A DNA stretch of 64,000 nt from Pigmentiphaga humi (GTDB taxonomy: Bacteria > Pseudomonadota > Gammaproteobacteria > Burkholderiales > Burkholderiaceae_B), in contig NZ_UWPJ01000016.1 of NCBI RefSeq assembly GCF_900606115.1, forward strand, positions 124,001-188,000, in the 5' to 3' direction. This document shows, piece after piece, positions 1 to 64,000 of this stretch. The stretch's first letter is position 1. Each line of letters starts with the position of its first letter. The notes below the pieces were generated by a model, which was not told the origin of the DNA, searched no databases, and worked only from the letters and a program-made list of their open reading frames with translations. The translations under genes were made by a program, and so were the position numbers.

Positions 1-234
1 CCCGCGGCGGTAGGCCTTGAGCGCATGCGCCAGGTAGTCGGCATGCTGGCCGGCCAGTTGCGGATAGCTGGGATCGATGGACGACTTGGCGTCGGCCCCG
101 TGGCACGAGGCACAGTTGATGCGGTCGAACACGGCCTTGCCGGCGCCAATGTTGCCCGCGGCGTGGGCCTGGCCCACGGCCAGGGACAGCAGAGCGCCGG
201 CAGCGGCGGCGAAAATGCGCTGGGTGTGGTTCAT
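1..234 (-). CDS. c-type cytochrome, partial (3' end beyond the window)
   Basis: Reading leftwards from an ATG at 234, 78 codons are open and run off the window. The product starts with a signal peptide (hydrophobic stretch AAAAGALLSLAVGQAHA) and then carries one haem c attachment motif, CASCH, near residue 42, followed by a class I cytochrome pattern with PQLAGQHADYLAHAL. It should be exported and carry one covalent haem for periplasmic electron transfer. It lies only 10 bases after another monohaem cytochrome gene in the same direction, so the two are probably one operon, like the tandem small cytochromes linked to c4/c5 types. The axial Met region lies outside the window, so the exact class is open. 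Confidence 0.85.
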   Translation of the reverse strand, partial: MNHTQRIFAAAAGALLSLAVGQAHAAGNIGAGKAVFDRINCASCHGADAKSSIDPSYPQLAGQHADYLAHALKAYRRG

Positions 235-244
235 GGTCGGACGC

Positions 245-595
245 TCACTTCAGGCTGGAGTAATAGGCGGCCAGATCGGCGATGTCCTGTTCGGACAGGC
301 TCTTGGCGATGCCAACCATGGTGGGGTGCGTCCTGGACTCGCTGGCGTATTCCTTCAGCGCGGCCTCGATGTACTTGGCATTCTGCCCGGCGATCATCGG
401 TACGTGGTAGACCTCGGGAAAGCTGGACTTGTAGCCGCGTATGCCGTGGCAGCCTATGCACATGGAAATCTTGTCGCGGGCGGCCTGGGCATTGCCGGTG
501 ACGGCCTCAGGGGCCGCGGACTGGGCGGCAGCCGAACCCATGATCGCACAGGCGGCCAGCGCGGGCAGGGCCCGCATCGTTATGCTCAACTTCAT
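245..595 (-). CDS. class I c-type cytochrome (periplasmic, monohaem)
   Basis: 116 residues. An N-terminal signal peptide (cleavage likely after ...MGSAAAQ) precedes a single haem-binding CIGCH motif near residue 47. The C-terminal part HPTMVGIAKSLSEQDIADLAAYY is typical of class I cytochromes, and HPTM offers the Met axial ligand. It should carry electrons in the periplasm. It is the first gene of a tandem pair; the second cytochrome begins 10 bases downstream. Length and layout match the small cytochromes often found as c4-like pairs in beta-proteobacteria. The redox partner is not visible. Confidence 0.88.
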   Translation of the reverse strand: MKLSITMRALPALAACAIMGSAAAQSAAPEAVTGNAQAARDKISMCIGCHGIRGYKSSFPEVYHVPMIAGQNAKYIEAALKEYASESRTHPTMVGIAKSLSEQDIADLAAYYSSLK

Positions 596-889
596 TAGAA
601 CGCTCTATCAGAATCAACGGAACCCGCCATCTGGCGACGGCGGGCGGCGGAACGACTGAGCGGCAACGCCCGGCCCCCACAGGCCAACGAAGCGTCTCCG
701 GGCGAGAACCGCCTTGGCGCTGCTGGCCGGCGGCTCTCTGGTTTTTACTTCTTATCAACTGTCAATGATACATCAGGAAGCGCCGCCAGCCGCACCCTCA
801 TCGCCATTCGCACGGCGGCGCTCCCGCCGTCGGCCGGACTTTTCTATACTGGACGCTCGATCCCCTGCCGCGCCCGGCGCCGCCAGCCC
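596..889. other. intergenic region between divergent cytochrome and MoxR genes
   Basis: No gene is supported here. It separates the leftward cytochrome operon from the rightward moxR gene and should hold both promoters. A GC-rich hairpin (CCGCC...GGCGG) lies near 628-652 and a lower-GC patch near 735-780 contains TATCA/TGATA half-sites. I could not assign a convincing -35/-10 pair to either gene. Confidence 0.4.
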
Positions 890-1765
890 ATGCCCCAGAA
901 CGCTTCCTCCCCCGCCCGCCGCTTCGACGGCACCGACAGCTACGTCGCCACCGGCGATCTCACCCTGGCGGTCAATGCCGCGCTGACGCTCGAGAGGCCG
1001 CTGCTGATCAAGGGCGAGCCGGGCACCGGCAAGACCATGCTGGCAGAGGAAGTCGCCCGCGCGCTGGGCCGGCCGCTGCTGCAATGGCACATCAAGTCCA
1101 CCACCAAGGCCCACCAGGGCCTGTACGAATACGACGCGGTCTCGCGCCTGCGCGATTCGCAGCTGGGCGACGAGAAAGTCCGCAACATCGAGAACTACAT
1201 CGTGCGCGGCGTGCTGTGGCAGGCTTTCGCCGCGCCCGAGCCGGTGGTGCTGCTGATCGACGAGATCGACAAGGCCGACATCGAATTCCCCAACGACCTG
1301 CTGCGCGAGCTGGACCGCATGGAATTCCACGTGTACGAAACGCGCGAGACCGTGCGCGCCGTGCACCGGCCGCTGGTCATCATCACGTCCAACAACGAAA
1401 AAGACCTGCCCGACGCATTCCTGCGGCGCTGCTTCTTCCACTACATCCGCTTCCCGGACAAGGAAACCATGCAGCGCATCGTCGAGGTGCACTACCCCGG
1501 CCTGAAGAAACAGCTGCTGTCGGCCGCGCTCGACAGCTTCTTCCAGGTGCGCGAAACGCCCGGCCTGAAGAAAAAGCCCTCGACCTCCGAGCTGCTGGAC
1601 TGGCTCAAGGTGCTGCTGGCCGAAGACATCCCGCCCGAAGCCCTGACCTCCGCCGACCGCGACGCCGCCATCCCGCCTCTGCACGGCGCCCTGCTCAAGA
1701 ACGAGCAGGACGTCCACCTGTTCGAGCGCCTGGTCCTCATGAACCGCGGTGGCAGACGGACATGA
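890..1765 (+). CDS. MoxR-family AAA+ ATPase
   Basis: 291 residues. The Walker A motif GEPGTGKT is at residues 42-49, Walker B LLIDEID at 121-127, sensor 1 ITSNNE at about 165-170, and an arginine-finger-like DAFLRRC follows. These are the marks of a MoxR-type ATPase, which normally works as a chaperone that inserts cofactors or activates a VWA-domain partner. The next gene on the same strand encodes exactly such a partner (VWA/CoxE-like), so a MoxR-VWA pair is likely. The start codon lies well upstream of the AAA core with no better alternative. The client protein is unknown. Confidence 0.9.
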   Translation: MPQNASSPARRFDGTDSYVATGDLTLAVNAALTLERPLLIKGEPGTGKTMLAEEVARALGRPLLQWHIKSTTKAHQGLYEYDAVSRLRDSQLGDEKVRNIENYIVRGVLWQAFAAPEPVVLLIDEIDKADIEFPNDLLRELDRMEFHVYETRETVRAVHRPLVIITSNNEKDLPDAFLRRCFFHYIRFPDKETMQRIVEVHYPGLKKQLLSAALDSFFQVRETPGLKKKPSTSELLDWLKVLLAEDIPPEALTSADRDAAIPPLHGALLKNEQDVHLFERLVLMNRGGRRT

Positions 1766-1810
1766 ACCGCTTGATTTCCAACGTCACGATCCAGGATGGC
1801 GCGTCCCGAT

Positions 1811-1886
1811 CCAGGGTGCCGCGGATCCGGCTCCGCCGGTCCGCCAGCACCGCCCCCTGGGGGGCGCGCGTCAGCGCGTAGGGGGG
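1811..1886 (+). repeat. intergenic palindromic repeat, family A, copy 1
   Basis: Contains the family A signature in order: GGATCCGGCTCCGCCGGTCC, a CCCCCTGGGGGG palindrome, and the GCGCGCGTCAGCGCGTAGGG end. It sits between the MoxR and VWA genes. Its G-rich tail together with the next bases (GGAG at 1885-1888) lies 7 bases before the VWA start and probably serves as its Shine-Dalgarno sequence. Confidence 0.85.
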
Positions 1887-1895
1887 AGCCTCCAC

Positions 1896-3068
1896 ATGCC
1901 TCTAGATTTCTTCTACCACTTGCGCAGGCACCGGCTTCCGGTGTCCATCAAGGAATACCTGACGCTGCTGGAGGCGCTGTCGCGCCAGGTCGTCGCGCCG
2001 TCGGTGGACGATTTCTACCTGCTGGCGCGGCTGACTCTCGTCAAGGACGAAAGCCACTTCGACCGCTACGACCGCGCTTTCGCCAGCTATTACAAAGGCG
2101 TCGAGGCCGCCTTCCCGCCCGGCAAGGACATCCCTGAAGAATGGCTGCTCCAGCGCTTCCAGCGCGAGCTGTCCGACGAGGACAGGGCGGCCATCGAGAA
2201 ACTCGGCTGGGACAAGCTGATGGAGCTGTTCCGCCAGCGGCTGGCCGAGCAGAAGGAGCGCCACGAAGGCGGCAGCAAGTGGATAGGCACGGGCGGCACC
2301 TCGCCGTTCGGCAGCGGCGGCTACCATCCCGAAGGCATACGCATAGGCAAGGAATCCGGCGGCAACCGCACGGCGGTGAAGGCCTGGGACATGCGCAGCT
2401 TCCGCGACTACGACGACCAGGTCGAGCTGGGCACGCGCAACATCAAGGTCGCGCTGCGCCGGCTGCGCCGCTTCGCCCGCGAAGGGGCCGAGCAGGAACT
2501 GGACCTGGACGACACCATACGCAGCACCGCGCGCAACGCCGGCCACCTGGACATCCGCATGGTCCCGGAGCGGCACAACGCGGTAAAGGTGCTGATGCTG
2601 CTGGACGTGGGCGGCACCATGGACAGCCACGTGGCGCGCATCGAGGAGCTGTTCTCGGCCGCCCGCAGCGAGTTCAAGCACCTGGAGGTCTATTACTTCC
2701 ACAACTGCCTGTACGACCGGGTCTGGCAGAACAACCGCCGCCGCCATGCCGAGCGCACCGACACCTGGGACCTCCTGCGCAAGTACAACGCCGACTGGCG
2801 GCTGGTCTTCGTCGGCGACGCCACCATGAGCCCCTACGAGATCCTGCAGCCGGGCGGCTCGGTCGAATACCACAATGAAGAAGCAGGCGCCGTCTGGCTG
2901 CAGCGCATGGCCGCCGCCTATCCGCACTTCGCCTGGCTCAATCCGGAACCGCAGGGACTCTGGCCCTACCGGCAGTCGATAGACATCATCCGCAAGCTGC
3001 TGCAGGACCGCATGTATCCTGTCACGCTGGACGGCCTGGAGCGCGCCATGCGGCAGCTCTCGAAATAG
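1896..3068 (+). CDS. VWA domain-containing protein (CoxE-like)
   Basis: 390 residues from the ATG at 1896. A longer in-frame reading back to 1749 only translates the upstream intergenic repeat and is rejected. GGAG 7 bases before this ATG supports it. The C-terminal half carries a von Willebrand A-type fold with the metal-site-like motif LLDVGGTMDS near residues 233-242, typical of CoxE-like partners of MoxR ATPases. The middle has a Gly/Ser-rich linker (GTGGTSPFGSGG). It is expected to act with the preceding AAA+ ATPase in the cytosol. The specific substrate is unknown. Confidence 0.85.
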   Translation: MPLDFFYHLRRHRLPVSIKEYLTLLEALSRQVVAPSVDDFYLLARLTLVKDESHFDRYDRAFASYYKGVEAAFPPGKDIPEEWLLQRFQRELSDEDRAAIEKLGWDKLMELFRQRLAEQKERHEGGSKWIGTGGTSPFGSGGYHPEGIRIGKESGGNRTAVKAWDMRSFRDYDDQVELGTRNIKVALRRLRRFAREGAEQELDLDDTIRSTARNAGHLDIRMVPERHNAVKVLMLLDVGGTMDSHVARIEELFSAARSEFKHLEVYYFHNCLYDRVWQNNRRRHAERTDTWDLLRKYNADWRLVFVGDATMSPYEILQPGGSVEYHNEEAGAVWLQRMAAAYPHFAWLNPEPQGLWPYRQSIDIIRKLLQDRMYPVTLDGLERAMRQLSK

Positions 3069-3151
3069 GCGGCACGTCATTCGCGCCGATTCCGGGAACG
3101 CTGCCGGGATCCGGCACTCCAACTCCCTTTCCGAACGATACGACGCATCCC

Positions 3152-5944
3152 ATGCCATCATCGCTCACCGCTGTCTCCCCACTGCCCTTCACCCGCGCCC
3201 TGCTATGCCTGGCGCTCTCCGTGGCGGCGCTGTTGCCGCCCGCAGGCCAGGCGGCACCGGCCGTCCAGTCGGCGCCAGCGGCCAGCGCCAAGCAGGCGGC
3301 GCAGAAGGTCACCTCGGTCGAAGGCATCAACGAATACCTGCTGCCCAACGGCCTGCGCGTGCTGCTCGCGCCCGATCAGTCCAAGCCCACCACCACGGTC
3401 AACATGACCTATCTGGTCGGCTCGCGCCACGAGAACTACGGCGAAACCGGCATGGCCCACCTGCTCGAACATATGCTGTTCAAGGGCACGCCCACCATGC
3501 GCAACGCGCTGGCCGAGTTCTCGCGCCGCGGCCTGCAGGCCAACGGCAGCACCTGGACCGACCGCACCAACTACTTCGCCAGCTTCGCCGCCAACGCCGA
3601 CAACCTGGACTGGTATCTGAAGTGGCAGGCCGACGCCATGGTCAATTCGCTGATCGCGCGCAAGGACCTGGACTCGGAAATGACGGTGGTCCGCAATGAG
3701 ATGGAAAGCGGCGAGAACAATCCGTTCCGCGTGCTGATGAGCAAGATGCAGGCCGTGGCCTACCAGTGGCACAACTACGGCAAGAACACCATCGGCGCGC
3801 GCTCGGACGTCGAGAACGTCGACATCGGCCGGCTCCAGGCCTTCTACCGCACCTACTACCAGCCCGACAACGCCGTGCTGATCGTCTCGGGGCAATTCGA
3901 CGAAGCCCACACGCTGGCCGCGATCTCCCAGACCTTCGGCAAGATCCCGCGCCCCAAGCGCGCGCTGCCGCGCCTTTATACCGTGGAGCCCGTCCAGGAC
4001 GGCGAGCGCAGCGTGACGCTGCGCCGCAGCGGCGGTTCGCCGCTGGTGGCCGCCATGTACCACGTGCCGCCGGGCGGCGCGGCCGACTCGGCGGCGGTCG
4101 ACATGCTCGCCGGCATCCTGGGCGACGCGCCCTCCGGCCGGCTCTACAAGGCGCTGGTCGAGACCCGGCTGGCCGCCTCGACCTTCGGCTTCACCTTCGA
4201 CATGCACGACCCGGGCCTGGTGATGCTGGGCGCCCAGCTGCAGCCCGGCGCCGACATGGACGCCGCCCGCGCCAGGATGCTGGAGACCCTGGAGTCGGTC
4301 AAAGAGCATCCCATTACCGAGGAAGAACTCGAACGCGCCCGCACGCGCTGGCTCAAGGACTGGGACATGGCCTATAGCGATCCGCAGAAGGTCGGCGTGT
4401 CGTTGTCCGAGAGCATCGCCCAGGGCGACTGGCGCCTGTTCTTCCTGGCGCGCGACCGCATCCGCGCGCTCAAGCTGGCCGACGTGCAGCGTGTCGCGGA
4501 AAGCTACCTGCTGCGGGCGAACCGCACGCTCGGCACCTACCTGCCGACCGACGGCCCGCAGCGCGCCCCCGCCTCGCAGCCGCTGAATCTGCAGGCCGCG
4601 CTCAAGGACTACAAGGGCGATCCCGACTTCCAGCAGGCCGAGGCCTTCGACGCCACGCCGGCCAACATCGACGCCCGCACCCAGCGCAAGACCCTCGACC
4701 TGCCCAACGGCCCGGTCAAACTGGCGCTGCTGCCCAAGTCCACGCGCGGCCACCTGGTCAACGCCCAGTTGGTGGTCCAGTTCGGCGACGCCGATTCGTT
4801 GCGCGGCCAGCGCGCCGTCTCGCAGGCGGTCGGCGCCCTGCTCGACAACGGCACCGCCACCATGACACGCCAGCAGATCGATGACCGCTTCGATGCGCTG
4901 CGGGCCGACGTCGGCTTCAGCGGTGGCGGCACCGGCGTCTCGGTCGGCATCTCCACCACCCGCGACAACCTGCCCGCGGCCGTCGAACTGGCGCTGGAAG
5001 TGCTGCGTACCGCCAACTTCCCCGAAGACCAGCTGGACGAGTACAAGCGGCGCGGCCTGGCCTCGCTGCAAAGCGCGCGCCAGGAACCCACCGCGGTCGC
5101 CTCCCAGGCCCTGGCGCGCCACCGCAACGCCTATCCGCCCGAGGACCTGCGCTACACGCCCAGCTTCGACGAACAGGAAGCCGAATATCAGGCCCTGACC
5201 CGCGATGCGCTGGTGCAGTTCCACGACCGTTTCTACGGCGCCGGACGCATCCGCTTCGCCGCCGTGGGCGACTTCGACCCGGCCGGCGTCGAGCAGGCGC
5301 TGAGCAAGGGGCTGGCCGGCTGGAAGCAGGCCCCGGCCTATACCCGGGTGCCCAATCCCTACCGCGAGGTGCCGGCCAAGCGCTTCGACCTGTCCCTGCC
5401 GGACAAGGCCAACGCGTTCTACCTGGCCGCCCTGCCGGTGCAGTTGCAAGACACCGACGCCGACTACGCGGCCGCCATGCTGGCCAACTACCTGCTGGGT
5501 TCGTCGGAAACCTCGCGCCTGTGGATGCGGGTGCGCGAACGCGAGGGCCTGTCGTACAACGTGCGCAGCTCGCTGTCGGTCTCGTCCTACGAGCCGTCCA
5601 GCCAATGGTCGATGTATGCGATCTATGCGCCCAGCAATCGCGCCAGGCTCGAAACGGCGATCAAGGAAGAAACCGAGCGCGTGCTGCGCGAAGGCTTCAC
5701 CGAAGAAGAGGTCAAGGACGGCATCGCCTCGCTGATGAACCTGCGCCACCTCGCCCGCGCCCAGGACGCGCGCCTGGCCGGCGCCTGGTCCGATTACCTG
5801 GACCTGGACCGCACCTTCGCGTTTGCCGCCGAATCCGACCGCAGGCTGCAGGCCCTGACGGCCGCGCAAGTCAACGCGGCGCTGCGCAAGTATTTCAAGC
5901 CGGAAGACTTCAGCACGGCCGTGGCGGGTACGTTCCAACCCTGA
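3152..5944 (+). CDS. M16 family zinc metallopeptidase, periplasmic two-domain
   Basis: 930 residues with an N-terminal signal peptide (LLCLALSVAALLPPAGQA). The inverted zinc motif HLLEH is at residues 103-107, with the third ligand glutamate in the NEMESGENNPF stretch near 180. The second half repeats the M16 fold without HxxEH, as usual for the pitrilysin/processing-peptidase family where the C-terminal half is structural. Such PqqL-like proteases act in the periplasm on peptides. It is followed by a strong terminator, so it ends its transcript. The substrate is unknown. Confidence 0.92.
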   Translation: MPSSLTAVSPLPFTRALLCLALSVAALLPPAGQAAPAVQSAPAASAKQAAQKVTSVEGINEYLLPNGLRVLLAPDQSKPTTTVNMTYLVGSRHENYGETGMAHLLEHMLFKGTPTMRNALAEFSRRGLQANGSTWTDRTNYFASFAANADNLDWYLKWQADAMVNSLIARKDLDSEMTVVRNEMESGENNPFRVLMSKMQAVAYQWHNYGKNTIGARSDVENVDIGRLQAFYRTYYQPDNAVLIVSGQFDEAHTLAAISQTFGKIPRPKRALPRLYTVEPVQDGERSVTLRRSGGSPLVAAMYHVPPGGAADSAAVDMLAGILGDAPSGRLYKALVETRLAASTFGFTFDMHDPGLVMLGAQLQPGADMDAARARMLETLESVKEHPITEEELERARTRWLKDWDMAYSDPQKVGVSLSESIAQGDWRLFFLARDRIRALKLADVQRVAESYLLRANRTLGTYLPTDGPQRAPASQPLNLQAALKDYKGDPDFQQAEAFDATPANIDARTQRKTLDLPNGPVKLALLPKSTRGHLVNAQLVVQFGDADSLRGQRAVSQAVGALLDNGTATMTRQQIDDRFDALRADVGFSGGGTGVSVGISTTRDNLPAAVELALEVLRTANFPEDQLDEYKRRGLASLQSARQEPTAVASQALARHRNAYPPEDLRYTPSFDEQEAEYQALTRDALVQFHDRFYGAGRIRFAAVGDFDPAGVEQALSKGLAGWKQAPAYTRVPNPYREVPAKRFDLSLPDKANAFYLAALPVQLQDTDADYAAAMLANYLLGSSETSRLWMRVREREGLSYNVRSSLSVSSYEPSSQWSMYAIYAPSNRARLETAIKEETERVLREGFTEEEVKDGIASLMNLRHLARAQDARLAGAWSDYLDLDRTFAFAAESDRRLQALTAAQVNAALRKYFKPEDFSTAVAGTFQP

Positions 5945-5965
5945 GGCCTATACTGGCCCTACGCG

Positions 5966-5995
5966 GGGGCGCCTCAGGCGGGGCGCCCCTTTTTT
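5966..5995 (+). terminator. rho-independent terminator after the M16 peptidase gene
   Basis: An 8-bp GC stem, GGGGCGCC at 5966-5973 pairing with GGCGCCCC at 5982-5989, is followed at once by six T residues (5990-5995). It lies 22 bases after the peptidase stop codon. Confidence 0.85.
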
Positions 5996-6006
5996 CTTGT
6001 CCCGCC

Positions 6007-6423
6007 ATGCCCAGACGCCCCGCCACACCCTTCGCCCCGCCGCACAAGCAGCGCCAGGCCGCGCGCAACGCGTTGCTGTGGGTCTTCGAGCCGCTCGAGC
6101 GCGACCCCGGCTATCTGTGCAAGCGCATGTTCGGCTGCCATGCCGCCTACCTGGACGACGTGCTGTATTTGGTAGCGGCCGATAGAGAAGAGCCGTGGAG
6201 CGGCCTGCTCGTCTGCACCGCGCGCGATCAGCATGCCGCGCTGGTGCAAGCGCTGCCGGCGCTGCGGCCGCACGCGGTGCTGGGCAAGTGGCTTTACTTG
6301 CCGCAGGACGATTCCGCTTTCGAAAGCGTGGCCGCGGCCCTTGCGGACCTGGCGCTGGCACGGGATCCCCGGATGGGCGTGGCCTCTTCGCCGCGCTCGC
6401 GCGGCGGCACGCGCGGCAGTTGA
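6007..6423 (+). CDS. conserved hypothetical protein, small, TfoX-N/YjbR-like in appearance
   Basis: 138 residues from ATG 6007, just after a terminator. The pattern CKRMFGCHAAYLDDVLYLV resembles the KMFGG...YL..KLF stretch of TfoX N-terminal/YjbR-type domains, but the match is by eye only. A conserved LGKWLYLPQDD stretch follows in the C-terminal half. There is no signal peptide or membrane segment, so it is probably cytosolic. Longer upstream readings run into the peptidase gene and the terminator and are rejected. Function unknown. Confidence 0.7.
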   Translation: MPRRPATPFAPPHKQRQAARNALLWVFEPLERDPGYLCKRMFGCHAAYLDDVLYLVAADREEPWSGLLVCTARDQHAALVQALPALRPHAVLGKWLYLPQDDSAFESVAAALADLALARDPRMGVASSPRSRGGTRGS

Positions 6424-6445
6424 GCAGCGCAGCGGGCGAGCGGCC

Positions 6446-7366
6446 TCAGAGCAATTCCATGCTGTCCAGCTCCTCGCGCAGGGTTTGCACGAAAGCCTGC
6501 GCCGCGGGCGACAGGCTGCGGCCCCGTTTGCTCACCAACGAGAAATCGATGGGCACCCGCGGCCCGACCAGGCGGCAGCGCGTCAGGTTGTCGTAGGGCA
6601 TGCGCGCAGCCAGCGCCGATGCCCACACCGATACCCCCAGGCCGCCCGCCGTCATCCAGAAGGCTGAGGACAGGAAATTGACCTCGTGCGCCACGTCCAG
6701 CGTGACGCCCGCGCTCAACGCCGCGGCGTCCATGCGGCGCCGCACTCCGTAGCCCAGCCCCTGCCGGACCGCGATCAAAGGCTCGCGCGCCAGTTCACGC
6801 CACCGCACCTGCCGACGCCGCGCCAAAGGGTGGTCGCGCTCGCAGACGAGGCACAGGTGATCGCGCAGCAGTACCCGCGTTTCCACCTGCGGATCTTCCT
6901 GCTCGGGGGTGCCTATGCCGAAATCGACCTGCTCCGATGACACCTTGGCCAGGAACTGGTCGGGCGCGCAGTCTTCCAGTACCAATCGCACCTGCGGGTG
7001 GCGCTCGCGGAAACGGCGCACCGCGCCCGGCATCAACACGGCCCCCACGGTTGCCGTGGCAGCCACGCGCACCCGCCCGGCCCGGCACAGGCCCAGGTCG
7101 TCCATGCGCTCGCCCAGCCCGGCGACGTCCCCGAGAATTCGCTCGGCCACGCCGATGGCCTCGTGAGCGGCATGGGTGGGAATCAGCGCGCGCGCGGTGC
7201 GGTCGAACAAGCGCACGTTCAGAACCGACTCCATCTGCCTGAGCATCACGCTGATGGCCGGCTCGGTGACCGCCAGGCTCTTGGCCGCGCTGGCCAGCTT
7301 GCCGAAGCGGTAGACGGCGACGAACGCCCGCAGCTGCCGCAAGCTCAGTTGGGTTTCGATGCTCAT
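6446..7366 (-). CDS. LysR-family transcriptional regulator
   Basis: 306 residues. The N-terminal winged helix-turn-helix spans about 1-62 (LSLRQLRAFVAVYRFGKLA ... AVTEPAISVMLRQME), followed by a periplasmic-binding-like effector domain (RAGRVRVAATATVGAVLMP, then CERDHPLA). It is divergent from the aldolase - Bug receptor - dehydrogenase operon starting at 7514, the usual place for the operon's own regulator. The 147-base shared gap has a lower-GC centre with two TTCGAT copies and CAATC/GATTG half-sites. The inducer is unknown. Confidence 0.9.
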   Translation of the reverse strand: MSIETQLSLRQLRAFVAVYRFGKLASAAKSLAVTEPAISVMLRQMESVLNVRLFDRTARALIPTHAAHEAIGVAERILGDVAGLGERMDDLGLCRAGRVRVAATATVGAVLMPGAVRRFRERHPQVRLVLEDCAPDQFLAKVSSEQVDFGIGTPEQEDPQVETRVLLRDHLCLVCERDHPLARRRQVRWRELAREPLIAVRQGLGYGVRRRMDAAALSAGVTLDVAHEVNFLSSAFWMTAGGLGVSVWASALAARMPYDNLTRCRLVGPRVPIDFSLVSKRGRSLSPAAQAFVQTLREELDSMELL

Positions 7367-7377
7367 TAAGTTTTTTT

Positions 7378-7404
7378 CAATCTTCGATCAGAAAGTTTCG
7401 ATTG
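7378..7404. promoter_or_regulatory. possible LysR operator in the divergent intergenic region
   Basis: Imperfect dyad CAATC (7378-7382) and GATTG (7400-7404) with repeated TTCGAT inside, in the only lower-GC patch between the LysR gene and the aldolase operon. Placement fits an autoregulatory LysR site; the call is inference. Confidence 0.3.
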
Positions 7405-7513
7405 GATTTATTGCCGGCGCGCGCTTCAATGCCTGCACCGCGAGCCGGCACCGACGCCGCCTACTGTAAGCGCCGGCCGGCCGCCGCGCCATACCGCACA
7501 CGAACAGGACCCC

Positions 7514-8305
7514 ATGCAGACAGACCTCGCCTCACCGTCCGCCCAGGCCGCGCACGCCGAAGAATGGCAGACGCGCGTCGACCTCGCCGCCTGTTACCGC
7601 CTCCACGCGCGCTACGGGTGGACCGACCTGATCTACACGCACATTTCGGCGCGCGTGCCGGGCGCCGACGAGCATTTCCTGCTCAATCCCTTCGGGCTGA
7701 TGTTCGACGAAGTGTGCGCTTCCAATCTGGTGAAGATCGACATCGACGGCAACATTGTCGCGCCCACGGTCCACCCCATCCACCGCGCGGGCTTCGTCAT
7801 CCACAGCGCCGTGCATGCGGCCCGGCCCGACGCCCGCTGCGTCATCCATGCGCATACGCGCGCAGGCATGGCGGTATCCGCCATGAAATGCGGCCTGCTG
7901 CCGCTCACCCAGCATGCCATGTTGTTTCACGGCAGGGTGGCCTACCACGACAGCGAGGGCCTGGCCAACAACATCGATGAACGCGCGCGGCTGGTGGCCG
8001 ACCTGGGCGACCGCCCCGTGATGATCCTGCGCAACCACGGCACCCTGGTCGCCGGAGCCACCATCGGCCAGGCCTTCGCCATGATGTGGCATCTCGAAAT
8101 GGCCATGCAGGCCCAGGTGGATGCGCTGGCCAGCGGCCGGGAACTCACGCTGCCCTCGCCCGATCTGGCGGCGAAGATATCGGCCGCCGGCTTTCGGCCA
8201 CCGGGCACGCGCCGCTCGGACGGCACCGTCAGCCCGCTGGGCAATCTCGAATGGCCCGCGCTGCTGCGCATGCTGGACCGTACCGACCCGTCCTACCGCA
8301 ATTGA
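7514..8305 (+). CDS. class II aldolase/adducin family protein
   Basis: 263 residues. Metal-ligand signatures of the class II aldolase fold are present: HAHT at residues 112-115 and NHGT at 174-177, with the N-terminal YTHISARVPG substrate-loop pattern. Family members cleave phosphorylated or acidic aldols, or act as decarboxylases. The substrate here is not evident. It is first in an operon with a Bug solute receptor and a D-2-hydroxyacid dehydrogenase, suggesting uptake and breakdown of an organic acid. A divergent LysR gene probably controls it. Confidence 0.88.
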   Translation: MQTDLASPSAQAAHAEEWQTRVDLAACYRLHARYGWTDLIYTHISARVPGADEHFLLNPFGLMFDEVCASNLVKIDIDGNIVAPTVHPIHRAGFVIHSAVHAARPDARCVIHAHTRAGMAVSAMKCGLLPLTQHAMLFHGRVAYHDSEGLANNIDERARLVADLGDRPVMILRNHGTLVAGATIGQAFAMMWHLEMAMQAQVDALASGRELTLPSPDLAAKISAAGFRPPGTRRSDGTVSPLGNLEWPALLRMLDRTDPSYRN

Positions 8306-8373
8306 AACGAGCCCGGCTCAGGCCGGAACAACCAGAACGCCGCGCGGCGCGACTCGCGCGCAAGGAGACATGC

Positions 8374-9345
8374 ATGTTCAATCGCTACCGCAACCTGCTC
8401 GCAGGCGCGGCCGCCGTGCTCGCCCTGGCAGCCGGCCCCGCCCAGGCCTATCCGGATAAACCGATACGCATCATCATTCCCTACGCGCCCGGCGGCGGCG
8501 CGGACGGACTCTCGCGTCTGCTCGCACAACGCCTGGAGAAAACCCTGGGGCAGCCCGTCCTGGTGGAATCCCGCGCGGGCGGGAACACCGTCATCGCCGC
8601 GCAGGCCGTGGCACGGGCGGAGCCGGACGGCTATACGCTGCTGATGACCGGCGGATCGACCATGTCGCTGATCCCGTTGACCAGCAAACAGGTGCCCTAC
8701 GACGTGCGCGCCGACTTCGAGCCGGTCAGCATGCTGTCGAAAGGCCCCTATCTGCTATGCGTCTCGGCCGAACTCGGGGTGGGCACGCTGGACGAAGTGC
8801 TGGCGCGCGCGCGTGCCCAGCCCGGCGCGATTTCCTACGCCTCGAACGCCATCGGCGGGTCGGCGCACCTCGGCATGGAGCTGCTCGCCCAGCGCGCCCA
8901 GGTGAAGCTCAACCACGTTCCGTACAAGGGCTTCGCTCCGGCCATCGCCGATGTCGTGGCGGGCCGAACGCCCCTGGCCATGCTCGATCAGGCCACGCTC
9001 GGAGGATTCGCCAAATCAGGGCGCATCAAGGTGCTTGCCGTCACCTCGCCGGAGCGCTCCAGCATGTATCCGGACGTGCCGACCGTGGCGGAACTCGGCT
9101 TTCCCGGCTATGAGCTCGAGACCTGGTTCGCGCTCTATGCCCCCGCGCGCACACCCGCGCCCATCCTCGACAAGCTGGGCAACGAGGTGCGCGCCTGGCT
9201 GGCCATGCCGGAGGCTCGGCAGGCGCTGGCGGCGCTGGGGCAGGAAGCCGCGTCGTCAAGCGCGCAAGCCGTGCGCGCCCGCATCGAAAGCGAACAGCAA
9301 TCCTACGGACCGCTGATCGCGGCTGCGCAGATCCGGACGGAATAA
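8374..9345 (+). CDS. Bug-family tripartite tricarboxylate transporter substrate-binding protein
   Basis: 323 residues from ATG 8374, preceded by a strong AAGGAGA ribosome binding site. A signal peptide ends near residue 25 (AQA|YPDKP), followed by the Bug signature YPDKPIRIIIPYAPGGGAD, then LNHVPYKG and DVPTVAEL-type motifs. It should bind an organic acid in the periplasm. No intact TctA/TctB membrane genes follow. A broken TctA remnant lies 1 kb downstream on the opposite strand, so this is an orphan receptor here or shares a permease encoded elsewhere. Confidence 0.93.
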   Translation: MFNRYRNLLAGAAAVLALAAGPAQAYPDKPIRIIIPYAPGGGADGLSRLLAQRLEKTLGQPVLVESRAGGNTVIAAQAVARAEPDGYTLLMTGGSTMSLIPLTSKQVPYDVRADFEPVSMLSKGPYLLCVSAELGVGTLDEVLARARAQPGAISYASNAIGGSAHLGMELLAQRAQVKLNHVPYKGFAPAIADVVAGRTPLAMLDQATLGGFAKSGRIKVLAVTSPERSSMYPDVPTVAELGFPGYELETWFALYAPARTPAPILDKLGNEVRAWLAMPEARQALAALGQEAASSSAQAVRARIESEQQSYGPLIAAAQIRTE

Positions 9346-9359
9346 GGCCCAGAGACAGC

Positions 9360-10328
9360 ATGAAGCAAACCCTCGACACCCCCGGCGACGCGTTGCGCAT
9401 GCTCATCGTCAACGCCGACGGGGAATACTATGCCCAGGAGCTGGCGCGACGCGTGCCGCATGTGGCGTTCGACTGGATTCGGCCCGGCCAGCCCGTGCCG
9501 GAGCGGGCATGGACGGCGGCCGCACTGGCATGCTTTGCCAGCGCGCTGGATAGCCAGTTGCTGGCCTCTCTGCCAGGGCTGCGCTGGCTGCAGGCTCTGT
9601 CGTCAGGCATGGACGGCATTGCCGGCCATCCAGGGCTGCCCCCCGGAACCCTGCTGACGTCGGCGCACGGCATCCACGGTCCGGCGGTATCGGAAATGGC
9701 GCTGACCATGATGCTGGCGTTGGCGCGCGACCTTCCTGGAATTCTGGCGGACCAGCGCGCGCATCGCTGGCGCAGGCGCCCCCAGCCGCTTCTGCACGGC
9801 AAGACGCTGGTCGTGCTCGGGACAGGCCTGATCGCCGCCGAACTGGCGCAGAAGTGCCAGGCGCTCGGCATGCGGACGCTCGCGCTATCCGGCACGCCGA
9901 GGCCGGTGGCAGGCTTTGAGCGCGTTTACGCGCGCGAACACTTGCGCGAGGTGGCCGCACAAGCCGATTTCCTGGTGCTGCTGGCGCCGCTGACCGAGGC
10001 CACGCGCGGCCTGGTGGACGCATCGGTGCTGGCGGTCCTGCCGCCGCGGGCACATGTGATCAATCTGGCGCGCGCCGGCTTGTGCGATACCGCCGCGCTG
10101 GTCGACGCACTGCGCGGCGAACGCCTTGCCGGCGCCGCGCTGGACGTCTTCGAGCGCGAGCCCCTGCCCGCCGACGACCCGCTCTGGTCGGTGCCGCGGC
10201 TGTTGATCACGCCGCACCTGGGCGGAGAATCGGACCGGTACGCCGACCGGGTGCTGCCTCTCATCGAGCACAACGTGCGCGCCTATGCGGCGGGCGATCT
10301 CGCCGGCTTGCGCAACCGGGTCTGCTGA
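9360..10328 (+). CDS. D-isomer-specific 2-hydroxyacid dehydrogenase (NAD-dependent)
   Basis: 322 residues, 14 bases after the Bug gene. The Rossmann segment LVVLGTGLIAAELAQ sits near residue 148. The usual third Gly of GxGxxG is Ala here (GTGLIA), which some family members tolerate. Catalytic signatures are present: Arg in INLARAGLCD, Glu in DVFEREPLP, and His in ITPHLGGES. It should reduce a 2-keto acid or oxidise a D-2-hydroxyacid in the cytosol, fitting an organic acid uptake operon. The exact substrate cannot be read. Confidence 0.88.
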   Translation: MKQTLDTPGDALRMLIVNADGEYYAQELARRVPHVAFDWIRPGQPVPERAWTAAALACFASALDSQLLASLPGLRWLQALSSGMDGIAGHPGLPPGTLLTSAHGIHGPAVSEMALTMMLALARDLPGILADQRAHRWRRRPQPLLHGKTLVVLGTGLIAAELAQKCQALGMRTLALSGTPRPVAGFERVYAREHLREVAAQADFLVLLAPLTEATRGLVDASVLAVLPPRAHVINLARAGLCDTAALVDALRGERLAGAALDVFEREPLPADDPLWSVPRLLITPHLGGESDRYADRVLPLIEHNVRAYAAGDLAGLRNRVC

Positions 10329-10334
10329 AGGCGG

Positions 10335-10595
10335 CTGGCCGAACCTCACTCCTCGGCCAGCACCGTTTCCCGCTTCCGGCGGACGCCAACGCGACGACGA
10401 TCAGCAGCACGGTGGCCACCAGCAGGCCGAGCGAAATCGGCCGGGTCACGAATACCGAGAAGTCTCCCCCGCGCCACCATCAGCGTGCGCCGGAAACTGG
10501 TCTCCATCATGGGCCCCAGCACGAAGCCCGGCAGCAGCGGCACCGGCGACAGCTTGCCGAACAGATGCCCCTGATCATCGCCGACGAGCACACTG
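10335..10595 (-). pseudogene. remnant of tctA (tripartite tricarboxylate transporter large permease), frameshifted C-terminus
   Basis: Reading leftwards, one frame gives FGKLSPVPLLPGFVLGPMME then a stretch ending RTLMVARG. The adjacent frame continues with DFSVFVTRPISLGLLVA and a hydrophobic tail. Together these match the last part of a TctA permease (...GFVLGPMME..LRR....SRGD.SVFVTRPIS...). The break lies in a run of C (G on the coding strand) at about 10464-10470, consistent with one extra base. The N-terminal four-fifths is absent. It lies just after the Bug receptor operon, on the other strand. Confidence 0.72.
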
Positions 10596-10619
10596 GACCT
10601 GCGCGACCCTTCGTCGTGG

Positions 10620-10640
10620 AAAGCGCCCGCAAGCGGGCGC
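10620..10640 (-). terminator. probable terminator after dnaJ
   Basis: On the minus strand, GCGCCCG (10634-10640) and CGGGCGC (10623-10629) form a 7-bp stem with a 4-base loop, followed by TTTCC. It sits 10 bases after the dnaJ stop codon. The T tract is short, so strength is uncertain. Confidence 0.5.
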
Positions 10641-10649
10641 CCTCTCCGG

Positions 10650-11771
10650 TCAGCTGAAGAATTCCTTGACCCGGTCGGTCCAGGATTTGCTTTGCGGCGA
10701 GTGTTTTTCGCCGCCTTCGTGCAGCGAGGTTTCGAAATCGCGCAGCAGTTGCTTTTGTTTGTCGCTCAGGCGCACGGGCGTTTCCAGTACGACGTGGCAG
10801 TACAGGTCGCCCGGATAGCTGGACCGCACGCCGCGTATGCCCTTGCCGCGCAGGCGGAATACTTTGCCGGTTTGCGTGCCTTCGGGAATGCCGATTTCAC
10901 CGCGTCCGCCCAGGGTGGGGACTTCGAGGTCGCCCCCCAGCGCAGCAGTGGTGAACGGGATGGTCAGTTCGCAGTGGAGGTCGTCGCCGTCGCGCTGGAA
11001 GATGGCATGCTGCTTGATGTGGATTTCGACGTAGAGGTCGCCCGAGGGGCCGCCGTTGACGCCGGGCTCGCCGTTGCCGGAGGAGCGGATGCGCATGCCG
11101 TCGTCGATGCCGGCGGGAACTTTGACCTGCAGGGTTTTGTTGCGGCGGACTTTGCCGACGCCGTCGCAGGCGTTGCAGGGATCGGGGATGACTTTACCGG
11201 TGCCGTGGCAGGTCGGGCAGGTCTGCTGGACGCTGAAGAAGCCCTGCTGCATGCGCACGGCGCCGTTGCCGCCGCAGGTGTGGCAGGTTTTGGGCTCGGT
11301 GCCGGGCTTGGCGCCGCTGCCGTGGCAGGTGTCGCAGTTGTCCCAGCTGGGAACGCGGATCTCGGTGTCGAATCCGGCGGCGGCCTGTTCGAGCGTGATT
11401 TCCATGCTGTATTTGAGGTCGGCGCCCCGATACATCTGGGAGCCGCCGCGCTGGCGGCCGCCACCGAAGATTTCGCCGAAGATGTCGCCGAAGGCGTCGG
11501 CGAAGCCCCCCGCCCCACCGCCCATGCCGCCCGCGGCAGTCGCATCGACGCCGGCATGGCCGTAGCGGTCGTAGGCGTCGCGTTTTTCGGCTTCGCAGAG
11601 GATTTCGTAGGCGTACTTGACCTCTTTGAATTTCTCTTCCGCTTCCTTGGAGTCGGGGTTGCGGTCGGGGTGGTATTTCATGGCCAGTTTGCGGTAGGCC
11701 TTTTTGATTTCTTCGTCGGAGGCGTTGCGTGCTACGCCTAGGACTTCGTACAGGTCGCGTTTGGTGGACAT
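10650..11771 (-). CDS. dnaJ: chaperone protein DnaJ (Hsp40)
   Basis: 373 residues. The J domain (1-70) contains the HPD tripeptide at residues 34-36. A Gly/Phe-rich region follows ([18 protein letters not shown]). Four zinc repeats are present ([32 protein letters not shown]) and then the C-terminal substrate domain. It stimulates DnaK ATPase and delivers unfolded clients. It is last in the leftward grpE-dnaK-dnaJ order, but 414 bases holding a terminator and a large inverted repeat separate it from dnaK, so it may be partly uncoupled. I see no clear own promoter. Confidence 0.97.
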
Positions 11772-11845
11772 GGTGCTTCGGTTCTTTCTTCGGCTTTGGG
11801 GCCAGGGGATAGCTTTGAGTGAATAGCGGTTTGGGTGCTATTGAC

Positions 11846-12081
11846 GGGTTTGGGTAGGTGCCCTGCCGCAGTGGCGGGGAGCCGTGGCGGTTCCGGCTGA
11901 ACGCCGGAACTTCCCGCACCATGGCGCTTCGGCGGGGCGGGCGAAAAACTCGCGCGGGGACAGTCCACTGGACTGTCCCTACTGCCGCGCTCGAACAGTT
12001 CCGCCCTTGCTTCCCCGCCGAAGCGCCATGGCTCGGCGCCCCGGAATCCCCACCACTGCGGCAGGGCACCTACCCAAACCC
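11846..12081. repeat. 236-bp nested inverted repeat between dnaK and dnaJ
   Basis: Outer arms of 35 bp (11846-11880 and 12047-12081) match as inverted copies with one mismatch. Inner arms of 19 bp (11919-11937 and 12013-12031, CCATGGCGCTTCGGCGGGG) are exact. The centre has a near-palindrome GGGACAGTCC/GGACTGTCCC at about 11957-11980, and a small GTTCCGG...CCGGAAC hairpin lies on the left side. No gene is supported inside. It fills most of the 414-base gap between dnaK and dnaJ. Confidence 0.88.
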
Positions 12082-12136
12082 TGCACCGCGGCATGCAACG
12101 GCTGTTGAGGCCGTTTCATCCCACCACGGTGCAGCC

Positions 12137-12176
12137 AAAAGCAAAAGCGGAGCGGCCCACATTGTAGGCGCTCCGC
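12137..12176 (-). terminator. probable rho-independent terminator after dnaK
   Basis: On the minus strand GCGGAGCG and CGCTCCGC (plus-strand 12169-12176 and 12147-12154) form an 8-bp stem with a 14-base loop, followed by TTTTGCTTTT. It lies 10 bases after the dnaK stop. Confidence 0.65.
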
Positions 12177-12185
12177 GATGACTGC

Positions 12186-14123
<1,938 letters not shown>

Positions 14124-14167
14124 GATTGCTATTCCTGAAAGATCAGAAAATTTATTGACTGGTGACT

Positions 14168-14195
14168 AGATGGGATGCGGATGCGCTATTTCAAT
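14168..14195 (-). promoter_or_regulatory. sigma-32-like promoter of dnaK
   Basis: On the minus strand ATTGAAA (14189-14195), 13 bases, then TCCCATCT (14168-14175). This is close to the sigma-32 consensus CTTGAAA / CCCCATnT and lies 44 bases before the dnaK start. Confidence 0.65.
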
Positions 14196-14259
14196 GCCTG
14201 CGTCAGGGAATTCCATCGAGACAGGCAGACCGGCCCCCCGGCCGGCACGCACCGCCTTT

Positions 14260-14829
14260 TTACTTGGGGGCGGCCACCGTGACCAGCGCGGGGCGCAGCA
14301 CACGGTCGGCGATCAGATAGCCTTTCTGCAGTGTCTGCAAAACGGTATTGGCGGGCTGATCGGACGGCACCGAGGCGATGGCCTGGTGATGATGCGGATT
14401 GAACTTGTCTCCCTGCGCGGGCGCGATCTCGGCCAGCTTGTGGCGCTCGAAAGCGCCGATCAGCTGCTTGAGCGTCACCTCCACGCCCTCGCGCATGGCT
14501 TCCAGGGTCTGGCTTTCCTGCGCCAGGGCGGCCTCCAGGCTGTCCTTGACCGGCACCAGGCTCTCGGCGAACGACTCGATGCCGAATTTCTGCGCTTTCA
14601 CGACTTCTTCCTGGGCGCGCCGGCGGGCATTGTCCGACTCGGCCCGCGCCCTCAGCATGGCATCGTAGTTGTCCCGCGCTTCGGCCTGGGCCGCTTCCAG
14701 CTGCGCCTGCAGCGCCGCGAGCGGATCCTCGGCCCCGGCAGGCGCCGCGGCAGTTTCGTTCACGTCCGGATTGGAATCCGGAATCGGTTGATCGCCAGGC
14801 TTGTGCTCAGCCGACATGGGTGCCTCCAT
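14260..14829 (-). CDS. grpE: nucleotide exchange factor GrpE
   Basis: 189 residues. The N-terminus is acidic and disordered. A long coiled coil follows ([20 protein letters not shown]), then the GrpE core with DSLEAAL near the middle and a C-terminal beta-wing ending in [19 protein letters not shown]. It releases ADP from DnaK. A strong sigma-32 promoter lies 53 bases upstream, and dnaK follows 136 bases downstream on the same strand. Confidence 0.97.
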
Positions 14830-14882
14830 AAAAATCCAATTGAATCAATGACTTGCCAAGAACTTGCTTTATCCTGCGTGAA

Positions 14883-14910
14883 AGATGGGGGCTATACCCC
14901 ATCTTTCAAG
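14883..14910 (-). promoter_or_regulatory. sigma-32 heat-shock promoter of grpE
   Basis: On the minus strand CTTGAAA (14904-14910), a 13-base spacer, then CCCCATCT (14883-14890): a perfect fit to the sigma-32 consensus. The plus-strand sequence is also a palindrome, AAAGATGGGG - GCTATA - CCCCATCTTT (14881-14906), so a regulator or hairpin could act at the same place. Confidence 0.9.
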
Positions 14911-14940
14911 AGAGCCCCCCAAGAAGCGAGCTGGATTCAA

Positions 14941-15019
14941 CCCAGGGCACAGCGGATCCGGCTCCGCCGGTCCGCCAGTGCCGCCCCCTCGGGGGGCGCG
15001 CGTCAGCGCGTAGGGGGGG
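14941..15019 (+). repeat. intergenic palindromic repeat, family A, copy 2
   Basis: Same module order as copy 1 (CCCAGGG lead, GGATCCGGCTCCGCCGGTCC, CCCCCTCGGGGGG, GCGCGCGTCAGCGCGTAGGG). It lies between grpE and the 3' end of hslR. The hslR stop codon is 6 bases beyond its G-rich end. Confidence 0.85.
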
Positions 15020-15024
15020 ACCCC

Positions 15025-15402
15025 TCAGGGGGTTTTAAACCTCTCCAGGGTGCGGCGATCGTGTTTGGTGGGCCGGCCTTTGATGGCGGCGGAGGGGTCG
15101 GTGTTCTGGCGGCGCAGTTCGATGGCTTCGAGCCTGCGCTTGAGCCCCTGGGGAGTTTCGTCGTACAGCGTGCGCGCGAACACGGCGGGGCCGCGCTGGG
15201 AGGCCAGCGCGCGAACCAGGACTTCCCAATCCTGGTCGCCCGCCCGGATCTGCAGGATGTCGCCCGGACGCACCGCGCGCGCCGGCTTGACGCGCTCGCC
15301 GCCGAGCTTGACCCGGCCGTTCTCGACGGCGTCCTGAGCCAGCGAACGGGTCTTGAAAAACCTCGCGGCCCACAGCCATTTGTCGATACGCAGGTCGTCC
15401 AT
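15025..15402 (-). CDS. hslR: S4-domain RNA-binding heat-shock protein Hsp15
   Basis: 125 residues from ATG 15402; an in-frame TTG three codons upstream is the only alternative. The N-terminal S4 domain (LRIDKWLWAARFFKTRSLA, then GRVKLGGERVKPARAVRPGD) and a basic C-terminal tail (IKGRPTKHDRRTLERF) match Hsp15. That protein binds free 50S subunits carrying stalled nascent chains and helps recycle them under heat stress. The hemH stop codon lies 22 bases upstream on the same strand. Its place in a heat-shock cluster fits. Confidence 0.9.
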   Translation of the reverse strand: MDDLRIDKWLWAARFFKTRSLAQDAVENGRVKLGGERVKPARAVRPGDILQIRAGDQDWEVLVRALASQRGPAVFARTLYDETPQGLKRRLEAIELRRQNTDPSAAIKGRPTKHDRRTLERFKTP

Positions 15403-15424
15403 GTCCGTCAATCGTCCATGCGCG

Positions 15425-16486
15425 TCATGCGCTCCCGGCCGCCAGGGCGGACGGCGCGCCGGCGGACCGCGTCGGCCAGCCCTGCATATGGCGCTCGGCC
15501 AGGTCGGCCAGCGCGCCTATCCAGGCGGCATCGTCGTTGAGCGCTTCGATATACCGCAATTGCCGGCCGCCGGCCCGCAGAAAGACTTCCCGGCCCTGCA
15601 CCGCGATTTCTTCCAGGGTTTCGATGCAGTCGGCGGCGAAGCCCGGGCAGAACACGTCCACCTCGGCCACGCCGTCCGCGGCCAGTTCTTTCAGGCGGGG
15701 CTCGGTATACGGCTGCAGCCACTCGGCGGCACCGAACCGGCTCTGGAAAGTGACTTCCACCTGCTCCGCATCGAGCCCGAGCCGTTCGGTCAGCAGCCGG
15801 CCGGTGAGCTGGCATTGCGCGTAATAGGGGTCGCCCAGGCCGATCGACCGCTTGGGCAGGCCATGGAAGCTCAGCAGCAGTTTCCGGGGCCGGCCATGCG
15901 CCTGCCAGAAGGCCTGGATGCGCCCCGCCATCGCGGCGAGATAGCCGGGATCGTCGTGGAAGGCGCGCACGAAGCGGATTTCCGGCGCGTTGCGCAGGCG
16001 TGCCAGCGTGGCTCCCACCGCGTCGAACACCGTCGCGGTCGTGCTGGCCGAGTATTGGGGATAGAGCGGCAGCACCAGGATGCGCTCGCAGCCGGCCTCG
16101 CGCAGCTGCGCCATGGAAGTGGCGATGGCCGGATTGCCGTAGCGCATGGCCAGCGCCACCTCGACCTCGGCGCCGCGGCCGGACAGCTCGCGCGCCAGCG
16201 CCTCGGCCTGGCGCCGGCTCCACACCGCCAGCGGCGAGCCCTCCTCCATCCAGATCGCGGCATACCGCTTGGCGGCGTCGCGCGGCCGCAGTGTCAGCAC
16301 CAGGCCGTACAAGATGGGCAGCCAGACCGGGCGCGGGATTTCGACCACGCGCGGATCCGACAGGAACTCCGCCAGATAGCGCCGCACGGCGCCCGGGGTC
16401 GGCGCGTCGGGCGTCCCCAGGTTTACCAACAGCAGGCCGGTGCGGGTCGGGTGCTCCGCCACTTGCGGTTCGGGCAGAAAACGCAT
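15425..16486 (-). CDS. hemH: ferrochelatase
   Basis: 353 residues from ATG 16486, preceded by GGAG at a good distance; a longer reading to 16525 adds an unlikely leader. The signature TGLLLVNLGTPDAP is at the N-terminus, the active-site His lies in LLLSFHGLPKRS, and VTFQSRFGAAEWLQPYTEP follows. It inserts Fe2+ into protoporphyrin IX, the last step of haem synthesis. Placement between hrcA and hslR is typical of this bacterial group. The supply of haem suits the nearby c-type cytochromes, but no direct link is seen. Confidence 0.96.
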   Translation of the reverse strand: MRFLPEPQVAEHPTRTGLLLVNLGTPDAPTPGAVRRYLAEFLSDPRVVEIPRPVWLPILYGLVLTLRPRDAAKRYAAIWMEEGSPLAVWSRRQAEALARELSGRGAEVEVALAMRYGNPAIATSMAQLREAGCERILVLPLYPQYSASTTATVFDAVGATLARLRNAPEIRFVRAFHDDPGYLAAMAGRIQAFWQAHGRPRKLLLSFHGLPKRSIGLGDPYYAQCQLTGRLLTERLGLDAEQVEVTFQSRFGAAEWLQPYTEPRLKELAADGVAEVDVFCPGFAADCIETLEEIAVQGREVFLRAGGRQLRYIEALNDDAAWIGALADLAERHMQGWPTRSAGAPSALAAGSA

Positions 16487-16541
16487 ATCAGTGCTCCACG
16501 GCGCCGCCCGCCGCTCGCTGTGCATGAAAGCACGCCATCCG

Positions 16542-16621
16542 CCCCAGGAAACCGCGGATCCGGCTCCGCCGGTCCGCCGGTTTCGCCCCCTGGGGGGCGC
16601 GCGTCAGCGCGTACGGGGGGG
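16542..16621 (+). repeat. intergenic palindromic repeat, family A, copy 3
   Basis: Carries the family A blocks between hemH and the 3' end of hrcA; the end reads GTCAGCGCGTACGGGGGG, one base different from most copies. It is the only recognisable element in this gap. Confidence 0.85.
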
Positions 16622-16627
16622 ACTTCA

Positions 16628-17632
16628 TCAATGGTGGCTCAGCGCGTTGGAGAGCAGGCGCGCGGTGATGTCGACGATGGGAATGACCCGCTCGTAGGCC
16701 ATGCGCGTGGGGCCGATCACCCCCAGCGTGCCCACCACCTTGCCGTCCACGCCGTAGGGCGCGGTAATGACGCTGACGTCCTCCAGCGGCACGAACTGCG
16801 ATTCGCCGCCGATATAGATCTGCACGCCCTGCGCCCGGCTCGACATGTCCAGCAGCTGCATCAGGTCGGTTTTCTTCTCGAACAGCGAAAACATGCGGCG
16901 CAGCTTGTCCATGTCGGACGTGATGTCGACCACCTCCAACAGCCTGCGCTCGCCCGAAATGACCACCGCCTCGTCCTCGGAGGCGGCCTGGGCGCTGGCA
17001 TCGACGGCCTGCTCCATCAGCCGCGAGATGTCTTCGCGCAATTGGCTGAGCTCCCGCTGCAGGTTGCGCCGCACGTCGTCGAACGACATGCCGCCGAAAT
17101 GCTGGTTGAAGAAATTGCCCGCCTCGGTGAGTTCCGAAGCCGCATAATTGCGCTGCACCTGCAGGATGCGGTTCTGCACGTCGCCTTCGGGCGTGACCAC
17201 GATCAGCAGCACGCGCGTATCCGACAGCCGGATGAACTCGACCTGGCGGAATGTCTGGCTGCGCTTGGGCGCCATCACCACGCCGGCGAACTGGGTCAGG
17301 TTGGACAGCAGCGACGCCGCCGCCGCGATCACGCGCTGCGGCTCGGCATTGGGCAGCTGGTGCTTGATATGGCTGGCTTCGGAGACTTCGTAGGGCTGGA
17401 CCGTCAGCAGCGAATCGACGAACACCCGGTACCCGCGCGGCGTCGGCACGCGCCCGGCCGAGGTGTGCGGGCTATGGATCAACCCGTGATCCTCGAGATC
17501 GGCCATGACGTTGCGTATCGTCGCCGGCGACAAATCGAAGACCTTGGACAGCGTACGCGACCCAACCGGCTGCCCGTCGGAAATATATCGCTCGATCAGA
17601 GCCTTCAGCAAAGTACGTGCACGCTCGTCCAT
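16628..17632 (-). CDS. hrcA: heat-inducible transcription repressor HrcA
   Basis: 334 residues from ATG 17632 ([12 protein letters not shown]); an in-frame ATG at 17641 would add three residues. A much longer open reading upstream crosses a repeat and the nadK gene and is not real. The N-terminal winged helix contains [20 protein letters not shown], and GAF-like and insertion domains follow. HrcA binds CIRCE elements with GroEL as thermosensor. No CIRCE element (TTAGCACTC-N9-GAGTGCTAA) is visible in this window, so its targets, probably groESL, lie elsewhere. Confidence 0.96.
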
Positions 17633-17659
17633 GGGCCTCATTGTATCCATGAATAAGGC

Positions 17660-17786
17660 CCACCCCCTACCCGCTTCGCGGGCCCCCTCGAGGGGGCGGC
17701 ACTGGCGGACCGGCGGAGCCGGATCCGCGGTGCCCTGGGTTCGAACCTGTTTCGCCTCCTTGGCCCGCGAAGCGGGTAGGGGGTGG
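17660..17786 (-). repeat. intergenic palindromic repeat, family A, copy 4, with extra 25-bp inverted ends
   Basis: Reverse-oriented family A copy between the divergent hrcA and nadK genes. Exact 25-bp inverted ends (17660-17684 and 17762-17786, core CCCGCTTCGCGGG) enclose the usual CCCCCTCGAGGGGG and GGACCGGCGGAGCCGGATCC blocks. The terminal hairpin uses GCGAAGCGGGTAGGGGG in place of GCGCGTCAGCGCG. Confidence 0.85.
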
Positions 17787-17830
17787 CCTCCTTTCGCGCG
17801 CAAGCGCGTTGGGCGGATACAATGCTTTTC

Positions 17831-18727
17831 ATGCACTTTCCCATCGTCGCCCTGGTTGGCAAATACCATGACGCCGGCATCGCCGCGCCGCTGCTCGAAC
17901 TCGCGCAAATGCTGCGCGACGGGGGCCGCGAGGTTCTTTTCGAAGCAGATACCGCCGCCTATATCGGCGTATCCGACTACCCCGCCGCCTCGGTCGAGGA
18001 AATCGGCCGGCGCGCGTCGCTGGCCATCGTCATGGGCGGCGACGGCACCATGCTGGGGGTCGCGCGGCAGCTGGCGCCGTGGGATGTCCCGCTGATCGGC
18101 ATCAACCGCGGCCGGCTGGGCTTCATCACCGACATCCCGCTGGAAGACGCCACCACCGCCATCGCCGGCATGCTGGCCGGCCAGTACGAGCCCGAGACCC
18201 GCACGCTGCTGACCTCCAGCGTCATCCGCGGCGATACCACCATGGTGTCGGCGCTGGCGCTCAACGACGTGGTGCTGAGCCGGGCCGGGCTGGGCGGGAT
18301 GCTGGAAGTCACCGTGCAGGTCGACGGCTTGTACATGTCGAAACAGCGCGCCGACGGGCTGATCATCGCCACCCCCACGGGCTCGACGGCCTATGCGCTG
18401 TCGGCCAACGGCCCCATCCTGCATCCGTCGCTGCGCGGCCTGGTGCTGGTGCCGGTGGCGCCGCAGGCGCTGTCCAACCGCCCCATCGCCATCCCGGACG
18501 ACTGTACGATCGAGATCACGCTGACCCGCTCGCCGGGCGGCCGCGACGAAAGCGCCAGCGTCCACTTCGACATGCACAGCTGGTCCTCGCTGCAGGAAGG
18601 CGACCGCATCGTGGTGAGACGCGCAGAACATACCATCCGCTTCCTGCATCCGGCTGGATACAGTTATTTTTCCACCCTGCGGCGCAAGCTGCACTGGAAC
18701 CAGATTTCCGGTACCGCCATCGATTAG
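17831..18727 (+). CDS. nadK: NAD kinase
   Basis: 298 residues from ATG 17831 ([12 protein letters not shown]); an ATG three codons upstream is also possible. The diagnostic GGDGT motif occurs in [25 protein letters not shown] and the NAD-binding [16 protein letters not shown] follow. It phosphorylates NAD+ with ATP to make NADP+ in the cytosol. It is divergent from hrcA and followed after 28 bases by recN on the same strand, a common neighbourhood in proteobacteria. Confidence 0.96.
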
Positions 18728-18755
18728 TCGCTTTCACCCCAACGGCTTCTTCCGC

Positions 18756-20399
18756 ATGCTGCGCGCCCTGCATATCAACGATTTTGTCATCGTCGACCAC
18801 ACCGAAGTCGAGTTCGGCCCGGGTTTCACCGTATTTTCGGGAGAAACCGGCGCCGGGAAATCCATCCTGATCGATGCCCTGGCGCTGGCGCTGGGGGAAC
18901 GCGCCGATGCGTCGGTCCTGCGCGAGGGCGCCGCACGGGCCGAGATCAGCGCGGTGTTCGACGTTCCCGACGCGGTGCATGGCTGGCTGGCCGAGCGCGA
19001 ACTGGATACCGACAGCCTGGTGATGCGCCGCGTGATCGACGCCCAAGGCCGCAGCCGGGGCTATATCAACGGCGTGCCGGCCACGCTCACGCAATTGCGC
19101 GAACTGGGCGAACACCTGGTGGACATCCATGGCCAGCACGCCCACCAAAGCCTGCTCAAGGCCGACTCGCAGCGCGACATGCTGGACGACCACGGCGGCC
19201 ACGGCGCACTGCGAAGCGCGGTGCTGGAAGCCTGGAAAAGCTGGCGCGAGCTGGCCCGCAAGCTGGAGGCGGTCGAGCGCGATGCGTCCGCGCTGCAGCA
19301 AGAGCGCGAGCGGCTGCAATGGCAATCCGACGAACTCGACCGGCTGGCCCTGGGCGCGGGCGAATGGGAGCAATTGCAGGCCGAGCACCGCCGCCTGGCG
19401 CATGCGCAATCGCTGATCGACGGCGCCAGCCAGACCGTCGCGGCGCTGGAAGACGATGACGACGCCGCCCATGCCCGGCTGTCGGCGGCGGCCCAGCGCA
19501 TCGCCCAGCTCGCCGCCCATGACGAAGCCCTGGTGCCGGTGGCCGAAGCGCTGGAATCGGCGCGCATCGCCTTGCAGGAAGCGGTGTCCGACCTGAACAG
19601 CTACCTGGGCCGGCTGGAGCTCGATCCGCAGCGACTGGCCGAGGTCGAATCGCGCCTGCAGGCCGTGTTCGACACGGCGCGCAAATTCCGCCTGCAACCC
19701 GAGGAACTGGTCGAGCGCCATGCCACGCTGCATGCCCAGCTCGAAACGCTGAAGGAAGCCGAAGACGTCCAGGCCCTGCGCGCCAAGACCGAGGCGGCGC
19801 GCGCCGCCTACGGCGCCGCCGCCGATCAGTTGGGGCGGGCCCGCCGCAAGGCCGCCGGATCGCTGTCCAAGGCGGTTACCCAGGCGATGCAGACGCTGGC
19901 CATGGGAGGCGGCAAGTTCAACGTGGCGGTCGAGGCCGCGGCCCCCGGGCCGGGCGGGACCGACGCCATCGAGTTCCGGGTGGCCGGCCATGCCGGCACG
20001 ACGCCGCGGCCGCTTGCCAAGGTCGCCTCGGGCGGCGAACTGGCCCGCATCTCGCTGGCGCTGTCGGTGATCGCCAGCCGCGCGGCCCGCGTGCCGACGC
20101 TGATTTTCGATGAAGTCGATACGGGAATAGGCGGCGCGGTGGCCGAGGTGGTCGGCCGGCTGCTCCGCGAGCTCGGCAGCCGCCATCAAGTCCTGTGCGT
20201 GACCCACCTGCCCCAGGTCGCCGCCTGCGGCAACACGCATCTGCGGGTCGACAAGCGCCAGCAAGGCGGCGCGACCTTGTCCAACGTCAGCCAGCTCGAC
20301 CGCGGCGGCCGGGTGGACGAGATCGCGCGCATGCTGGGCGGCATCGAGATCACCGCCACCACGCGCAAGCATGCGCGGGAAATGATAGGAAACAACTGA
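18756..20399 (+). CDS. recN: DNA repair protein RecN (SMC-like ATPase)
   Basis: 547 residues. Walker A GETGAGKS lies near residue 30. Two long coiled-coil arms span roughly 150-370 (QQERERLQWQSDELDRLA). The signature LAKVASGGELARISLALS and Walker B TLIFDEVDTGIGG lie in the C-terminal head. It acts in recombinational repair of double-strand breaks. No LexA-type box was recognised upstream. GGGACC/GGTCCC hairpins follow in the gap before the convergent fur gene. Confidence 0.96.
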   Translation: MLRALHINDFVIVDHTEVEFGPGFTVFSGETGAGKSILIDALALALGERADASVLREGAARAEISAVFDVPDAVHGWLAERELDTDSLVMRRVIDAQGRSRGYINGVPATLTQLRELGEHLVDIHGQHAHQSLLKADSQRDMLDDHGGHGALRSAVLEAWKSWRELARKLEAVERDASALQQERERLQWQSDELDRLALGAGEWEQLQAEHRRLAHAQSLIDGASQTVAALEDDDDAAHARLSAAAQRIAQLAAHDEALVPVAEALESARIALQEAVSDLNSYLGRLELDPQRLAEVESRLQAVFDTARKFRLQPEELVERHATLHAQLETLKEAEDVQALRAKTEAARAAYGAAADQLGRARRKAAGSLSKAVTQAMQTLAMGGGKFNVAVEAAAPGPGGTDAIEFRVAGHAGTTPRPLAKVASGGELARISLALSVIASRAARVPTLIFDEVDTGIGGAVAEVVGRLLRELGSRHQVLCVTHLPQVAACGNTHLRVDKRQQGGATLSNVSQLDRGGRVDEIARMLGGIEITATTRKHAREMIGNN

Positions 20400-20510
20400 G
20401 GGAACGGTTCCGGCGGGGACCACGGGTCCCTGCGGACCCGGCATGGCCGGTCGCACCCGGTGCGGCCAGGAATTCCGGCGCCTGCGCGCTGGCGGGGGCG
20501 CTGCGGTGCG

Positions 20511-20930
20511 CTACCTGGTCTTGGCGCAGTTCTGGCAGATGCCGTAGAGCGACAGGGCGTGGCCCGTCAGCACGAAGTTGTGCTCCTTGGCGATATTCTG
20601 CTGGCGCTTCTCGATCTCGGGATCGAAGAATTCCTCCACCTTGCCGCAATTGGTGCATACCAGGTGGTCGTGGTGGTCGCCCTCGTTCAGCTCGAACACG
20701 GCCTTGCCGCTGTCGAACTGGCTGCGCACCAGCAGGCCGGCCTGCTCGAATTGCGTCAGAACGCGGTATACCGTGGCCAGGCCGATCTCGACGCCCTCGC
20801 CGATCAGGGCGCGGTATACATCTTCCGCGCTCATGTGGCGCACTTCGGCCTTTCTGAAAACATCCAGGATCTTGAGCCGGGGAAAGGTCGCTTTCAGGCC
20901 TATACTTTTGAGTTCGCTTTGATCTGTCAT
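20511..20930 (-). CDS. fur: ferric uptake regulator Fur
   Basis: 139 residues from ATG 20930 ([15 protein letters not shown]). A longer reading starts inside the divergent promoter region and is rejected. The winged helix covers 1-80 ([19 protein letters not shown], then LATVYRVL). The metal site [11 protein letters not shown] and the C-terminal CQNC pair are intact. With Fe2+ it represses iron acquisition genes. It is divergent from bamE, an arrangement with overlapping promoters known in several proteobacteria. Confidence 0.97.
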
Positions 20931-21082
20931 TTGGGTCCCTTGGAAAGCGGTTCTTGGCAATGATGCGCTTCCAGACGCGGCCCGGCCGCCTGCTGGAAGG
21001 CCCGAAGGCGGCACCGAAATACCCGGGCGCACGTCGAGAGCTTTATGATAACGGTTTCGCCAATCAAGACGAGTCTGGATCT

Positions 21083-21610
21083 GTGCCAAACGCTCTGACT
21101 TCTATCATCCATGGCCGGGCAGGCTTCCTGCGGCGCCTGGCTCCGGCCGCTCTGCTCGGCCTGGCGGCCTGCAGCACGGTCAACAACTACGTTCCGGGCT
21201 TCATCAAGCCCTATCGGGCGGATATCCAGCAAGGCAACTGGCTGACCCAGGAGCAGATCGAGCTGCTGCGGCCCGGCATGACCCGCGAACAGGTCCGATT
21301 CGCGCTGGGCAGCCCCACGCTGACCAGCGTCTTCCATGCCGACCGCTGGGATTACCCCTATCTCTTCACGCCCGGCAACGGCCCGACCGAGGAACGGAAA
21401 TTCACCGTTTACTTCGCCGGCGACCGCCTCGAGCGCTGGAGCGGCGACCCGCAGCCTTCGCGCCAGCCCTTCCAGCAGAAAGACACGCGCAAGCCGCTGA
21501 GCGCCACGCCCGCGACGGCCAACCCCGAGGGCGCGCCGACGCCGACGGTGGACGGCAACGCCGCCCCGACCGGCCTGGACCCCAGCGCCCCTCCTTCCCC
21601 CGCTCCCTGA
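21083..21610 (+). CDS. bamE: outer membrane assembly lipoprotein BamE (SmpA/OmlA)
   Basis: About 175 residues from a GTG at 21083, chosen because it gives a short basic leader before the hydrophobic stretch; the start is uncertain and an ATG at 20954 would be too far upstream. The lipobox LLGLAAC gives a lipidated Cys. The SmpA/OmlA signature follows: [16 protein letters not shown], then DRWDYPYLF. The C-terminus is a Pro/Ala/Thr-rich tail longer than in E. coli. It belongs to the BAM complex that folds outer membrane proteins. It is divergent from fur, with dapB 13 bases downstream. Confidence 0.9.
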
Positions 21611-21623
21611 GGAAACACTGCAA

Positions 21624-22427
21624 ATGCGTATTGCCATCGCCGGGGCAAACGGCCGCATGGGCCGCATGCTGATCGAAGCCGTGCTGGCCGCCCCCGACCT
21701 GGAACTGGCCGTCGCGCTGGGCCGTGCCGGCAGCGCCTCCATCGGCCGCGACGCCACCGAATTCCTGGGCCGCTCCAGCCAGGTCCTGATCACCGACGAC
21801 CTCGACGCGCTCGCCCAGGCCGACTGCCTGATCGACTTCACCCGCCCGCAGGCCACGCTGGCCCACCTCGAGGCCTGCCAGCGCCACGGCGTCAAGATGG
21901 TCATCGGCACCACCGGCTTCGACGAGGCCGGCAAGGCCGCGATCCAGGCCGCGGCCGGCAAGGTGGGCGTGGTGTTCGCGCCCAACATGAGCATAGGCGT
22001 GAACGTCACGCTCAAGCTGCTGGACATCGCGGCCCGCATCCTGAAGGACGACTACGACGTCGAGGTCTTCGAGATCCACCACAAGCACAAGGTCGATGCC
22101 CCATCCGGCACGGCGCTGAAGATGGGCGAAACGGTGGCCCAGGCCTGGGGCAAGCCGCTCGAGGAAGTCGCCGAGTGGGCGCGCCACGGCGATACCGGCG
22201 CGCGCGAGCATGGCACCATCGGCTTTTCGTCGGCCCGCGGCGGCGACGTGGTCGGCGATCACACCGTATTCTTCTGCGGCCCCGGCGAACGCCTCGAAAT
22301 CACGCACCGCTCCAGCAGCCGCGCCACCTACGCCGAAGGCAGCGTGCGCGCCGCACGCTACCTGGCCGACAAGGCCAGCGGCCTGTACGACATGCAAGCC
22401 GTGTTAGGGCTCCCCTCTACGCGCTGA
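21624..22427 (+). CDS. dapB: 4-hydroxy-tetrahydrodipicolinate reductase
   Basis: 267 residues. The nucleotide-binding loop [15 protein letters not shown] is at the N-terminus, GTTGFDEAG lies in the middle, and the catalytic [15 protein letters not shown] has the conserved His and Lys. It makes tetrahydrodipicolinate in the lysine/diaminopimelate pathway. The last four codons (PSTR) and the stop TGA at 22425-22427 come from the left arm of a palindromic repeat. The convergent cheB gene ends in the other arm. Confidence 0.97.
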
Positions 22428-22468
22428 CGCGCGCCTCCCAAGGGGCGCGCGTCAGCGCGTAGAGAGGG
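22412..22468. repeat. palindromic repeat (family A terminal hairpin) shared by dapB and cheB stops
   Basis: Exact 21-bp arms (22415-22435 and 22444-22464, core TACGCGCTGACGCGCG) around an 8-base loop, with further C/G pairing outside across a 2-base bulge. Only the terminal hairpin of family A is present. The plus strand supplies the dapB stop (TGA 22425-22427). The minus strand supplies the cheB stop (TGA at 22454-22452). Both are preceded by the codons Ser-Thr-Arg. Confidence 0.92.
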
Positions 22469-23114
22469 GCAACACCTTTTGGCGCATTTCTACCGCCGCG
22501 AGCAGGCGTTGCGCCATTTGCGGGAGCGGCACGACGTCGTGGACGGCGCCCAGGGCGATGGCTTCGCGGGGCATGCCGAACACGACGCTGGAGGCTTCGT
22601 CCTGGGCGAGGTTGCAGGCGCCGGATTCGCGCAGCGTGAGCATGGCGCGTGCGCCGTCCTTGCCCATGCCGGTGAGCATGACCGCCACCGCCGCCGCGCC
22701 CGCGGCCTTGGCGACCGAAAGAAACAGCACTTCCACCGAAGGACGATGGCGGTTGACCGGTTCGTCTTCGGACAGTTGCGCGTAATAGCCGGCCAGCGGC
22801 AAGGCCTTGACGACCAGGTGGGCGTGGCCGGGAGCGATGTAGACACAGCCCGCCAGCAGCCGCTCGCCGTGCTCGGCTTCTTTCACGTGCAGGCGCGCAT
22901 GCTTGTCCAGGCGCTCGGCGAAGCTGCGCGTGAAGCCGGGCGGCATGTGCTGGGTGATGACGATGGGCGGCATATCGGCCGGCAGGCCTTCGAGCAGTTC
23001 GCGCAAGGCCTCGGTGCCCCCTGTCGATGCGCCGATGGCTACCAGCAGCCTGCGGTCGTAGCGGGAGGGCCGGGGCGTGCCGCCATCGGCCGCCCGGAGG
23101 ACGTGATCGATCAT
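22452..23114 (-). CDS. cheB: CheB-type protein-glutamate methylesterase domain, no receiver domain
   Basis: 220 residues, all of it the CheB catalytic domain. The serine-hydrolase triad is readable: Ser30 in [11 protein letters not shown], His56 in VITQHMPPG, Asp153 in [10 protein letters not shown]. Full CheB is about 350 residues with an N-terminal receiver; here only some 20 residues precede the catalytic fold, so it cannot be switched by phosphorylation of its own receiver. It would demethylate or deamidate chemoreceptor glutamates. cheR lies immediately upstream, 10 bases away. The last codons and stop lie in the palindrome shared with dapB. Confidence 0.9.
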
Positions 23115-23124
23115 GGAACTTCGC

Positions 23125-23997
23125 TTAAAGGGAACTGCGCATGTAGACGGTGCGGCCTTGCAGCGCGAATTTCTGCTGGCCCTGCGAAAAGTTCTCGGAG
23201 TGCCCCACGAACAGCAGGCTGCCCGGGGCCATCAGCCCCGCCATGCGCTCGACCACGCGCAACTGCGTGGTACGGTCGAAATAGATCAGCACGTTGCGGC
23301 AGAATACCGCATCGAGCGGCCCGCGCACCGGCCAGACCGCATCGAGCAGGTTGAGCTGGCGAAAACTCACCAGTGCGCGCAATTCCGGCCGCACGCCGTG
23401 AAGATCGTTTTTCTCTTCGCAGAAATAACGGCGTACCAGGGCCTGCGGCACCTTGGCCAGTTGGTCCTGCCGGTACAGGCCCTGCCGCGCGGTTCCCAGC
23501 ACGTGGGTATCCAGGTCGGTGGCGACGATGCGCACCGGCGGGGCCAGCGTGCCGAAGGCCTCGGCCGCGGTAATCGCCAGCGTCCAGGCCTCCTCGCCTG
23601 TCGAGGCGGCCGCGCACCAGATATTCAGAGGCTGGCCGCCCGGGGCCGGCGCGCGGCGCCGCAGGTAATCGGCCAGGATCTGGAAGTGATGGCTCTCTCT
23701 ATAGAAATAGGTGAGATTGGTCGTCAGCGCATTGACGAAGGACTCCCATTCGGGCGCCCCTACTCGCAAATCCTCGAGATAGGCGCTGAAGGAGGGCTTG
23801 CCGGTTGCGCGCAGGCGCCGCGCCAGCCGGCTGTAGACCATGCTGCGCTTGGCCTCCGATAGCGAAATGCCCGTGTGCTGGCGCAGCAGCGTGCGGATGC
23901 GTTCGAAGTCCTGGCTGCTGAAGGCGAATTCGGAACCGACGATCGCGTCGCCCGCCGGCGCCCGGTCTTCAGACAGGGAAGATGTTCGAAAAGTCAC
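23125..23997 (-). CDS. cheR: CheR-type chemoreceptor methyltransferase
   Basis: 290 residues from GTG 23997; no ATG is available before the conserved region and longer readings run antisense through the kinase gene. The N-terminal helical CheR domain ([20 protein letters not shown]) leads into the SAM-binding core ([19 protein letters not shown], then IVATDLD) and the signature [13 protein letters not shown]. It would methylate chemoreceptor glutamates. It precedes the receiver-less cheB and is divergent from the kinase gene with only 66 bases between starts. The main che genes lie 20 kb away. Confidence 0.9.
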
Positions 23998-24063
23998 GAT
24001 CTGCCGGCCGCTGCCCAAGCTATCATTGCAGACATTATCGGCAACTGGTCGAGATTCCTTAGC

Positions 24064-25632
24064 ATGCCCCTTCGCGGCTCGCCCCCGGCGCACCATGCGG
24101 GCCCGCCCACCGGCGGCCTGCCCCGCTTCATGATGGCGGCGCCCGCTTCCGCCGGAGCCGGCGCCGACAGCCGCGATGCAACGCCGCTCGTCATCCTGTT
24201 CGTCGAGGATTCGCTGGCCGATTTCACGCTGATGCGCGCCGTGCTGGTCGATGCCGGGCTGAACGTCACCGCCCAATGCGTCGACAATGAAGCCGCCATG
24301 CGCCTGGCGCTGGCCGAGCGGTCGTGGGACGCCATCGTCAGCGACCACTCCCTGCCTGCCTTCAGCGGCCTGCGGGCGCTGAAAATCGCCAAGGAAGCCG
24401 GTTTTCGCGGCCCCTTCCTGATCGTCTCGGGCGCCATCGGCGAGGAAACCGCCGTCGAGGCCATGCGCGCCGGCGCCGACGACTACGTCATGAAGAACAA
24501 TATGCGCCGGCTGCCGCCCGCCCTGGAACGCGGGCTGCGCACGATGCGGATGCGCACCCAGCGGCTGCGCGCGGAAAGCGCGCTGGCCACCGCGCACGAC
24601 CAGCTCAACGCGATTTTCTCGGCGGCGCCGGTGGCGCTGTTCTCGATCTCGCGGGACTATACCGTGACCATGTGGAGTCCGGCGCTGGAAGACATCACCG
24701 GGCTGAACGCCGCCTATACCCTGTCCAGGCCGTTCGCGCTGCCCGAACCGGCCGACACGCATGCGCTGCTGCGCCTGATCGCGCCGGCGCTGGACGGTAC
24801 GCCGCTGCGCAGCTTGCCGTTCAGCATGCAGGTCGCCGGCGTCAAGCGGGAATTGCTGGTCTCGGCCAGCCCGCTGAGCGGCACGCCGCCCGGCGGCTGC
24901 GTCGTGGCGCTGTCCGACGTGACGCACCTGGCCCATGCCCAGGCCGAGCTGAGCCGCTCGGAGAGCCAGTTGCGCGAGCTGTCGCGCCACACCGAGCGGG
25001 TGCGCGAGAACGAACGCGCCGAGTTGGCGCGCGAGATCCATGACGATCTGGGCGCGCTGGTCACCCGCATCCGCGCCGACCTGGCGCTGGCGCGGCGCCG
25101 CTCGCGCGCGACCGACACCGCCGAGCTGCTGGACGAAGCCGAACAGATGGTCGCCTCGCTGGGCGAGGCCATCTCGCGGATCGCCCGCTCCATGCGTCCG
25201 CCGGTGCTGGACTTCGGCGTCGTCGCCGCGATCGAATGGCAGGCGCTGGATTTCGCCCGGCATACGGGCATCCCGGTCCACGTCCATACCAACCAGGACG
25301 ACCTGGCGCTGGACCTGGAACGCTCCATCGCCTTGTTCCGGATTTTCCAGGAAGCGCTGACCAACGTGTTCAAGCATGCCCAGGCCACCAGCGTGGAGGT
25401 CGATCTGTTCGCCGACGACAGCACGCTCAGCCTGGAGGTGCGCGACAACGGCATCGGACTGTCGGCCGACGCCCTGCGCAAAGACACCTCGTTCGGCCTG
25501 CGCGGCATGATGGAACGCGTCCACGGGCTGGGCGGCTGGATGGACATCGGCGGGTCGCCCAGGGGAGCCCAGTCCTTCGCGGGGACTACACTAATGATCT
25601 CGATACCGCTGATCCAGAAGATTTCCCCATGA
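24064..25632 (+). CDS. cytoplasmic hybrid REC-PAS-HisKA_3 sensor histidine kinase
   Basis: About 522 residues from ATG 24064; ATGs at 24130 and 24133 are alternatives and none has a good ribosome site. In order: a receiver domain (acidic pair E48/D49, phospho-site D94 in IVSDHSLPAF, K144), a PAS domain around 175-290, a HisKA_3 dimerisation helix with H326 in LAREIHDDLG, and a HATPase with NVFKHA and DNGIGLS. There are no membrane segments, so it senses inside the cell or through its receiver. The LuxR-type regulator gene 46 bases downstream is the likely partner. The divergent cheR-cheB pair suggests one module. Confidence 0.9.
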   Translation: MPLRGSPPAHHAGPPTGGLPRFMMAAPASAGAGADSRDATPLVILFVEDSLADFTLMRAVLVDAGLNVTAQCVDNEAAMRLALAERSWDAIVSDHSLPAFSGLRALKIAKEAGFRGPFLIVSGAIGEETAVEAMRAGADDYVMKNNMRRLPPALERGLRTMRMRTQRLRAESALATAHDQLNAIFSAAPVALFSISRDYTVTMWSPALEDITGLNAAYTLSRPFALPEPADTHALLRLIAPALDGTPLRSLPFSMQVAGVKRELLVSASPLSGTPPGGCVVALSDVTHLAHAQAELSRSESQLRELSRHTERVRENERAELAREIHDDLGALVTRIRADLALARRRSRATDTAELLDEAEQMVASLGEAISRIARSMRPPVLDFGVVAAIEWQALDFARHTGIPVHVHTNQDDLALDLERSIALFRIFQEALTNVFKHAQATSVEVDLFADDSTLSLEVRDNGIGLSADALRKDTSFGLRGMMERVHGLGGWMDIGGSPRGAQSFAGTTLMISIPLIQKISP

Positions 25633-25678
25633 ACGCCGCTGTCCCGATCCCGCTCCGAGCCTGCCCCGAGGGCGCCTC

Positions 25679-26308
25679 ATGATCCGCCTGGTGCTTGCCG
25701 ACGACCATGCCATCGTGCGCTCGGGGCTGCGCCAGATCGCCCAGGCCGAAGGCATCGCGGTAGTGGGCGAAGCGGGCGATTGCGGCGAACTGCTCGACGT
25801 GTTGCGCAAGACCGAGGCCGACGTGGTGTTGATGGACATTTCCATGCCCGGCAAGAACGGCCTGGAAGGGCTCAAGCAGGTGCGCGAACGCTGGCCCCGC
25901 ATCGCCGTGCTGATGCTCAGCATGTATCCGGAAGACCAATACGCCGTGCGCAGCGTCAAGGCCGGCGCGGCCGGCTACCTGCACAAGAATTCGCCGCCCG
26001 AGACCGTCGTCGCGGCCATACGCACGGTGGCGCGGGGCAAGAAATACATCACGCCCGAACTGGCTGAACAACTGGCCAGCCACCTCAGCCAGGGCGACGA
26101 GCGCCCGCCGCACGAATTGCTGTCCGACCGCGAGTACCAGACCATGGTGATGATCGCGTCGGGCCGCACGCTGACGCAGATCGCCGAGGAAATCTCGTTG
26201 TCGCCCAAGACCGTCTCGGTCTACCGCGCGCGCCTGCTCGAGAAGATGAAGCTCAAGAACAATGCCGAGCTGACCCACTACGCGCTCAAGCACAGGCTGG
26301 TGGAATGA
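25679..26308 (+). CDS. NarL/LuxR-family response regulator
   Basis: 209 residues. The receiver domain spans 1-120, with D8/D9 and the phospho-acceptor D53 in VVLMDISMPG and Lys in AGYLHKNS. The C-terminal LuxR helix-turn-helix reads LSDREYQTMVMIASGRTLTQ, then KTVSVYRARLLEKMKLKNN. It should be phosphorylated by the kinase encoded just upstream and bind DNA. It converges on flgL. Its targets, possibly the neighbouring flagellar genes, are inferred only from position. Confidence 0.92.
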   Translation: MIRLVLADDHAIVRSGLRQIAQAEGIAVVGEAGDCGELLDVLRKTEADVVLMDISMPGKNGLEGLKQVRERWPRIAVLMLSMYPEDQYAVRSVKAGAAGYLHKNSPPETVVAAIRTVARGKKYITPELAEQLASHLSQGDERPPHELLSDREYQTMVMIASGRTLTQIAEEISLSPKTVSVYRARLLEKMKLKNNAELTHYALKHRLVE

Positions 26309-26338
26309 ACGATATCCGCCTGCCGCCCCATCTGCCTC

Positions 26339-27550
26339 CTAGAGGTAGTTGAATATCGACATCCTGGCGATCTGCGTATAGGTCTGCTGCGCCGCTTGCA
26401 CCGTGTAGGTGCGTTTGGCCAGTTCGCCGGTCAGCGCCGTCTGGGTTTCGATATCCGATCCGACCACGCGCGACACTTCCTCTGCGAGCTGGTCGCCGCG
26501 GGCCTGGCCGGCGGTCGTGGCGGCATCGATCTCGTTGACGCGGCCGCCGATGGACGAGCGCGCTTCCTGCAGGCGGTCGAGCGCGGCTTTCAGGTTCAGG
26601 TTGGCCGCATACAGACCGTTGGCGCGGGCGCTCGACTCGGACTCGGAAGCCGGCAGGCTCAGGGCCGCGATGGCCTGGTCCAGCGTATCGAATACGCTCT
26701 GCGTGCCGGATGCGCCGAAACTGAAGGTATCGCCCTCGGCGGGCGCCCCGTCGAAGCCTATCGTGACTCCGGCCACCTCTACCGTCCGGCCGTCGCCCAA
26801 CGCACCGGTGCCGACCTCGGCGCCGCCCCCGTCCCGCACCGTGTAGGCGCCTTCGGCGCCGAACTCTACGGTGTACGGGCCGAACGCCGAGGCGTCATTC
26901 CAGGCCTGGCGGTCGGTGACCGCGCCCGAGCTGAGGACCGCGCCGCCGATGTTGGCCGCGCCGGCGCCCACCGACAGGCCGTGCAAGCCGGTGGGAATCT
27001 CGCCGAACAGGTAATTGCCGGTGAAGCTGACGTCGATCACGCGGTTGACGCCGATCTGGCTCTGGCGCACGCCCGCATCGCCCTGGTAGGCCACGCCCGC
27101 GGCGGTCTGCACGAAGGGCTGGCTGTCCCGCCGGTAGCCGGCAAAGATGTAGTTGCCGTTCTCGTCCTGGGTGTTGGCGATGCCCAGCAATTGCTCGCGC
27201 AGGCTCTTGAGGTCGGTCACGATGGATTGCCGGTCGGCCTCGTTGAGCACGCCGCCGCCCCCCTGGATAACGCGCGTCAGGGCGGACTGCAGCGTATTGC
27301 TGGCCTGCACCAGGTAGTTCTCGGTCGATTCCAGCGTGCTCTTGGCCTCGCCCTGATTCTTGATCATCTGCTCGTTGGCCTGCAGGCTGGTGGTCAGCGC
27401 CACCTCTCGGCTGGCCGCCACCGGATCGTCGGCCGGACTGAGCAGCTTGCGCTGCGACGAGAGCTGCTGGGAAACGCGCATCAGCGCGCTCTGCTGGGTA
27501 TTGAGCGCGCGAATACTGGCATCGTAGAACTGGTTGGTGCTAACTCTCAT
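26339..27550 (-). CDS. flgL: flagellar hook-associated protein 3 FlgL
   Basis: 403 residues. The flagellin-like N-terminus MRVSTNQFYDASIRALNTQQ and the helical C-terminus (GELAKRTYTVQAAQQTYTQI) are the parts that pack into the filament junction. A middle beta domain carries YTVEFGAEGAYTVRD and GAPAEGDTFSFG, alike to a part of FlgK. It forms the second hook-filament junction layer. It is last of the leftward flg run, after flgK with a short truncated repeat between them. Export would use the flagellar type III system; FlgN is the expected chaperone. Confidence 0.95.
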   Translation of the reverse strand: MRVSTNQFYDASIRALNTQQSALMRVSQQLSSQRKLLSPADDPVAASREVALTTSLQANEQMIKNQGEAKSTLESTENYLVQASNTLQSALTRVIQGGGGVLNEADRQSIVTDLKSLREQLLGIANTQDENGNYIFAGYRRDSQPFVQTAAGVAYQGDAGVRQSQIGVNRVIDVSFTGNYLFGEIPTGLHGLSVGAGAANIGGAVLSSGAVTDRQAWNDASAFGPYTVEFGAEGAYTVRDGGGAEVGTGALGDGRTVEVAGVTIGFDGAPAEGDTFSFGASGTQSVFDTLDQAIAALSLPASESESSARANGLYAANLNLKAALDRLQEARSSIGGRVNEIDAATTAGQARGDQLAEEVSRVVGSDIETQTALTGELAKRTYTVQAAQQTYTQIARMSIFNYL

Positions 27551-27580
27551 GGCGTGTCGAATCCCAATTCCGTTGGTTTC

Positions 27581-27617
27581 CTAGGGGCGCTGGGGGCGCG
27601 CGTCGGCGCGTAGGGGG
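27581..27617 (+). repeat. truncated family A repeat between flgK and flgL
   Basis: Only the last part of the family A unit is present (GGGGGCGCGCGTCGGCGCGTAGGGGG with a CTAGGGGCGCT lead). It abuts the flgK stop codon and occupies most of the 67-base flgK-flgL gap. Confidence 0.75.
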
Positions 27618-29516
27618 TCATATGGACGCGAGCAGTTGGTCGAACAGCTCCGAAGCCATGCCCAGCACCTTGCCGGCGGCGGCGTAGGCCTGCTGGTAGC
27701 GCAACAGGTTGGCGCCTTCCTCGTCGAGGTTGACGCCGACCAGCGACTGTTCGGCGGCGGCGGCCTGGTCGTAGGCGCTCTGCTGGGCGGCCTGGCTGAC
27801 GCCTATCGACGCGGCGCGCGTGCCCGTCCTGGACAACAGCGCGGCATAGGCGTCGGTCAGCGTGGCGCCGCCCGCGATCTTGGCGGTGCCGAGCGCGCCC
27901 AGCGCCAGCGCGTTGCGGTTGTCCCCCGCCGGATCGCCGCGACCGGCCCCGACCGTGAAGACATCGCCGGCGGCCGGCAGGCCGTTCAGGTCGAAGGCCC
28001 AGCCGTTGTAGGCGATGGTATGCGGCGATGCGCCCAGGCTGCCCGACTCCAGGACGTTGCCGTCCGCGTCGAACAGGTCGTAATCCTTGGCGGAGGTGAA
28101 GCGCACCGTGACGGAAGCCGTGTAGTCGACATTGTCCGAGGCCTCCGAACGCAGGCGCGAGGCGATCGCCGTGCCGGCGTTGTCCGCGTCCGCACCCAGA
28201 CTCATGGGTGCCGCCGCGGCCAGCGCGCCGGGGTCGCCGAGCAGCACTTCCATACCCGCGGCGGCATGGCGGGCCACCTGGATGGTGAAGACGTCGCCGT
28301 CGGCCAGATCGCCGTCGGCCAGCCCTATCGCCAGTCCATCGACGGTCTGCGGCAGCTCGGTGAACGGGCCGAATTCCTCGCCGTCGTCCAGGCGCGTTAC
28401 CACGTATTCGGTGCCGGAGCGGCTCAACTGGTAGTCGCTGCCGGTCAGCGAACGCGTATCCGAGATGCCCAGCGACAACACGGCGTCGCCGGTGTTCTGC
28501 CTGGAACCCACGGCCATCGGGCTGCCGAGCTTGAACAGGGCCGCCCCCTGCCCGCCCGAACTGTCCAGCCCGAACTGTTGCTGCTGGTTATAGGCCGACG
28601 CCATGGCGATGGCGATGCGCCCCAGTTCGGTCCGGGCCTGGGCCAGCTCGTTGTTGCGGAATGCGATCAGCGCGCCGAGCTGGCCGCCGTCGATGTCCTT
28701 GTCGTTCAGCGGCACGCTGTGGCTGCCCATGGTCAGCGACAGGCTCGCGCCGCTGGCCGAGTCCGGATCCTGGGTATCGAGCCGCAGCTGCGCGGCCAGG
28801 CCCTGCAGCACCAGCGGCTGGCCGTTGGACAGGTAGACGTTGACGCTATTGCCCTGATTGCTGGTCGTGATGCCGGTGAACTCGCCCAGTTTGCGGATGA
28901 GCAGGTCGCGCTGGTCGAGCAGGTCGTTGGGAGACGGGCCGCCCTGAGCCGCGCGGGCCTCGTTGATGGAGAGGTTGTAGGCCGCGATGCTCTGCACGAG
29001 CTGGTTGATCTGCCCCACCGCCGAACCGACCTGTGTGGTGATGCCCTGGTCGATGGCGGACAGGCTGTCGCTGATCGAACGGAACCGCGCGGCCGTCGAT
29101 TGCGCCGCCTCCAGCGCCGCCTGGCGCGAGGCGGTCTCGTTGGGGTTCTGGCTGAAACTGCTGATGGCCGCGTACAGCGCCGTCAAGCTCTGGTTGATGC
29201 CGGTATCGACCGATCCCATGCCGTTGATCAGGCCGCTCATCTGGTCGGAATAGGTGTTCAGGTAGCTCAGGGAAGAGGCTGCCTGGCTCGCCTGGTTCGT
29301 CAGGAATTCGTTATAGGCGCGCTGCACCGTCACGACGTCCACGCCGGTGCCGAAATAGCCGCCGCCCGAGAAGTTCGACAGCGAGGTCGACAAGACCACC
29401 TGCTGGCGTGAATAGCCTGCAGTGCCCTGGTTGGAAATATTGTTCGCGGTGACGGCCAGCCCGGCCTGGGCGGCCCGCAATCCCGTCAATGCGATGTTGG
29501 CGATGTTCGTGGTCAT
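27618..29516 (-). CDS. flgK: flagellar hook-associated protein 1 FlgK
   Basis: 632 residues. The N-terminus is typical (NIALTGLRAAQAGLAVTANN, then ISNQGTAGYSRQQV) and the C-terminus holds the NLLRYQQAYAAAGKVLGMA helix. The central region has two beta units ending in GDLADGDVFTIQV and GLPAAGDVFTVGAG, like one in FlgL. It forms the first hook-filament junction layer. It is transcribed leftwards after flgJ. No convincing sigma-28 promoter was seen in the 117-base gap to flgJ, so it may be read with the flgB-J operon. Confidence 0.96.
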   Translation of the reverse strand: MTTNIANIALTGLRAAQAGLAVTANNISNQGTAGYSRQQVVLSTSLSNFSGGGYFGTGVDVVTVQRAYNEFLTNQASQAASSLSYLNTYSDQMSGLINGMGSVDTGINQSLTALYAAISSFSQNPNETASRQAALEAAQSTAARFRSISDSLSAIDQGITTQVGSAVGQINQLVQSIAAYNLSINEARAAQGGPSPNDLLDQRDLLIRKLGEFTGITTSNQGNSVNVYLSNGQPLVLQGLAAQLRLDTQDPDSASGASLSLTMGSHSVPLNDKDIDGGQLGALIAFRNNELAQARTELGRIAIAMASAYNQQQQFGLDSSGGQGAALFKLGSPMAVGSRQNTGDAVLSLGISDTRSLTGSDYQLSRSGTEYVVTRLDDGEEFGPFTELPQTVDGLAIGLADGDLADGDVFTIQVARHAAAGMEVLLGDPGALAAAAPMSLGADADNAGTAIASRLRSEASDNVDYTASVTVRFTSAKDYDLFDADGNVLESGSLGASPHTIAYNGWAFDLNGLPAAGDVFTVGAGRGDPAGDNRNALALGALGTAKIAGGATLTDAYAALLSRTGTRAASIGVSQAAQQSAYDQAAAAEQSLVGVNLDEEGANLLRYQQAYAAAGKVLGMASELFDQLLASI

Positions 29517-29633
29517 GATCGATGCGCAAGCGGCGTGCGGAATGCGGACTGCCCGCGCACGCCTATTGGAAGACTTAACGGTCCGCGCAAGCGAAGCTTG
29601 AGCCGGCGCGCCGCGGCGGGCGCGCCGGCCGGG

Positions 29634-30749
29634 TCAGACGACGACCTGCATCGCCCGGCGGATGGTGCTCTGCAGCTTTTCGGCATAACGCGGGTCGGTG
29701 GCATAGCCAGCGCGCTGCAGTCCGCGCGCGAACGACTCGGCGCTGTTGGTGGACTGCAGCACCTTGGCATAGCGGGGATTGGACGCGAGCATGCGCGCGT
29801 AGTCCTCGAAAGCGTGCTCGTAGGAATCGTAGGCGCGGAACTGCGCGGTGACGCGTTCGGCCGTGCCGTTGCGGAACTCGGTCGTGCGCGTGCTCACGGT
29901 GCGGCCCTCCCAGCCGGTCGCCTTGATACCGAACAGGTTGTGGCTGGCCTGGCCGTCCGCGCCGCGGATCTCGCGGCGCCCCCAGCCCGACTCAAGAGCC
30001 GCTTGTCCCAGGATGTAGGCGGCGGGGATGCCGGTGGCGGCTTCGGCGCGCCGCGCCGCGGGCAGGAAGCGGCCGAGGAACTCGGCCCGGATTTCCTCCG
30101 GCGAAGCGGGCGCCGCGCTCGCCTGGGCCGGCGCTGCCGGGGCGGCGCGGGGCGCGCCGGCAGCCGCGCCATAGGGTGCGGGGGTGCCGAATTTGCCGTT
30201 CTGGATGCGCCGGGCGGCCCCTGCCTCGCCCGCCACGGCGGCCGCGGCAGGGCTGGCCGCAGCCGGCATCCCGCCTATGCTGCCGCTGGTGGCGGACTCC
30301 GGCGTTCCCGCCGCGCGTCCGCGCGCCAGTTCCAGCGTGGACAGGGACAGCGGCAGTCCGGCCCGCCGCACCGATTCCGCGGGCACGGTAACGCGCGTCA
30401 ATTGTTTTTCCAGCATGTCGGCCAGGCCCAGACCGCTGCGCTCGGGCACGTTGCCGCGATTGGCCGTGTCGGCCACGCCGGCCAGCTTCGACGCCAGCTG
30501 CTGGTCGAGCATGCCGCGCCAGGTCTGCGATGCCGGACTGTTGAGCGCCTGCGCCAGCGCGCCCTCGCCCGCCATCGAGTTCTGGCGCATCTGTCCCAGC
30601 AGCGTCTGGGCGAACTGCGCCTCGAACTGGCGCGCGGCCTGGCGCACGCTGCCGGCCTGGTCGCGGCGCGCCTGCAGCTTGAGCGCATCGAGCGACCGGG
30701 CATCGACGGCCATGCCCTGCACTGCCAATGAGTTGTCCAGTTTGGCCAT
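29634..30749 (-). CDS. flgJ: flagellar rod assembly protein/peptidoglycan hydrolase FlgJ
   Basis: 371 residues from ATG 30749, which overlaps the flgI stop by one base (TGATG). The N-terminal half is the rod cap domain (QAARQFEAQFAQTLLGQMRQ). A long Ala/Pro-rich linker leads to a C-terminal glucosaminidase domain with AALESGWGRREI holding the catalytic Glu, then NLFGIKA. It cuts peptidoglycan so the rod can cross the periplasm. The linker makes it longer than the roughly 315-residue enterobacterial protein. Confidence 0.95.
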   Translation of the reverse strand: MAKLDNSLAVQGMAVDARSLDALKLQARRDQAGSVRQAARQFEAQFAQTLLGQMRQNSMAGEGALAQALNSPASQTWRGMLDQQLASKLAGVADTANRGNVPERSGLGLADMLEKQLTRVTVPAESVRRAGLPLSLSTLELARGRAAGTPESATSGSIGGMPAAASPAAAAVAGEAGAARRIQNGKFGTPAPYGAAAGAPRAAPAAPAQASAAPASPEEIRAEFLGRFLPAARRAEAATGIPAAYILGQAALESGWGRREIRGADGQASHNLFGIKATGWEGRTVSTRTTEFRNGTAERVTAQFRAYDSYEHAFEDYARMLASNPRYAKVLQSTNSAESFARGLQRAGYATDPRYAEKLQSTIRRAMQVVV

Positions 30750-31882
30750 CAGATGATCTCCAGTTCGGCGGTCAAGGCGCCCGCGGTCTTGAGCGCCTGC
30801 AGGATGGAAATCAGGTCTTGCGGCGTCGCGCCCAGCAGGTTCAGCGCCTTGACCACGTCGGCCAGTTGGGCGCCGCCATCCAGATGCATGATGGGACCGC
30901 CGCCCTGGCGAATCTCGATATCGGCCCGTTCGGTCACCACGGTCTGGCCGTTCGCGAAGGGCGCGGGCTGGCTGACCGAAGGCGTGGACGATACCGTCAC
31001 GCTCAGGTTGCCGTGCGCGACCGCCACCGGCGCCAGCCGCACGCTCTGGTTCATCACGACCGAGCCTGTGCGCGCGTTGATGACCACCCGCGCCGGCGCG
31101 CGGCTGCCCGCCACTTCGAGATCCTCGATCTGCGCCATGAAGAAGACCCGCTCGTTGGGAGACATGGGCGTGCGCAATTCGATCACGCGGCCGTCCAGCG
31201 CCGTGGCCGTCCCCGGCCCGAAGCTGCGGTTGATCGCATCGACCATGGAGCGCACCGTGGCGAAATCGGCCGTGGCCAGCTCCAGCCGCAGCGCGCCGTC
31301 GTCGGCGAAGGGCGTAGGCACCTCGCGCTCGACGGTCGCGCCCGACGGGATGCGGCCCGCGCTCAGGTGATTGATCTGGGCCCGGCTGCCGGCCGCCGAG
31401 GCGCCCGCACCGCCGACCGAGACGCTGCCCTGGGCCATCGCGTAGACCTCTCCGTCCAGCCCCTTGAGCGGGGTCAGCAGCAGCGTGCCGCCGCGCAACG
31501 ACTTGGCATTGCCCATGGAGCTGACCGTGACGTCGAGCTGCTGGCCGGGCTGCGAGAACGGCGGCAGCGTGGCGGTCACCATGACGGCCGCCACGTTCTT
31601 GAGCTGCAGGCGCGTGCCGGGCGGCACGTTGATGCCCAGGTTGGACAGCATGGACATCAGGGACTGCGTCGTGAACGGCGTCTGGGTGGTCTGGTCGCCC
31701 GTGCCGTCCAGGCCCACCACCAGGCCGTAGCCCACCAGCTGGTTGTTGCGTACGCCCTGCACGTTGGCGAGGTCCTTGACCCGCGCGGCATGGGCCGGCG
31801 CGGCCAGCAGCGCCGCGCACATCACCAGCAAAGCCAGCGCCGCGAGCGAAAAAGAAGCGGTTCGAACCATGCGCCCGCCCAT
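30749..31882 (-). CDS. flgI: flagellar P-ring protein FlgI
   Basis: 377 residues from ATG 31882, overlapping the flgH stop (TGATG); ATG 31870 is a second option. The signal peptide ends near [15 protein letters not shown]. Family motifs [32 protein letters not shown] and the C-terminal [19 protein letters not shown] are intact. It forms the periplasmic P ring around the rod with FlgA as chaperone. It is exported by Sec, not by the flagellar apparatus. Confidence 0.97.
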
Positions 31883-32598
31883 CAGAAAGGAGAGAAAGAC
31901 ATGAAGAAGCGCGCCAGCCAGCCCACCGTCTGCGCCTCGTCGATCGCTCCCTGGCCGCGGTACTCGATGCGGGCGTCGGCGACCTGCGTGGAACTGACGG
32001 AATTACCGCCGACGATGTGCGCCGGGTTGACCACGCCGGAGAAGCGCACGCGCTCTGTCTCGCGGTTGGTACCGATCTGTTTCTCTCCCGAGACGCGCAG
32101 ATTGCCGTTGGCCAGCACTTCCACCACGGTCACGGTCACGGTGCCCGACAGCACGTTCGATGCGCCGGTTTCGCCGCGCGCGTTGAACTTGTTGTCGCTT
32201 TCGCCCCCGATACCCAGGCCGTGCAGGATGCTCGAGCCAGGCAGCCTGTTGATCGTCGGCGTGGAGATCGACGCCGACGCGGTCCGCTGCGCCGACGTAT
32301 TGTTGCGCTGGGTCGAATTGATGTGCTCCTCCAGCCGCACCACCAGCGTATCGCCGATGTTGCGCGCGCGCACGTCTTCGAACAGGGGCCGGTATCCCGG
32401 GGCGGTGCTGAAGATGCCGCCGGTGGGCCGGCGCGCCGCGTTGTAGGCCACCGGATCCAGCGGGCGCGCCGTGGTCGGCTCGGCAATGTCCACCTGGGGC
32501 GCCGCGCACGCGGCCAGCCCGGCCAGCGCCAGCGCGCCGCCTGCCCTGATGGCGCCGCCCGCGGCGCGTCGAACTGCGGACCTGAACGCTCCCTTCAT
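31882..32598 (-). CDS. flgH: flagellar L-ring lipoprotein FlgH
   Basis: 238 residues. The lipobox LAGLAAC makes it a lipoprotein. The family core includes [30 protein letters not shown] and the end [14 protein letters not shown]. It forms the outer-membrane L ring. It lies 11 bases after flgG and overlaps flgI by one base, consistent with one transcript. Confidence 0.96.
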
Positions 32599-32609
32599 GC
32601 CGCCCGCCC

Positions 32610-33392
32610 TCAGAGCTGCGCGATGCGCTGGAGCATCTGGTCGGCCGTGGAAATGGCGCGCGAGTTGATCTCGTAGGCGCGCTGGGTCTGGATCATCCCG
32701 ACCAGTTCCTCCACCACGTTGACGTTGGAGGCCTCGACATAGCCCTGGTTGATCAGTCCGGCACCGTTGAGTCCGGGCACGTTGACCACCGGCACGCCCG
32801 ATGCGGCGGTCTCGCCGAACAGGTTCTGCCCCAGCGGCTGCAGGCCGGCCGGATTGATGAAGGTCGCCAGCTGGACCTGGCCGAGCTGGACCGGCTGGGT
32901 CTGCCCGGCCACGGTCGCCGTCACCACGCCGTCCTGGCCCACCGCGACTTCCTTCACACCCTCGGGCACGACGATGCCCGGGTCGAGGATCAGGCCGTTG
33001 TTGGTTACCAGCTGGCCCTGGCTGTCGATCTGGAAGCTGCCGTCGCGCGTATAGGCCAGCGTGCCGTCGGGCAACTGCACCTGGAAAAAACCCGCGCCGT
33101 TCACGGCCAGGTCGAAGCCGCTGCTGGTCTGCTGCAGCGCGCCCTGCGAATAATTGCGCACCGTCGCCACCGGCCGCGCGCCGGTGCCCAGCGTCAGACC
33201 GGCCGGCACCTGGTTCTGCTGCGTCGTCTGCGTTCCCGCCGGACGCACGGTCTGGTAGAGCAGATCCTCGAACACCGCGCGCGAACGCTTATAGCCATTC
33301 GTGCTGACATTGGCCAGGTTGTTCGAAATCACGTCCAGTTGCGTCTGCTGCGCATCCAGACCGGTCTTGGCAATCCAAAGCGAACGGATCAT
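32610..33392 (-). CDS. flgG: flagellar distal rod protein FlgG
   Basis: 260 residues. The N-terminal rod motif [20 protein letters not shown] and the C-terminal [20 protein letters not shown] are the marks of the rod/hook family. Length is as in E. coli. It builds the distal rod through the P and L rings. A reverse family A repeat sits in the gap just upstream, between flgF and flgG. Confidence 0.97.
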
Positions 33393-33400
33393 GAGGGGTC

Positions 33401-33477
33401 CCCCCCTACGCGCTTCGCGCGCCCCCCAGGGGGCGGCGCTGGCGGACCGGCAAAGCCGGATCCGCGGCGCCCAGGGT
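33401..33477 (-). repeat. intergenic palindromic repeat, family A, copy 7 (reverse)
   Basis: Reverse-strand copy between flgF and flgG: G-rich tail and GCGCGCGAAGCGCGTAGG hairpin, a CCCCCTGGGGGG palindrome, then GGATCCGGCTTTGCCGGTCC. It interrupts the otherwise tight flg operon. It begins 8 bases before the flgG start, too far for its G-rich tail to be an ideal ribosome site. Confidence 0.85.
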
Positions 33478-33532
33478 CAACAATGGTTATTCACTGCGAT
33501 GCTCTCGAATTCGAAAGACCGCTCTTTACTTT

Positions 33533-34276
33533 TCACCCTACAGACAACAGCTGTGTGGCGGCTTGCTGGTTTTTGTCGGTGCTTTGCATCAATTGGATCT
33601 GCACGTCGTAGTGGCGGGCGGCGGCGATCATGCCGACCATGGTGTCCACCGCGTTGACGTTGCTGCCTTCGAGCATGCCGCCGGCGACGCGGACGTCGGC
33701 GTCGGCCGGGGCGATGCCGCCCTGGCGCAGCCGGAACAGGCCGTCGGCGCCGCGCTCGAGCGAATTGGCGGGCGGGTTGACGAGCTTCAGGTTGCCGATC
33801 TGGGCGGCCAGGACGCGGTCCACGTCGGAAACGGTCGAGATCGAACCGTCGGTGTTGACCTGCACCTTGGCGTCCAGCGGCAGCATGATGGCTTCGCCGT
33901 TGGCGTCCAGCACCTGCCTGCCCTCGGTGTCCACCAGCGTGCCCTCGGGCGAAAGCTGGAAGCTGCCGGAGCGCGTGTAGGCCTCGCTGCCGTCCGCGGT
34001 ACGCACGGCGAACCAGCCGTCGCCCTGGACCGCGACGTCGAGTTCGCGGCCGGTGGCCATCATCGGCCCGCGCGACATGTCCGCGCCGGGCGTCGACTCG
34101 ACCGCATAGGCGCGGGTGCGCAGGCCCGCGCCGCCCACGACCGGGGCGGTGCGCTGGGCCGCGATCTCGGCGCGGAAACCCGGCGTCAGCGCGTTCGCCA
34201 GATTGTTGGTCTGGATGTCCTGCCGCCGCATCAGCTCGCGCGCGCCGGTCGCGGCAATGTAGAGTGCCCTGTCCAT
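33533..34276 (-). CDS. flgF: flagellar proximal rod protein FlgF
   Basis: 247 residues. The start MDRALYIAATGARELMRRQD and QTNNLANALTPGFRAEI are typical of FlgF, and the C-terminus ends with the helix VDTMVGMIAAARHYDVQIQL. It is one of the rod proteins exported before hook growth. It lies 16 bases after flgE. A 140-base gap with a repeat follows before flgG. Confidence 0.95.
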   Translation of the reverse strand: MDRALYIAATGARELMRRQDIQTNNLANALTPGFRAEIAAQRTAPVVGGAGLRTRAYAVESTPGADMSRGPMMATGRELDVAVQGDGWFAVRTADGSEAYTRSGSFQLSPEGTLVDTEGRQVLDANGEAIMLPLDAKVQVNTDGSISTVSDVDRVLAAQIGNLKLVNPPANSLERGADGLFRLRQGGIAPADADVRVAGGMLEGSNVNAVDTMVGMIAAARHYDVQIQLMQSTDKNQQAATQLLSVG

Positions 34277-34292
34277 GGCTGCCGGCTATCCG

Positions 34293-35552
34293 TCAGCGCA
34301 GGTTGACCAGGGTCTGCATGACAGAATCCTGGGTCTTGATGCTCTGCGCGTTGGCCTGGTAGACACGCTGCGCGGAGATCATGTTGACCAGTTCGCCCGT
34401 CAGGTCCACGTTGGCGTCTTCCAGCGCGCCCGAGGTGACGCTGCCGAAGTTGCTCGAACCCGGCACGCCCAGGCGCGGGTCGCCCGACATGGTGGTCTGC
34501 AGGAAGTTGTTGCTGCCCGCCGACACCAAGCCCTGCGGATTGACGAAGGACACCAGCACGATCTGGCCCTGCGCCCGCGTCTGCTGGTTCGAGTAGTTGG
34601 CCATCAGGACGCCGTGCTCGTCGATCGAAAAGCTGGTCAGGCGCCCCGAGGTATAGCCGTCTTGCGATTGCAATTCATTGCTGAAGGCCTGGCCCGTCTG
34701 CGAGGTCGCCGCGACGTTGTAGCTGATCGCCAGATCGGCCGCGCCGGTTCCCAGCGTATCGGCGTCGACGAGAATGTCGAAGACGCCGTTGTTCGATGCG
34801 TCCAGGTCGATCTTGCCCGACGAATCGAAGCTCAGCGCAAAACCGACGGGGTTGCCCTCGTCGTCGACGTCGGGATTGGTCACGTTGCCGTTGACCGAGG
34901 TGAAGACTTCCCACTCGCCCGGCGCGCGCTTGACGTAATAGGTCGACAGGGTGTGCGTATTGCCCAGCGAATCGTACACGGCGATGGATGTCGCGTGCGT
35001 GTAGGTGTTCGAATTGGACGGGTCGAACGGATGCGCCGTGGCGTCGATGGCCTCGGCGCGCGAATCCAGCACCGAACCCTGGGTCGCCTCGGTCGTGCCG
35101 CGGGCCTCGATGGAACTGACGGTGAGCTTGAGCGGCTGCGGCTGCGCGGTGTTGATCTTGCCGTTGGCATCGGCCAGGTAGCCCGTCAGTTTCATGCCGC
35201 TGGAGTTGATTACATAGCCGTTGGCGTCGAGCTGGAACTGGCCGTTGCGGGAATAGACCGCCGAGCCGTTGCTGTCCATGCGGAAGAAACCCTCGCCCGA
35301 GATGGCGACGTCGAACGGGTTGGAGGTGACCGAGATCGCGCCCTGGCTGAACAGCTGGCTGACCGACGAGACGCGGGTACCGATACCGATGCCGTTGGAC
35401 GAGGTGCCCAATACGGTGGAGGCGTACACGTCCGAGAACTCGGCGCGTGCGGCCTTGAAGCCGACGGTGTTGGCGTTGGCGACGTTGTTGCCGATGACGT
35501 CGAGGTTCTTGTCGGCGGCGTTCAGGCCGCTCAATGCCTGTTGGAAACTCAT
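34293..35552 (-). CDS. flgE: flagellar hook protein FlgE
   Basis: 419 residues. N-terminus MSFQQALSGLNAADKNLDVI followed by GNNVANANTVGFKAARAEF, and C-terminus LVNMISAQRVYQANAQSIKT. The middle holds hook domains D1-D2 with GEWEVFTSVNG. It polymerises into the hook under FlgD, with length set by FliK. It lies 56 bases after flgD on the same strand. Confidence 0.97.
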   Translation of the reverse strand: MSFQQALSGLNAADKNLDVIGNNVANANTVGFKAARAEFSDVYASTVLGTSSNGIGIGTRVSSVSQLFSQGAISVTSNPFDVAISGEGFFRMDSNGSAVYSRNGQFQLDANGYVINSSGMKLTGYLADANGKINTAQPQPLKLTVSSIEARGTTEATQGSVLDSRAEAIDATAHPFDPSNSNTYTHATSIAVYDSLGNTHTLSTYYVKRAPGEWEVFTSVNGNVTNPDVDDEGNPVGFALSFDSSGKIDLDASNNGVFDILVDADTLGTGAADLAISYNVAATSQTGQAFSNELQSQDGYTSGRLTSFSIDEHGVLMANYSNQQTRAQGQIVLVSFVNPQGLVSAGSNNFLQTTMSGDPRLGVPGSSNFGSVTSGALEDANVDLTGELVNMISAQRVYQANAQSIKTQDSVMQTLVNLR

Positions 35553-35608
35553 TGCAGGATCCTTGCTCTAGCTGCGATATCCGGGAAGGCTGGCGGGCGG
35601 CGCCCGCA

Positions 35609-36268
35609 TCACCAGATCTGGTAGACGTTGGACAGGTTGACGATGTTGCCCCGGGAATCGACCACGGTCGTGGCGCCGGACGACGGCCGCACCGAGGCGA
35701 TCTGCGTCAGGGACAGCGTAGGCGCCACGCCGACCTGCGTGCCCTCGCCCACCTGGACCTCGAAGGTGTATTCGCCGTCGTCGAGCTGCGTGCCCTTGGC
35801 GTCCGTGCCATCCCAGGTAAAGGTATGGGTACCGGCTTCGACGTCCTTGAGCTTCTTGCGCGCGACTTCGGTGCCGTCGGCGTTCTTGACCACCAGCTCC
35901 GCGTTCTCCACCGGAATGCTCAGCACATAGCCGCCATCGGCCTTGCCCTCGGCCAGCGTCAGGGCATTGCCCGACAACAGCACCTTGCGGCCGACCAGCG
36001 AGGCCGACTCCGTGGCCTGCAGGCTGCCCATGCTGTAGCCCAGCCATTCCATCGTGCTGTTGAGCTGGCTGACGCCGGTCACCGTGCTGATCTGCGCCAG
36101 TTGCGAGGTCAGTTCGGCGTTGTCCAGCGGATTGAGCGGATCCTGGTTCCTCATCTGCGCGGTGAGCATGGCCAGGAAACGCTGGGACAGCTCCTCGGCG
36201 GACGCGGCATTCAGCGACGACGCGTTCGTGCCGCTCGAGGAATTGCCGGAAACGTTGGATACAGCCAT
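35609..36268 (-). CDS. flgD: flagellar hook cap protein FlgD
   Basis: 219 residues. The N-terminal FlgD motif reads ELSQRFLAMLTAQMRNQDPL, then DNAELTSQLAQISTVTGV. C-terminal Fn3-like and tudor-like cap domains include HTFTWDGTDAKGTQLDDGEY. It caps the growing hook and is exported by the flagellar apparatus. It lies 33 bases after flgC. Confidence 0.96.
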   Translation of the reverse strand: MAVSNVSGNSSSGTNASSLNAASAEELSQRFLAMLTAQMRNQDPLNPLDNAELTSQLAQISTVTGVSQLNSTMEWLGYSMGSLQATESASLVGRKVLLSGNALTLAEGKADGGYVLSIPVENAELVVKNADGTEVARKKLKDVEAGTHTFTWDGTDAKGTQLDDGEYTFEVQVGEGTQVGVAPTLSLTQIASVRPSSGATTVVDSRGNIVNLSNVYQIW

Positions 36269-36301
36269 ATCAATACTCCATCGCGTATGCGCGCCGAGCG
36301 G

Positions 36302-36715
36302 TTAGCTACCGAGCGTCAGGGTTTTCTGCATCAACGTCTTGGCGGTGTTCATCACCTCGACGTTGGTCTGGTAAGCGCGCGAAGCGGCGATCATGTCGAC
36401 CATTTCGTCGACGATCTCGACATTGGGCATGCTGAGATAGCCGTCGGCATCGGCCATCGGGTTCTTCGGGTCATAGACGCGCTTGGGCGGAGACGGATCG
36501 GTCATCACCTCGCGCACCCGCACTCCCTGGCCGCCCTCGGAGGCGCCGCCGGGCACCATGTAGGACTCGAACACCACCTTGCGGGCCCGGTAGACCTGTC
36601 CGTCCGGACCGGCGACGCTCTCTGCGTTGGCCAGATTGCTGGCGACGGCGTTGAGCCGCTGGCTGTTGGCCGTCAATGCGGTGCCGGCGATTTCGAAAGC
36701 CTTGTTCAGGGACAT
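36302..36715 (-). CDS. flgC: flagellar proximal rod protein FlgC
   Basis: 137 residues. The N-terminal rod motif ([20 protein letters not shown]), the conserved [20 protein letters not shown] near the C-terminus and the usual length identify it. It lies 13 bases after flgB. It forms part of the proximal rod. Confidence 0.97.
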
Positions 36716-36728
36716 GCGCGGGCCTCGT

Positions 36729-37148
36729 TCAATTGTTCTGGATGGCGCGCTGGAGCGTCTGGATCTGGCCGTTCAGCATGCGCAGCGCCGCGTCGTAGCG
36801 CAGCGCGTTGTCGGCAAAGCGCGTGCGTTCGAGATCGGGGTCGACGGTATTGCCGTCTATCGCGGCCTGGGTGGGCGTGCGGTACTGCAGCGCCACCGGG
36901 ATGCCGGCCGCCGCATCGGCACGGATGTGCCGGGCGTTCGTCGCCGCCAGCCCCAGCGGCGCGGCGGCCGCGCCCGGCTCGGGCGTGCCCGTGGCAGCGC
37001 GCAAGGCCGCGGCGAAATCGAAATCGCGCGCCTTGTAGTTGGGCGTTTCGGCGTTGGCCAGGTTGGACGCCAGGACTTCCTGGCGCTGCGCGCGCAATGT
37101 CAGGGCTTGCGCATTGAACATCAGTTCGTCGCCGATGCGGCTGATCAC
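36729..37148 (-). CDS. flgB: flagellar proximal rod protein FlgB
   Basis: 139 residues from a GTG at 37148, chosen because GAGGAGG lies just upstream; a longer reading to 37223 lacks such a site. The rod motif reads [20 protein letters not shown], then YKARDFDF, and a C-terminal helix ends in LQRAIQNN. First of the flgB-J run. It should follow an FlhDC-dependent class II promoter in the 120-base gap after flgN, but no clear box could be assigned. Confidence 0.95.
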
Positions 37149-37268
37149 GTGACCTCCTCTCTGCGTGCGGCGGGCGGCCTTTTCGCAGGCATCGCCATTA
37201 TTCGCGTTCGGCGCCAGCGGCAAATGCGGAGTAGGGAGGGTTTTGTACCGCTATTACGGGGAACGGCG

Positions 37269-37628
37269 TCAGCGCGAGAGTTGGCCGGTGCCGGTATAGG
37301 CCATGTCGGCGCCGCTCAGGCGGGCCAGGGCGGCCAGCCGGGCGGAGGCGGCGGCGGCCTGGAGGGTCGAGATTTCGGTGCCCACCTTGATCGGCTGGAG
37401 GGCCTGGGCGAGCTGTTCCCGCCAGGCCGCGCGCAGGTCGGCGGGCAGGGATTCGATGGCAGGCGCGAGTTGGGGCAAGGTGCGCTGCACTTCGAGCACG
37501 TACTGGCCCAGGGCCTGGGTGGCGGCGTCGATGGCGCCGGTATCGGTGCCGGCCACGGCCTGCGACAGCTGCCGGCCCGCTTCTGCGCAGCGATCCAGCA
37601 GCGAGGCGAAAGCGTCGAGCGAACTCAC
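37269..37628 (-). CDS. flgN: flagellar export chaperone FlgN
   Basis: 119 residues from a GTG at 37628 that overlaps the flgM stop by 3 bases (GTGA). An all-helical small protein with FASLLDRCAEAGRQLSQAVA and a hydrophobic C-terminal helix, the usual build and place of FlgN. It should guard the hook-associated proteins FlgK and FlgL before export. Sequence identity in this family is low, so position after flgM weighs most. Confidence 0.85.
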   Translation of the reverse strand: MSSLDAFASLLDRCAEAGRQLSQAVAGTDTGAIDAATQALGQYVLEVQRTLPQLAPAIESLPADLRAAWREQLAQALQPIKVGTEISTLQAAAASARLAALARLSGADMAYTGTGQLSR

Positions 37629-37906
37629 GAGCGGATCAGGCCGCGTTCGACGTCGAGCAGGCGATCGGCCACGACTTCCGCATTGACGGTGAATTCGCCA
37701 TTGCGGATAGCCTGCTTGATGCGTTCGACGTTCTCGGCATCGAACGGGGCCTCGCTGGCCGAGAGCTGGCCGCTGGCCAGCGGCGAGAGCTGGACCTGGT
37801 CTTCGTTCCCGGAGGGCGCCTTGGCGGGCGCGGCCGGCCGCGCCTCGGCGCCGTGCGCGGGGCGGGGGATATTGATTGGCTCCGGGCCTTTTTGCGTGAT
37901 TTTCAC
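37625..37906 (-). CDS. flgM: anti-sigma-28 factor FlgM
   Basis: 93 residues from a GTG at 37906 (VKITQKG). The disordered N-terminal half and the C-terminal sigma-binding helices (AENVERIKQAIRNGEFTVNA, then EVVADRLLDVERGLI) are typical. It holds FliA inactive until it is exported through the finished hook. A perfect sigma-28 promoter lies 61 bases upstream, so FliA makes its own inhibitor. It overlaps flgN and is downstream of flgA on the same strand. Confidence 0.95.
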   Translation of the reverse strand: MKITQKGPEPINIPRPAHGAEARPAAPAKAPSGNEDQVQLSPLASGQLSASEAPFDAENVERIKQAIRNGEFTVNAEVVADRLLDVERGLIRS

Positions 37907-37967
37907 GATGGATGTCCGTCTGGTCGCCTTGGCGCCGATGCGGGATCGGCCCGGGCGGATAAGGCAA

Positions 37968-37994
37968 TTATCGGCATGGCGCCAACTAACTTTA
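37968..37994 (-). promoter_or_regulatory. sigma-28 (FliA) promoter of flgMN
   Basis: On the minus strand TAAAGTTA (37987-37994), an 11-base spacer, then GCCGATAA (37968-37975). This matches the flagellar sigma-28 consensus TAAAGTTT-N11-GCCGATAA at 15 of 16 positions. The GTG start of flgM is 61 bases downstream. Confidence 0.92.
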
Positions 37995-38060
37995 GCATTC
38001 GTGAGGCCGCTAGCTACGATATCCGCAACAAAAAGCAAGCGGAACGCACCATGAAGCCAC

Positions 38061-38140
38061 CCCCAGGAAGCAGCGGATCTGGCTCCGCCAGTCCGCCAGC
38101 TTCGCCCCCTGGGGGGCGCGCGTAAGCGCGTAGAGGGGGG
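38061..38140 (+). repeat. intergenic palindromic repeat, family A, copy 8
   Basis: Family A unit between flgA and the flgM promoter, with GGATCTGGCTCCGCCAGTCC (compensating changes keep the hairpin), CCCCCTGGGGGG and GCGCGCGTAAGCGCGTAG. Its G-rich end touches the flgA stop codon. Confidence 0.85.
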
Positions 38141-38141
38141 C

Positions 38142-38861
38142 CTACAACCTGACTTCGATTTCGCGGTCGTCGCGCAGGATGCCGGCGACGGTGCGGCCGG
38201 AGTCGAGCTGGACACGGGCCTGCTGGCCCGGGCTGGCCTGGTGAAGCATCTTGCCGGTGGCCTTGATGACGAAGCCGGCGCCGTTCAGTATCACCTGCAC
38301 CGGGTCGCCCGCCCCCAGGTGCGCGCGCGATTGCAGCGAGGCCGGCGGAATCGGCTCGCCCGCCTTGACCGCCCGCACCACGGTCGCGCCTTCCATCTGC
38401 GCCGGATCCGTCGCGACGCCGCGCGGCCAAGCAGCGAGATTGACCTCCGCCAGCGACCAGTCGCCCTCGCGCAGCACCGCCCCCGCGCCGAGCGGCCGCG
38501 TCGGCACCGGAACCGGAACCAGCAGCGCCACTTCGGCGGGGACGCGGATCTGCCAGGGCTGCGCCGCGCAGCGCAATCCTATCGACGTCTTGCCGGTAGG
38601 GCGGCCGCCCGGCGGCAGGAAAACCATAGGCACGCAAGGCGCATCGGCAACCCGCGCCGCAGCCTGCTCGGCAATGTGCACCTCCACCCGCCCGCCCAGC
38701 GCCGCCGCCGACCCCGCAGCCCGCTCCTCCAGCAACAGCCGCCCCTGCTCCAGCAGTTCCCGAACCGGCACCCGCGAAGCGGACTCCGCGCCCCGCGCGG
38801 AACCCACAGCCAGAACCAAAGCCGCCGCAGCAAACACCCCAGCCCAAACCCCGCGCCTCAT
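38142..38861 (-). CDS. flgA: flagellar P-ring assembly chaperone FlgA
   Basis: 239 residues from ATG 38861, preceded by GGAGG at the right distance; upstream in-frame starts lack a site. The signal peptide AGVFAAAALVLAVGSARGAE precedes the SAF-domain C-terminus (PLGAGAVLREGDWSLAEVNL and GDPVQVILNGAGFVIKATGK). It helps FlgI assemble in the periplasm. Here it is collinear with flgM-flgN-flgB rather than divergent from flgB as in enterics. It is flanked by two family A repeats. Confidence 0.93.
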   Translation of the reverse strand: MRRGVWAGVFAAAALVLAVGSARGAESASRVPVRELLEQGRLLLEERAAGSAAALGGRVEVHIAEQAAARVADAPCVPMVFLPPGGRPTGKTSIGLRCAAQPWQIRVPAEVALLVPVPVPTRPLGAGAVLREGDWSLAEVNLAAWPRGVATDPAQMEGATVVRAVKAGEPIPPASLQSRAHLGAGDPVQVILNGAGFVIKATGKMLHQASPGQQARVQLDSGRTVAGILRDDREIEVRL

Positions 38862-38920
38862 CACGATCCTCCAAAGCCATTCATAGCCACGCCCCCACCA
38901 CCACAGCACATTGGACTAGA

Positions 38921-38999
38921 CCCAGGATGCGGTGGATCCGGCTCCGCCGGTCCACCCGCATCGCCCCCTGGGGGGCGCGCGTAAGCGCGTAGGGGGGGA
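38921..38999 (+). repeat. intergenic palindromic repeat, family A, copy 9
   Basis: Family A unit between flgA and the 3' end of fliA: CCCAGGATGC lead, GGATCCGGCTCCGCCGGTCC, CCCCCTGGGGGG, then GCGCGCGTAAGCGCGTAGGG. The fliA stop codon is 5 bases beyond. Confidence 0.85.
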
Positions 39000-39003
39000 C
39001 CCT

Positions 39004-39726
39004 CTACTTTTTCCATTCTTTGAGCCGCGTGCGCAAACGCGAGACCGCCTGCGAATGCAGCTGGCAGATGCGCGACTCGGTCACGCCGAGCACCGCGGCG
39101 ATTTCCTTGAAGTTCATTTCCTGCTCGTAATACATGCCCATTACGAGTTTCTCCCGCTCGGGCAGGCGCTCGATGCCGGTCACCACGGCTTCGCGGAACC
39201 GCCTGTCCGACAGGCGCTCGTGCGGGTCCGCCGCGGGATCGGACGGCGCGTGGCGGTCCAGGTAGCCATCGGCATCCTCGCCGCGGTCCATGTCTTCATA
39301 GTAAAAAAGCTGCACGCCGCGCGCCTCGGCCAGCATCTGCTGGTATTCCCCCAGCGGCACGCCGAGCTCCTCGGCCATCTCGGCATCGGAAGGCGCCCGC
39401 CCCAGCCGGTGTTCGCTGCGGGTCATGGCGCCCTCGATCTTGCGCTGGGTCTGGCGCACGCTGCGCGGCATCCAGTCGCCGCGCCGCAGCTCGTCGAGCA
39501 TGGCGCCGCGGATGCGCTGCGTCGCATAGGTCTCGAACTGCGCGCCCAGCCCTTCCTCGAAGCGTCCCAGCGCGTCCAGCAGCCCCAGCATACCGGCCTG
39601 GATGAGATCCTCGATCTGCACACTGGCGGGCAGGCGGGCCACCATGTGATGCGCCATGCGGCGCACCAGCGGCACGTACGGCTCGACGTCGAGCTCGCGC
39701 GCCAGCGTTCCGTCACGCGTATACAT
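39004..39726 (-). CDS. fliA: flagellar RNA polymerase sigma factor FliA (sigma-28)
   Basis: 240 residues from ATG 39726 (MYTRDGTLARELD), with GAGG upstream. A longer reading translates a repeat and is rejected. Region 2 contains LVRRMAHHMVARLPASVQIE, then DLIQAGMLGLLDAL; region 4 has NFKEIAAVLGVTESRICQLH. It directs class III flagellar genes; sites are visible before flgM, fliC and flaG. It follows flhF directly, with no flhG between. Confidence 0.96.
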   Translation of the reverse strand: MYTRDGTLARELDVEPYVPLVRRMAHHMVARLPASVQIEDLIQAGMLGLLDALGRFEEGLGAQFETYATQRIRGAMLDELRRGDWMPRSVRQTQRKIEGAMTRSEHRLGRAPSDAEMAEELGVPLGEYQQMLAEARGVQLFYYEDMDRGEDADGYLDRHAPSDPAADPHERLSDRRFREAVVTGIERLPEREKLVMGMYYEQEMNFKEIAAVLGVTESRICQLHSQAVSRLRTRLKEWKK

Positions 39727-39737
39727 GCGGTCCTCGC

Positions 39738-39830
39738 CCAAAAAAAGCCTCCGCGCTTGCCGCTTCGCGGCAGCGCTGCCCCCCGAGGGGGCGTTTTTGC
39801 CTTGGGAGCGGCCCGGCGGCAAAAAAAACC
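39738..39830 (+). repeat. intergenic repeat, family B, copy 1
   Basis: Contains GCCGCTTCGCGGC, then GCTGCCCCCCGAGGGGGC, GTTTTTGCC, a CTTGGGAGCGGCCCGG block and GGCAAAAAAAAC. The outer GTTTTTGCC/GGCAAAAAAAAC pair forms a hairpin. It lies between flhF and fliA; the order of blocks matches the copy at 50718-50775. Confidence 0.8.
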
Positions 39831-39855
39831 AAGCGTGCGGCGTATCCGGCCATTT

Positions 39856-41487
39856 TCATACCCCCTCCGGCAGGCCCGGCGCGTCGGTGCCCGCGGCCTG
39901 CACGGCATCGCCATCGGTCGATGCTTCGCAGGCCCAATCCAGCTCTTCCGCATCGAGCGCGAATACCGGCGCATTGCGCACGCGCAGCGCGCGATGCACC
40001 AGCAGGAGCGCGTTGGCAGCATGGATGTCCTCGGGCACGCGCTGTCCGTTGGTCATGTAGTGCAGCGGCAGGCGGTGGCGGATCGCCGCATCGAGCACGC
40101 CGCCCAGGCGCACCGCCTCGTCTATCTTGGAAACGATCATGCCGGCCAGTCCTCCGGCCGAGTAGGCGCGCACGATGTCCTCGGCCTGCTCGGCGTGCGA
40201 GCCGCCCGGCACCACCAGCACCCGCTCAACGCCGCCGACCGACAAGGCATCCAGGTGGCGCGAGATCTGCGCATCGCGCTGGCTCAGCCCGGCGCTGTCG
40301 ATCAGCACCAGCCGGCGGTCGGCCATGCTCGCCAGCAGCACCTCGAGATCGTTCGCCCCGCGCGCGGCATAGACTTCCACTCCCAGCATGCGGCCGAAGG
40401 TATGCAGCTGGTCCATCGCGCCGATGCGGTTCTGGTCGGTCGAGATCAGCCCCAGCGAACCGGCTCCGTACTTGACCACGCAATGCGCGGCGATCTTGGC
40501 GGTGGTGGTAGTCTTGCCCACGCCGGTCGGGCCGACGATGGCATAGCGCCCGCCGCGTTCGATCAGGCTGTCGGCGGCATCGATGCACGCCAGGTTGCGC
40601 ACCAGCGCATCGGCCAGCCACTGCGCCGCCTGGTCGGGATCGTGCCCAACCGGCAGGCGGCTGGCCACGGTGCGCGCCAGCTCGGGCGTAAAGCCGCTGT
40701 CGACCATGCGGCGCCAGACATCGCGGCGCAGCGGCTGGCGCTGCATGCTGTCGCGCCAGGCCATGGCATCCATCTGGCGGCCCAGCCAGGTGCGCATCGA
40801 GCGCATCTCGCTGACGATGGGATCGGACACCTGGATGACCAGTTCGGCGCGGTCGTTCTCATCGATGCGGGCCGCGGCCGGCAGCGCCGGAGCGGGCGCC
40901 GGCACCGGCGCTGCGGCCGGGGGCGCGACGGCCGCATTCACCTGCTGGGCGACGCCGAACTTCGGCACCGCCTTGCCGTCCTCCCCGGCCGCGCCGGCGG
41001 CAGCGGCCGGAGGCGCATCCGATTGATCGCGGCCCGCGCGGACCAGATGCGGGATCTGCGCCTCCTGCACCCGCGGCCAGCGGGCCAGCGGCAACTCCGC
41101 CGGATCGGCCGGAGCCTCGATGCGGGCGGCGATGGCCGGCGCCTTGGGCGCTGCCTTGGCGGGGGCTTTCACGGGAGGCGCGACGTCGGAGGCGCGCTCC
41201 TCTTTCTGGCTGGCGAGCACGCGCGCGGCCGGAGACAGCCGCACCGGCTCGTCTTCCATGTCGTCCCACAGCGCGCCGGCGGGTTCCGCCGCCTGCGGCT
41301 CCGGCGCGGATTCGGCAGGAATCGGGCCGTCATCGGCGATCGGCATGTCCTGCGCGCGTATTCCCACCACTTCCACGCCGGAAGTCGTGCGGCGGGTGGA
41401 CACGATCATGGCGTCGGCACCGAGCGCTTCACGCATCATGCGCAGGCAATCGCGCGTGGACGCGGCGACGAATTTGCGGAATTTCAT
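39856..41487 (-). CDS. flhF: flagellar biosynthesis GTPase FlhF
   Basis: 543 residues. The N-terminal B domain starts MKFRKFVAASTRDCLRMMRE. A long Ala/Pro-rich middle follows. The SRP-type GTPase NG domain has G1 GPTGVGKTTTTAK at about 318-330, TDQNRIGAMDQL and LIDSAGLS. It targets early flagellar parts to the membrane. Its usual partner flhG is absent from the next position, where fliA follows instead. Confidence 0.95.
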   Translation of the reverse strand: MKFRKFVAASTRDCLRMMREALGADAMIVSTRRTTSGVEVVGIRAQDMPIADDGPIPAESAPEPQAAEPAGALWDDMEDEPVRLSPAARVLASQKEERASDVAPPVKAPAKAAPKAPAIAARIEAPADPAELPLARWPRVQEAQIPHLVRAGRDQSDAPPAAAAGAAGEDGKAVPKFGVAQQVNAAVAPPAAAPVPAPAPALPAAARIDENDRAELVIQVSDPIVSEMRSMRTWLGRQMDAMAWRDSMQRQPLRRDVWRRMVDSGFTPELARTVASRLPVGHDPDQAAQWLADALVRNLACIDAADSLIERGGRYAIVGPTGVGKTTTTAKIAAHCVVKYGAGSLGLISTDQNRIGAMDQLHTFGRMLGVEVYAARGANDLEVLLASMADRRLVLIDSAGLSQRDAQISRHLDALSVGGVERVLVVPGGSHAEQAEDIVRAYSAGGLAGMIVSKIDEAVRLGGVLDAAIRHRLPLHYMTNGQRVPEDIHAANALLLVHRALRVRNAPVFALDAEELDWACEASTDGDAVQAAGTDAPGLPEGV

Positions 41488-41524
41488 GGGGCGGATACCT
41501 GCGGGCTAGCGGAAAGGAGCATGC

Positions 41525-43615
41525 TCAGCGCCCTCCCAGCGTCATGGCGACGCGTATCAAACGGGACTCGGGAATTTCGGAATGCGCCAATACCTTCAGG
41601 CGCGGCACGGAGCGCCGGAACAGGCGCGCCAGCGCCAGCCGCAACCGGTCGGGCACCAGCAGCGCCGCGGGTTTGCCAACGCCGTCCATCTTTTCGACCG
41701 CGCCGCCGGCTTCGCGCAGCAGGCGCTCGGCCAGCCCCGGCTCGATGGCGCCGATCTCGCCGGTCTTGGTGCTGATGTTCTGCAGGATGCGCTCGAGTTC
41801 CGGGTCCAGGGCCAGCACCTCGACATCGCCGCTGGCGCCGAAAATACTCTGGGTGATGGCCCGGCCCAGCGCCACGCGCACCGCGCCCACCAGTTCCACC
41901 GGGTCTTGAGTGTGCACGGCGTGTTCGGACAAGGTCTCGACGATGGTGCCGAAATCGCGGATGTGCACGCCTTCGTCCAGCAGCGATTGCAGCACGCGCT
42001 GCAGCACCGCCATCGGCAACAGCTTGGGCACCAGATCTTCCAGCAGCTTGGGCGTGCCGCGCGAGAAGTGGTCGCACAGCGCCTGCAGCTCGGCGCGGCC
42101 CAGGAGGTCGGCCGCATGGTTGTGCAGCAGGTGCGACAAGTGGGTGGCGATCACCGTGCCGATGTCCACGACCGTATAGCCGGCGGCCTGCGCCGCCTCG
42201 CGCGTGCCGGCCTCGATCCACATCGCCGGCAGCCCGAAAGCCGGGTCGCGGGTGGGCGTGCCGGGCACTTCGCGGGTGACCCGGCCCGGATTGATGGCCA
42301 GGAAACCGCCGGTCTGCACTTCCGTCTCGCCGATCGACACGCCCTTGAGCGTAATGCGGTAGCCGCCCGGCTTGAGTTCCAGGTTGTCGCGGATGTGCAC
42401 CGCCGCCGGCAGGAAGCCGACGTCTTGCGCGAACTTCTTGCGCAGCGCTTTGATGCGCTTGAGCAGGTCGCCGTCGCCGGTCTTGTCCACCAGCGGAATC
42501 AGCCGGTAGCCGACCTCCAGGCCGACGGTATCGACCTGGGTCACGTCGTCCCAGCTCGCCTCCTGCGACTCCGCGGGCGCGGCCGGGGCGGCCGGCGCGG
42601 CGGCCCGCGCAGCCGCCTGCTGCCGCATCTTCGCCAGATACCAGGACAACGCCGCCATGCCGGCGGACAGCGTGATGAAGGCGACATTGGGCATGCCCGG
42701 CACCAGCCCCAGCATGCCGATGATGCCGGCCGACAGCGCGACCGCCTGGGGCGTGCCCAGCAGCTGCTTGCCGACCTCGGTGCCGATGTCCTCGCCCTCG
42801 CCCACGCGCGAGACGATCAGGCCCGCCGCGATCGACACCAGCAGCGCCGGCACCTGCGCCACCAGACCGTCGCCGATGGACAGCAGCACGTAGGCGCGCC
42901 CGGCCTCGGCAAAGCTCAGGTCGTGCTGGGCGACGCCGATCAGCAGCCCGCCCACGATGTTGACGAACAGGATCAGGATGCCGGCGATGGCGTCGCCGCG
43001 CACGAACTTGGACGCGCCGTCCATGGCGCCGTAGAAATCCGCCTCCTGCGAGACCTCGGCGCGGCGCTTGCGCGCGGTCGCCTCGTCCACCAGGCCGGCG
43101 TTCAGGTCGGCGTCGATCGCCATCTGCTTGCCCGGCATGGCGTCCAGCGTAAAGCGCGCCGAAACTTCGGCGATGCGGCCCGCGCCCTTGGTGATCACGA
43201 CGAAGTTGATGATCACCAGCACCAGGAACACCACCACGCCCACGGCGAAGTTGCCGCCCACCAGGAACTGCCCGAACGCCTCGATCACCTTGCCGGCGGC
43301 GTCCGGCCCGCTGTGCCCGTGCATCAGCACGACGCGGGTCGAGGCCACGTTGAGCGACAGGCGCAGCAGCGTGGTCACCAGGATGACGCTGGGGAAAACG
43401 GCGAAATCCAGCGGCCGCTTGGTATAGATGGACACCATCAGCACCAGCAGCGAGATTGCGATATTGAAGGTGAACAGCAGGTCGAGCACCAGCGGCGGCA
43501 ATGGCAACAACATCATTGCCAGCACCAGCAGGATGAAGACCGGCATGCCCAGTTCGCGCAGTTGCGACGTACTGAAGGCCACGCCTCCCAGCTTCAGGCT
43601 GCGGCCCGGCGTCAT
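41525..43615 (-). CDS. flhA: flagellar type III export protein FlhA
   Basis: 696 residues. Membrane helices lie in the first 330 residues (VFILLVLAMMLLPLPPLVLD, VGVVVFLVLVIINFVVITKG). The conserved FHIPEP-like signature RFTLDAMPGKQMAIDADLNA is present, and the cytosolic domain includes IRDNLELKPGGYRI. It is the core export gate protein that binds chaperone-substrate complexes. Its start overlaps the flhB stop by 4 bases. Confidence 0.97.
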   Translation of the reverse strand: MTPGRSLKLGGVAFSTSQLRELGMPVFILLVLAMMLLPLPPLVLDLLFTFNIAISLLVLMVSIYTKRPLDFAVFPSVILVTTLLRLSLNVASTRVVLMHGHSGPDAAGKVIEAFGQFLVGGNFAVGVVVFLVLVIINFVVITKGAGRIAEVSARFTLDAMPGKQMAIDADLNAGLVDEATARKRRAEVSQEADFYGAMDGASKFVRGDAIAGILILFVNIVGGLLIGVAQHDLSFAEAGRAYVLLSIGDGLVAQVPALLVSIAAGLIVSRVGEGEDIGTEVGKQLLGTPQAVALSAGIIGMLGLVPGMPNVAFITLSAGMAALSWYLAKMRQQAAARAAAPAAPAAPAESQEASWDDVTQVDTVGLEVGYRLIPLVDKTGDGDLLKRIKALRKKFAQDVGFLPAAVHIRDNLELKPGGYRITLKGVSIGETEVQTGGFLAINPGRVTREVPGTPTRDPAFGLPAMWIEAGTREAAQAAGYTVVDIGTVIATHLSHLLHNHAADLLGRAELQALCDHFSRGTPKLLEDLVPKLLPMAVLQRVLQSLLDEGVHIRDFGTIVETLSEHAVHTQDPVELVGAVRVALGRAITQSIFGASGDVEVLALDPELERILQNISTKTGEIGAIEPGLAERLLREAGGAVEKMDGVGKPAALLVPDRLRLALARLFRRSVPRLKVLAHSEIPESRLIRVAMTLGGR

Positions 43616-44781
43616 GCCCGGCCTCCCTTGCGCAGCGGCGAATCATCCAGCGGATCCCAGCCGGCGGGCACTTCCACCGGCTGCAGCACGGGCACCGGGC
43701 CCGCGGCATGGTCGCGCAACTGGTAGACGTAGGCCAGCACCTGGGCCACGGCCCGGTACAGCGCAACGGGGACTTCCTGGTCCACCTCGGCATGGCGGTG
43801 CAGGGCGCGCGCCAGCCTGGGGCTTTCGAGCACGGCCACGCGGTGCTCGGCGGCCAGTTCGCGGATGCGCGCCGCCACCGCGTCGGTGCCCTTGGCGACC
43901 ACGCGCGGCGCTCCCATCCCGCCTTCGTCGTACTTGAGGGCCACGGCGTAGTGGGTAGGGTTGGTCACGACCACGTCGGCCGACGGCACCGCCTGCATCA
44001 TGCGCGCGCGCGCTCGCTCGCGCTGCAGCTGGCGCACCTTGCCCTTGACGTGCGGGTCGCCCTCGGTTTCCTTGTTTTCCTGCTTGGCCTCTTCCAGCGT
44101 CATGCGCAGCTTCTTGTGGTGGTTCCACCACTGCAGCGGCACGTCGGCGGCGGCGATCACGAACAGCGAGCCGGCCAGGATCAGCGCATGGTGCGTCAGC
44201 ATGCCGCCCAGCTCCGGCAGCGCCCGATGCTGCGACGGCAGCACCAGCGACAGCCAGCCCTGCGCCCCCTGCCAGACCAGCATGGCCGCCACGCCGCCCA
44301 GCACCGCCACCTTGAGCAGCGACTTGCCCAATTCGCCCAGGCCCGCGAGCGAAAAGATCCGGCCCAGGCCGGCAAGCGGCGACAGCCGTCCGAAATTCGG
44401 CGTCAGCGCCTTGCCGGACAGCACCAGGCCGCCCAGGCCCAGCGAGCCGAGCACGCCGGCCAGCATGCCTGCGGCCAGCACCGGCGCGATGGCCAGCAGC
44501 GCATCGCCGATCATGCTGTTGAGCGTGTTGAGAAGTACCGCTTCATCGCGCGTGAGCGCCGCGGTCGCGGCCGCCGAGACGAACGACGACTTCATCCAGC
44601 CCATGGCGCGGTCGGCCACAGCCGCCCCGGCCACGGCCAGCGCAGCCACGCAGGCAAACGTCGCCATCGCGCCGGACAGGTCGCGCGAACGTGCGACGCG
44701 TCCTTCCTCGCGCGCCTGGTCCAAGCGCCGCTGCGATGGCGCCAGGCTTTTTTCCTGGCCGCTTTCCTGGTTATCTGCCAC
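43612..44781 (-). CDS. flhB: flagellar type III export protein FlhB
   Basis: 389 residues from GTG 44781 (VADNQESGQEKSLAPSQRRL), chosen by alignment with the family start; ATG 44829 is in frame but adds 16 atypical residues. Four membrane helices are followed by a cytosolic domain with the self-cleavage motif NPTH at residues 274-277. It switches export from rod/hook to filament substrates, together with FliK. A separate copy of its C-terminal domain is encoded at 60475. It overlaps flhA. Confidence 0.95.
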   Translation of the reverse strand: MADNQESGQEKSLAPSQRRLDQAREEGRVARSRDLSGAMATFACVAALAVAGAAVADRAMGWMKSSFVSAAATAALTRDEAVLLNTLNSMIGDALLAIAPVLAAGMLAGVLGSLGLGGLVLSGKALTPNFGRLSPLAGLGRIFSLAGLGELGKSLLKVAVLGGVAAMLVWQGAQGWLSLVLPSQHRALPELGGMLTHHALILAGSLFVIAAADVPLQWWNHHKKLRMTLEEAKQENKETEGDPHVKGKVRQLQRERARARMMQAVPSADVVVTNPTHYAVALKYDEGGMGAPRVVAKGTDAVAARIRELAAEHRVAVLESPRLARALHRHAEVDQEVPVALYRAVAQVLAYVYQLRDHAAGPVPVLQPVEVPAGWDPLDDSPLRKGGRA

Positions 44782-44927
44782 TGTCTTCCGGGTATCGACG
44801 AAACGCCGGGCAAGCGAAGACGAGCGCATGCCGCCCTGCCAGTGCCGACCTTCGCATTATTCGCGAAGGCGGAACATGGCAAAGCCCGGAACAGAACGCG
44901 GAAACAGGGGTTACTCGCCCAGCGGGA

Positions 44928-46727
44928 TCAGAACACGCCTTCGAGCAGCTGCTTCATTTCCAGCACCAGCACCAGCGTGCCGTCGCCCGACAGCGTGGCG
45001 CCGGCCACGCCCCTGGGATGGATGCCTTCGAGCGGCTTGATCATGACTTCGTCCTGGCCGATGAAGCCATCGACTCCCAGCACCAACTGGCGTTCGCCAT
45101 GCGCCACCACCACCGCCAGCGAGGGCGGCTCGGCACGCTCGCGGCCCAGCAGCACGGCCAGGTCCACCACCGGGAGGATCTCCCCACGTATGGTCAGCGC
45201 CTGGCTGTTGCCCACGCGATGCATCTCCTCCTGGCGCAGCGGAATGATCTCGCGCACCACCGACAGCGGGATGGCGTAGGGCTGGTCGACCAGCTTGAGC
45301 ATCAGCACCGGCAGGATGGCCAGCGTCAGCGGCAGCGAGATCACGATGTGCGAACCCATGCCCGGCGCGGACTGGATGTCGATCTGGCCCTTGAGCTTCT
45401 CGATGTTGGTCCTGACCACGTCCATGCCCACGCCGCGCCCGGACAGGTCGCTGACCTCGCTGCGCGTGGAGAACCCCGGCAGGAAGATCAGCTGCAGGCA
45501 ATGGGCATGGTCGAGCACGGCGGCGTCTTCCGAACTGATGACGCCCTTCTCGACCGCCTTGCGGCGAATGACCTCGGGATCCATGCCGCGGCCGTCGTCG
45601 GACACTTCGACCACGATGGAATCGCCGGTCTGGCGCGCCGACAGGTGGACCGTGCCGCGCGGCGGCTTGCCGACCGAGCGCCGCTCGACCATGGTCTCGA
45701 TACCGTGGTCGACCGCATTGCGCACCAGGTGCACCAGCGGATCGTTCAGTTCGTCGAGGATGGTCTTGTCCACCTCGGTCTCGCCGCCGGTGATGATGAG
45801 CTCGACGTCCTTGCCGAGCTGGCGCGCGAGATCCCGCGCCAGCCGGGAGTATTTCTGGAATACGCGGCCCACGGGCTGCATGCGCGCCATCATGACCGCC
45901 GACTGCAGATCGGACACCAGGGTGTCGAGCTGGCTGAACACGGCGGAAAGCGTCTCGGCCGCCGGATCGTCGCGGCGGCCGCCCAGCAGGGCCTCGCGCA
46001 GGCAGCTCAGGCGGTTCTTGGTCAGGCCGATTTCGCCGGACAGGTTCAGGATCTGGTCGAAGCGCGAGGTATCGACGCGTATGGTCGAATCCTTGGCCAT
46101 GGCGGACGGCGCGGCGCCCGCCGCGGGAGCCAGCATCTCGGGCCGGTAGGGACGCGAGCTTTCTTGCGCGGGCGCCGGAGCGGCGGCACGCGCGGCCGTC
46201 GGCGCGGCCAGGCCCGGAGGCTCGCCGAAAGCCGCGCGGTAGTAGCCCAGCCAGTCCGGCTCATCCGGCTCCGAAACCGTTGCCGCCGGCTCGGCGGGCG
46301 CCGGGGCGGCGCCCGCCAGGCTCGCGTCGAGGGTTTCGCCCCGGGCGGCCGCCTCCAGCCCCCGCAGCAGTGCCGACGGCGCCGGCTCCGGCATCGCGCC
46401 ACGCTCCATTTCGGAGAACATGCGCCGCACCTCGCCCGTGGCCGCCAGGATCACGTCCATGATCTCGGGCGTCACCCGCAGCGATCCGCCGCGCAGCAGG
46501 TCCAGCAGGTTCTCGCCACGGTGGCACAGTTCCACCAGGGCACTCGCCTCCAGGAAGCCGGCCCCGCCCTTCACGGTGTGGAAACCGCGGAAGATCTGGT
46601 TGAGCAGGCCGGCGTCGTCCGGGCGCTGCTCGAGCTCGACCAGGCCGATATCCACGTCATCGAGCAGATCGGAGGCTTCGGTCAAGAAGTCGATCAGGAG
46701 GTCCTGCATGTCGGTAAAGGCTGACAC
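44928..46727 (-). CDS. cheA: chemotaxis histidine kinase CheA
   Basis: 599 residues. The HPt domain carries H50 in FHTVKGGAGF. An Ala/Pro-rich linker stands where the P2 CheY-binding domain would be, so P2 is short or missing. The dimerisation helix (RVDTSRFDQILNLSGEIGLT), the ATPase (VRNAVDHGIE, DDGRGMD, GRGVGMDVV) and a C-terminal CheW-like domain follow. It phosphorylates CheY. No cheW or receptor gene is beside it; the cheV product could supply the coupling role. Confidence 0.95.
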   Translation of the reverse strand: MSAFTDMQDLLIDFLTEASDLLDDVDIGLVELEQRPDDAGLLNQIFRGFHTVKGGAGFLEASALVELCHRGENLLDLLRGGSLRVTPEIMDVILAATGEVRRMFSEMERGAMPEPAPSALLRGLEAAARGETLDASLAGAAPAPAEPAATVSEPDEPDWLGYYRAAFGEPPGLAAPTAARAAAPAPAQESSRPYRPEMLAPAAGAAPSAMAKDSTIRVDTSRFDQILNLSGEIGLTKNRLSCLREALLGGRRDDPAAETLSAVFSQLDTLVSDLQSAVMMARMQPVGRVFQKYSRLARDLARQLGKDVELIITGGETEVDKTILDELNDPLVHLVRNAVDHGIETMVERRSVGKPPRGTVHLSARQTGDSIVVEVSDDGRGMDPEVIRRKAVEKGVISSEDAAVLDHAHCLQLIFLPGFSTRSEVSDLSGRGVGMDVVRTNIEKLKGQIDIQSAPGMGSHIVISLPLTLAILPVLMLKLVDQPYAIPLSVVREIIPLRQEEMHRVGNSQALTIRGEILPVVDLAVLLGRERAEPPSLAVVVAHGERQLVLGVDGFIGQDEVMIKPLEGIHPRGVAGATLSGDGTLVLVLEMKQLLEGVF

Positions 46728-46739
46728 TCGCGTACTCGC

Positions 46740-47489
46740 TCAAAAACCCAGGCTTTCGAGCAGGTCGTCGACCTGAGCCTGGCTGGTCACCACGTCGTCG
46801 CGGCTGCCGGCGTCGATGACCGGACCGTTCATCCATTCGCTATGCGCCGCATTGCGCTTGTCCGCCGGCGTGCTTTCGATCAGCAGCTTGACCAGCTCGT
46901 CCTCGAAGTTCTGGGCCAGCAGCACCACCTTCTGGATTACCTGGCCGGTGAGGTCGTGGAAGTCCTGCGCCATCATGATGTCGGTCAGCAGCGCGTGGGC
47001 CGCGCGCGCGTCGTTCTGGCTGCTCTGCAGGTAGGCGTGGGTGTCCGCCGCGACCTGCTTGAAGTCCTCCACGCCCAGCTTGCGCGCATAGAGCGCCTGC
47101 CACTGTTCGGACAGGCGCGCGCCCTCGCGTTCGACGCCCTCGAGGATCTCCTGGCCCTTCTCCACGTTGGACAGCGCGCGGTCGGCCGCCTGGCCGGTCA
47201 GGCGCGCGATGTAGTCCAGCCGCTGCCGGGTGTCGGGCAGCGAATGCACCGCCTGCTCCACCTTCTGGTGGTAGCCCAGCTCGCGCAGCGCATCGTGAAG
47301 CTGGCGCGTGAGCATGCCGACGCGCTGGTAGAACTCGGGCGAGTGCTCCATGTCGCGGGCAGGCTCGGCCGCGGAGGCAGGCGCGTCGCCGGCCGAGCCG
47401 GGTTCGGCATCCAGGCGCGCCAGCGTCTCGGACGAGATCTGGTCGAACAGGGCTTCGAGGTCTTCGGTATCGCCGCTATGGGACATCAC
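46740..47489 (-). CDS. cheZ: CheY-P phosphatase CheZ
   Basis: 249 residues. A long four-helix-bundle core contains the catalytic segment [20 protein letters not shown], with the Asp and Gln needed to dephosphorylate CheY, and a C-terminal amphipathic CheY-binding tail [10 protein letters not shown]. It ends the motor signal. Its start overlaps the cheY stop by 4 bases, so the two are coupled. cheA follows 12 bases downstream. Confidence 0.95.
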
Positions 47490-47881
47490 GCACTCCCGAT
47501 CATTTTCTGCACGATCTTGGTCAGTTTCTCTTCCAGCGTCGCCTTGGTGAAGGGCTTGACGATATAGCCGTTGGCGCCGATCTGCGCCGCCAGCACGATG
47601 TCTTCCTTCTTGGCTTCGGCGGTCACCAGCAGCACCGGCAGCTTCTTGAGCTGCTCGTCGGCGCGGATCTCGCGCAGCAGCTCGAAGCCGTTCATGTTCG
47701 GCATGTTGATGTCGCTGACCACGAAATTGAACAGGCCGCTGCGCAGTTTGCTCAGCGCGGCCTGGCCGTCTTCGGCCTCGTCGGCGTTGTTGTAGCCGAG
47801 CTCTTTCAGCAGATTGCGGACGATGCGCCGCATCGTCGAAAAATCGTCGACGATAAGGAATTTCAAATCGTCAGGCTTCAT
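47486..47881 (-). CDS. cheY: chemotaxis response regulator CheY
   Basis: 131 residues, a single receiver domain. The acidic pocket D12/D13, phospho-site D57 in [14 protein letters not shown]87, Y106 and K109 match E. coli CheY. When phosphorylated it binds the motor switch (FliM). It overlaps cheV (11 bases) and cheZ (4 bases). Confidence 0.97.
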
Positions 47882-48857
47882 TTGCTCCCTTTCTGGCCTT
47901 GATATGGGTGAGTTGGGTGGCGATCATGCTAGCCAGTTCGGAGGGGTGGAACTTCGCGACGTAGGCATCGACGCCGACCTGCTGCCCGAGCTTCTTGTTG
48001 GCAACGGACGACAGCGACGAATGCATGACGACCGGGATCCTGGCGAAGCGCGGGTCGGCCTTGATGTGGCGGGTCAGCACGTAGCCGTCCATTTCCGGCA
48101 TCTCGGCATCGACCAGGATCAGGCCCAGCGTCATGTCCAGCGGCAGCTTCTCGGCGTCGGCGCGCGCGGCGATACCCTTGAGCTTCTCCCAGGCGTCGGC
48201 GCCGTTGGTGGCATGCTGATGCGGCAGCCCCATGCGGTCGAGCACCTCGGTGATCTTCTTCCTCGCCAGCGTGGAGTCGTCGGCGAAGAATACGTTGGCC
48301 TTGATGTCCGCGTCGATCTGCTGGATCTCGGCCGGGATCTTGTCTTCCCCGATGACCGAGGCCAGGATCTGCTCGACGTCGAGGATGGACACCAGCTTGC
48401 CGTCGGCCAGTTCGGTCAGCGCGGTCATGAACGAGGTGTTGCTGGACGGCATGGACTGGGGCGACTTCACCTTGTCCCAGTCGATGCGCACGATGCGATC
48501 GACGTCGGCCACCAGGAAGGCCTGCGTATGGCTGGAGAACTCGGTGATCAGCAGCTTGGTGCGCGGGGCATCGATCTGCATGTTGATGGTGGTCGCCAGG
48601 TCGATCACGGGCAGGATTGCGCCGCGCAGCGAGATGATGCCTTCCACGCCGCGCGGCACGTTGGGCGTCCGGGTGATCGGAATGGTTTCGCAGACCTCGC
48701 GCACCTTGAAGACGTTGATCCCGAAAACCTCGCTCCCGCCCAGCGAGAACAGCAGCAGCTCCATCTTGTTGGAACCGGCCAGCCGCGCCTTCTCGTCCAC
48801 CATTTCCATCAACCGATTGTCGCCGGCACCCATAGCTTCCTCCATACCGGCCGGCAT
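47871..48857 (-). CDS. cheV: chemotaxis coupling protein CheV (CheW-REC)
   Basis: 328 residues. An N-terminal CheW-like domain ([38 protein letters not shown]) is fused to a receiver domain with [16 protein letters not shown] and [10 protein letters not shown]. CheV couples receptors to CheA and is tuned by phosphorylation. It lies between motB and cheY, where enteric or Bordetella-type clusters often have cheA/cheW. No separate cheW is in the window. Confidence 0.93.
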
Positions 48858-48872
48858 GACCCGGCCCAGTGA

Positions 48873-49784
48873 TTACTGCGTTTCGAGAGCGGATAGCCGC
48901 AGCGGTTTGGCGCCCGCGGGTAGATCCGGAATGGCAGGTACATCGACAGAAACCCCGCCTTTCTTGAGAAATTCTTCGCTGCGCTTGTTCAGCACCACGA
49001 TGCTGATGCGCCGGTTCTCGGCGGCGCGCTGGTCGCCGCGGTTGAGCGGCACCGAGTCGGACAGCCCCACCACGCGCAGCGCCTTGTCCTGCTGCATGCC
49101 CGCGCCCACCATCTCGCGGCGCGCCGCGTTGGCGCGGTCGGCCGAGAGTTCCCAGTTGCTGTAGCTCGCCCCGCCGCCCGCATAGGGCGTGGCGTCGGTA
49201 TGCCCTGAAATCGAGATCTTGTTCTCCACGCCGTTGAGCGCGCGCGCCAGTTCGTGCAGGATCACCCGGCTGTAGTCCTTGAGCACGGTCTTGCCCGAAT
49301 CGAACATGGGACGGTTCTTTTCGTCGATGATCTGGATGCGCAGGCCTTCATCGGTGAAGTCGAGCAGGATCTGATCCTTGAACTGCTGCAGCACCGGCTG
49401 GGTGAAGATCAGGCTTTCCAGATCCAGCTTGAGTTCTTCGAGCTTGCGGCGGTCGCGCGCTTCCTGCGCCTCGTCGCTGGCGCGGCGCTGCGGCGTGGTA
49501 CGCACGCTCATGTGTTCGCCGCCCGTCATCACGCTGACGGGGTCGCCCGCCACGTCGCCCTTGGTCAGCACCATGCGCAGCGGCGTGCGGAAGTATTCGG
49601 AAATCCCTTCCAGCTCCGCCTTGGCCGCGGTGGACAGCAGCCACATCAACAGAAAGAAGGCCATCATCGCTGTCACAAAATCGGCATAGGCGATTTTCCA
49701 CATGCCGCCCCCATGGCCGCCCGTGTGCCCCCGCTTGCGCGGGCGCCGGATGATGATGGGGGTGACGCCGTCCTTGGCTGCCAT
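48873..49784 (-). CDS. motB: flagellar motor stator protein MotB
   Basis: 303 residues. A basic cytosolic start is followed by a single membrane helix with the proton-carrying D35 in WKIAYADFVTAMMAFFLLMW. The C-terminal OmpA-like peptidoglycan-binding domain contains ISISGHTDATPYAGG, then RVVGLSDSVPL. It anchors the stator. It follows motA by 24 bases. Confidence 0.97.
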   Translation of the reverse strand: MAAKDGVTPIIIRRPRKRGHTGGHGGGMWKIAYADFVTAMMAFFLLMWLLSTAAKAELEGISEYFRTPLRMVLTKGDVAGDPVSVMTGGEHMSVRTTPQRRASDEAQEARDRRKLEELKLDLESLIFTQPVLQQFKDQILLDFTDEGLRIQIIDEKNRPMFDSGKTVLKDYSRVILHELARALNGVENKISISGHTDATPYAGGGASYSNWELSADRANAARREMVGAGMQQDKALRVVGLSDSVPLNRGDQRAAENRRISIVVLNKRSEEFLKKGGVSVDVPAIPDLPAGAKPLRLSALETQ

Positions 49785-49808
49785 GGCCGCTGTTCCCTTG
49801 CTCGGCCG

Positions 49809-50669
49809 TCAGGCGGCGGACTTGCCGCGCACGGTGTCTTCGAGCTCGCTGAAGCTGGGCCGGTCGGTCGAGAACAGCACCTTGCGTCCGAACTCGACCG
49901 CCAGCGCCGGCGCGTAGCCGTTCAGGCTGGCCAGCAGCGCCACCTTGATGCATTCGAGCTGCTTGCTGCTTTCGCTGACTTTCTGCTCGAGCACGGACGC
50001 CAGCGGGCCCACCACGCCATAGGCCAGCAGAATGCCCACGAAAGTGCCCACCAGCGCGGCGCCGATCTTGGCGCCCAGCACGGCGGGCGGCTCGCCTACC
50101 GAGCCCATCACGTTCACCACGCCCATCACCGCCGCCACGATGCCGAACGCCGGCAGACCGTCGGCGATGCGCTGGATGGCCGTGGCCGGCACGCTGGCCT
50201 CATGGTGGTGGGTCTCGATCTCCTGGTCCATCAGGGCTTCCAGCTCCAGCGGGTTCAGGTTGCCGCTGACCATCAGGCGCAGGTAGTCGGTAATGAATTC
50301 GATCAGGTGCTCGTCGGCCAGCAGGCCGGGAAACTTCTGGAACAGCGGGCTGTTGTGGGGTTCCTCCACGTCGGCCTCGATGGACATCAGGCCTTCGCGG
50401 CGCACGCGGGTCAGGATCTCGTACATCAGGGCCAGCAGGTCGAGGTAGCGCTGCTTGGTGAAATGCGAGCCCTTCAGCGTGGTCGGCAGCGCCTTCAGCG
50501 TGGCGCGCACCACCTTGCCCGAATTGCCGCACACGAACGCGCCGATAGCCGCACCGCCGATGATGACCAGCTCGAAAGGCTGGAACAGCGCGCCCAGCGA
50601 GCCGCCGTGCATGGCATAGCCGCCGAGCACCGAGGCCGCAACGATGATGTAGCCGATGATGACGAGCAT
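49809..50669 (-). CDS. motA: flagellar motor stator protein MotA
   Basis: 286 residues from ATG 50669 (MLVIIGYIIVAASVLGGY), with AGGAG upstream; a longer reading adds an atypical leader. Four membrane helices and a charged cytosolic loop (MSIEADVEEPHNSPLFQKFP), with the conserved PAFGIVAAVMGVVNVMGS, identify it. It forms the proton channel with MotB and contacts FliG. Confidence 0.96.
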   Translation of the reverse strand: MLVIIGYIIVAASVLGGYAMHGGSLGALFQPFELVIIGGAAIGAFVCGNSGKVVRATLKALPTTLKGSHFTKQRYLDLLALMYEILTRVRREGLMSIEADVEEPHNSPLFQKFPGLLADEHLIEFITDYLRLMVSGNLNPLELEALMDQEIETHHHEASVPATAIQRIADGLPAFGIVAAVMGVVNVMGSVGEPPAVLGAKIGAALVGTFVGILLAYGVVGPLASVLEQKVSESSKQLECIKVALLASLNGYAPALAVEFGRKVLFSTDRPSFSELEDTVRGKSAA

Positions 50670-50717
50670 GCGCTCGCGCTCCTGAAAAATGACCCCCACG
50701 CTCACCCGCGGCGCGGG

Positions 50718-50775
50718 ATCGCTGCCCCCTCAGGGGAGGCGTTTTTCACCCTGGGGCGGCCCGGCGATGAAAAAC
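50718..50775 (+). repeat. intergenic repeat, family B, copy 2
   Basis: Blocks ATCGCTGCCCCCTCAGGGG, GCGTTTTTCACC, CTGGGGCGGCCCGGCG and ATGAAAAAC are in the same order as the copy between flhF and fliA. It lies in the 200-base gap between flhC and motA. Confidence 0.75.
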
Positions 50776-50869
50776 CACCCGGCCTCGCGCGGGCATGAGC
50801 ATGTTTTCGGCAGCGTCGAGGAAATCTTGAGGGCGCTCGAGGACAGCGGCGAAGCGGCCGCCCGCGCCG

Positions 50870-51421
50870 TCAGGGATGGGCGGCCGCGTGCTCGGGGGCG
50901 CTGGCACGCCGCGTCTTGCCGGCGCGCGACGGCATGTTGCACAAGCCGCACACATATTGATGGGCCAGCTCGAAGCTGTGGGTGACGAAATCCCCGCCGC
51001 ACGAGGTGCAGGTCGTCATGCCCAGCATGCCCGCATCGAAGAAGCGGGTCAGCCGCCATGCCCGGGTAATCGACAGCACTTCGGACATGCCCAGCTGCAG
51101 AATCTGTTCACGGTACAGCCGATAGGCGCGGATCAGCGCCTCGGCGGCGGTGGCGTCCTCGATACCGCACTGGTGGCGGTGGATGTTCATGAACAGCGAG
51201 GCGTGGATGTTCGGCTGCCAGGTGATGAACCAATCGGTGGAAAACGGCAGCATGCCCTTGGGGGGCGATTTCCCCTGGATCTCGCGGTAGAGGCGCAGCA
51301 AACGCTCGCGCGACAACTCGACCTCGGCCTCCAGCACCTGCAGCCGGGCATCGAGGCGGATCAGCTCGGAAGCAATTTCTATCTGGCGCGCTTCGGACAG
51401 CACGCTTTTGGCGCGAACCAT
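50870..51421 (-). CDS. flhC: flagellar master activator subunit FlhC
   Basis: 183 residues from ATG 51421 (MVRAKSVLSEARQIEIASEL); five extra residues are possible upstream. The zinc-binding cysteines are in TTCTSCGGDFV and YVCGLCNMPS, as in enteric FlhC. With FlhD it forms the D4C2 activator of class II flagellar promoters. It is 35 bases downstream of flhD. In Bordetella bronchiseptica the homologous frlAB locus is repressed by BvgAS (established for that species, not shown here). Confidence 0.96.
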   Translation of the reverse strand: MVRAKSVLSEARQIEIASELIRLDARLQVLEAEVELSRERLLRLYREIQGKSPPKGMLPFSTDWFITWQPNIHASLFMNIHRHQCGIEDATAAEALIRAYRLYREQILQLGMSEVLSITRAWRLTRFFDAGMLGMTTCTSCGGDFVTHSFELAHQYVCGLCNMPSRAGKTRRASAPEHAAAHP

Positions 51422-51456
51422 GGGAACCCTGTGCAAACCTGTTACGATTGCGGCCC

Positions 51457-51834
51457 TCAGGCCTTGGAGCCTGCCGTGCGGCTGGCCATCAGGATGGCGG
51501 CATGCATGCGCGGCGTGGCGTCGTCCCGCTTGGGGGACGAGAGCAGGTTCCAGATCAGGGAATCGTCGAAACGGAAACGGGCGAGCAGCATGCTGGAACC
51601 CGCGATCTTGAGCAGTTGCGCGGTAGTCAGCGAGGCCAGGATGTCGGCCACTTCGCTGGACAGACCGAGACGGTAGAGCGCTTCGCTGCGGTCCACGCGC
51701 AGCATTTGCTGGGCCAGCAGCAGGTAGGTCAGGTTGGCGTCGCGGATCTCGGCTCCCAGACGGGACATGCTCGAGGACACGCCTTGGAGTGCAGGCGGAA
51801 CGTCCGCCTCTGCCAGCGCGCTAACTTGACTCAT
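51457..51834 (-). CDS. flhD: flagellar master activator subunit FlhD
   Basis: 125 residues from ATG 51834 (MSQVSALAEAD), with AAAGGAAT upstream; a longer reading to 51909 covers the leader. The helical core DANLTYLLLAQQMLRVDRSE, then ALYRLGLSSEVADILASLT, matches FlhD. It heads the flhDC-mot-che-flh leftward run. The 212-base upstream region holds a palindrome and low-GC stretches likely to be the control region. Confidence 0.96.
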   Translation of the reverse strand: MSQVSALAEADVPPALQGVSSSMSRLGAEIRDANLTYLLLAQQMLRVDRSEALYRLGLSSEVADILASLTTAQLLKIAGSSMLLARFRFDDSLIWNLLSSPKRDDATPRMHAAILMASRTAGSKA

Positions 51835-52046
51835 TGTGATTCCTTTCAGCCACATGCCTGGTTGGCATGATCGTGCGCCGACGTAAAAAACCGGCAACAT
51901 CCTATTCAATATGTAAATTATGCGACATCGGTTACCAAAAAAATAGGGGAAGCACGCTGGTTTTTTCGTCTACCTCGGTACACTCTTTTTGTAGGAATTC
52001 CCCCTACAAAACATTGTATCGAAAGTTTCATTCCTTCACATAATAA
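51835..52046. promoter_or_regulatory. control region between flhD and the orphan kinase, with a 9-bp palindrome
   Basis: The lowest-GC gap in the window. TTTTGTAGG (51987-51995) and CCTACAAAA (52003-52011) form an exact dyad with a 7-base centre. On the minus strand TTGGTA-N17-TACATA is a possible weak promoter for flhD. The dyad could be an operator for either divergent gene. Assignment is inference. Confidence 0.5.
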
Positions 52047-53201
52047 ATGTCGAGCGCGATTCCCCCCGTGAAACGCGATACCGCACCGTCTTCCTCCCGC
52101 CGCCCCCTACAAGCCGCATTCGAATCCCTCCCCGCTCCGACTTGGGTGGCCGACCTCGATGGCCGCTACCTGCATGTCTCGCAGGCCTATGCCGGACTGC
52201 TGGGACGCCAGGCCACGGACTGCCCGGGCCTCACCCTGGAAGAGGTCCTGCCCCTCGCGCTGGGGCGGCTCACCATGCAGCGCCACCGCCAGTTGCTCGA
52301 AAGCCGCGGCCGCAAGCGCTTCGAACAGATCTGGACCGTGAAAGGCGAACCCCGCTGGTTCGAGGTCCACATGAGCTGTCTGTGCGACGACGCCGGCGCG
52401 CCCATGGCGGTGTGCGGCCACATCCAGGACATGACGCAGCACGTGGAGCGGCAGGAAACCGCGCGCCGCACCCAGAACGAGCTTGAACTGCGCGTCGCGC
52501 AGCGCACGCGCCAGCTCAGCGCCACCAACGAGGAACTCGAGGCGTTTTCGTACTCGGTCTCGCACGACCTGCGCGCGCCCGTGCGGCAGATCGGCGGCTT
52601 TGCCGAACTGCTGCAGCGTCAACTCGGCGGCCAGCTGGCGTCCGGCCATGCCGAATACCTTCGGCACATCCTCGACAGCACGCACCGCATGGACAGGCTG
52701 ATCGGCGACCTGCTGCAGCTCGCCCGCATCAACCGGGGCGATTTGCGCAAAGTCCCCGTGGATCTGGCCGCGCTCGCCCGCGAGGTGCTGGCGGGTCTGG
52801 CCGGCCATGAGCCGCAGCGCCGAGTTGAAACGGCACTGCCCGGCTCGGCCATCGCCGACTGTGATGCCGGCCTGATGCGCATCGCGCTGGACAACCTGCT
52901 GGGCAATGCCTGGAAGTTCACCGGCCGGCAAGAGCGGGCGCACATCGAATTCGGCAGCCTCGCGCGCGACACCGCCACCATCTACTTCGTGCGCGACAAC
53001 GGCGCCGGCTTCGCGCTCGAAACGGCCGGGCGGCTGTTCGGCGCCTTCCAGCGCTTCCACCGCGAAAGCGATTTTCCCGGCACCGGCGTCGGCCTGGCCA
53101 CCGTGCGCCGCATCATCAGCCGCCACGGCGGCCGGATCTGGGCGGAAAGCGCGCCGGGACGCGGCGCTACTTTCTACTTCACGCTGGAAGCGTCCAACTG
53201 A
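52047..53201 (+). CDS. orphan PAS-HisKA sensor histidine kinase
   Basis: 384 residues. An N-terminal PAS domain (AAFESLPAPTWVADLDGRYL) and PAC-like region are followed by a HisKA helix with the phospho-His in FSYSVSHDLRAPVRQIGGF. A HATPase (LDNLLGNAWKFT, DNGAGF, GTGVGLATVRRI) ends with FYFTLEASN. No membrane helices, so it is cytosolic. No response regulator gene is beside it. It lies between flhD and fliC, so a role in motility control is plausible but unproven. Confidence 0.88.
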   Translation: MSSAIPPVKRDTAPSSSRRPLQAAFESLPAPTWVADLDGRYLHVSQAYAGLLGRQATDCPGLTLEEVLPLALGRLTMQRHRQLLESRGRKRFEQIWTVKGEPRWFEVHMSCLCDDAGAPMAVCGHIQDMTQHVERQETARRTQNELELRVAQRTRQLSATNEELEAFSYSVSHDLRAPVRQIGGFAELLQRQLGGQLASGHAEYLRHILDSTHRMDRLIGDLLQLARINRGDLRKVPVDLAALAREVLAGLAGHEPQRRVETALPGSAIADCDAGLMRIALDNLLGNAWKFTGRQERAHIEFGSLARDTATIYFVRDNGAGFALETAGRLFGAFQRFHRESDFPGTGVGLATVRRIISRHGGRIWAESAPGRGATFYFTLEASN

Positions 53202-53513
53202 GGGCCGGCAACGCGCCAACCGGAGAATAGCGGCGGTTCTTCCGCCCTATCCCTCGGATCGAAACGCGAAAACTTTAGCGGTATTTTTTTCGCAAGCGCC
53301 CTCCCGCCTGCCTAAAGTTTCGAATCCCACCCCCGTTAATTGCCTCAACGCGGCCGCGACTGCACCAGCCCACGGGCCAGTCAGGCGCCCAGCGCGCACC
53401 TCGGTGCGACGGCCCTCGAGCAATTGCGGAAGGAGTCCCGGCCGCAGATGCATATGGCGGGCCCCGAGCCCGGAACCAACGATAGATATGACTCGCCCTC
53501 ACGGAGATCAGTC
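53202..53513 (+). promoter_or_regulatory. fliC upstream region with long leader
   Basis: No gene is supported. It holds the sigma-28 promoter (53313-53339) and, after it, about 170 bases of leader before the fliC ATG, with a CGCAC/GTGCG hairpin near 53396-53409 and a GGAG ribosome site at 53503-53506. A second TAAAGTTT box points the other way at 53270-53277. Confidence 0.6.
53313..53339 (+). promoter_or_regulatory. sigma-28 (FliA) promoter of fliC
   Basis: TAAAGTTT (53313-53320), an 11-base spacer, then CCCGTTAA (53332-53339). The -35 box is perfect and the -10 box matches 6 of 8 positions of GCCGATAA. Confidence 0.88.
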
Positions 53514-55100
53514 ATGGCACAAGTCATCAATACCAACATCGCTTCGCTGAACGCGCAGCGCAACCTGAACGGCTCGCAGAGCACCATCAACACGGCCCTG
53601 CAGCGCCTGTCGACCGGCCTGCGCATCAACAGCGCGAAGGACGACGCCGCCGGCCTGGCCATCTCCGAGCGCATGAGCACGCAGATCAACGGCCTGAACC
53701 AGGCCGTGCGCAACGCCAACGACGGCATCTCGCTGGCGCAGACCGCCGAAGGCGCGCTGAGCCAGATCGGCACCAACCTGCAGCGCATCCGCGAACTGGC
53801 CGTGCAGTCGCGCAACGCCACCAACTCCAGCGACGACCGCGCCGCCCTGCAAAAGGAAGTCGCCCAGCTGACCGCCGAAATCGGCCGCGTCGCCAAGGAC
53901 ACCGGCTTCAACGGCACCAAGCTGCTCGACGGCTCGTTCACCCAGCAGGCTTTCCAGGTCGGCGCCGACCAGGGCCAGACGATCACGATCGACAAGATCG
54001 CGAATGCCAATGTGGATTCGCTGGGCACGTGGAAGGGACTGGCGACGAGCGCTTCGGTGGCGGGGGCTACGCCTAGCGGTGGCACGACGACTGCCCCGAC
54101 AAATGGCTCGGGTACTCTCACTGACGACGCGTTGACCTCGAATGCCAGCTATGTAGAGAGCACCACAACGGCTGGCGACTACACCGCCACCTTTGCGGCT
54201 AGCAAAATCACCATCAACGGGGTCGAACTCTCCATCGGTGCAGTCAGCGGCTCTGAAGAAACAGGCACTGATGACGCGCTCGCCTCGGCCAAGGAAGCCT
54301 ACATTACCGCTGTTGGCACTGCCATCAACAATGCCGGCTTCAGTGGCCTCACTGTGACTGACGATGGGGCGGGCGGACTCACGTTCGCGAACTCCAGCAA
54401 GACCGAGTTCAAGATTTCCGGCGAAAACATCGTCGGCACGCATACTGTCGGCGCCCACCAGCCTGCCAAGACCACCTACGATGCCACAGGTCACGGCGAC
54501 ATCCTGATCAACGGTGTAGCTATCGATTCCGTAGGTAAGACTACCAATACCGCCACCCGCCTGAACGACCTCGCCGCCGCCATCAACGACCGTACCGCCG
54601 AACACAACGTCACCGCCACGGTCGACAATGGGCGTCTGGTCCTGAGCTCCAAGACTGGCGATTTCACAATTGCCGCTGGCACCGGTAGCACTGCAGCAAA
54701 CACCTTGCTATCCGCAGGCTTGACCGACGGCTTTGATAGCTCCGCCTCTGACGATACAAAATATGTCGCAGGCGAAACCAAGACCGGCTTTGCCGACCTC
54801 GACATCTCCACCGTCGACGGCGCCGACAACGCCATCCTGGCCATGGACGCCGCGCTCAAGTCGGTCAACGAAGCCCGCGCCAACCTGGGCGCCGTGCAGA
54901 ACCGCTTCGGCTCCGTCGTCTCCAACCTGGAAACCACCTCGGAGAACCTGTCCGCCTCGCGCAGCCGCATCCGCGACGCCGACTTCGCTTCCGAAACCGC
55001 CTCGCTGACCCGCGCGCAGATCCTGCAGCAGGCCGGCACCGCGATGCTGGCGCAAGCCAACTCGCTGCCCAACAACGTGCTGTCGCTGCTGCGCGGCTAA
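53514..55100 (+). CDS. fliC: flagellin
   Basis: 528 residues from ATG 53514 (MAQVINTNIASLNAQRNLNG); an open reading back to 53340 covers only leader. The conserved D0/D1 N-terminal (RLSTGLRINSAKDDAAGLAI) and C-terminal (SASRSRIRDADFASETASLT) helices are intact. The exposed middle, roughly residues 180-420 (54050-54780), is Thr/Ser-rich and visibly lower in GC, as in antigenically variable flagellin domains. It builds the filament after export with FliS. A strong terminator follows. In Bordetella this gene is called flaA. Confidence 0.97.
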   Translation: MAQVINTNIASLNAQRNLNGSQSTINTALQRLSTGLRINSAKDDAAGLAISERMSTQINGLNQAVRNANDGISLAQTAEGALSQIGTNLQRIRELAVQSRNATNSSDDRAALQKEVAQLTAEIGRVAKDTGFNGTKLLDGSFTQQAFQVGADQGQTITIDKIANANVDSLGTWKGLATSASVAGATPSGGTTTAPTNGSGTLTDDALTSNASYVESTTTAGDYTATFAASKITINGVELSIGAVSGSEETGTDDALASAKEAYITAVGTAINNAGFSGLTVTDDGAGGLTFANSSKTEFKISGENIVGTHTVGAHQPAKTTYDATGHGDILINGVAIDSVGKTTNTATRLNDLAAAINDRTAEHNVTATVDNGRLVLSSKTGDFTIAAGTGSTAANTLLSAGLTDGFDSSASDDTKYVAGETKTGFADLDISTVDGADNAILAMDAALKSVNEARANLGAVQNRFGSVVSNLETTSENLSASRSRIRDADFASETASLTRAQILQQAGTAMLAQANSLPNNVLSLLRG

Positions 55101-55151
55101 GCACGCCATCGCCCCGCGCGCCGCCAAGCGGCGCGAGCAGGCACTTGCAAG

Positions 55152-55189
55152 AAAAAACGGCATCCGGCACAAACGGGTGCCGTTTTTTT
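55152..55189 (+). terminator. rho-independent terminator of fliC
   Basis: AAAAAACGGCATCCG pairs with CGGGTGCCGTTTTTT (one G-T wobble) around a short loop, ending in seven T. The A tract on the left lets it act for the opposite strand too, so the convergent CopG-type gene may share it. Confidence 0.9.
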
Positions 55190-55266
55190 CGCTGGACGCC
55201 GCTTGCCGCGCCAGGCTTCCGAGGAACTGCAAGCCTTGGTGGAATGATGAATCGCAATGCCTGCCC

Positions 55267-55524
55267 TCAACCGGCAATATCCGCTTCCAGCACCATCCGC
55301 ACATAGCGCGCATAGGGAATCCCTTTTGCGGCAGCCTTGGCCTTGACTGCTTCCAATAACGCAACGGGAATATGGATGTTCAACACAGCCTCTTTTTCAA
55401 CAACCTCGAAACGCATCGGCTTGAAGTCGGACAAGTCGTAGTCGGATAAATCGGCCCCCGCGACGAACGCTTCGGCAGCCTCATCGCTGCTCAAAGAAGG
55501 CATGGGTTTGGATTTGGCGCTCAT
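55267..55524 (-). CDS. CopG-type ribbon-helix-helix antitoxin-like protein (orphan)
   Basis: 85 residues with a strong GGAAGGAG ribosome site. The N-terminal linker pattern SSDEAAEAFVAGADLSDYDL, then FKPMRFEVV, and a C-terminal RHH (LNIHIPVALLEAVKAKAAAK, GIPYARYVRMVLE) match CopG/BrnA-type antitoxins. Such antitoxins usually follow a BrnT-type toxin gene, but the upstream 72 bases hold none; hicB lies there instead. It is therefore an orphan, a solitary regulator, or part of a three-gene module. Confidence 0.82.
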   Translation of the reverse strand: MSAKSKPMPSLSSDEAAEAFVAGADLSDYDLSDFKPMRFEVVEKEAVLNIHIPVALLEAVKAKAAAKGIPYARYVRMVLEADIAG

Positions 55525-55596
55525 AGAGATCGGTCTCCTTCCGATGCATATGCGGTATTGACCGGCCGCAATCTGCGGCAGCCAGGCTCGCCGGCT

Positions 55597-55932
55597 TCAC
55601 GCCCTCACGGCTTCCCTGATCAGGCCCGCAATCCATTGGTTCAGGCTTCGCCCGGCAGCGGCGGCAGCCACGACTGCGGCCTCATGCACCTCCACCGGCA
55701 CGCGCAGGTTGAATTTGCCGGAAAACGCCTTGCGCGGCTCTATGCCGCGGCGTGCGCATTCTTCCAGAAAAACGCGCAGGGACGCCTCGCCTTCCCTGCG
55801 CAATCCGTGGACATCTGCGGCATAGAAATCCGCACCGCCATTCAAGCCGGCAAACTCGCCGCGGAACATCCCGATATCCGGGTCGTAGTGAATGATGGCC
55901 TGGAAGCCATCGATGATCATGACGTTCTTCAT
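55597..55932 (-). CDS. hicB: HicB family antitoxin
   Basis: 111 residues from ATG 55932, overlapping the hicA stop by 4 bases. The HicB partial RNase-H fold includes AIIHYDPDIGMFRGEFAGLN. A C-terminal ribbon-helix-helix reads FNLRVPVEVHEAAVVAAAAA, then GRSLNQWIAGLI. It should neutralise HicA and bind the operon's operator. Order hicA-hicB is the usual one. Confidence 0.92.
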   Translation of the reverse strand: MKNVMIIDGFQAIIHYDPDIGMFRGEFAGLNGGADFYAADVHGLRREGEASLRVFLEECARRGIEPRKAFSGKFNLRVPVEVHEAAVVAAAAAGRSLNQWIAGLIREAVRA

Positions 55933-56183
55933 GGCACGATTCCCAACTCTTCGAGCCAGCTCCGCACGCTGGCAACAGCAGCCTTGTCCATATCCGGGGA
56001 AGGATGAGGTCGGTGAAACACCCGTACCTGGCCGCCCATTGCGACAGCTACCCGCGAACCTTCTCTTTCCGCAACGTGCGCACCCAACTCGACGAACAAC
56101 GCACGAACGGCGTCCCACTTCACCCCGCTTGGCACGGGACGCGAATAGACCAGTTCCAGCGTTTTCCTATGCCTGGCTCTCAT
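55929..56183 (-). CDS. hicA: HicA family mRNA interferase toxin
   Basis: 84 residues from ATG 56183 (MRARHRKTLELVYSRPVPSG). The longer HicA class: KWDAVRALFVELGAHVAERE, EGSRVAVAMGGQVRVFHRPH. HicA toxins are small dsRBD-like proteins that cut mRNA using a His; here the conserved FHRPHPSP stretch carries two His. hicB follows with a 4-base overlap. Direct repeats just before the start look like its operator. It lies between fliC and flaG. Confidence 0.92.
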   Translation of the reverse strand: MRARHRKTLELVYSRPVPSGVKWDAVRALFVELGAHVAEREGSRVAVAMGGQVRVFHRPHPSPDMDKAAVASVRSWLEELGIVP

Positions 56184-56186
56184 TGA

Positions 56187-56210
56187 AGTACCGAAATATA
56201 GTACCAAATT
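56187..56210 (-). promoter_or_regulatory. possible hicAB operator (direct repeats)
   Basis: AGTACCGAAAT (from 56187) and AGTACCAAAT (from 56200) repeat with a 13-base period immediately upstream of hicA, in the lowest-GC stretch nearby. RHH-type antitoxins such as HicB bind closely spaced repeats. A TACTAT box on the minus strand could be the -10. Confidence 0.5.
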
Positions 56211-56340
56211 CACACATACATGCACCACCTCCTTTCAGGTGGCTCTGGCCATGCTAGCCTTGCTCGCCCGACCCGGCTTGGCGCCGAGCCCCTATTTGTC
56301 CATCCGCGCAACCCACCATTGCCCTTGCGCGCCTCTCCGC

Positions 56341-56367
56341 TTAAGTTTTTCTCCTTCCACCCGATAA
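56341..56367 (+). promoter_or_regulatory. sigma-28 (FliA) promoter of flaG-fliD
   Basis: TTAAGTTT (56341-56348), 11-base spacer, CCCGATAA (56360-56367): 7 of 8 matches in each box to TAAAGTTT/GCCGATAA. The flaG ATG is 58 bases downstream. Confidence 0.88.
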
Positions 56368-56425
56368 ACTCCCTATCCGCGTCGCCTCATTCCCGGGCAT
56401 GCAACTTTCCAGGCACGGAGCCTTC

Positions 56426-56788
56426 ATGAGCATCAACGCCATCGGTACGCCGGTCGATCTGCGCGCCTCGTCAGGCAGTGCGGCGTCGCCGGCCCAGCCT
56501 CTCACGCCGGCCGGCGCCGGCAGCCGGCTCGATCCGTCGCTGCCCGCCACCGCGCAGGTGCACGAGGCGGGCGAACTGCAGGCGGCGGTGGATACGTTCA
56601 ATCGTTTCATCCCGCTGGCGACGCACAACCTGACGTTCAGCATCGACGAAGACAGCGGCAAGGTCGTGGTCAAGATCCTCGATGGCGATACGCAGGACGT
56701 GATCCGCCAGATCCCTTCCGAAGAAGCCCTCGCCTTGAGCCGGTCGCTGGACCAGATCAAGGGCGTGCTGCTCAACGGCAAGGCCTGA
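56426..56788 (+). CDS. flaG: FlaG family protein
   Basis: 120 residues from ATG 56426, with GGAG upstream; an ATG nine codons earlier is less likely. The C-terminal FlaG domain reads HNLTFSIDEDSGKVVVKILD, then TQDVIRQIPSEEALAL. FlaG proteins are secreted or filament-associated and affect filament length in some species. A sigma-28 promoter lies 58 bases upstream and fliD follows 36 bases downstream, as usual. Confidence 0.93.
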   Translation: MSINAIGTPVDLRASSGSAASPAQPLTPAGAGSRLDPSLPATAQVHEAGELQAAVDTFNRFIPLATHNLTFSIDEDSGKVVVKILDGDTQDVIRQIPSEEALALSRSLDQIKGVLLNGKA

Positions 56789-56824
56789 CGGCCCGCCGAT
56801 CCAACCAGACACCAGGAGCGCTTC

Positions 56825-58291
56825 ATGGCTAGCGTAGGATCCGCCCTCGGCGTGGGTTCCGGTCTCGAGCTGTCCACCCTGCTCACCAACTTGATGAACG
56901 CGGAGAAGGTGCCGCTGGTCAAGCTGCAGCAGCAGGAGTCGACGGTCCAATCCAAGATCTCGGCATTCGGACAGCTCAAAAGCTCGCTGTCGTCGCTGCT
57001 GACGGCCGTCAACGGGCTGACCGAGGCCAAATTCAACGGCATGACGGGAACGTCGTCCGACACCGGCGTGGCCACGGTAAGCGCGACCAATGCCGCCAGC
57101 AAGGCCAGCCATACGCTGGAGGTGACGTCGCTGGCGCTGGCCGAGAAGGCCGTCAGCTCGGCCCTGGACGACGATGCGCAACTGCGCTCGGGCACGCTCA
57201 CTTTTACTTTCGGCAGTGTGAAGGAAGGCGCTTTCGTCGCGGGCGAGGGCGAGACCAAGACGGTCACGATAGGCGCCGGCAACAATACGCTGGCCGGGGT
57301 GCGCGATGCGATCAACCAGGCAGCCATGGGGGTGACCGCATCGCTGATCAACGACGGATCGGGATCGAGGCTGGTGCTGACGTCGTCCGATACCGGCGCG
57401 GCCCACGCCTTCAAGATCGATACCGCGGAATCGGCCGGCGGTTCGGGCGAAGCGCTTTCGTTCCTGGACTACGATCCGGCCACCTCTCCCGCCTATTCCA
57501 GCACAGGCACAAACTCGGGCATGAGCCGGCTGCAGGCGGGCGCCGACGCCCAGTTCAAGCTGGACGGACTCTCGGTTTCCAGCGCCAGCAACACCGTCAC
57601 CACCGTGCTCGCGGGCGTGACCCTGACGCTGCAGAAAGCCGGCACCAGCACCGTCGCCATAGGCACGAACGCGAGTTCGGGCACCAGCGCACTGCAGGCG
57701 CTGGTCTCGGCCTACAACAGCTTCCTCTCCACCGCCAACTCGCTGGCGCTCAACACGCCGAGCGAGACCAAGGGCGAAGCCAGTTCCGGCAATGGCCCGC
57801 TGGCAGGCGACAGCCTGGTGCGCGACGTGGTCTCGCGCATCCGCGGCGAGCTGTTCTCGCCGCTGGCCGGCGCGACCGGTCCCTATACCTCGCTATCGTC
57901 GCTGGGCGTCAGCTTCCAGAACGACGGCACGCTCAAGCTGGACACCGAGCGGCTCACCAAGGCGATGGCGGAAGATCCGTCGGCCATCGCCAAGCTCTTC
58001 ACCTCCGAGCCCTTCGGCGCGGGCACGCAAAGCCTCACCGAGCGCTTTGCGGCCCAACTGAGCTCCTACACCAGCAACCAAGGCGCGATCGACACCCGCG
58101 TCGACGGCCTGAACAGTTCGGCCAAGACGCTGCAAGGCCAGCAGAAGCAGCTCGAGAACCGCCTCAGCCAGATCGAGGCGCGCTACCGCCAGCAGTTCAC
58201 CGCGCTCGACAGCCTGATCGCGCAGCTCAACACGACCGGCACTTTCCTCACCCAGCAGATCGAAGCGCTGCAGAACCTCAACAAGCAATGA
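56825..58291 (+). CDS. fliD: flagellar filament cap protein FliD (HAP2)
   Basis: 488 residues. The N-terminal FliD domain reads GSGLELSTLLTNLMNAEKVP, then LVKLQQQESTVQSKISAFGQ. The C-terminal part contains ALQALVSAYNSFLSTAN, with a long coiled coil (LENRLSQIEARYRQQFTALD). It caps the filament and folds incoming flagellin. It is in the flaG-fliD-fliS-fliT order. Confidence 0.96.
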   Translation: MASVGSALGVGSGLELSTLLTNLMNAEKVPLVKLQQQESTVQSKISAFGQLKSSLSSLLTAVNGLTEAKFNGMTGTSSDTGVATVSATNAASKASHTLEVTSLALAEKAVSSALDDDAQLRSGTLTFTFGSVKEGAFVAGEGETKTVTIGAGNNTLAGVRDAINQAAMGVTASLINDGSGSRLVLTSSDTGAAHAFKIDTAESAGGSGEALSFLDYDPATSPAYSSTGTNSGMSRLQAGADAQFKLDGLSVSSASNTVTTVLAGVTLTLQKAGTSTVAIGTNASSGTSALQALVSAYNSFLSTANSLALNTPSETKGEASSGNGPLAGDSLVRDVVSRIRGELFSPLAGATGPYTSLSSLGVSFQNDGTLKLDTERLTKAMAEDPSAIAKLFTSEPFGAGTQSLTERFAAQLSSYTSNQGAIDTRVDGLNSSAKTLQGQQKQLENRLSQIEARYRQQFTALDSLIAQLNTTGTFLTQQIEALQNLNKQ

Positions 58292-58318
58292 CCAGGGTTG
58301 ACGCATAGGCACCATAGC

Positions 58319-58352
58319 GCGAATTCGGCGGTTTCACGCCGCCAATTCGCAC
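58319..58352. other. inverted repeat between fliD and fliS
   Basis: GCGAATT-C-GGCGG and CCGCC-AATTCGC form a hairpin with one bulged base and a TTTCACG loop. There is no T tract, so it is not a classical terminator. It might be an RNA stability element between fliD and fliS. Confidence 0.5.
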
Positions 58353-58434
58353 TTTAGGTCGCGCCGCCGCCGTCGTTAAATCCATTAGGGTGTTGCGCTC
58401 TTGCAAGCCCTCACACGTTCAGCAGGAGGCACAC

Positions 58435-58842
58435 GTGTCGGGATTCGGGAATTTTGGGGCTAGGGCCTACGTCAGCGTCGGGGTGGAGACCGGAGTGTCC
58501 ACGTCCAGCCCGCACGCACTTATCCTCATGCTCTACGATGGCGCGCTGGAGTCGCTGCGCAAGGCCATCGGCTGCATCGACGCGCAAGACCCCCTGGGCA
58601 AGACCCAGGCCCTGTCGCGCGCCACCCGCATCATCGACGAAGGCTTGCGGGCCAGCCTGGACCACAAGGCCGGCGGCGATCTGGCCGGACAATTGAACGG
58701 GCTGTACGACTACATCGTGCGCCGCACGATGCAGGCCGGCATCGACAACGACGCCGCGCCGCTGCAGGAAAGCATCCGGCTGCTCGACGAGCTGCGCGAG
58801 GCCTGGGCCTCGATCGAGCCCGGCGATCAGGCGGCCGCCTGA
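58435..58842 (+). CDS. fliS: flagellin export chaperone FliS
   Basis: 135 residues from GTG 58435, preceded by AGGAGG; an in-frame ATG at 58390 lacks such a site. The motif VSTSSPHALILMLYDGALES is the FliS signature. It binds the flagellin C-terminus to prevent early polymerisation and brings it to FlhA. Its stop overlaps the fliT start by one base. Confidence 0.95.
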   Translation: MSGFGNFGARAYVSVGVETGVSTSSPHALILMLYDGALESLRKAIGCIDAQDPLGKTQALSRATRIIDEGLRASLDHKAGGDLAGQLNGLYDYIVRRTMQAGIDNDAAPLQESIRLLDELREAWASIEPGDQAAA

Positions 58843-59213
58843 TGGCTGCCTGCTCCGACGCCATCATGGAAGCCCCCGTCCACGCCCCCTGCCCGGACTG
58901 CCCGGCCTCGCCGCTGCAGGCCCTCTACCTGCAGCTGACCGACATCAGCCGCACCATGCTCGCCGCCGCCCGACGCGGCGACTGGGACGCGCTGACCGAG
59001 CAGGAGTCCGCCTGCGCGCAGTTGGTCGGACAACTCCGCCACTGCCCCATCGAGACCTGCCCGCCGGCCGAGCGCCAGGCCTGCATGGGGCTGATCCGCG
59101 AGATCCTCGCCAACGATGCAGCCACGCGCGACATCGCCGAGCCCCGAATGAAGGAGCTCGGACAGATGCTGCGTCCCCGGCGCAACCCGTTCGGCACGCA
59201 GATGTACCGCTGA
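58842..59213 (+). CDS. fliT: flagellar export chaperone FliT
   Basis: 123 residues. An all-helical small protein (LQALYLQLTDISRTMLAAAR, then GDWDALTEQESACAQLVGQL) placed right after fliS. FliT chaperones FliD and can bind FlhDC in enterics. The N-terminus has a Cys/Pro-rich leader (APCPDCPAS) not usual in the family, so a later start is possible but no better codon is seen. Confidence 0.85.
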   Translation: MAACSDAIMEAPVHAPCPDCPASPLQALYLQLTDISRTMLAAARRGDWDALTEQESACAQLVGQLRHCPIETCPPAERQACMGLIREILANDAATRDIAEPRMKELGQMLRPRRNPFGTQMYR

Positions 59214-59215
59214 CC

Positions 59216-60478
59216 TTGGTAGCGGACACCCGCCAGACGCAAGCCATCAGCGGCGTCGCTCCCACGCAGAGCTGGGAGCGCTATCGCGAAGATGCGCGCG
59301 AAGCCATCCTGGCCAGGCTGCTCAACGTCCCGGGCGGCGGCACGCCAGGCGGCGCCCGCGCGTCCGGCGGCTCCGCCCTGCCGAACGGGCTGGTGCGCGC
59401 CACGGTCCTGCAGGCCAACAGCGACACCGAAGCGCTGGTGGACATCGGCGGCAAGCCCTATCTGGTCAATACCCGCCAGGCATTGAGCCCGGGCGCCTCC
59501 ATCGTGCTGCGCCTGCTCGACGACCGCACCTTCCTGCAAGGCCAGGAGCAGGCCCGGCGGGCCGGCGGCGCGCCCGCAGCCGCTCCCGGCGGCGTAACGG
59601 ACAGCGAGGCCGCCGACACGGCCGGGCGCGGCAACGCCGTTCGCGCGCTGCGCGGCGTCGCGCCGATCGCGCTGCCGTCGCTGGCCGAACTCAAGGTCGA
59701 GACCGGCGACACCAAGGTGATGCTGAGCGGCTCGGCCCGCCTGCTGCTGGCCCTGGTGGACGAGATCGGCGGCGCGCAGCGCAGCGTCCCGCTCGCGCCG
59801 CTGCGCCTCGGCGCCGACGCCACCGCCGCCGAGGCCGCCCAGCGCCTGCAGCAGGGCGTCGCGCAGTCGGGGCTGTTCTACGAGGCCCACCTGCAGGAGT
59901 GGCGCGAAGGCCGCCGCGAGCTGGACACGCTGCGGACCGAACCCCAGGCCGCGCTATCGCCCGGGCCGCCGGCCAAAGAACACGCTCCCGCGGCCGCCGC
60001 GCCGGCCGCCCTGCCCGCCGAACCGGCCACGCCCGAGCAGAATGCCGCCAAAGGCCTGCAAGCGGCGCTCGACGCCATTCCGCCGGACGTGCGGCAGGTG
60101 GTGCAGGACCAGATCGCGGTGCTGGCCAGCGGCCGCCTGTTCCTGCAGGGTGCCTGGGCCGAGCAGCCGTTCACGCTGGAGATCGAGCCCGACGACGGCC
60201 AGGGCCGCGATGCCGAGCTGCCGCTGTCCTGGCGCATACGCATTGCCGTCCAGACGCGCCATCTCGGCACCTTGCAGGTGGACGTCACGCTGGCCGGCAC
60301 CGATGCCCGCATTGCCATCCAGCCCGACACCCATGCCTTGCGGGGACAGCGCCTGCGCGATCTGCAGGCCCGGCTCACGGGCGGCGGCCTGGACCTGCAG
60401 CAGGCCTTGGATGGCCAGGGACTGCGCATGACCGACCTCCAGGTCGCCACCGCCTCGCGCTCCCCGGCCCGCGCATGA
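59216..60478 (+). CDS. fliK: flagellar hook-length control protein FliK
   Basis: 420 residues from a TTG at 59216, two bases after the fliT stop; no ATG precedes the conserved part. The Ala/Pro-rich, low-complexity middle is typical of the molecular ruler. The C-terminal switch domain reads LSWRIRIAVQTRHLGTLQVD, then HALRGQRLRDLQARL. It measures the hook and flips FlhB specificity. It overlaps the FlhB-like gene by 4 bases. Confidence 0.88.
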   Translation: MVADTRQTQAISGVAPTQSWERYREDAREAILARLLNVPGGGTPGGARASGGSALPNGLVRATVLQANSDTEALVDIGGKPYLVNTRQALSPGASIVLRLLDDRTFLQGQEQARRAGGAPAAAPGGVTDSEAADTAGRGNAVRALRGVAPIALPSLAELKVETGDTKVMLSGSARLLLALVDEIGGAQRSVPLAPLRLGADATAAEAAQRLQQGVAQSGLFYEAHLQEWREGRRELDTLRTEPQAALSPGPPAKEHAPAAAAPAALPAEPATPEQNAAKGLQAALDAIPPDVRQVVQDQIAVLASGRLFLQGAWAEQPFTLEIEPDDGQGRDAELPLSWRIRIAVQTRHLGTLQVDVTLAGTDARIAIQPDTHALRGQRLRDLQARLTGGGLDLQQALDGQGLRMTDLQVATASRSPARA

Positions 60479-60813
60479 ACGCCCCGCCGAACGATTTCCC
60501 GGGCGACGACAAGCTCGACGACCCGCGGCGCATCCAGGCGGTGGCGCTGCGCTACGAGAAAGAGCGCAAGACGCCTATCGTGGTCGCCAAGGGCAGCGGC
60601 ATGATCGCCGAGGAAATCCTGCGCCGCGCCAAGGATGCGGGCGTGTTCGTGCACAGCTCGCGCGAGCTGATCGACCTGCTGATGAAAGTGGACCTGGACG
60701 CGCGCATCCCGCCTTCGCTGTATGCGGCGGTAGCCGAGGTACTGGCCTGGGTCTACCGGCAGGACGCAGCCGCGGGCGCGGCCGGCGAAGGCGGGCCGGC
60801 AAGAACGCCCTGA
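60475..60813 (+). CDS. FlhB C-terminal domain homologue (FlhX-like)
   Basis: 112 residues from ATG 60475, overlapping fliK by 4 bases. It lines up with FlhB after its NPTH cleavage site (AVALRYEKERKTPIVVAKGS, then AEEILRRAKDAGVFVHSSRE and AVAEVLAWVYR) but lacks membrane helices and the cleavage motif. Such proteins can stand in for the cut FlhB tail. Linkage with fliK, which acts on that tail, supports a role in the export switch. It converges with fliE, 3 bases away. Confidence 0.9.
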   Translation: MNAPPNDFPGDDKLDDPRRIQAVALRYEKERKTPIVVAKGSGMIAEEILRRAKDAGVFVHSSRELIDLLMKVDLDARIPPSLYAAVAEVLAWVYRQDAAAGAAGEGGPARTP

Positions 60814-60816
60814 GCC

Positions 60817-61164
60817 TCAGACCTGCATGTTCATGACTTCGTTGTAGGCCGCGACCACGCGGTTGCGCGCCTGCGCGAGCATCTGGAACGACAGGCTGGC
60901 CTTGTTCATGGCGATCATGGTGGCTTCCAGGCCGGTCTCGGGGTCGCCCTGCTGGTAGGCGCGCTGCATGGCGGACGCCTCGGTCTGGGCCTGCTGCACG
61001 CCCTGGATGGCGTCGACCAGCACGTTGGCGAACGAAGCCGGCGCCTGCGTCCCGCCCATCAGCGCGTCCGGGCGCGACAGCATCTGCGCAGCGCGCGCCA
61101 TGCCGGTGCCGCTGGCCTGGGCCTGGCCGGGAAAAGAAGCGAGCACGTCCTGGATGCGGTCCAT
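60817..61164 (-). CDS. fliE: flagellar MS-ring/rod junction protein FliE
   Basis: 115 residues. The C-terminal family motif (SFQMLAQARNRVVAAYNEVM) ends in NMQV, and ATMIAMNKASLSFQ precedes it. It joins the MS ring to the rod. It is the only leftward gene right of flhD apart from the toxin-antitoxin islet, and it is divergent from fliF with 210 bases between. Confidence 0.95.
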   Translation of the reverse strand: MDRIQDVLASFPGQAQASGTGMARAAQMLSRPDALMGGTQAPASFANVLVDAIQGVQQAQTEASAMQRAYQQGDPETGLEATMIAMNKASLSFQMLAQARNRVVAAYNEVMNMQV

Positions 61165-61374
61165 ATGGAGGGTTCCTGCCTGGAAAGAGTCCTGTCTGCC
61201 GATGCCAGGATGATAGGCATGCGGGAAGAATCCCAGAGCGGGAAGAGCCGGGGCAAAACCCGCTTATTCCTGCCTTGGCTGTGACAGTCCCCGGTAATAA
61301 TACGAGTCCTAGAAAAAGGGGGAGGTCGCTCGGACGCCCCGCAGCCCAGGCATCCGGACCCGCTTCATCATTAC
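61165..61374. promoter_or_regulatory. divergent region between fliE and fliF
   Basis: It should carry class II (FlhDC-dependent) promoters for both genes. On the plus strand TTGGCT (61275-61280) and TAATAC (61298-61303) are 17 bases apart and are a weak sigma-70-type candidate for fliF. No FlhDC box could be assigned by eye. Confidence 0.4.
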
Positions 61375-63033
61375 ATGGCCGACGACACGCAGAACCAGCC
61401 CGCCGCGGGCTCGCCCAGCGGCCACAAGCTCATGGCCGCGTTCGGCAGGCTGAACACGCGCCATCGGCTGGGGCTGCTGGTGGGCATTCCGGTGCTCGTC
61501 GCCGTCATCGTGGCGGTGCTGCTGTGGAACCGCGCGCCCGACTACCGGGTGCTGTTCAGCGGCCTGTCCGACCAGGACGGCGGCACCATCGTCGCCGCGC
61601 TCCAGCAGCAGAAGATTCCGTATCGCGTCGCCGACGGCGGCAGCGCCATCCTGGTGCCGCCCGACCAGGTCCACGAAGTGCGCCTGCGCCTGGCCTCGCA
61701 AGGGCTGCCCCGCGCCGGCAACGTCGGCTTCGAGCTGATGGACAACAGCCGGCTGGGCCTCACCCAGTTCCAGGAACAGGTCAACTACCAGCGCGCGCTC
61801 GAAGGCGAGCTGGCGCGCTCCATCCAGAGCCTGGGCACGGTCAGGAGCGCGCGCGTCCACCTGGCCATTCCCAAGCCCAGCATCTTCATGCGGGAACAGA
61901 ACCGGCCCACCGCCTCGGTGCTGGTGCAGATGCTGCCCGGCCGCCTGCTCGAACGCGCCCAGGTGGCCGGCATCGTGCACCTGGTGTCCTCCTCCGTGCC
62001 CCAGCTCGCCCCGGGCGCGGTCAGCGTGGTGGACCAGACCGGCACGCTGCTGTCGTCCAACGACGCCGACGCCAACGGCCTGGACGCCAGCCAGCTCGAA
62101 TACCTGCGCGCGATGGAGCAGCAGTACGCGCGCCGCATCGCCGAACTGATCTCGCCCATCGTCGGCGCGCAGAACCTGCGCGCCCAGGTGGCGATCGACC
62201 TCGATTTCAGCCGGCAGGAACAGACCGACGAGAGCTACCGCCCCAACGGCGGCCCCGACCAGGCGGCCGTGCGCAGCCGGCAAAGCTCCGAGGCGCGCGA
62301 GCCCGCCGCCGGCACCGACGGAGGCGTGCCCGGCTCGCTCAGCAATACGCCGCCCGGCGTGGCCACCGCGCCCGTCACGGGCAACGCGGCGACCAATCCC
62401 ACGGCCGCGGCCACCGGCAATCGCGAGGCGGCGCAGAATCTGCGGCGCGCCGACACCACCAACTACGAGCTGGACAAGACGGTGCGCTACGTGCGCGAGC
62501 CGGTCGGCCGCATCAAGCGCCTGTCCGCCGCGGTGGTGGTCAACCACCGCACCAGCGTGGTCAAGGGCGAGACCGTCACCGCCCCGCTCAGCGAGGCCGA
62601 GCTCGCGCAGATCAAGGCGCTGGTCAACGACGCCGTGGGCTTCGATCCGCAGCGCCGCGATTCGGTGTCGGTCATCAGCATCCCGTTCAATGAAAGCAGC
62701 GCCGAGGCCGTGCCCGAGCCGGCCTTCTGGAAGCAGCCGGAATTCATCGACCTGGCGCGCGGCATCGGCGTCGCCCTGGTGGTGGCGCTGGCGGTGCTGT
62801 ACCTGATCATCGGCGTGATCCGGCCCGCCATCAAGCAGATGACGGCGCCGCAGCCGCCGCTGGAGCCGGCTTTCCCGGCCGGTGCGCCGCTCATGGCCGC
62901 CGCCGAGGCCGAGACTGCCGGCGCACCGCCGCAGGAAGATCCGCTGGAACGTGTCCGCCAGTTCGCCCGCGGCAACCCGCAAGTCGTCGCCAACGTGATC
63001 CGGCAGTGGATCAACGACGGCCAGAACGTCTGA
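61375..63033 (+). CDS. fliF: flagellar MS-ring protein FliF
   Basis: 552 residues. An N-terminal membrane helix (LLVGIPVLVAVIVAVLLW) is followed by ring-building domains (YRVLFSGLSDQDGGTIVAAL, QVNYQRALEGELARSIQSLG) and a second helix (GVALVVALAVLYLIIGVI). A C-terminal FliG-binding helix ends in NVIRQWINDGQNV. It forms the base ring in the inner membrane. It is first of a rightward run with fliG. Confidence 0.97.
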   Translation: MADDTQNQPAAGSPSGHKLMAAFGRLNTRHRLGLLVGIPVLVAVIVAVLLWNRAPDYRVLFSGLSDQDGGTIVAALQQQKIPYRVADGGSAILVPPDQVHEVRLRLASQGLPRAGNVGFELMDNSRLGLTQFQEQVNYQRALEGELARSIQSLGTVRSARVHLAIPKPSIFMREQNRPTASVLVQMLPGRLLERAQVAGIVHLVSSSVPQLAPGAVSVVDQTGTLLSSNDADANGLDASQLEYLRAMEQQYARRIAELISPIVGAQNLRAQVAIDLDFSRQEQTDESYRPNGGPDQAAVRSRQSSEAREPAAGTDGGVPGSLSNTPPGVATAPVTGNAATNPTAAATGNREAAQNLRRADTTNYELDKTVRYVREPVGRIKRLSAAVVVNHRTSVVKGETVTAPLSEAELAQIKALVNDAVGFDPQRRDSVSVISIPFNESSAEAVPEPAFWKQPEFIDLARGIGVALVVALAVLYLIIGVIRPAIKQMTAPQPPLEPAFPAGAPLMAAAEAETAGAPPQEDPLERVRQFARGNPQVVANVIRQWINDGQNV

Positions 63034-63060
63034 GCAGGCCTTTCGCGATGATCCATCCAC

Positions 63061-64000
63061 GTGGCTAATAACGATCCGGAACAAGGCGTCATCGACGGCG
63101 CCATCCTGCTGCTGTCCCTGGGCGAGGAGGAAGCCGCGCAGGTGCTCAAGTATCTGTCGCCGCGCGAAGTGCAGAAACTCGGCACCTCGATGGCCGGCAT
63201 GCAGGGGATCGTCCGCGAGGAGATGACACTGGTGCTGGAGCGCTTCGAGGCCGACATCGGCAGCCATACCGGACTGGGGGCCGATGCCGACGCCTACCTG
63301 CGCAACGTGCTGACGCGCGCGCTGGGCGCGGACAAGGCCGGCTTCCTGCTCGACCGCATCCTGCACACCGGCGACACCTCGGGCATCGAGAGCCTGAAAT
63401 GGATGGACCCGGGCAGCGTGGGCGAACTGATCCGCCACGAACACCCGCAGATCATCGCCTCCATCCTGGTGCACCTGGAAGCGGACCAGGCCGCCGCGGT
63501 GCTCAACTACCTGCCGGACCGGGTGCGCGGCGACGTCCTGCTGCGCATCGCCACGCTCGACGGCATCCAGCCCGCGGCGCTGCGCGAACTCAACGACGTC
63601 CTGCTCAAGATGCTGTCCGGCAACGAACAGATCAAGCGCCGCAAGCTCGGCGGCATCAGGACCGCCGCCGAGATCCTGAACTTCGTCGGATCCTCGTCGG
63701 AACACCAGATCCTCGACGTGGTCAGGCAGACCGACGGCGACCTGGCGCAGCGCATCATCGACGAGATGTTCTCGTTCGAGAACCTGATCGACGCCGACGA
63801 CCAGGGCATGCAGACGCTGCTGCGCGAGATCACGCCGGAAACGCTCATCCTGGCGCTCAAGGGCGCGAGCGCGGAACTGCGCGAGAAAGTATTCCGCTGC
63901 ATGCCCTCGCGCGCGTCGCTGCAATTGCGCGACGACCTGGAGGCGCGCGGACCGGTGCGGATTTCCGAAGTCGAACTGCAGCAAAAGGAAATCCTGAAGA
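63061..64000 (+). CDS. fliG: flagellar motor switch protein FliG, partial (3' end beyond the window)
   Basis: From GTG 63061 (VANNDPEQGVIDGAILLLSL) 313 codons are open to the window edge; the family is about 330 residues, so only the last part is missing. Middle and C-terminal domains are present, including HEHPQIIASILVHLEADQAA and the torque-helix region (MFSFENLIDADDQGMQTLLR). It sits on FliF and takes force from MotA. It follows fliF by 27 bases. Confidence 0.96.
   Translation, partial: MANNDPEQGVIDGAILLLSLGEEEAAQVLKYLSPREVQKLGTSMAGMQGIVREEMTLVLERFEADIGSHTGLGADADAYLRNVLTRALGADKAGFLLDRILHTGDTSGIESLKWMDPGSVGELIRHEHPQIIASILVHLEADQAAAVLNYLPDRVRGDVLLRIATLDGIQPAALRELNDVLLKMLSGNEQIKRRKLGGIRTAAEILNFVGSSSEHQILDVVRQTDGDLAQRIIDEMFSFENLIDADDQGMQTLLREITPETLILALKGASAELREKVFRCMPSRASLQLRDDLEARGPVRISEVELQQKEILK

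Follow-up and report, generated by a model that had tools for sequence, protein, structure and literature searches.

In the window, which denotes the whole 64-kb stretch of DNA analysed here from a genome of 5.1 Mb in 56 contigs, the genes dapB and cheB are arranged convergently, and their stop codons, which are 24 nt apart, each lie within an arm of one and the same hairpin (Table 1). DapB contains the Pfam domains DapB_N and DapB_C, with Pigmentiphaga sp. NML080357 (91%) as the closest named relative by this protein. In CheB, CheB_methylest is the sole Pfam domain found and no receiver domain was detected with Pfam, in agreement with the initial annotation of cheB as receiver-less. The two proteins terminate as VLGLPSTR-stop and KVLPLSTR-stop, respectively. 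Since the DapB_C domain stops at residue 261 of 267, the extra residues at the end of DapB are probably harmless.

Table 1. Coordinates of the genes, the hairpin and the related repeats in the 64-kb window
Feature	Position	Strand	Remark
dapB	21624..22427	+	final four residues PSTR and stop supplied by the repeat
Left arm	22409..22435	+	17-base core of the dispersed head at 22417-22433
dapB TGA	22425..22427	+	+8 of the head core
Loop TCCCAAGG	22436..22443		derives from the element's own small hairpin
Right arm (mirrored head)	22444..22470	-	core at 22446-22462
cheB TGA	22452..22454	-	+8 of the mirrored head core
cheB (methylesterase without receiver)	22452..23114	-	final STR and stop supplied by the mirrored arm
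Canonical element copies	1811-1885, 14942-15017, 38063-38137, 38922-38996	-	all on this strand
Further heads	near 16598-16614, 27597-27613	-	

The arms of the hairpin comprise 27 nt each, are separated by 8 nt and pair at 25 of 27 positions (93% complementarity), with 21 pairs in the longest unbroken run. The early description of a near-perfect 21-bp hairpin, with both genes ending inside its arms and the codons TCT ACG CGC TGA on each strand, is thus accurate. When inverted repeats of at least 18 nt with arms within 80 nt of each other were counted over the whole window, 13 were found, among which this hairpin alone exceeds 85% complementarity. As RNA, it folds with -62 kcal/mol on the plus strand (z -9.8) and -60.8 kcal/mol on the minus strand (z -8.6), energies that were matched by none of 200 shuffles on either strand. 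A chance palindrome is rejected on the basis of these z-scores, the shuffles and the complementarity, and also because the arm is itself a dispersed repeat.

Such stability on both strands is what would be expected if the hairpin were kept as a bidirectional transcription terminator, as had been proposed for it. A hairpin with a T-run is indeed present in the dapB-cheB gap of four of six congeners scanned (G002, G004, G005 and G007), and as these terminator-like sites are missing here, something may have replaced them; the gaps of G003 and G008 also have none, so that their absence from the window is not special. Neither foot of the hairpin is flanked by a T-run, and a search of 22000-23000 on both strands for intrinsic (Rho-independent) terminators, defined as a hairpin immediately followed by a T-run, returned no site, on which basis an intrinsic terminator is rejected. 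In addition, a terminator placed a few base pairs past a stop codon is described as being nearly silenced by the ribosome (PMC4824070), and in the present case the stops lie inside the stem itself. The terminator role is therefore considered unlikely. Each of the two mRNAs is predicted to be able to form a highly stable hairpin close to its 3' end, and the likeliest role may be a passive one, in which a 3' hairpin slows exonucleases after release of the ribosome. The double ending itself is probably incidental, an accident in the evolution of the genome.

Pigmentiphaga-like bacteria contain a dispersed REP-like element of about 75 nt, and the left arm is its head, CCCCC-CTACGCGCTKACGCGCG, which in the full element is followed by a small hairpin and then by a second, covarying one that forms the tail. 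The 17-base core of the head, CTACGCGCTNACGCGCG, gave 251 genome matches with up to two mismatches, compared with 63 for a backwards control, and a 22-base head pattern, CCCCTACGCGCTNACGCGCGCC, gave 153 matches with up to one mismatch, compared with one for the control. Ten presumed congeners (G001-G010) were used for comparison: the 22-base pattern has 92-130 matches in six of them, making 92-153 across the seven clade genomes that include that of the window, and 0 or 1 match in G001, G006, G009 and G010. Over 200 genomes of the family, 13 contain any match, and all but eight have 0-2. One genome of another genus in the same family (G075) contains 47 head matches, compared with 0-2 in other genera, and a transfer of the element family between genera is possible.

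For a closer description, 101 copies were collected, each different in sequence, with a perfect match to the 17-base core and complete flanks, both window arms among them, drawn from the first 100 listed of the 251 places (up to two mismatches) together with neighbouring and other retrieved stretches. One plan is followed by 76 of the 101, with lengths of 66-78 nt (most commonly 75 nt, in 48 copies), in which a C-run and the head precede a small hairpin, CCCCCC(A)GGGGGCG, and a long tail hairpin. The remaining 25 are mostly longer mosaics or small departures from the plan, and two of them are the window arms. Longer mosaics with an extra GC-rich module between head and tail are found at ten loci (L054, L056, L060, L065, L066, L171, L182, L186, L192 and L193). 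At L061, L064, L068, L162 and L201, ordinary heads are opposed by heads of a second subtype, CCCCCTACCCGCTNACGCGGG.

The 76 canonical copies reduce to 69 distinct ones, of which 66 were aligned after exclusion of L005, L159 and L170 for odd length. In the tail hairpin, 104 cells are changed on both sides compared with 33 in shuffles, although such cell counts are inflated by relatedness among the copies. The covariation score is 0.175 compared with 0.077 in shuffles, and 96.8% of cells are paired compared with 91.5% in shuffles and 32-48% when the partners are slid; none of 500 shuffles reached the observed number of both-side cells, the covariation score or the paired fraction. Two of the five measures are no better than shuffles, namely the doubly changed pairs (6 versus 6.0) and the pair types (13 versus 17.0). 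Nearly the same structure, with 22 pairs, five of them with double changes, was obtained independently with RNAalifold. The head and the small hairpin barely vary and are uninformative on covariation. Two ordinary elements folded singly, both in stretches cut within the tail, are not beyond shuffles in stability (z -1.04 and -0.13), so the claim of structure rests on covariation. A known RNA family was considered and rejected, as Rfam 15 at the gathering score gave no match across the whole window, although four canonical copies are present in it; the covarying tail thus marks a 3'-end element that Rfam does not recognise in the window.

The position of the element relative to genes is equally characteristic. 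Most other copies in the window sit close behind genes, and among the 101 copies, 72 have a coding ORF on the element strand that ends between -45 and +10 of the head core, coding status being assigned with a custom codon score for which ORFs of the window served as training set. As controls, the tail end was examined for ORFs of the opposite strand, which gave 11 of 101, and random window positions gave 66 of 2000. The other 29 copies have no same-strand ORF above the score threshold ending in this interval, and no ORF above the threshold was found to end deeper in the element in a search to +80. Among the 72 placed stops, 56 are upstream of the head (55 between -27 and -7, and one at -45) and 16 are exactly at +8, where the TGA of the head gives a protein ending in TR-stop. 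Both window arms belong to the latter group, the remainder being 14 of the 99 other copies. Apart from the TGA at +8, which 37 of the 66 aligned copies possess, no stop triplet occurs in any frame of the forward strand in 64 of them. When the upstream stop is in the same frame, the head base is G in 10 copies and T in 7, and in other frames it is G in 12, T in 25 and C in 2; this lean is slight and too little for claiming selection for a spare stop. At a second gene, the stop has moved into the element: the gene at window 15025-15411 keeps its own stop just before the head, as do its orthologues in G002, G003, G005 and G007, and in G008 the orthologue (L220) is terminated by the stop of the head.

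The dapB-cheB locus in the congeners provides a view of how the two ends were acquired. DapB ends in PTR-stop within the head in five of ten congeners (G002, G003, G004, G005 and G007); in G002 and G004 the sequence changes after the first 11 core bases, and in G003 the stop in the head is TAA. In G008 a variant head lies directly behind dapB's own stop. The element is absent from dapB in G001, G006, G009 and G010, where DapB ends in VLGL-stop or GLK-stop, and a TR-stop ending is absent from all 17 DapB loci examined in other genera (the 17 being those loci at which DapB was found, with 80 named loci excluded from the counts). CheB ends outside the element in all ten congeners, with CCC TGA in six of them. 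The gap between dapB and cheB is short also in the element-less G001 and G006.

A tree of ten proteins places the window with G002-G005 and G007-G009 in one clade (support 100/100), in which the window is outermost (99/99), whereas a tree of DapB and CheB groups the window with G001 and G006 (95/95). The former is trusted over the latter because it is built on 3376 columns compared with 469. On this phylogeny, the element at dapB would most simply predate the split of the clade and have been lost later in G009. Independent insertions at dapB as a favoured site are also possible, since heads favour stop codons. As DapB ends in the element in five congeners and CheB ends otherwise, the repeat-borne stop of dapB is probably older than that of cheB.

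These comparisons divide the initial proposal that the repeat had been acquired into a convergent gap and had replaced both native 3' ends. Replacement stands, given the endings of the four repeat-less congeners and of the other genera, and repeat-less orthologues ending in Pro-Ser-Thr-Arg, which were looked for, did not appear. The palindrome as a single unit that replaced both ends at once, arriving ready-made, is the part that does not stand and is regarded as quite improbable. It would account for the location of both gene ends within the palindrome, and the element-less gaps of G001 and G006 are short, which is also in its favour. However, the repeat is asymmetric; its head alone ends dapB in half of the congeners, in which cheB has a different end, and G008 retains the native dapB stop with the head directly after it. 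Furthermore, a search of 11 genomes located the two-headed form without tails at a single place, even when a wider head pattern was included, so that no second double head and no donor palindrome are known; a mobile palindrome with other copies is rejected for the same reason.

The somewhat more probable account, in our assessment, is that the palindrome derives from the dispersed 3'-end element, a full copy of which became two-headed by fold-back copying. Judging from the relatives, a full element would first have come to the end of dapB in the ancestor of the clade, where dapB would have lost its own stop and adopted the TGA at +8 of the head, in one frame, giving the PSTR end seen here. Subsequently, replication may have folded back at the small hairpin of the head and copied the head in reverse; the mirrored head would have taken the place of the tail and become connected to the end of cheB, with the mirrored TGA in frame to become the cheB stop. 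Two features favour an origin in which one arm served as the template for the other. A T before CTACG is shared by both arms and is found in 3 of 99 other copies, and such a rare base common to both arms is expected if one was copied from the other. The small hairpin of the element also lies at the centre of the palindrome, and would be a natural fold-back site for a nascent strand. Template switching has been described as capable of yielding perfect hairpins in a single event (PMC8794818). No intermediate of the fold-back step was found, and the former presence of a full element at dapB in the window is deduced from relatives. Other observations that count against this account are the gap that is short in the element-less G001 and G006 as well, the DapB and CheB tree, the retention of dapB's own stop in G008 and the position of G009 within the clade without an element.

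The main and serious rival is that two elements lay tail to tail, one behind each gene, and that a deletion removed both tails, perhaps followed by a later evening-out of the arms. This rival is plausible, if short of an even chance. In the stretches read, ten other tail-to-tail head pairs are found at distances of 112-254 nt, 14 of the 99 other copies likewise end a gene at +8, and at L226 (G002:C4:38325-38440) a full element is paired with an oppositely oriented head whose tail is mostly gone, this being the only match at a spacing of 64-94 nt in 11 genomes. Against this, none of the ten congeners has an element behind cheB, exact-head pairs 33-63 nt apart are absent from the 11 genomes, and the rare T in both arms is seldom expected of two independent copies. 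An assembly or library artefact that generated the second arm is hardly credible: fold-back artefacts do occur in sequencing libraries, but in such a product the sequence should continue back into dapB, and the right arm instead joins an intact cheB frame within a contig of 213,908 bases.

If fold-back copying did take place, one snap-back event could have written the C-terminus and the stop of the opposite gene at a stroke, and the family might be viewed, tentatively, as a portable gene ending whose TGA lets native stops decay. The locus provides a worked case in which a dispersed repeat rewrites the ends of proteins, that of the preceding gene first and that of the facing gene subsequently through a mirrored copy. 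Since the copies number around one hundred in each of many congeners, the loss of native stops beside a repeat-borne stop can be traced gene by gene.

The family has the broad attributes of REP-like elements in its copy number (153 matches, control 1), the hairpins kept in 66 aligned copies and the placement behind genes (72 of 101 copies versus 66 of 2000 random positions). Tagged REPs have GTAG or CGTC at the foot of the hairpin, with GTAG generally standing before the head hairpin; in the present element, CTAC precedes the head hairpin and GTAG thus follows the hairpin on the reverse strand. A Y1_Tnp transposase (PF01797) of the genus as the mover is rejected, as no match was found in any of the seven element-rich genomes; the single match in 11 genomes is a 36-aa open frame in G009, and 5 of 14 control genomes were matched.

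Several described systems resemble the element in part. The REP-like Bor repeats are found in Bordetella, which belongs to the same family as Pigmentiphaga, and are described as stem-loops near coding regions with tens of copies of a 30-mer; their length of 26-30 bp differs from the approximately 75 nt of the Pigmentiphaga element, the comparison being by description alone (PMC1590033). E. coli REPs, again compared by description, include some that lie no more than 15 nt from a stop codon and in that position are reported to reduce translation of the gene before them (PMC12306157), whereas in 16 of 72 placed Pigmentiphaga copies the stop is inside the element. Hairpins arising by template switching, as described in PMC8794818, likewise involve a reverse-complement copy from one replication event that gives a perfect or near-perfect stem, but here the copied arm would also give codons and a stop to a gene on the opposite strand. 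The closest parallel is offered by the GTAG REPs of PMC3733652, which are described as short, palindromic, high in copy number, mostly intergenic, often close behind genes and near the 3' ends of convergent ones, with dimers that include those at convergent gene pairs, and whose termini often supply stop codons to flanking ORFs. The stop supplied by those termini is TAG, compared with a TGA (TAA in G003) inside the Pigmentiphaga head, and the Pigmentiphaga element further differs in its length of about 75 nt, its second covarying hairpin and the absence of any REP-type transposase from the seven genomes rich in the element. No account of a mirrored double ending was found in the open-licence literature; stop-supplying REPs have already been described (PMC3733652), and what is new is the mirrored double ending.
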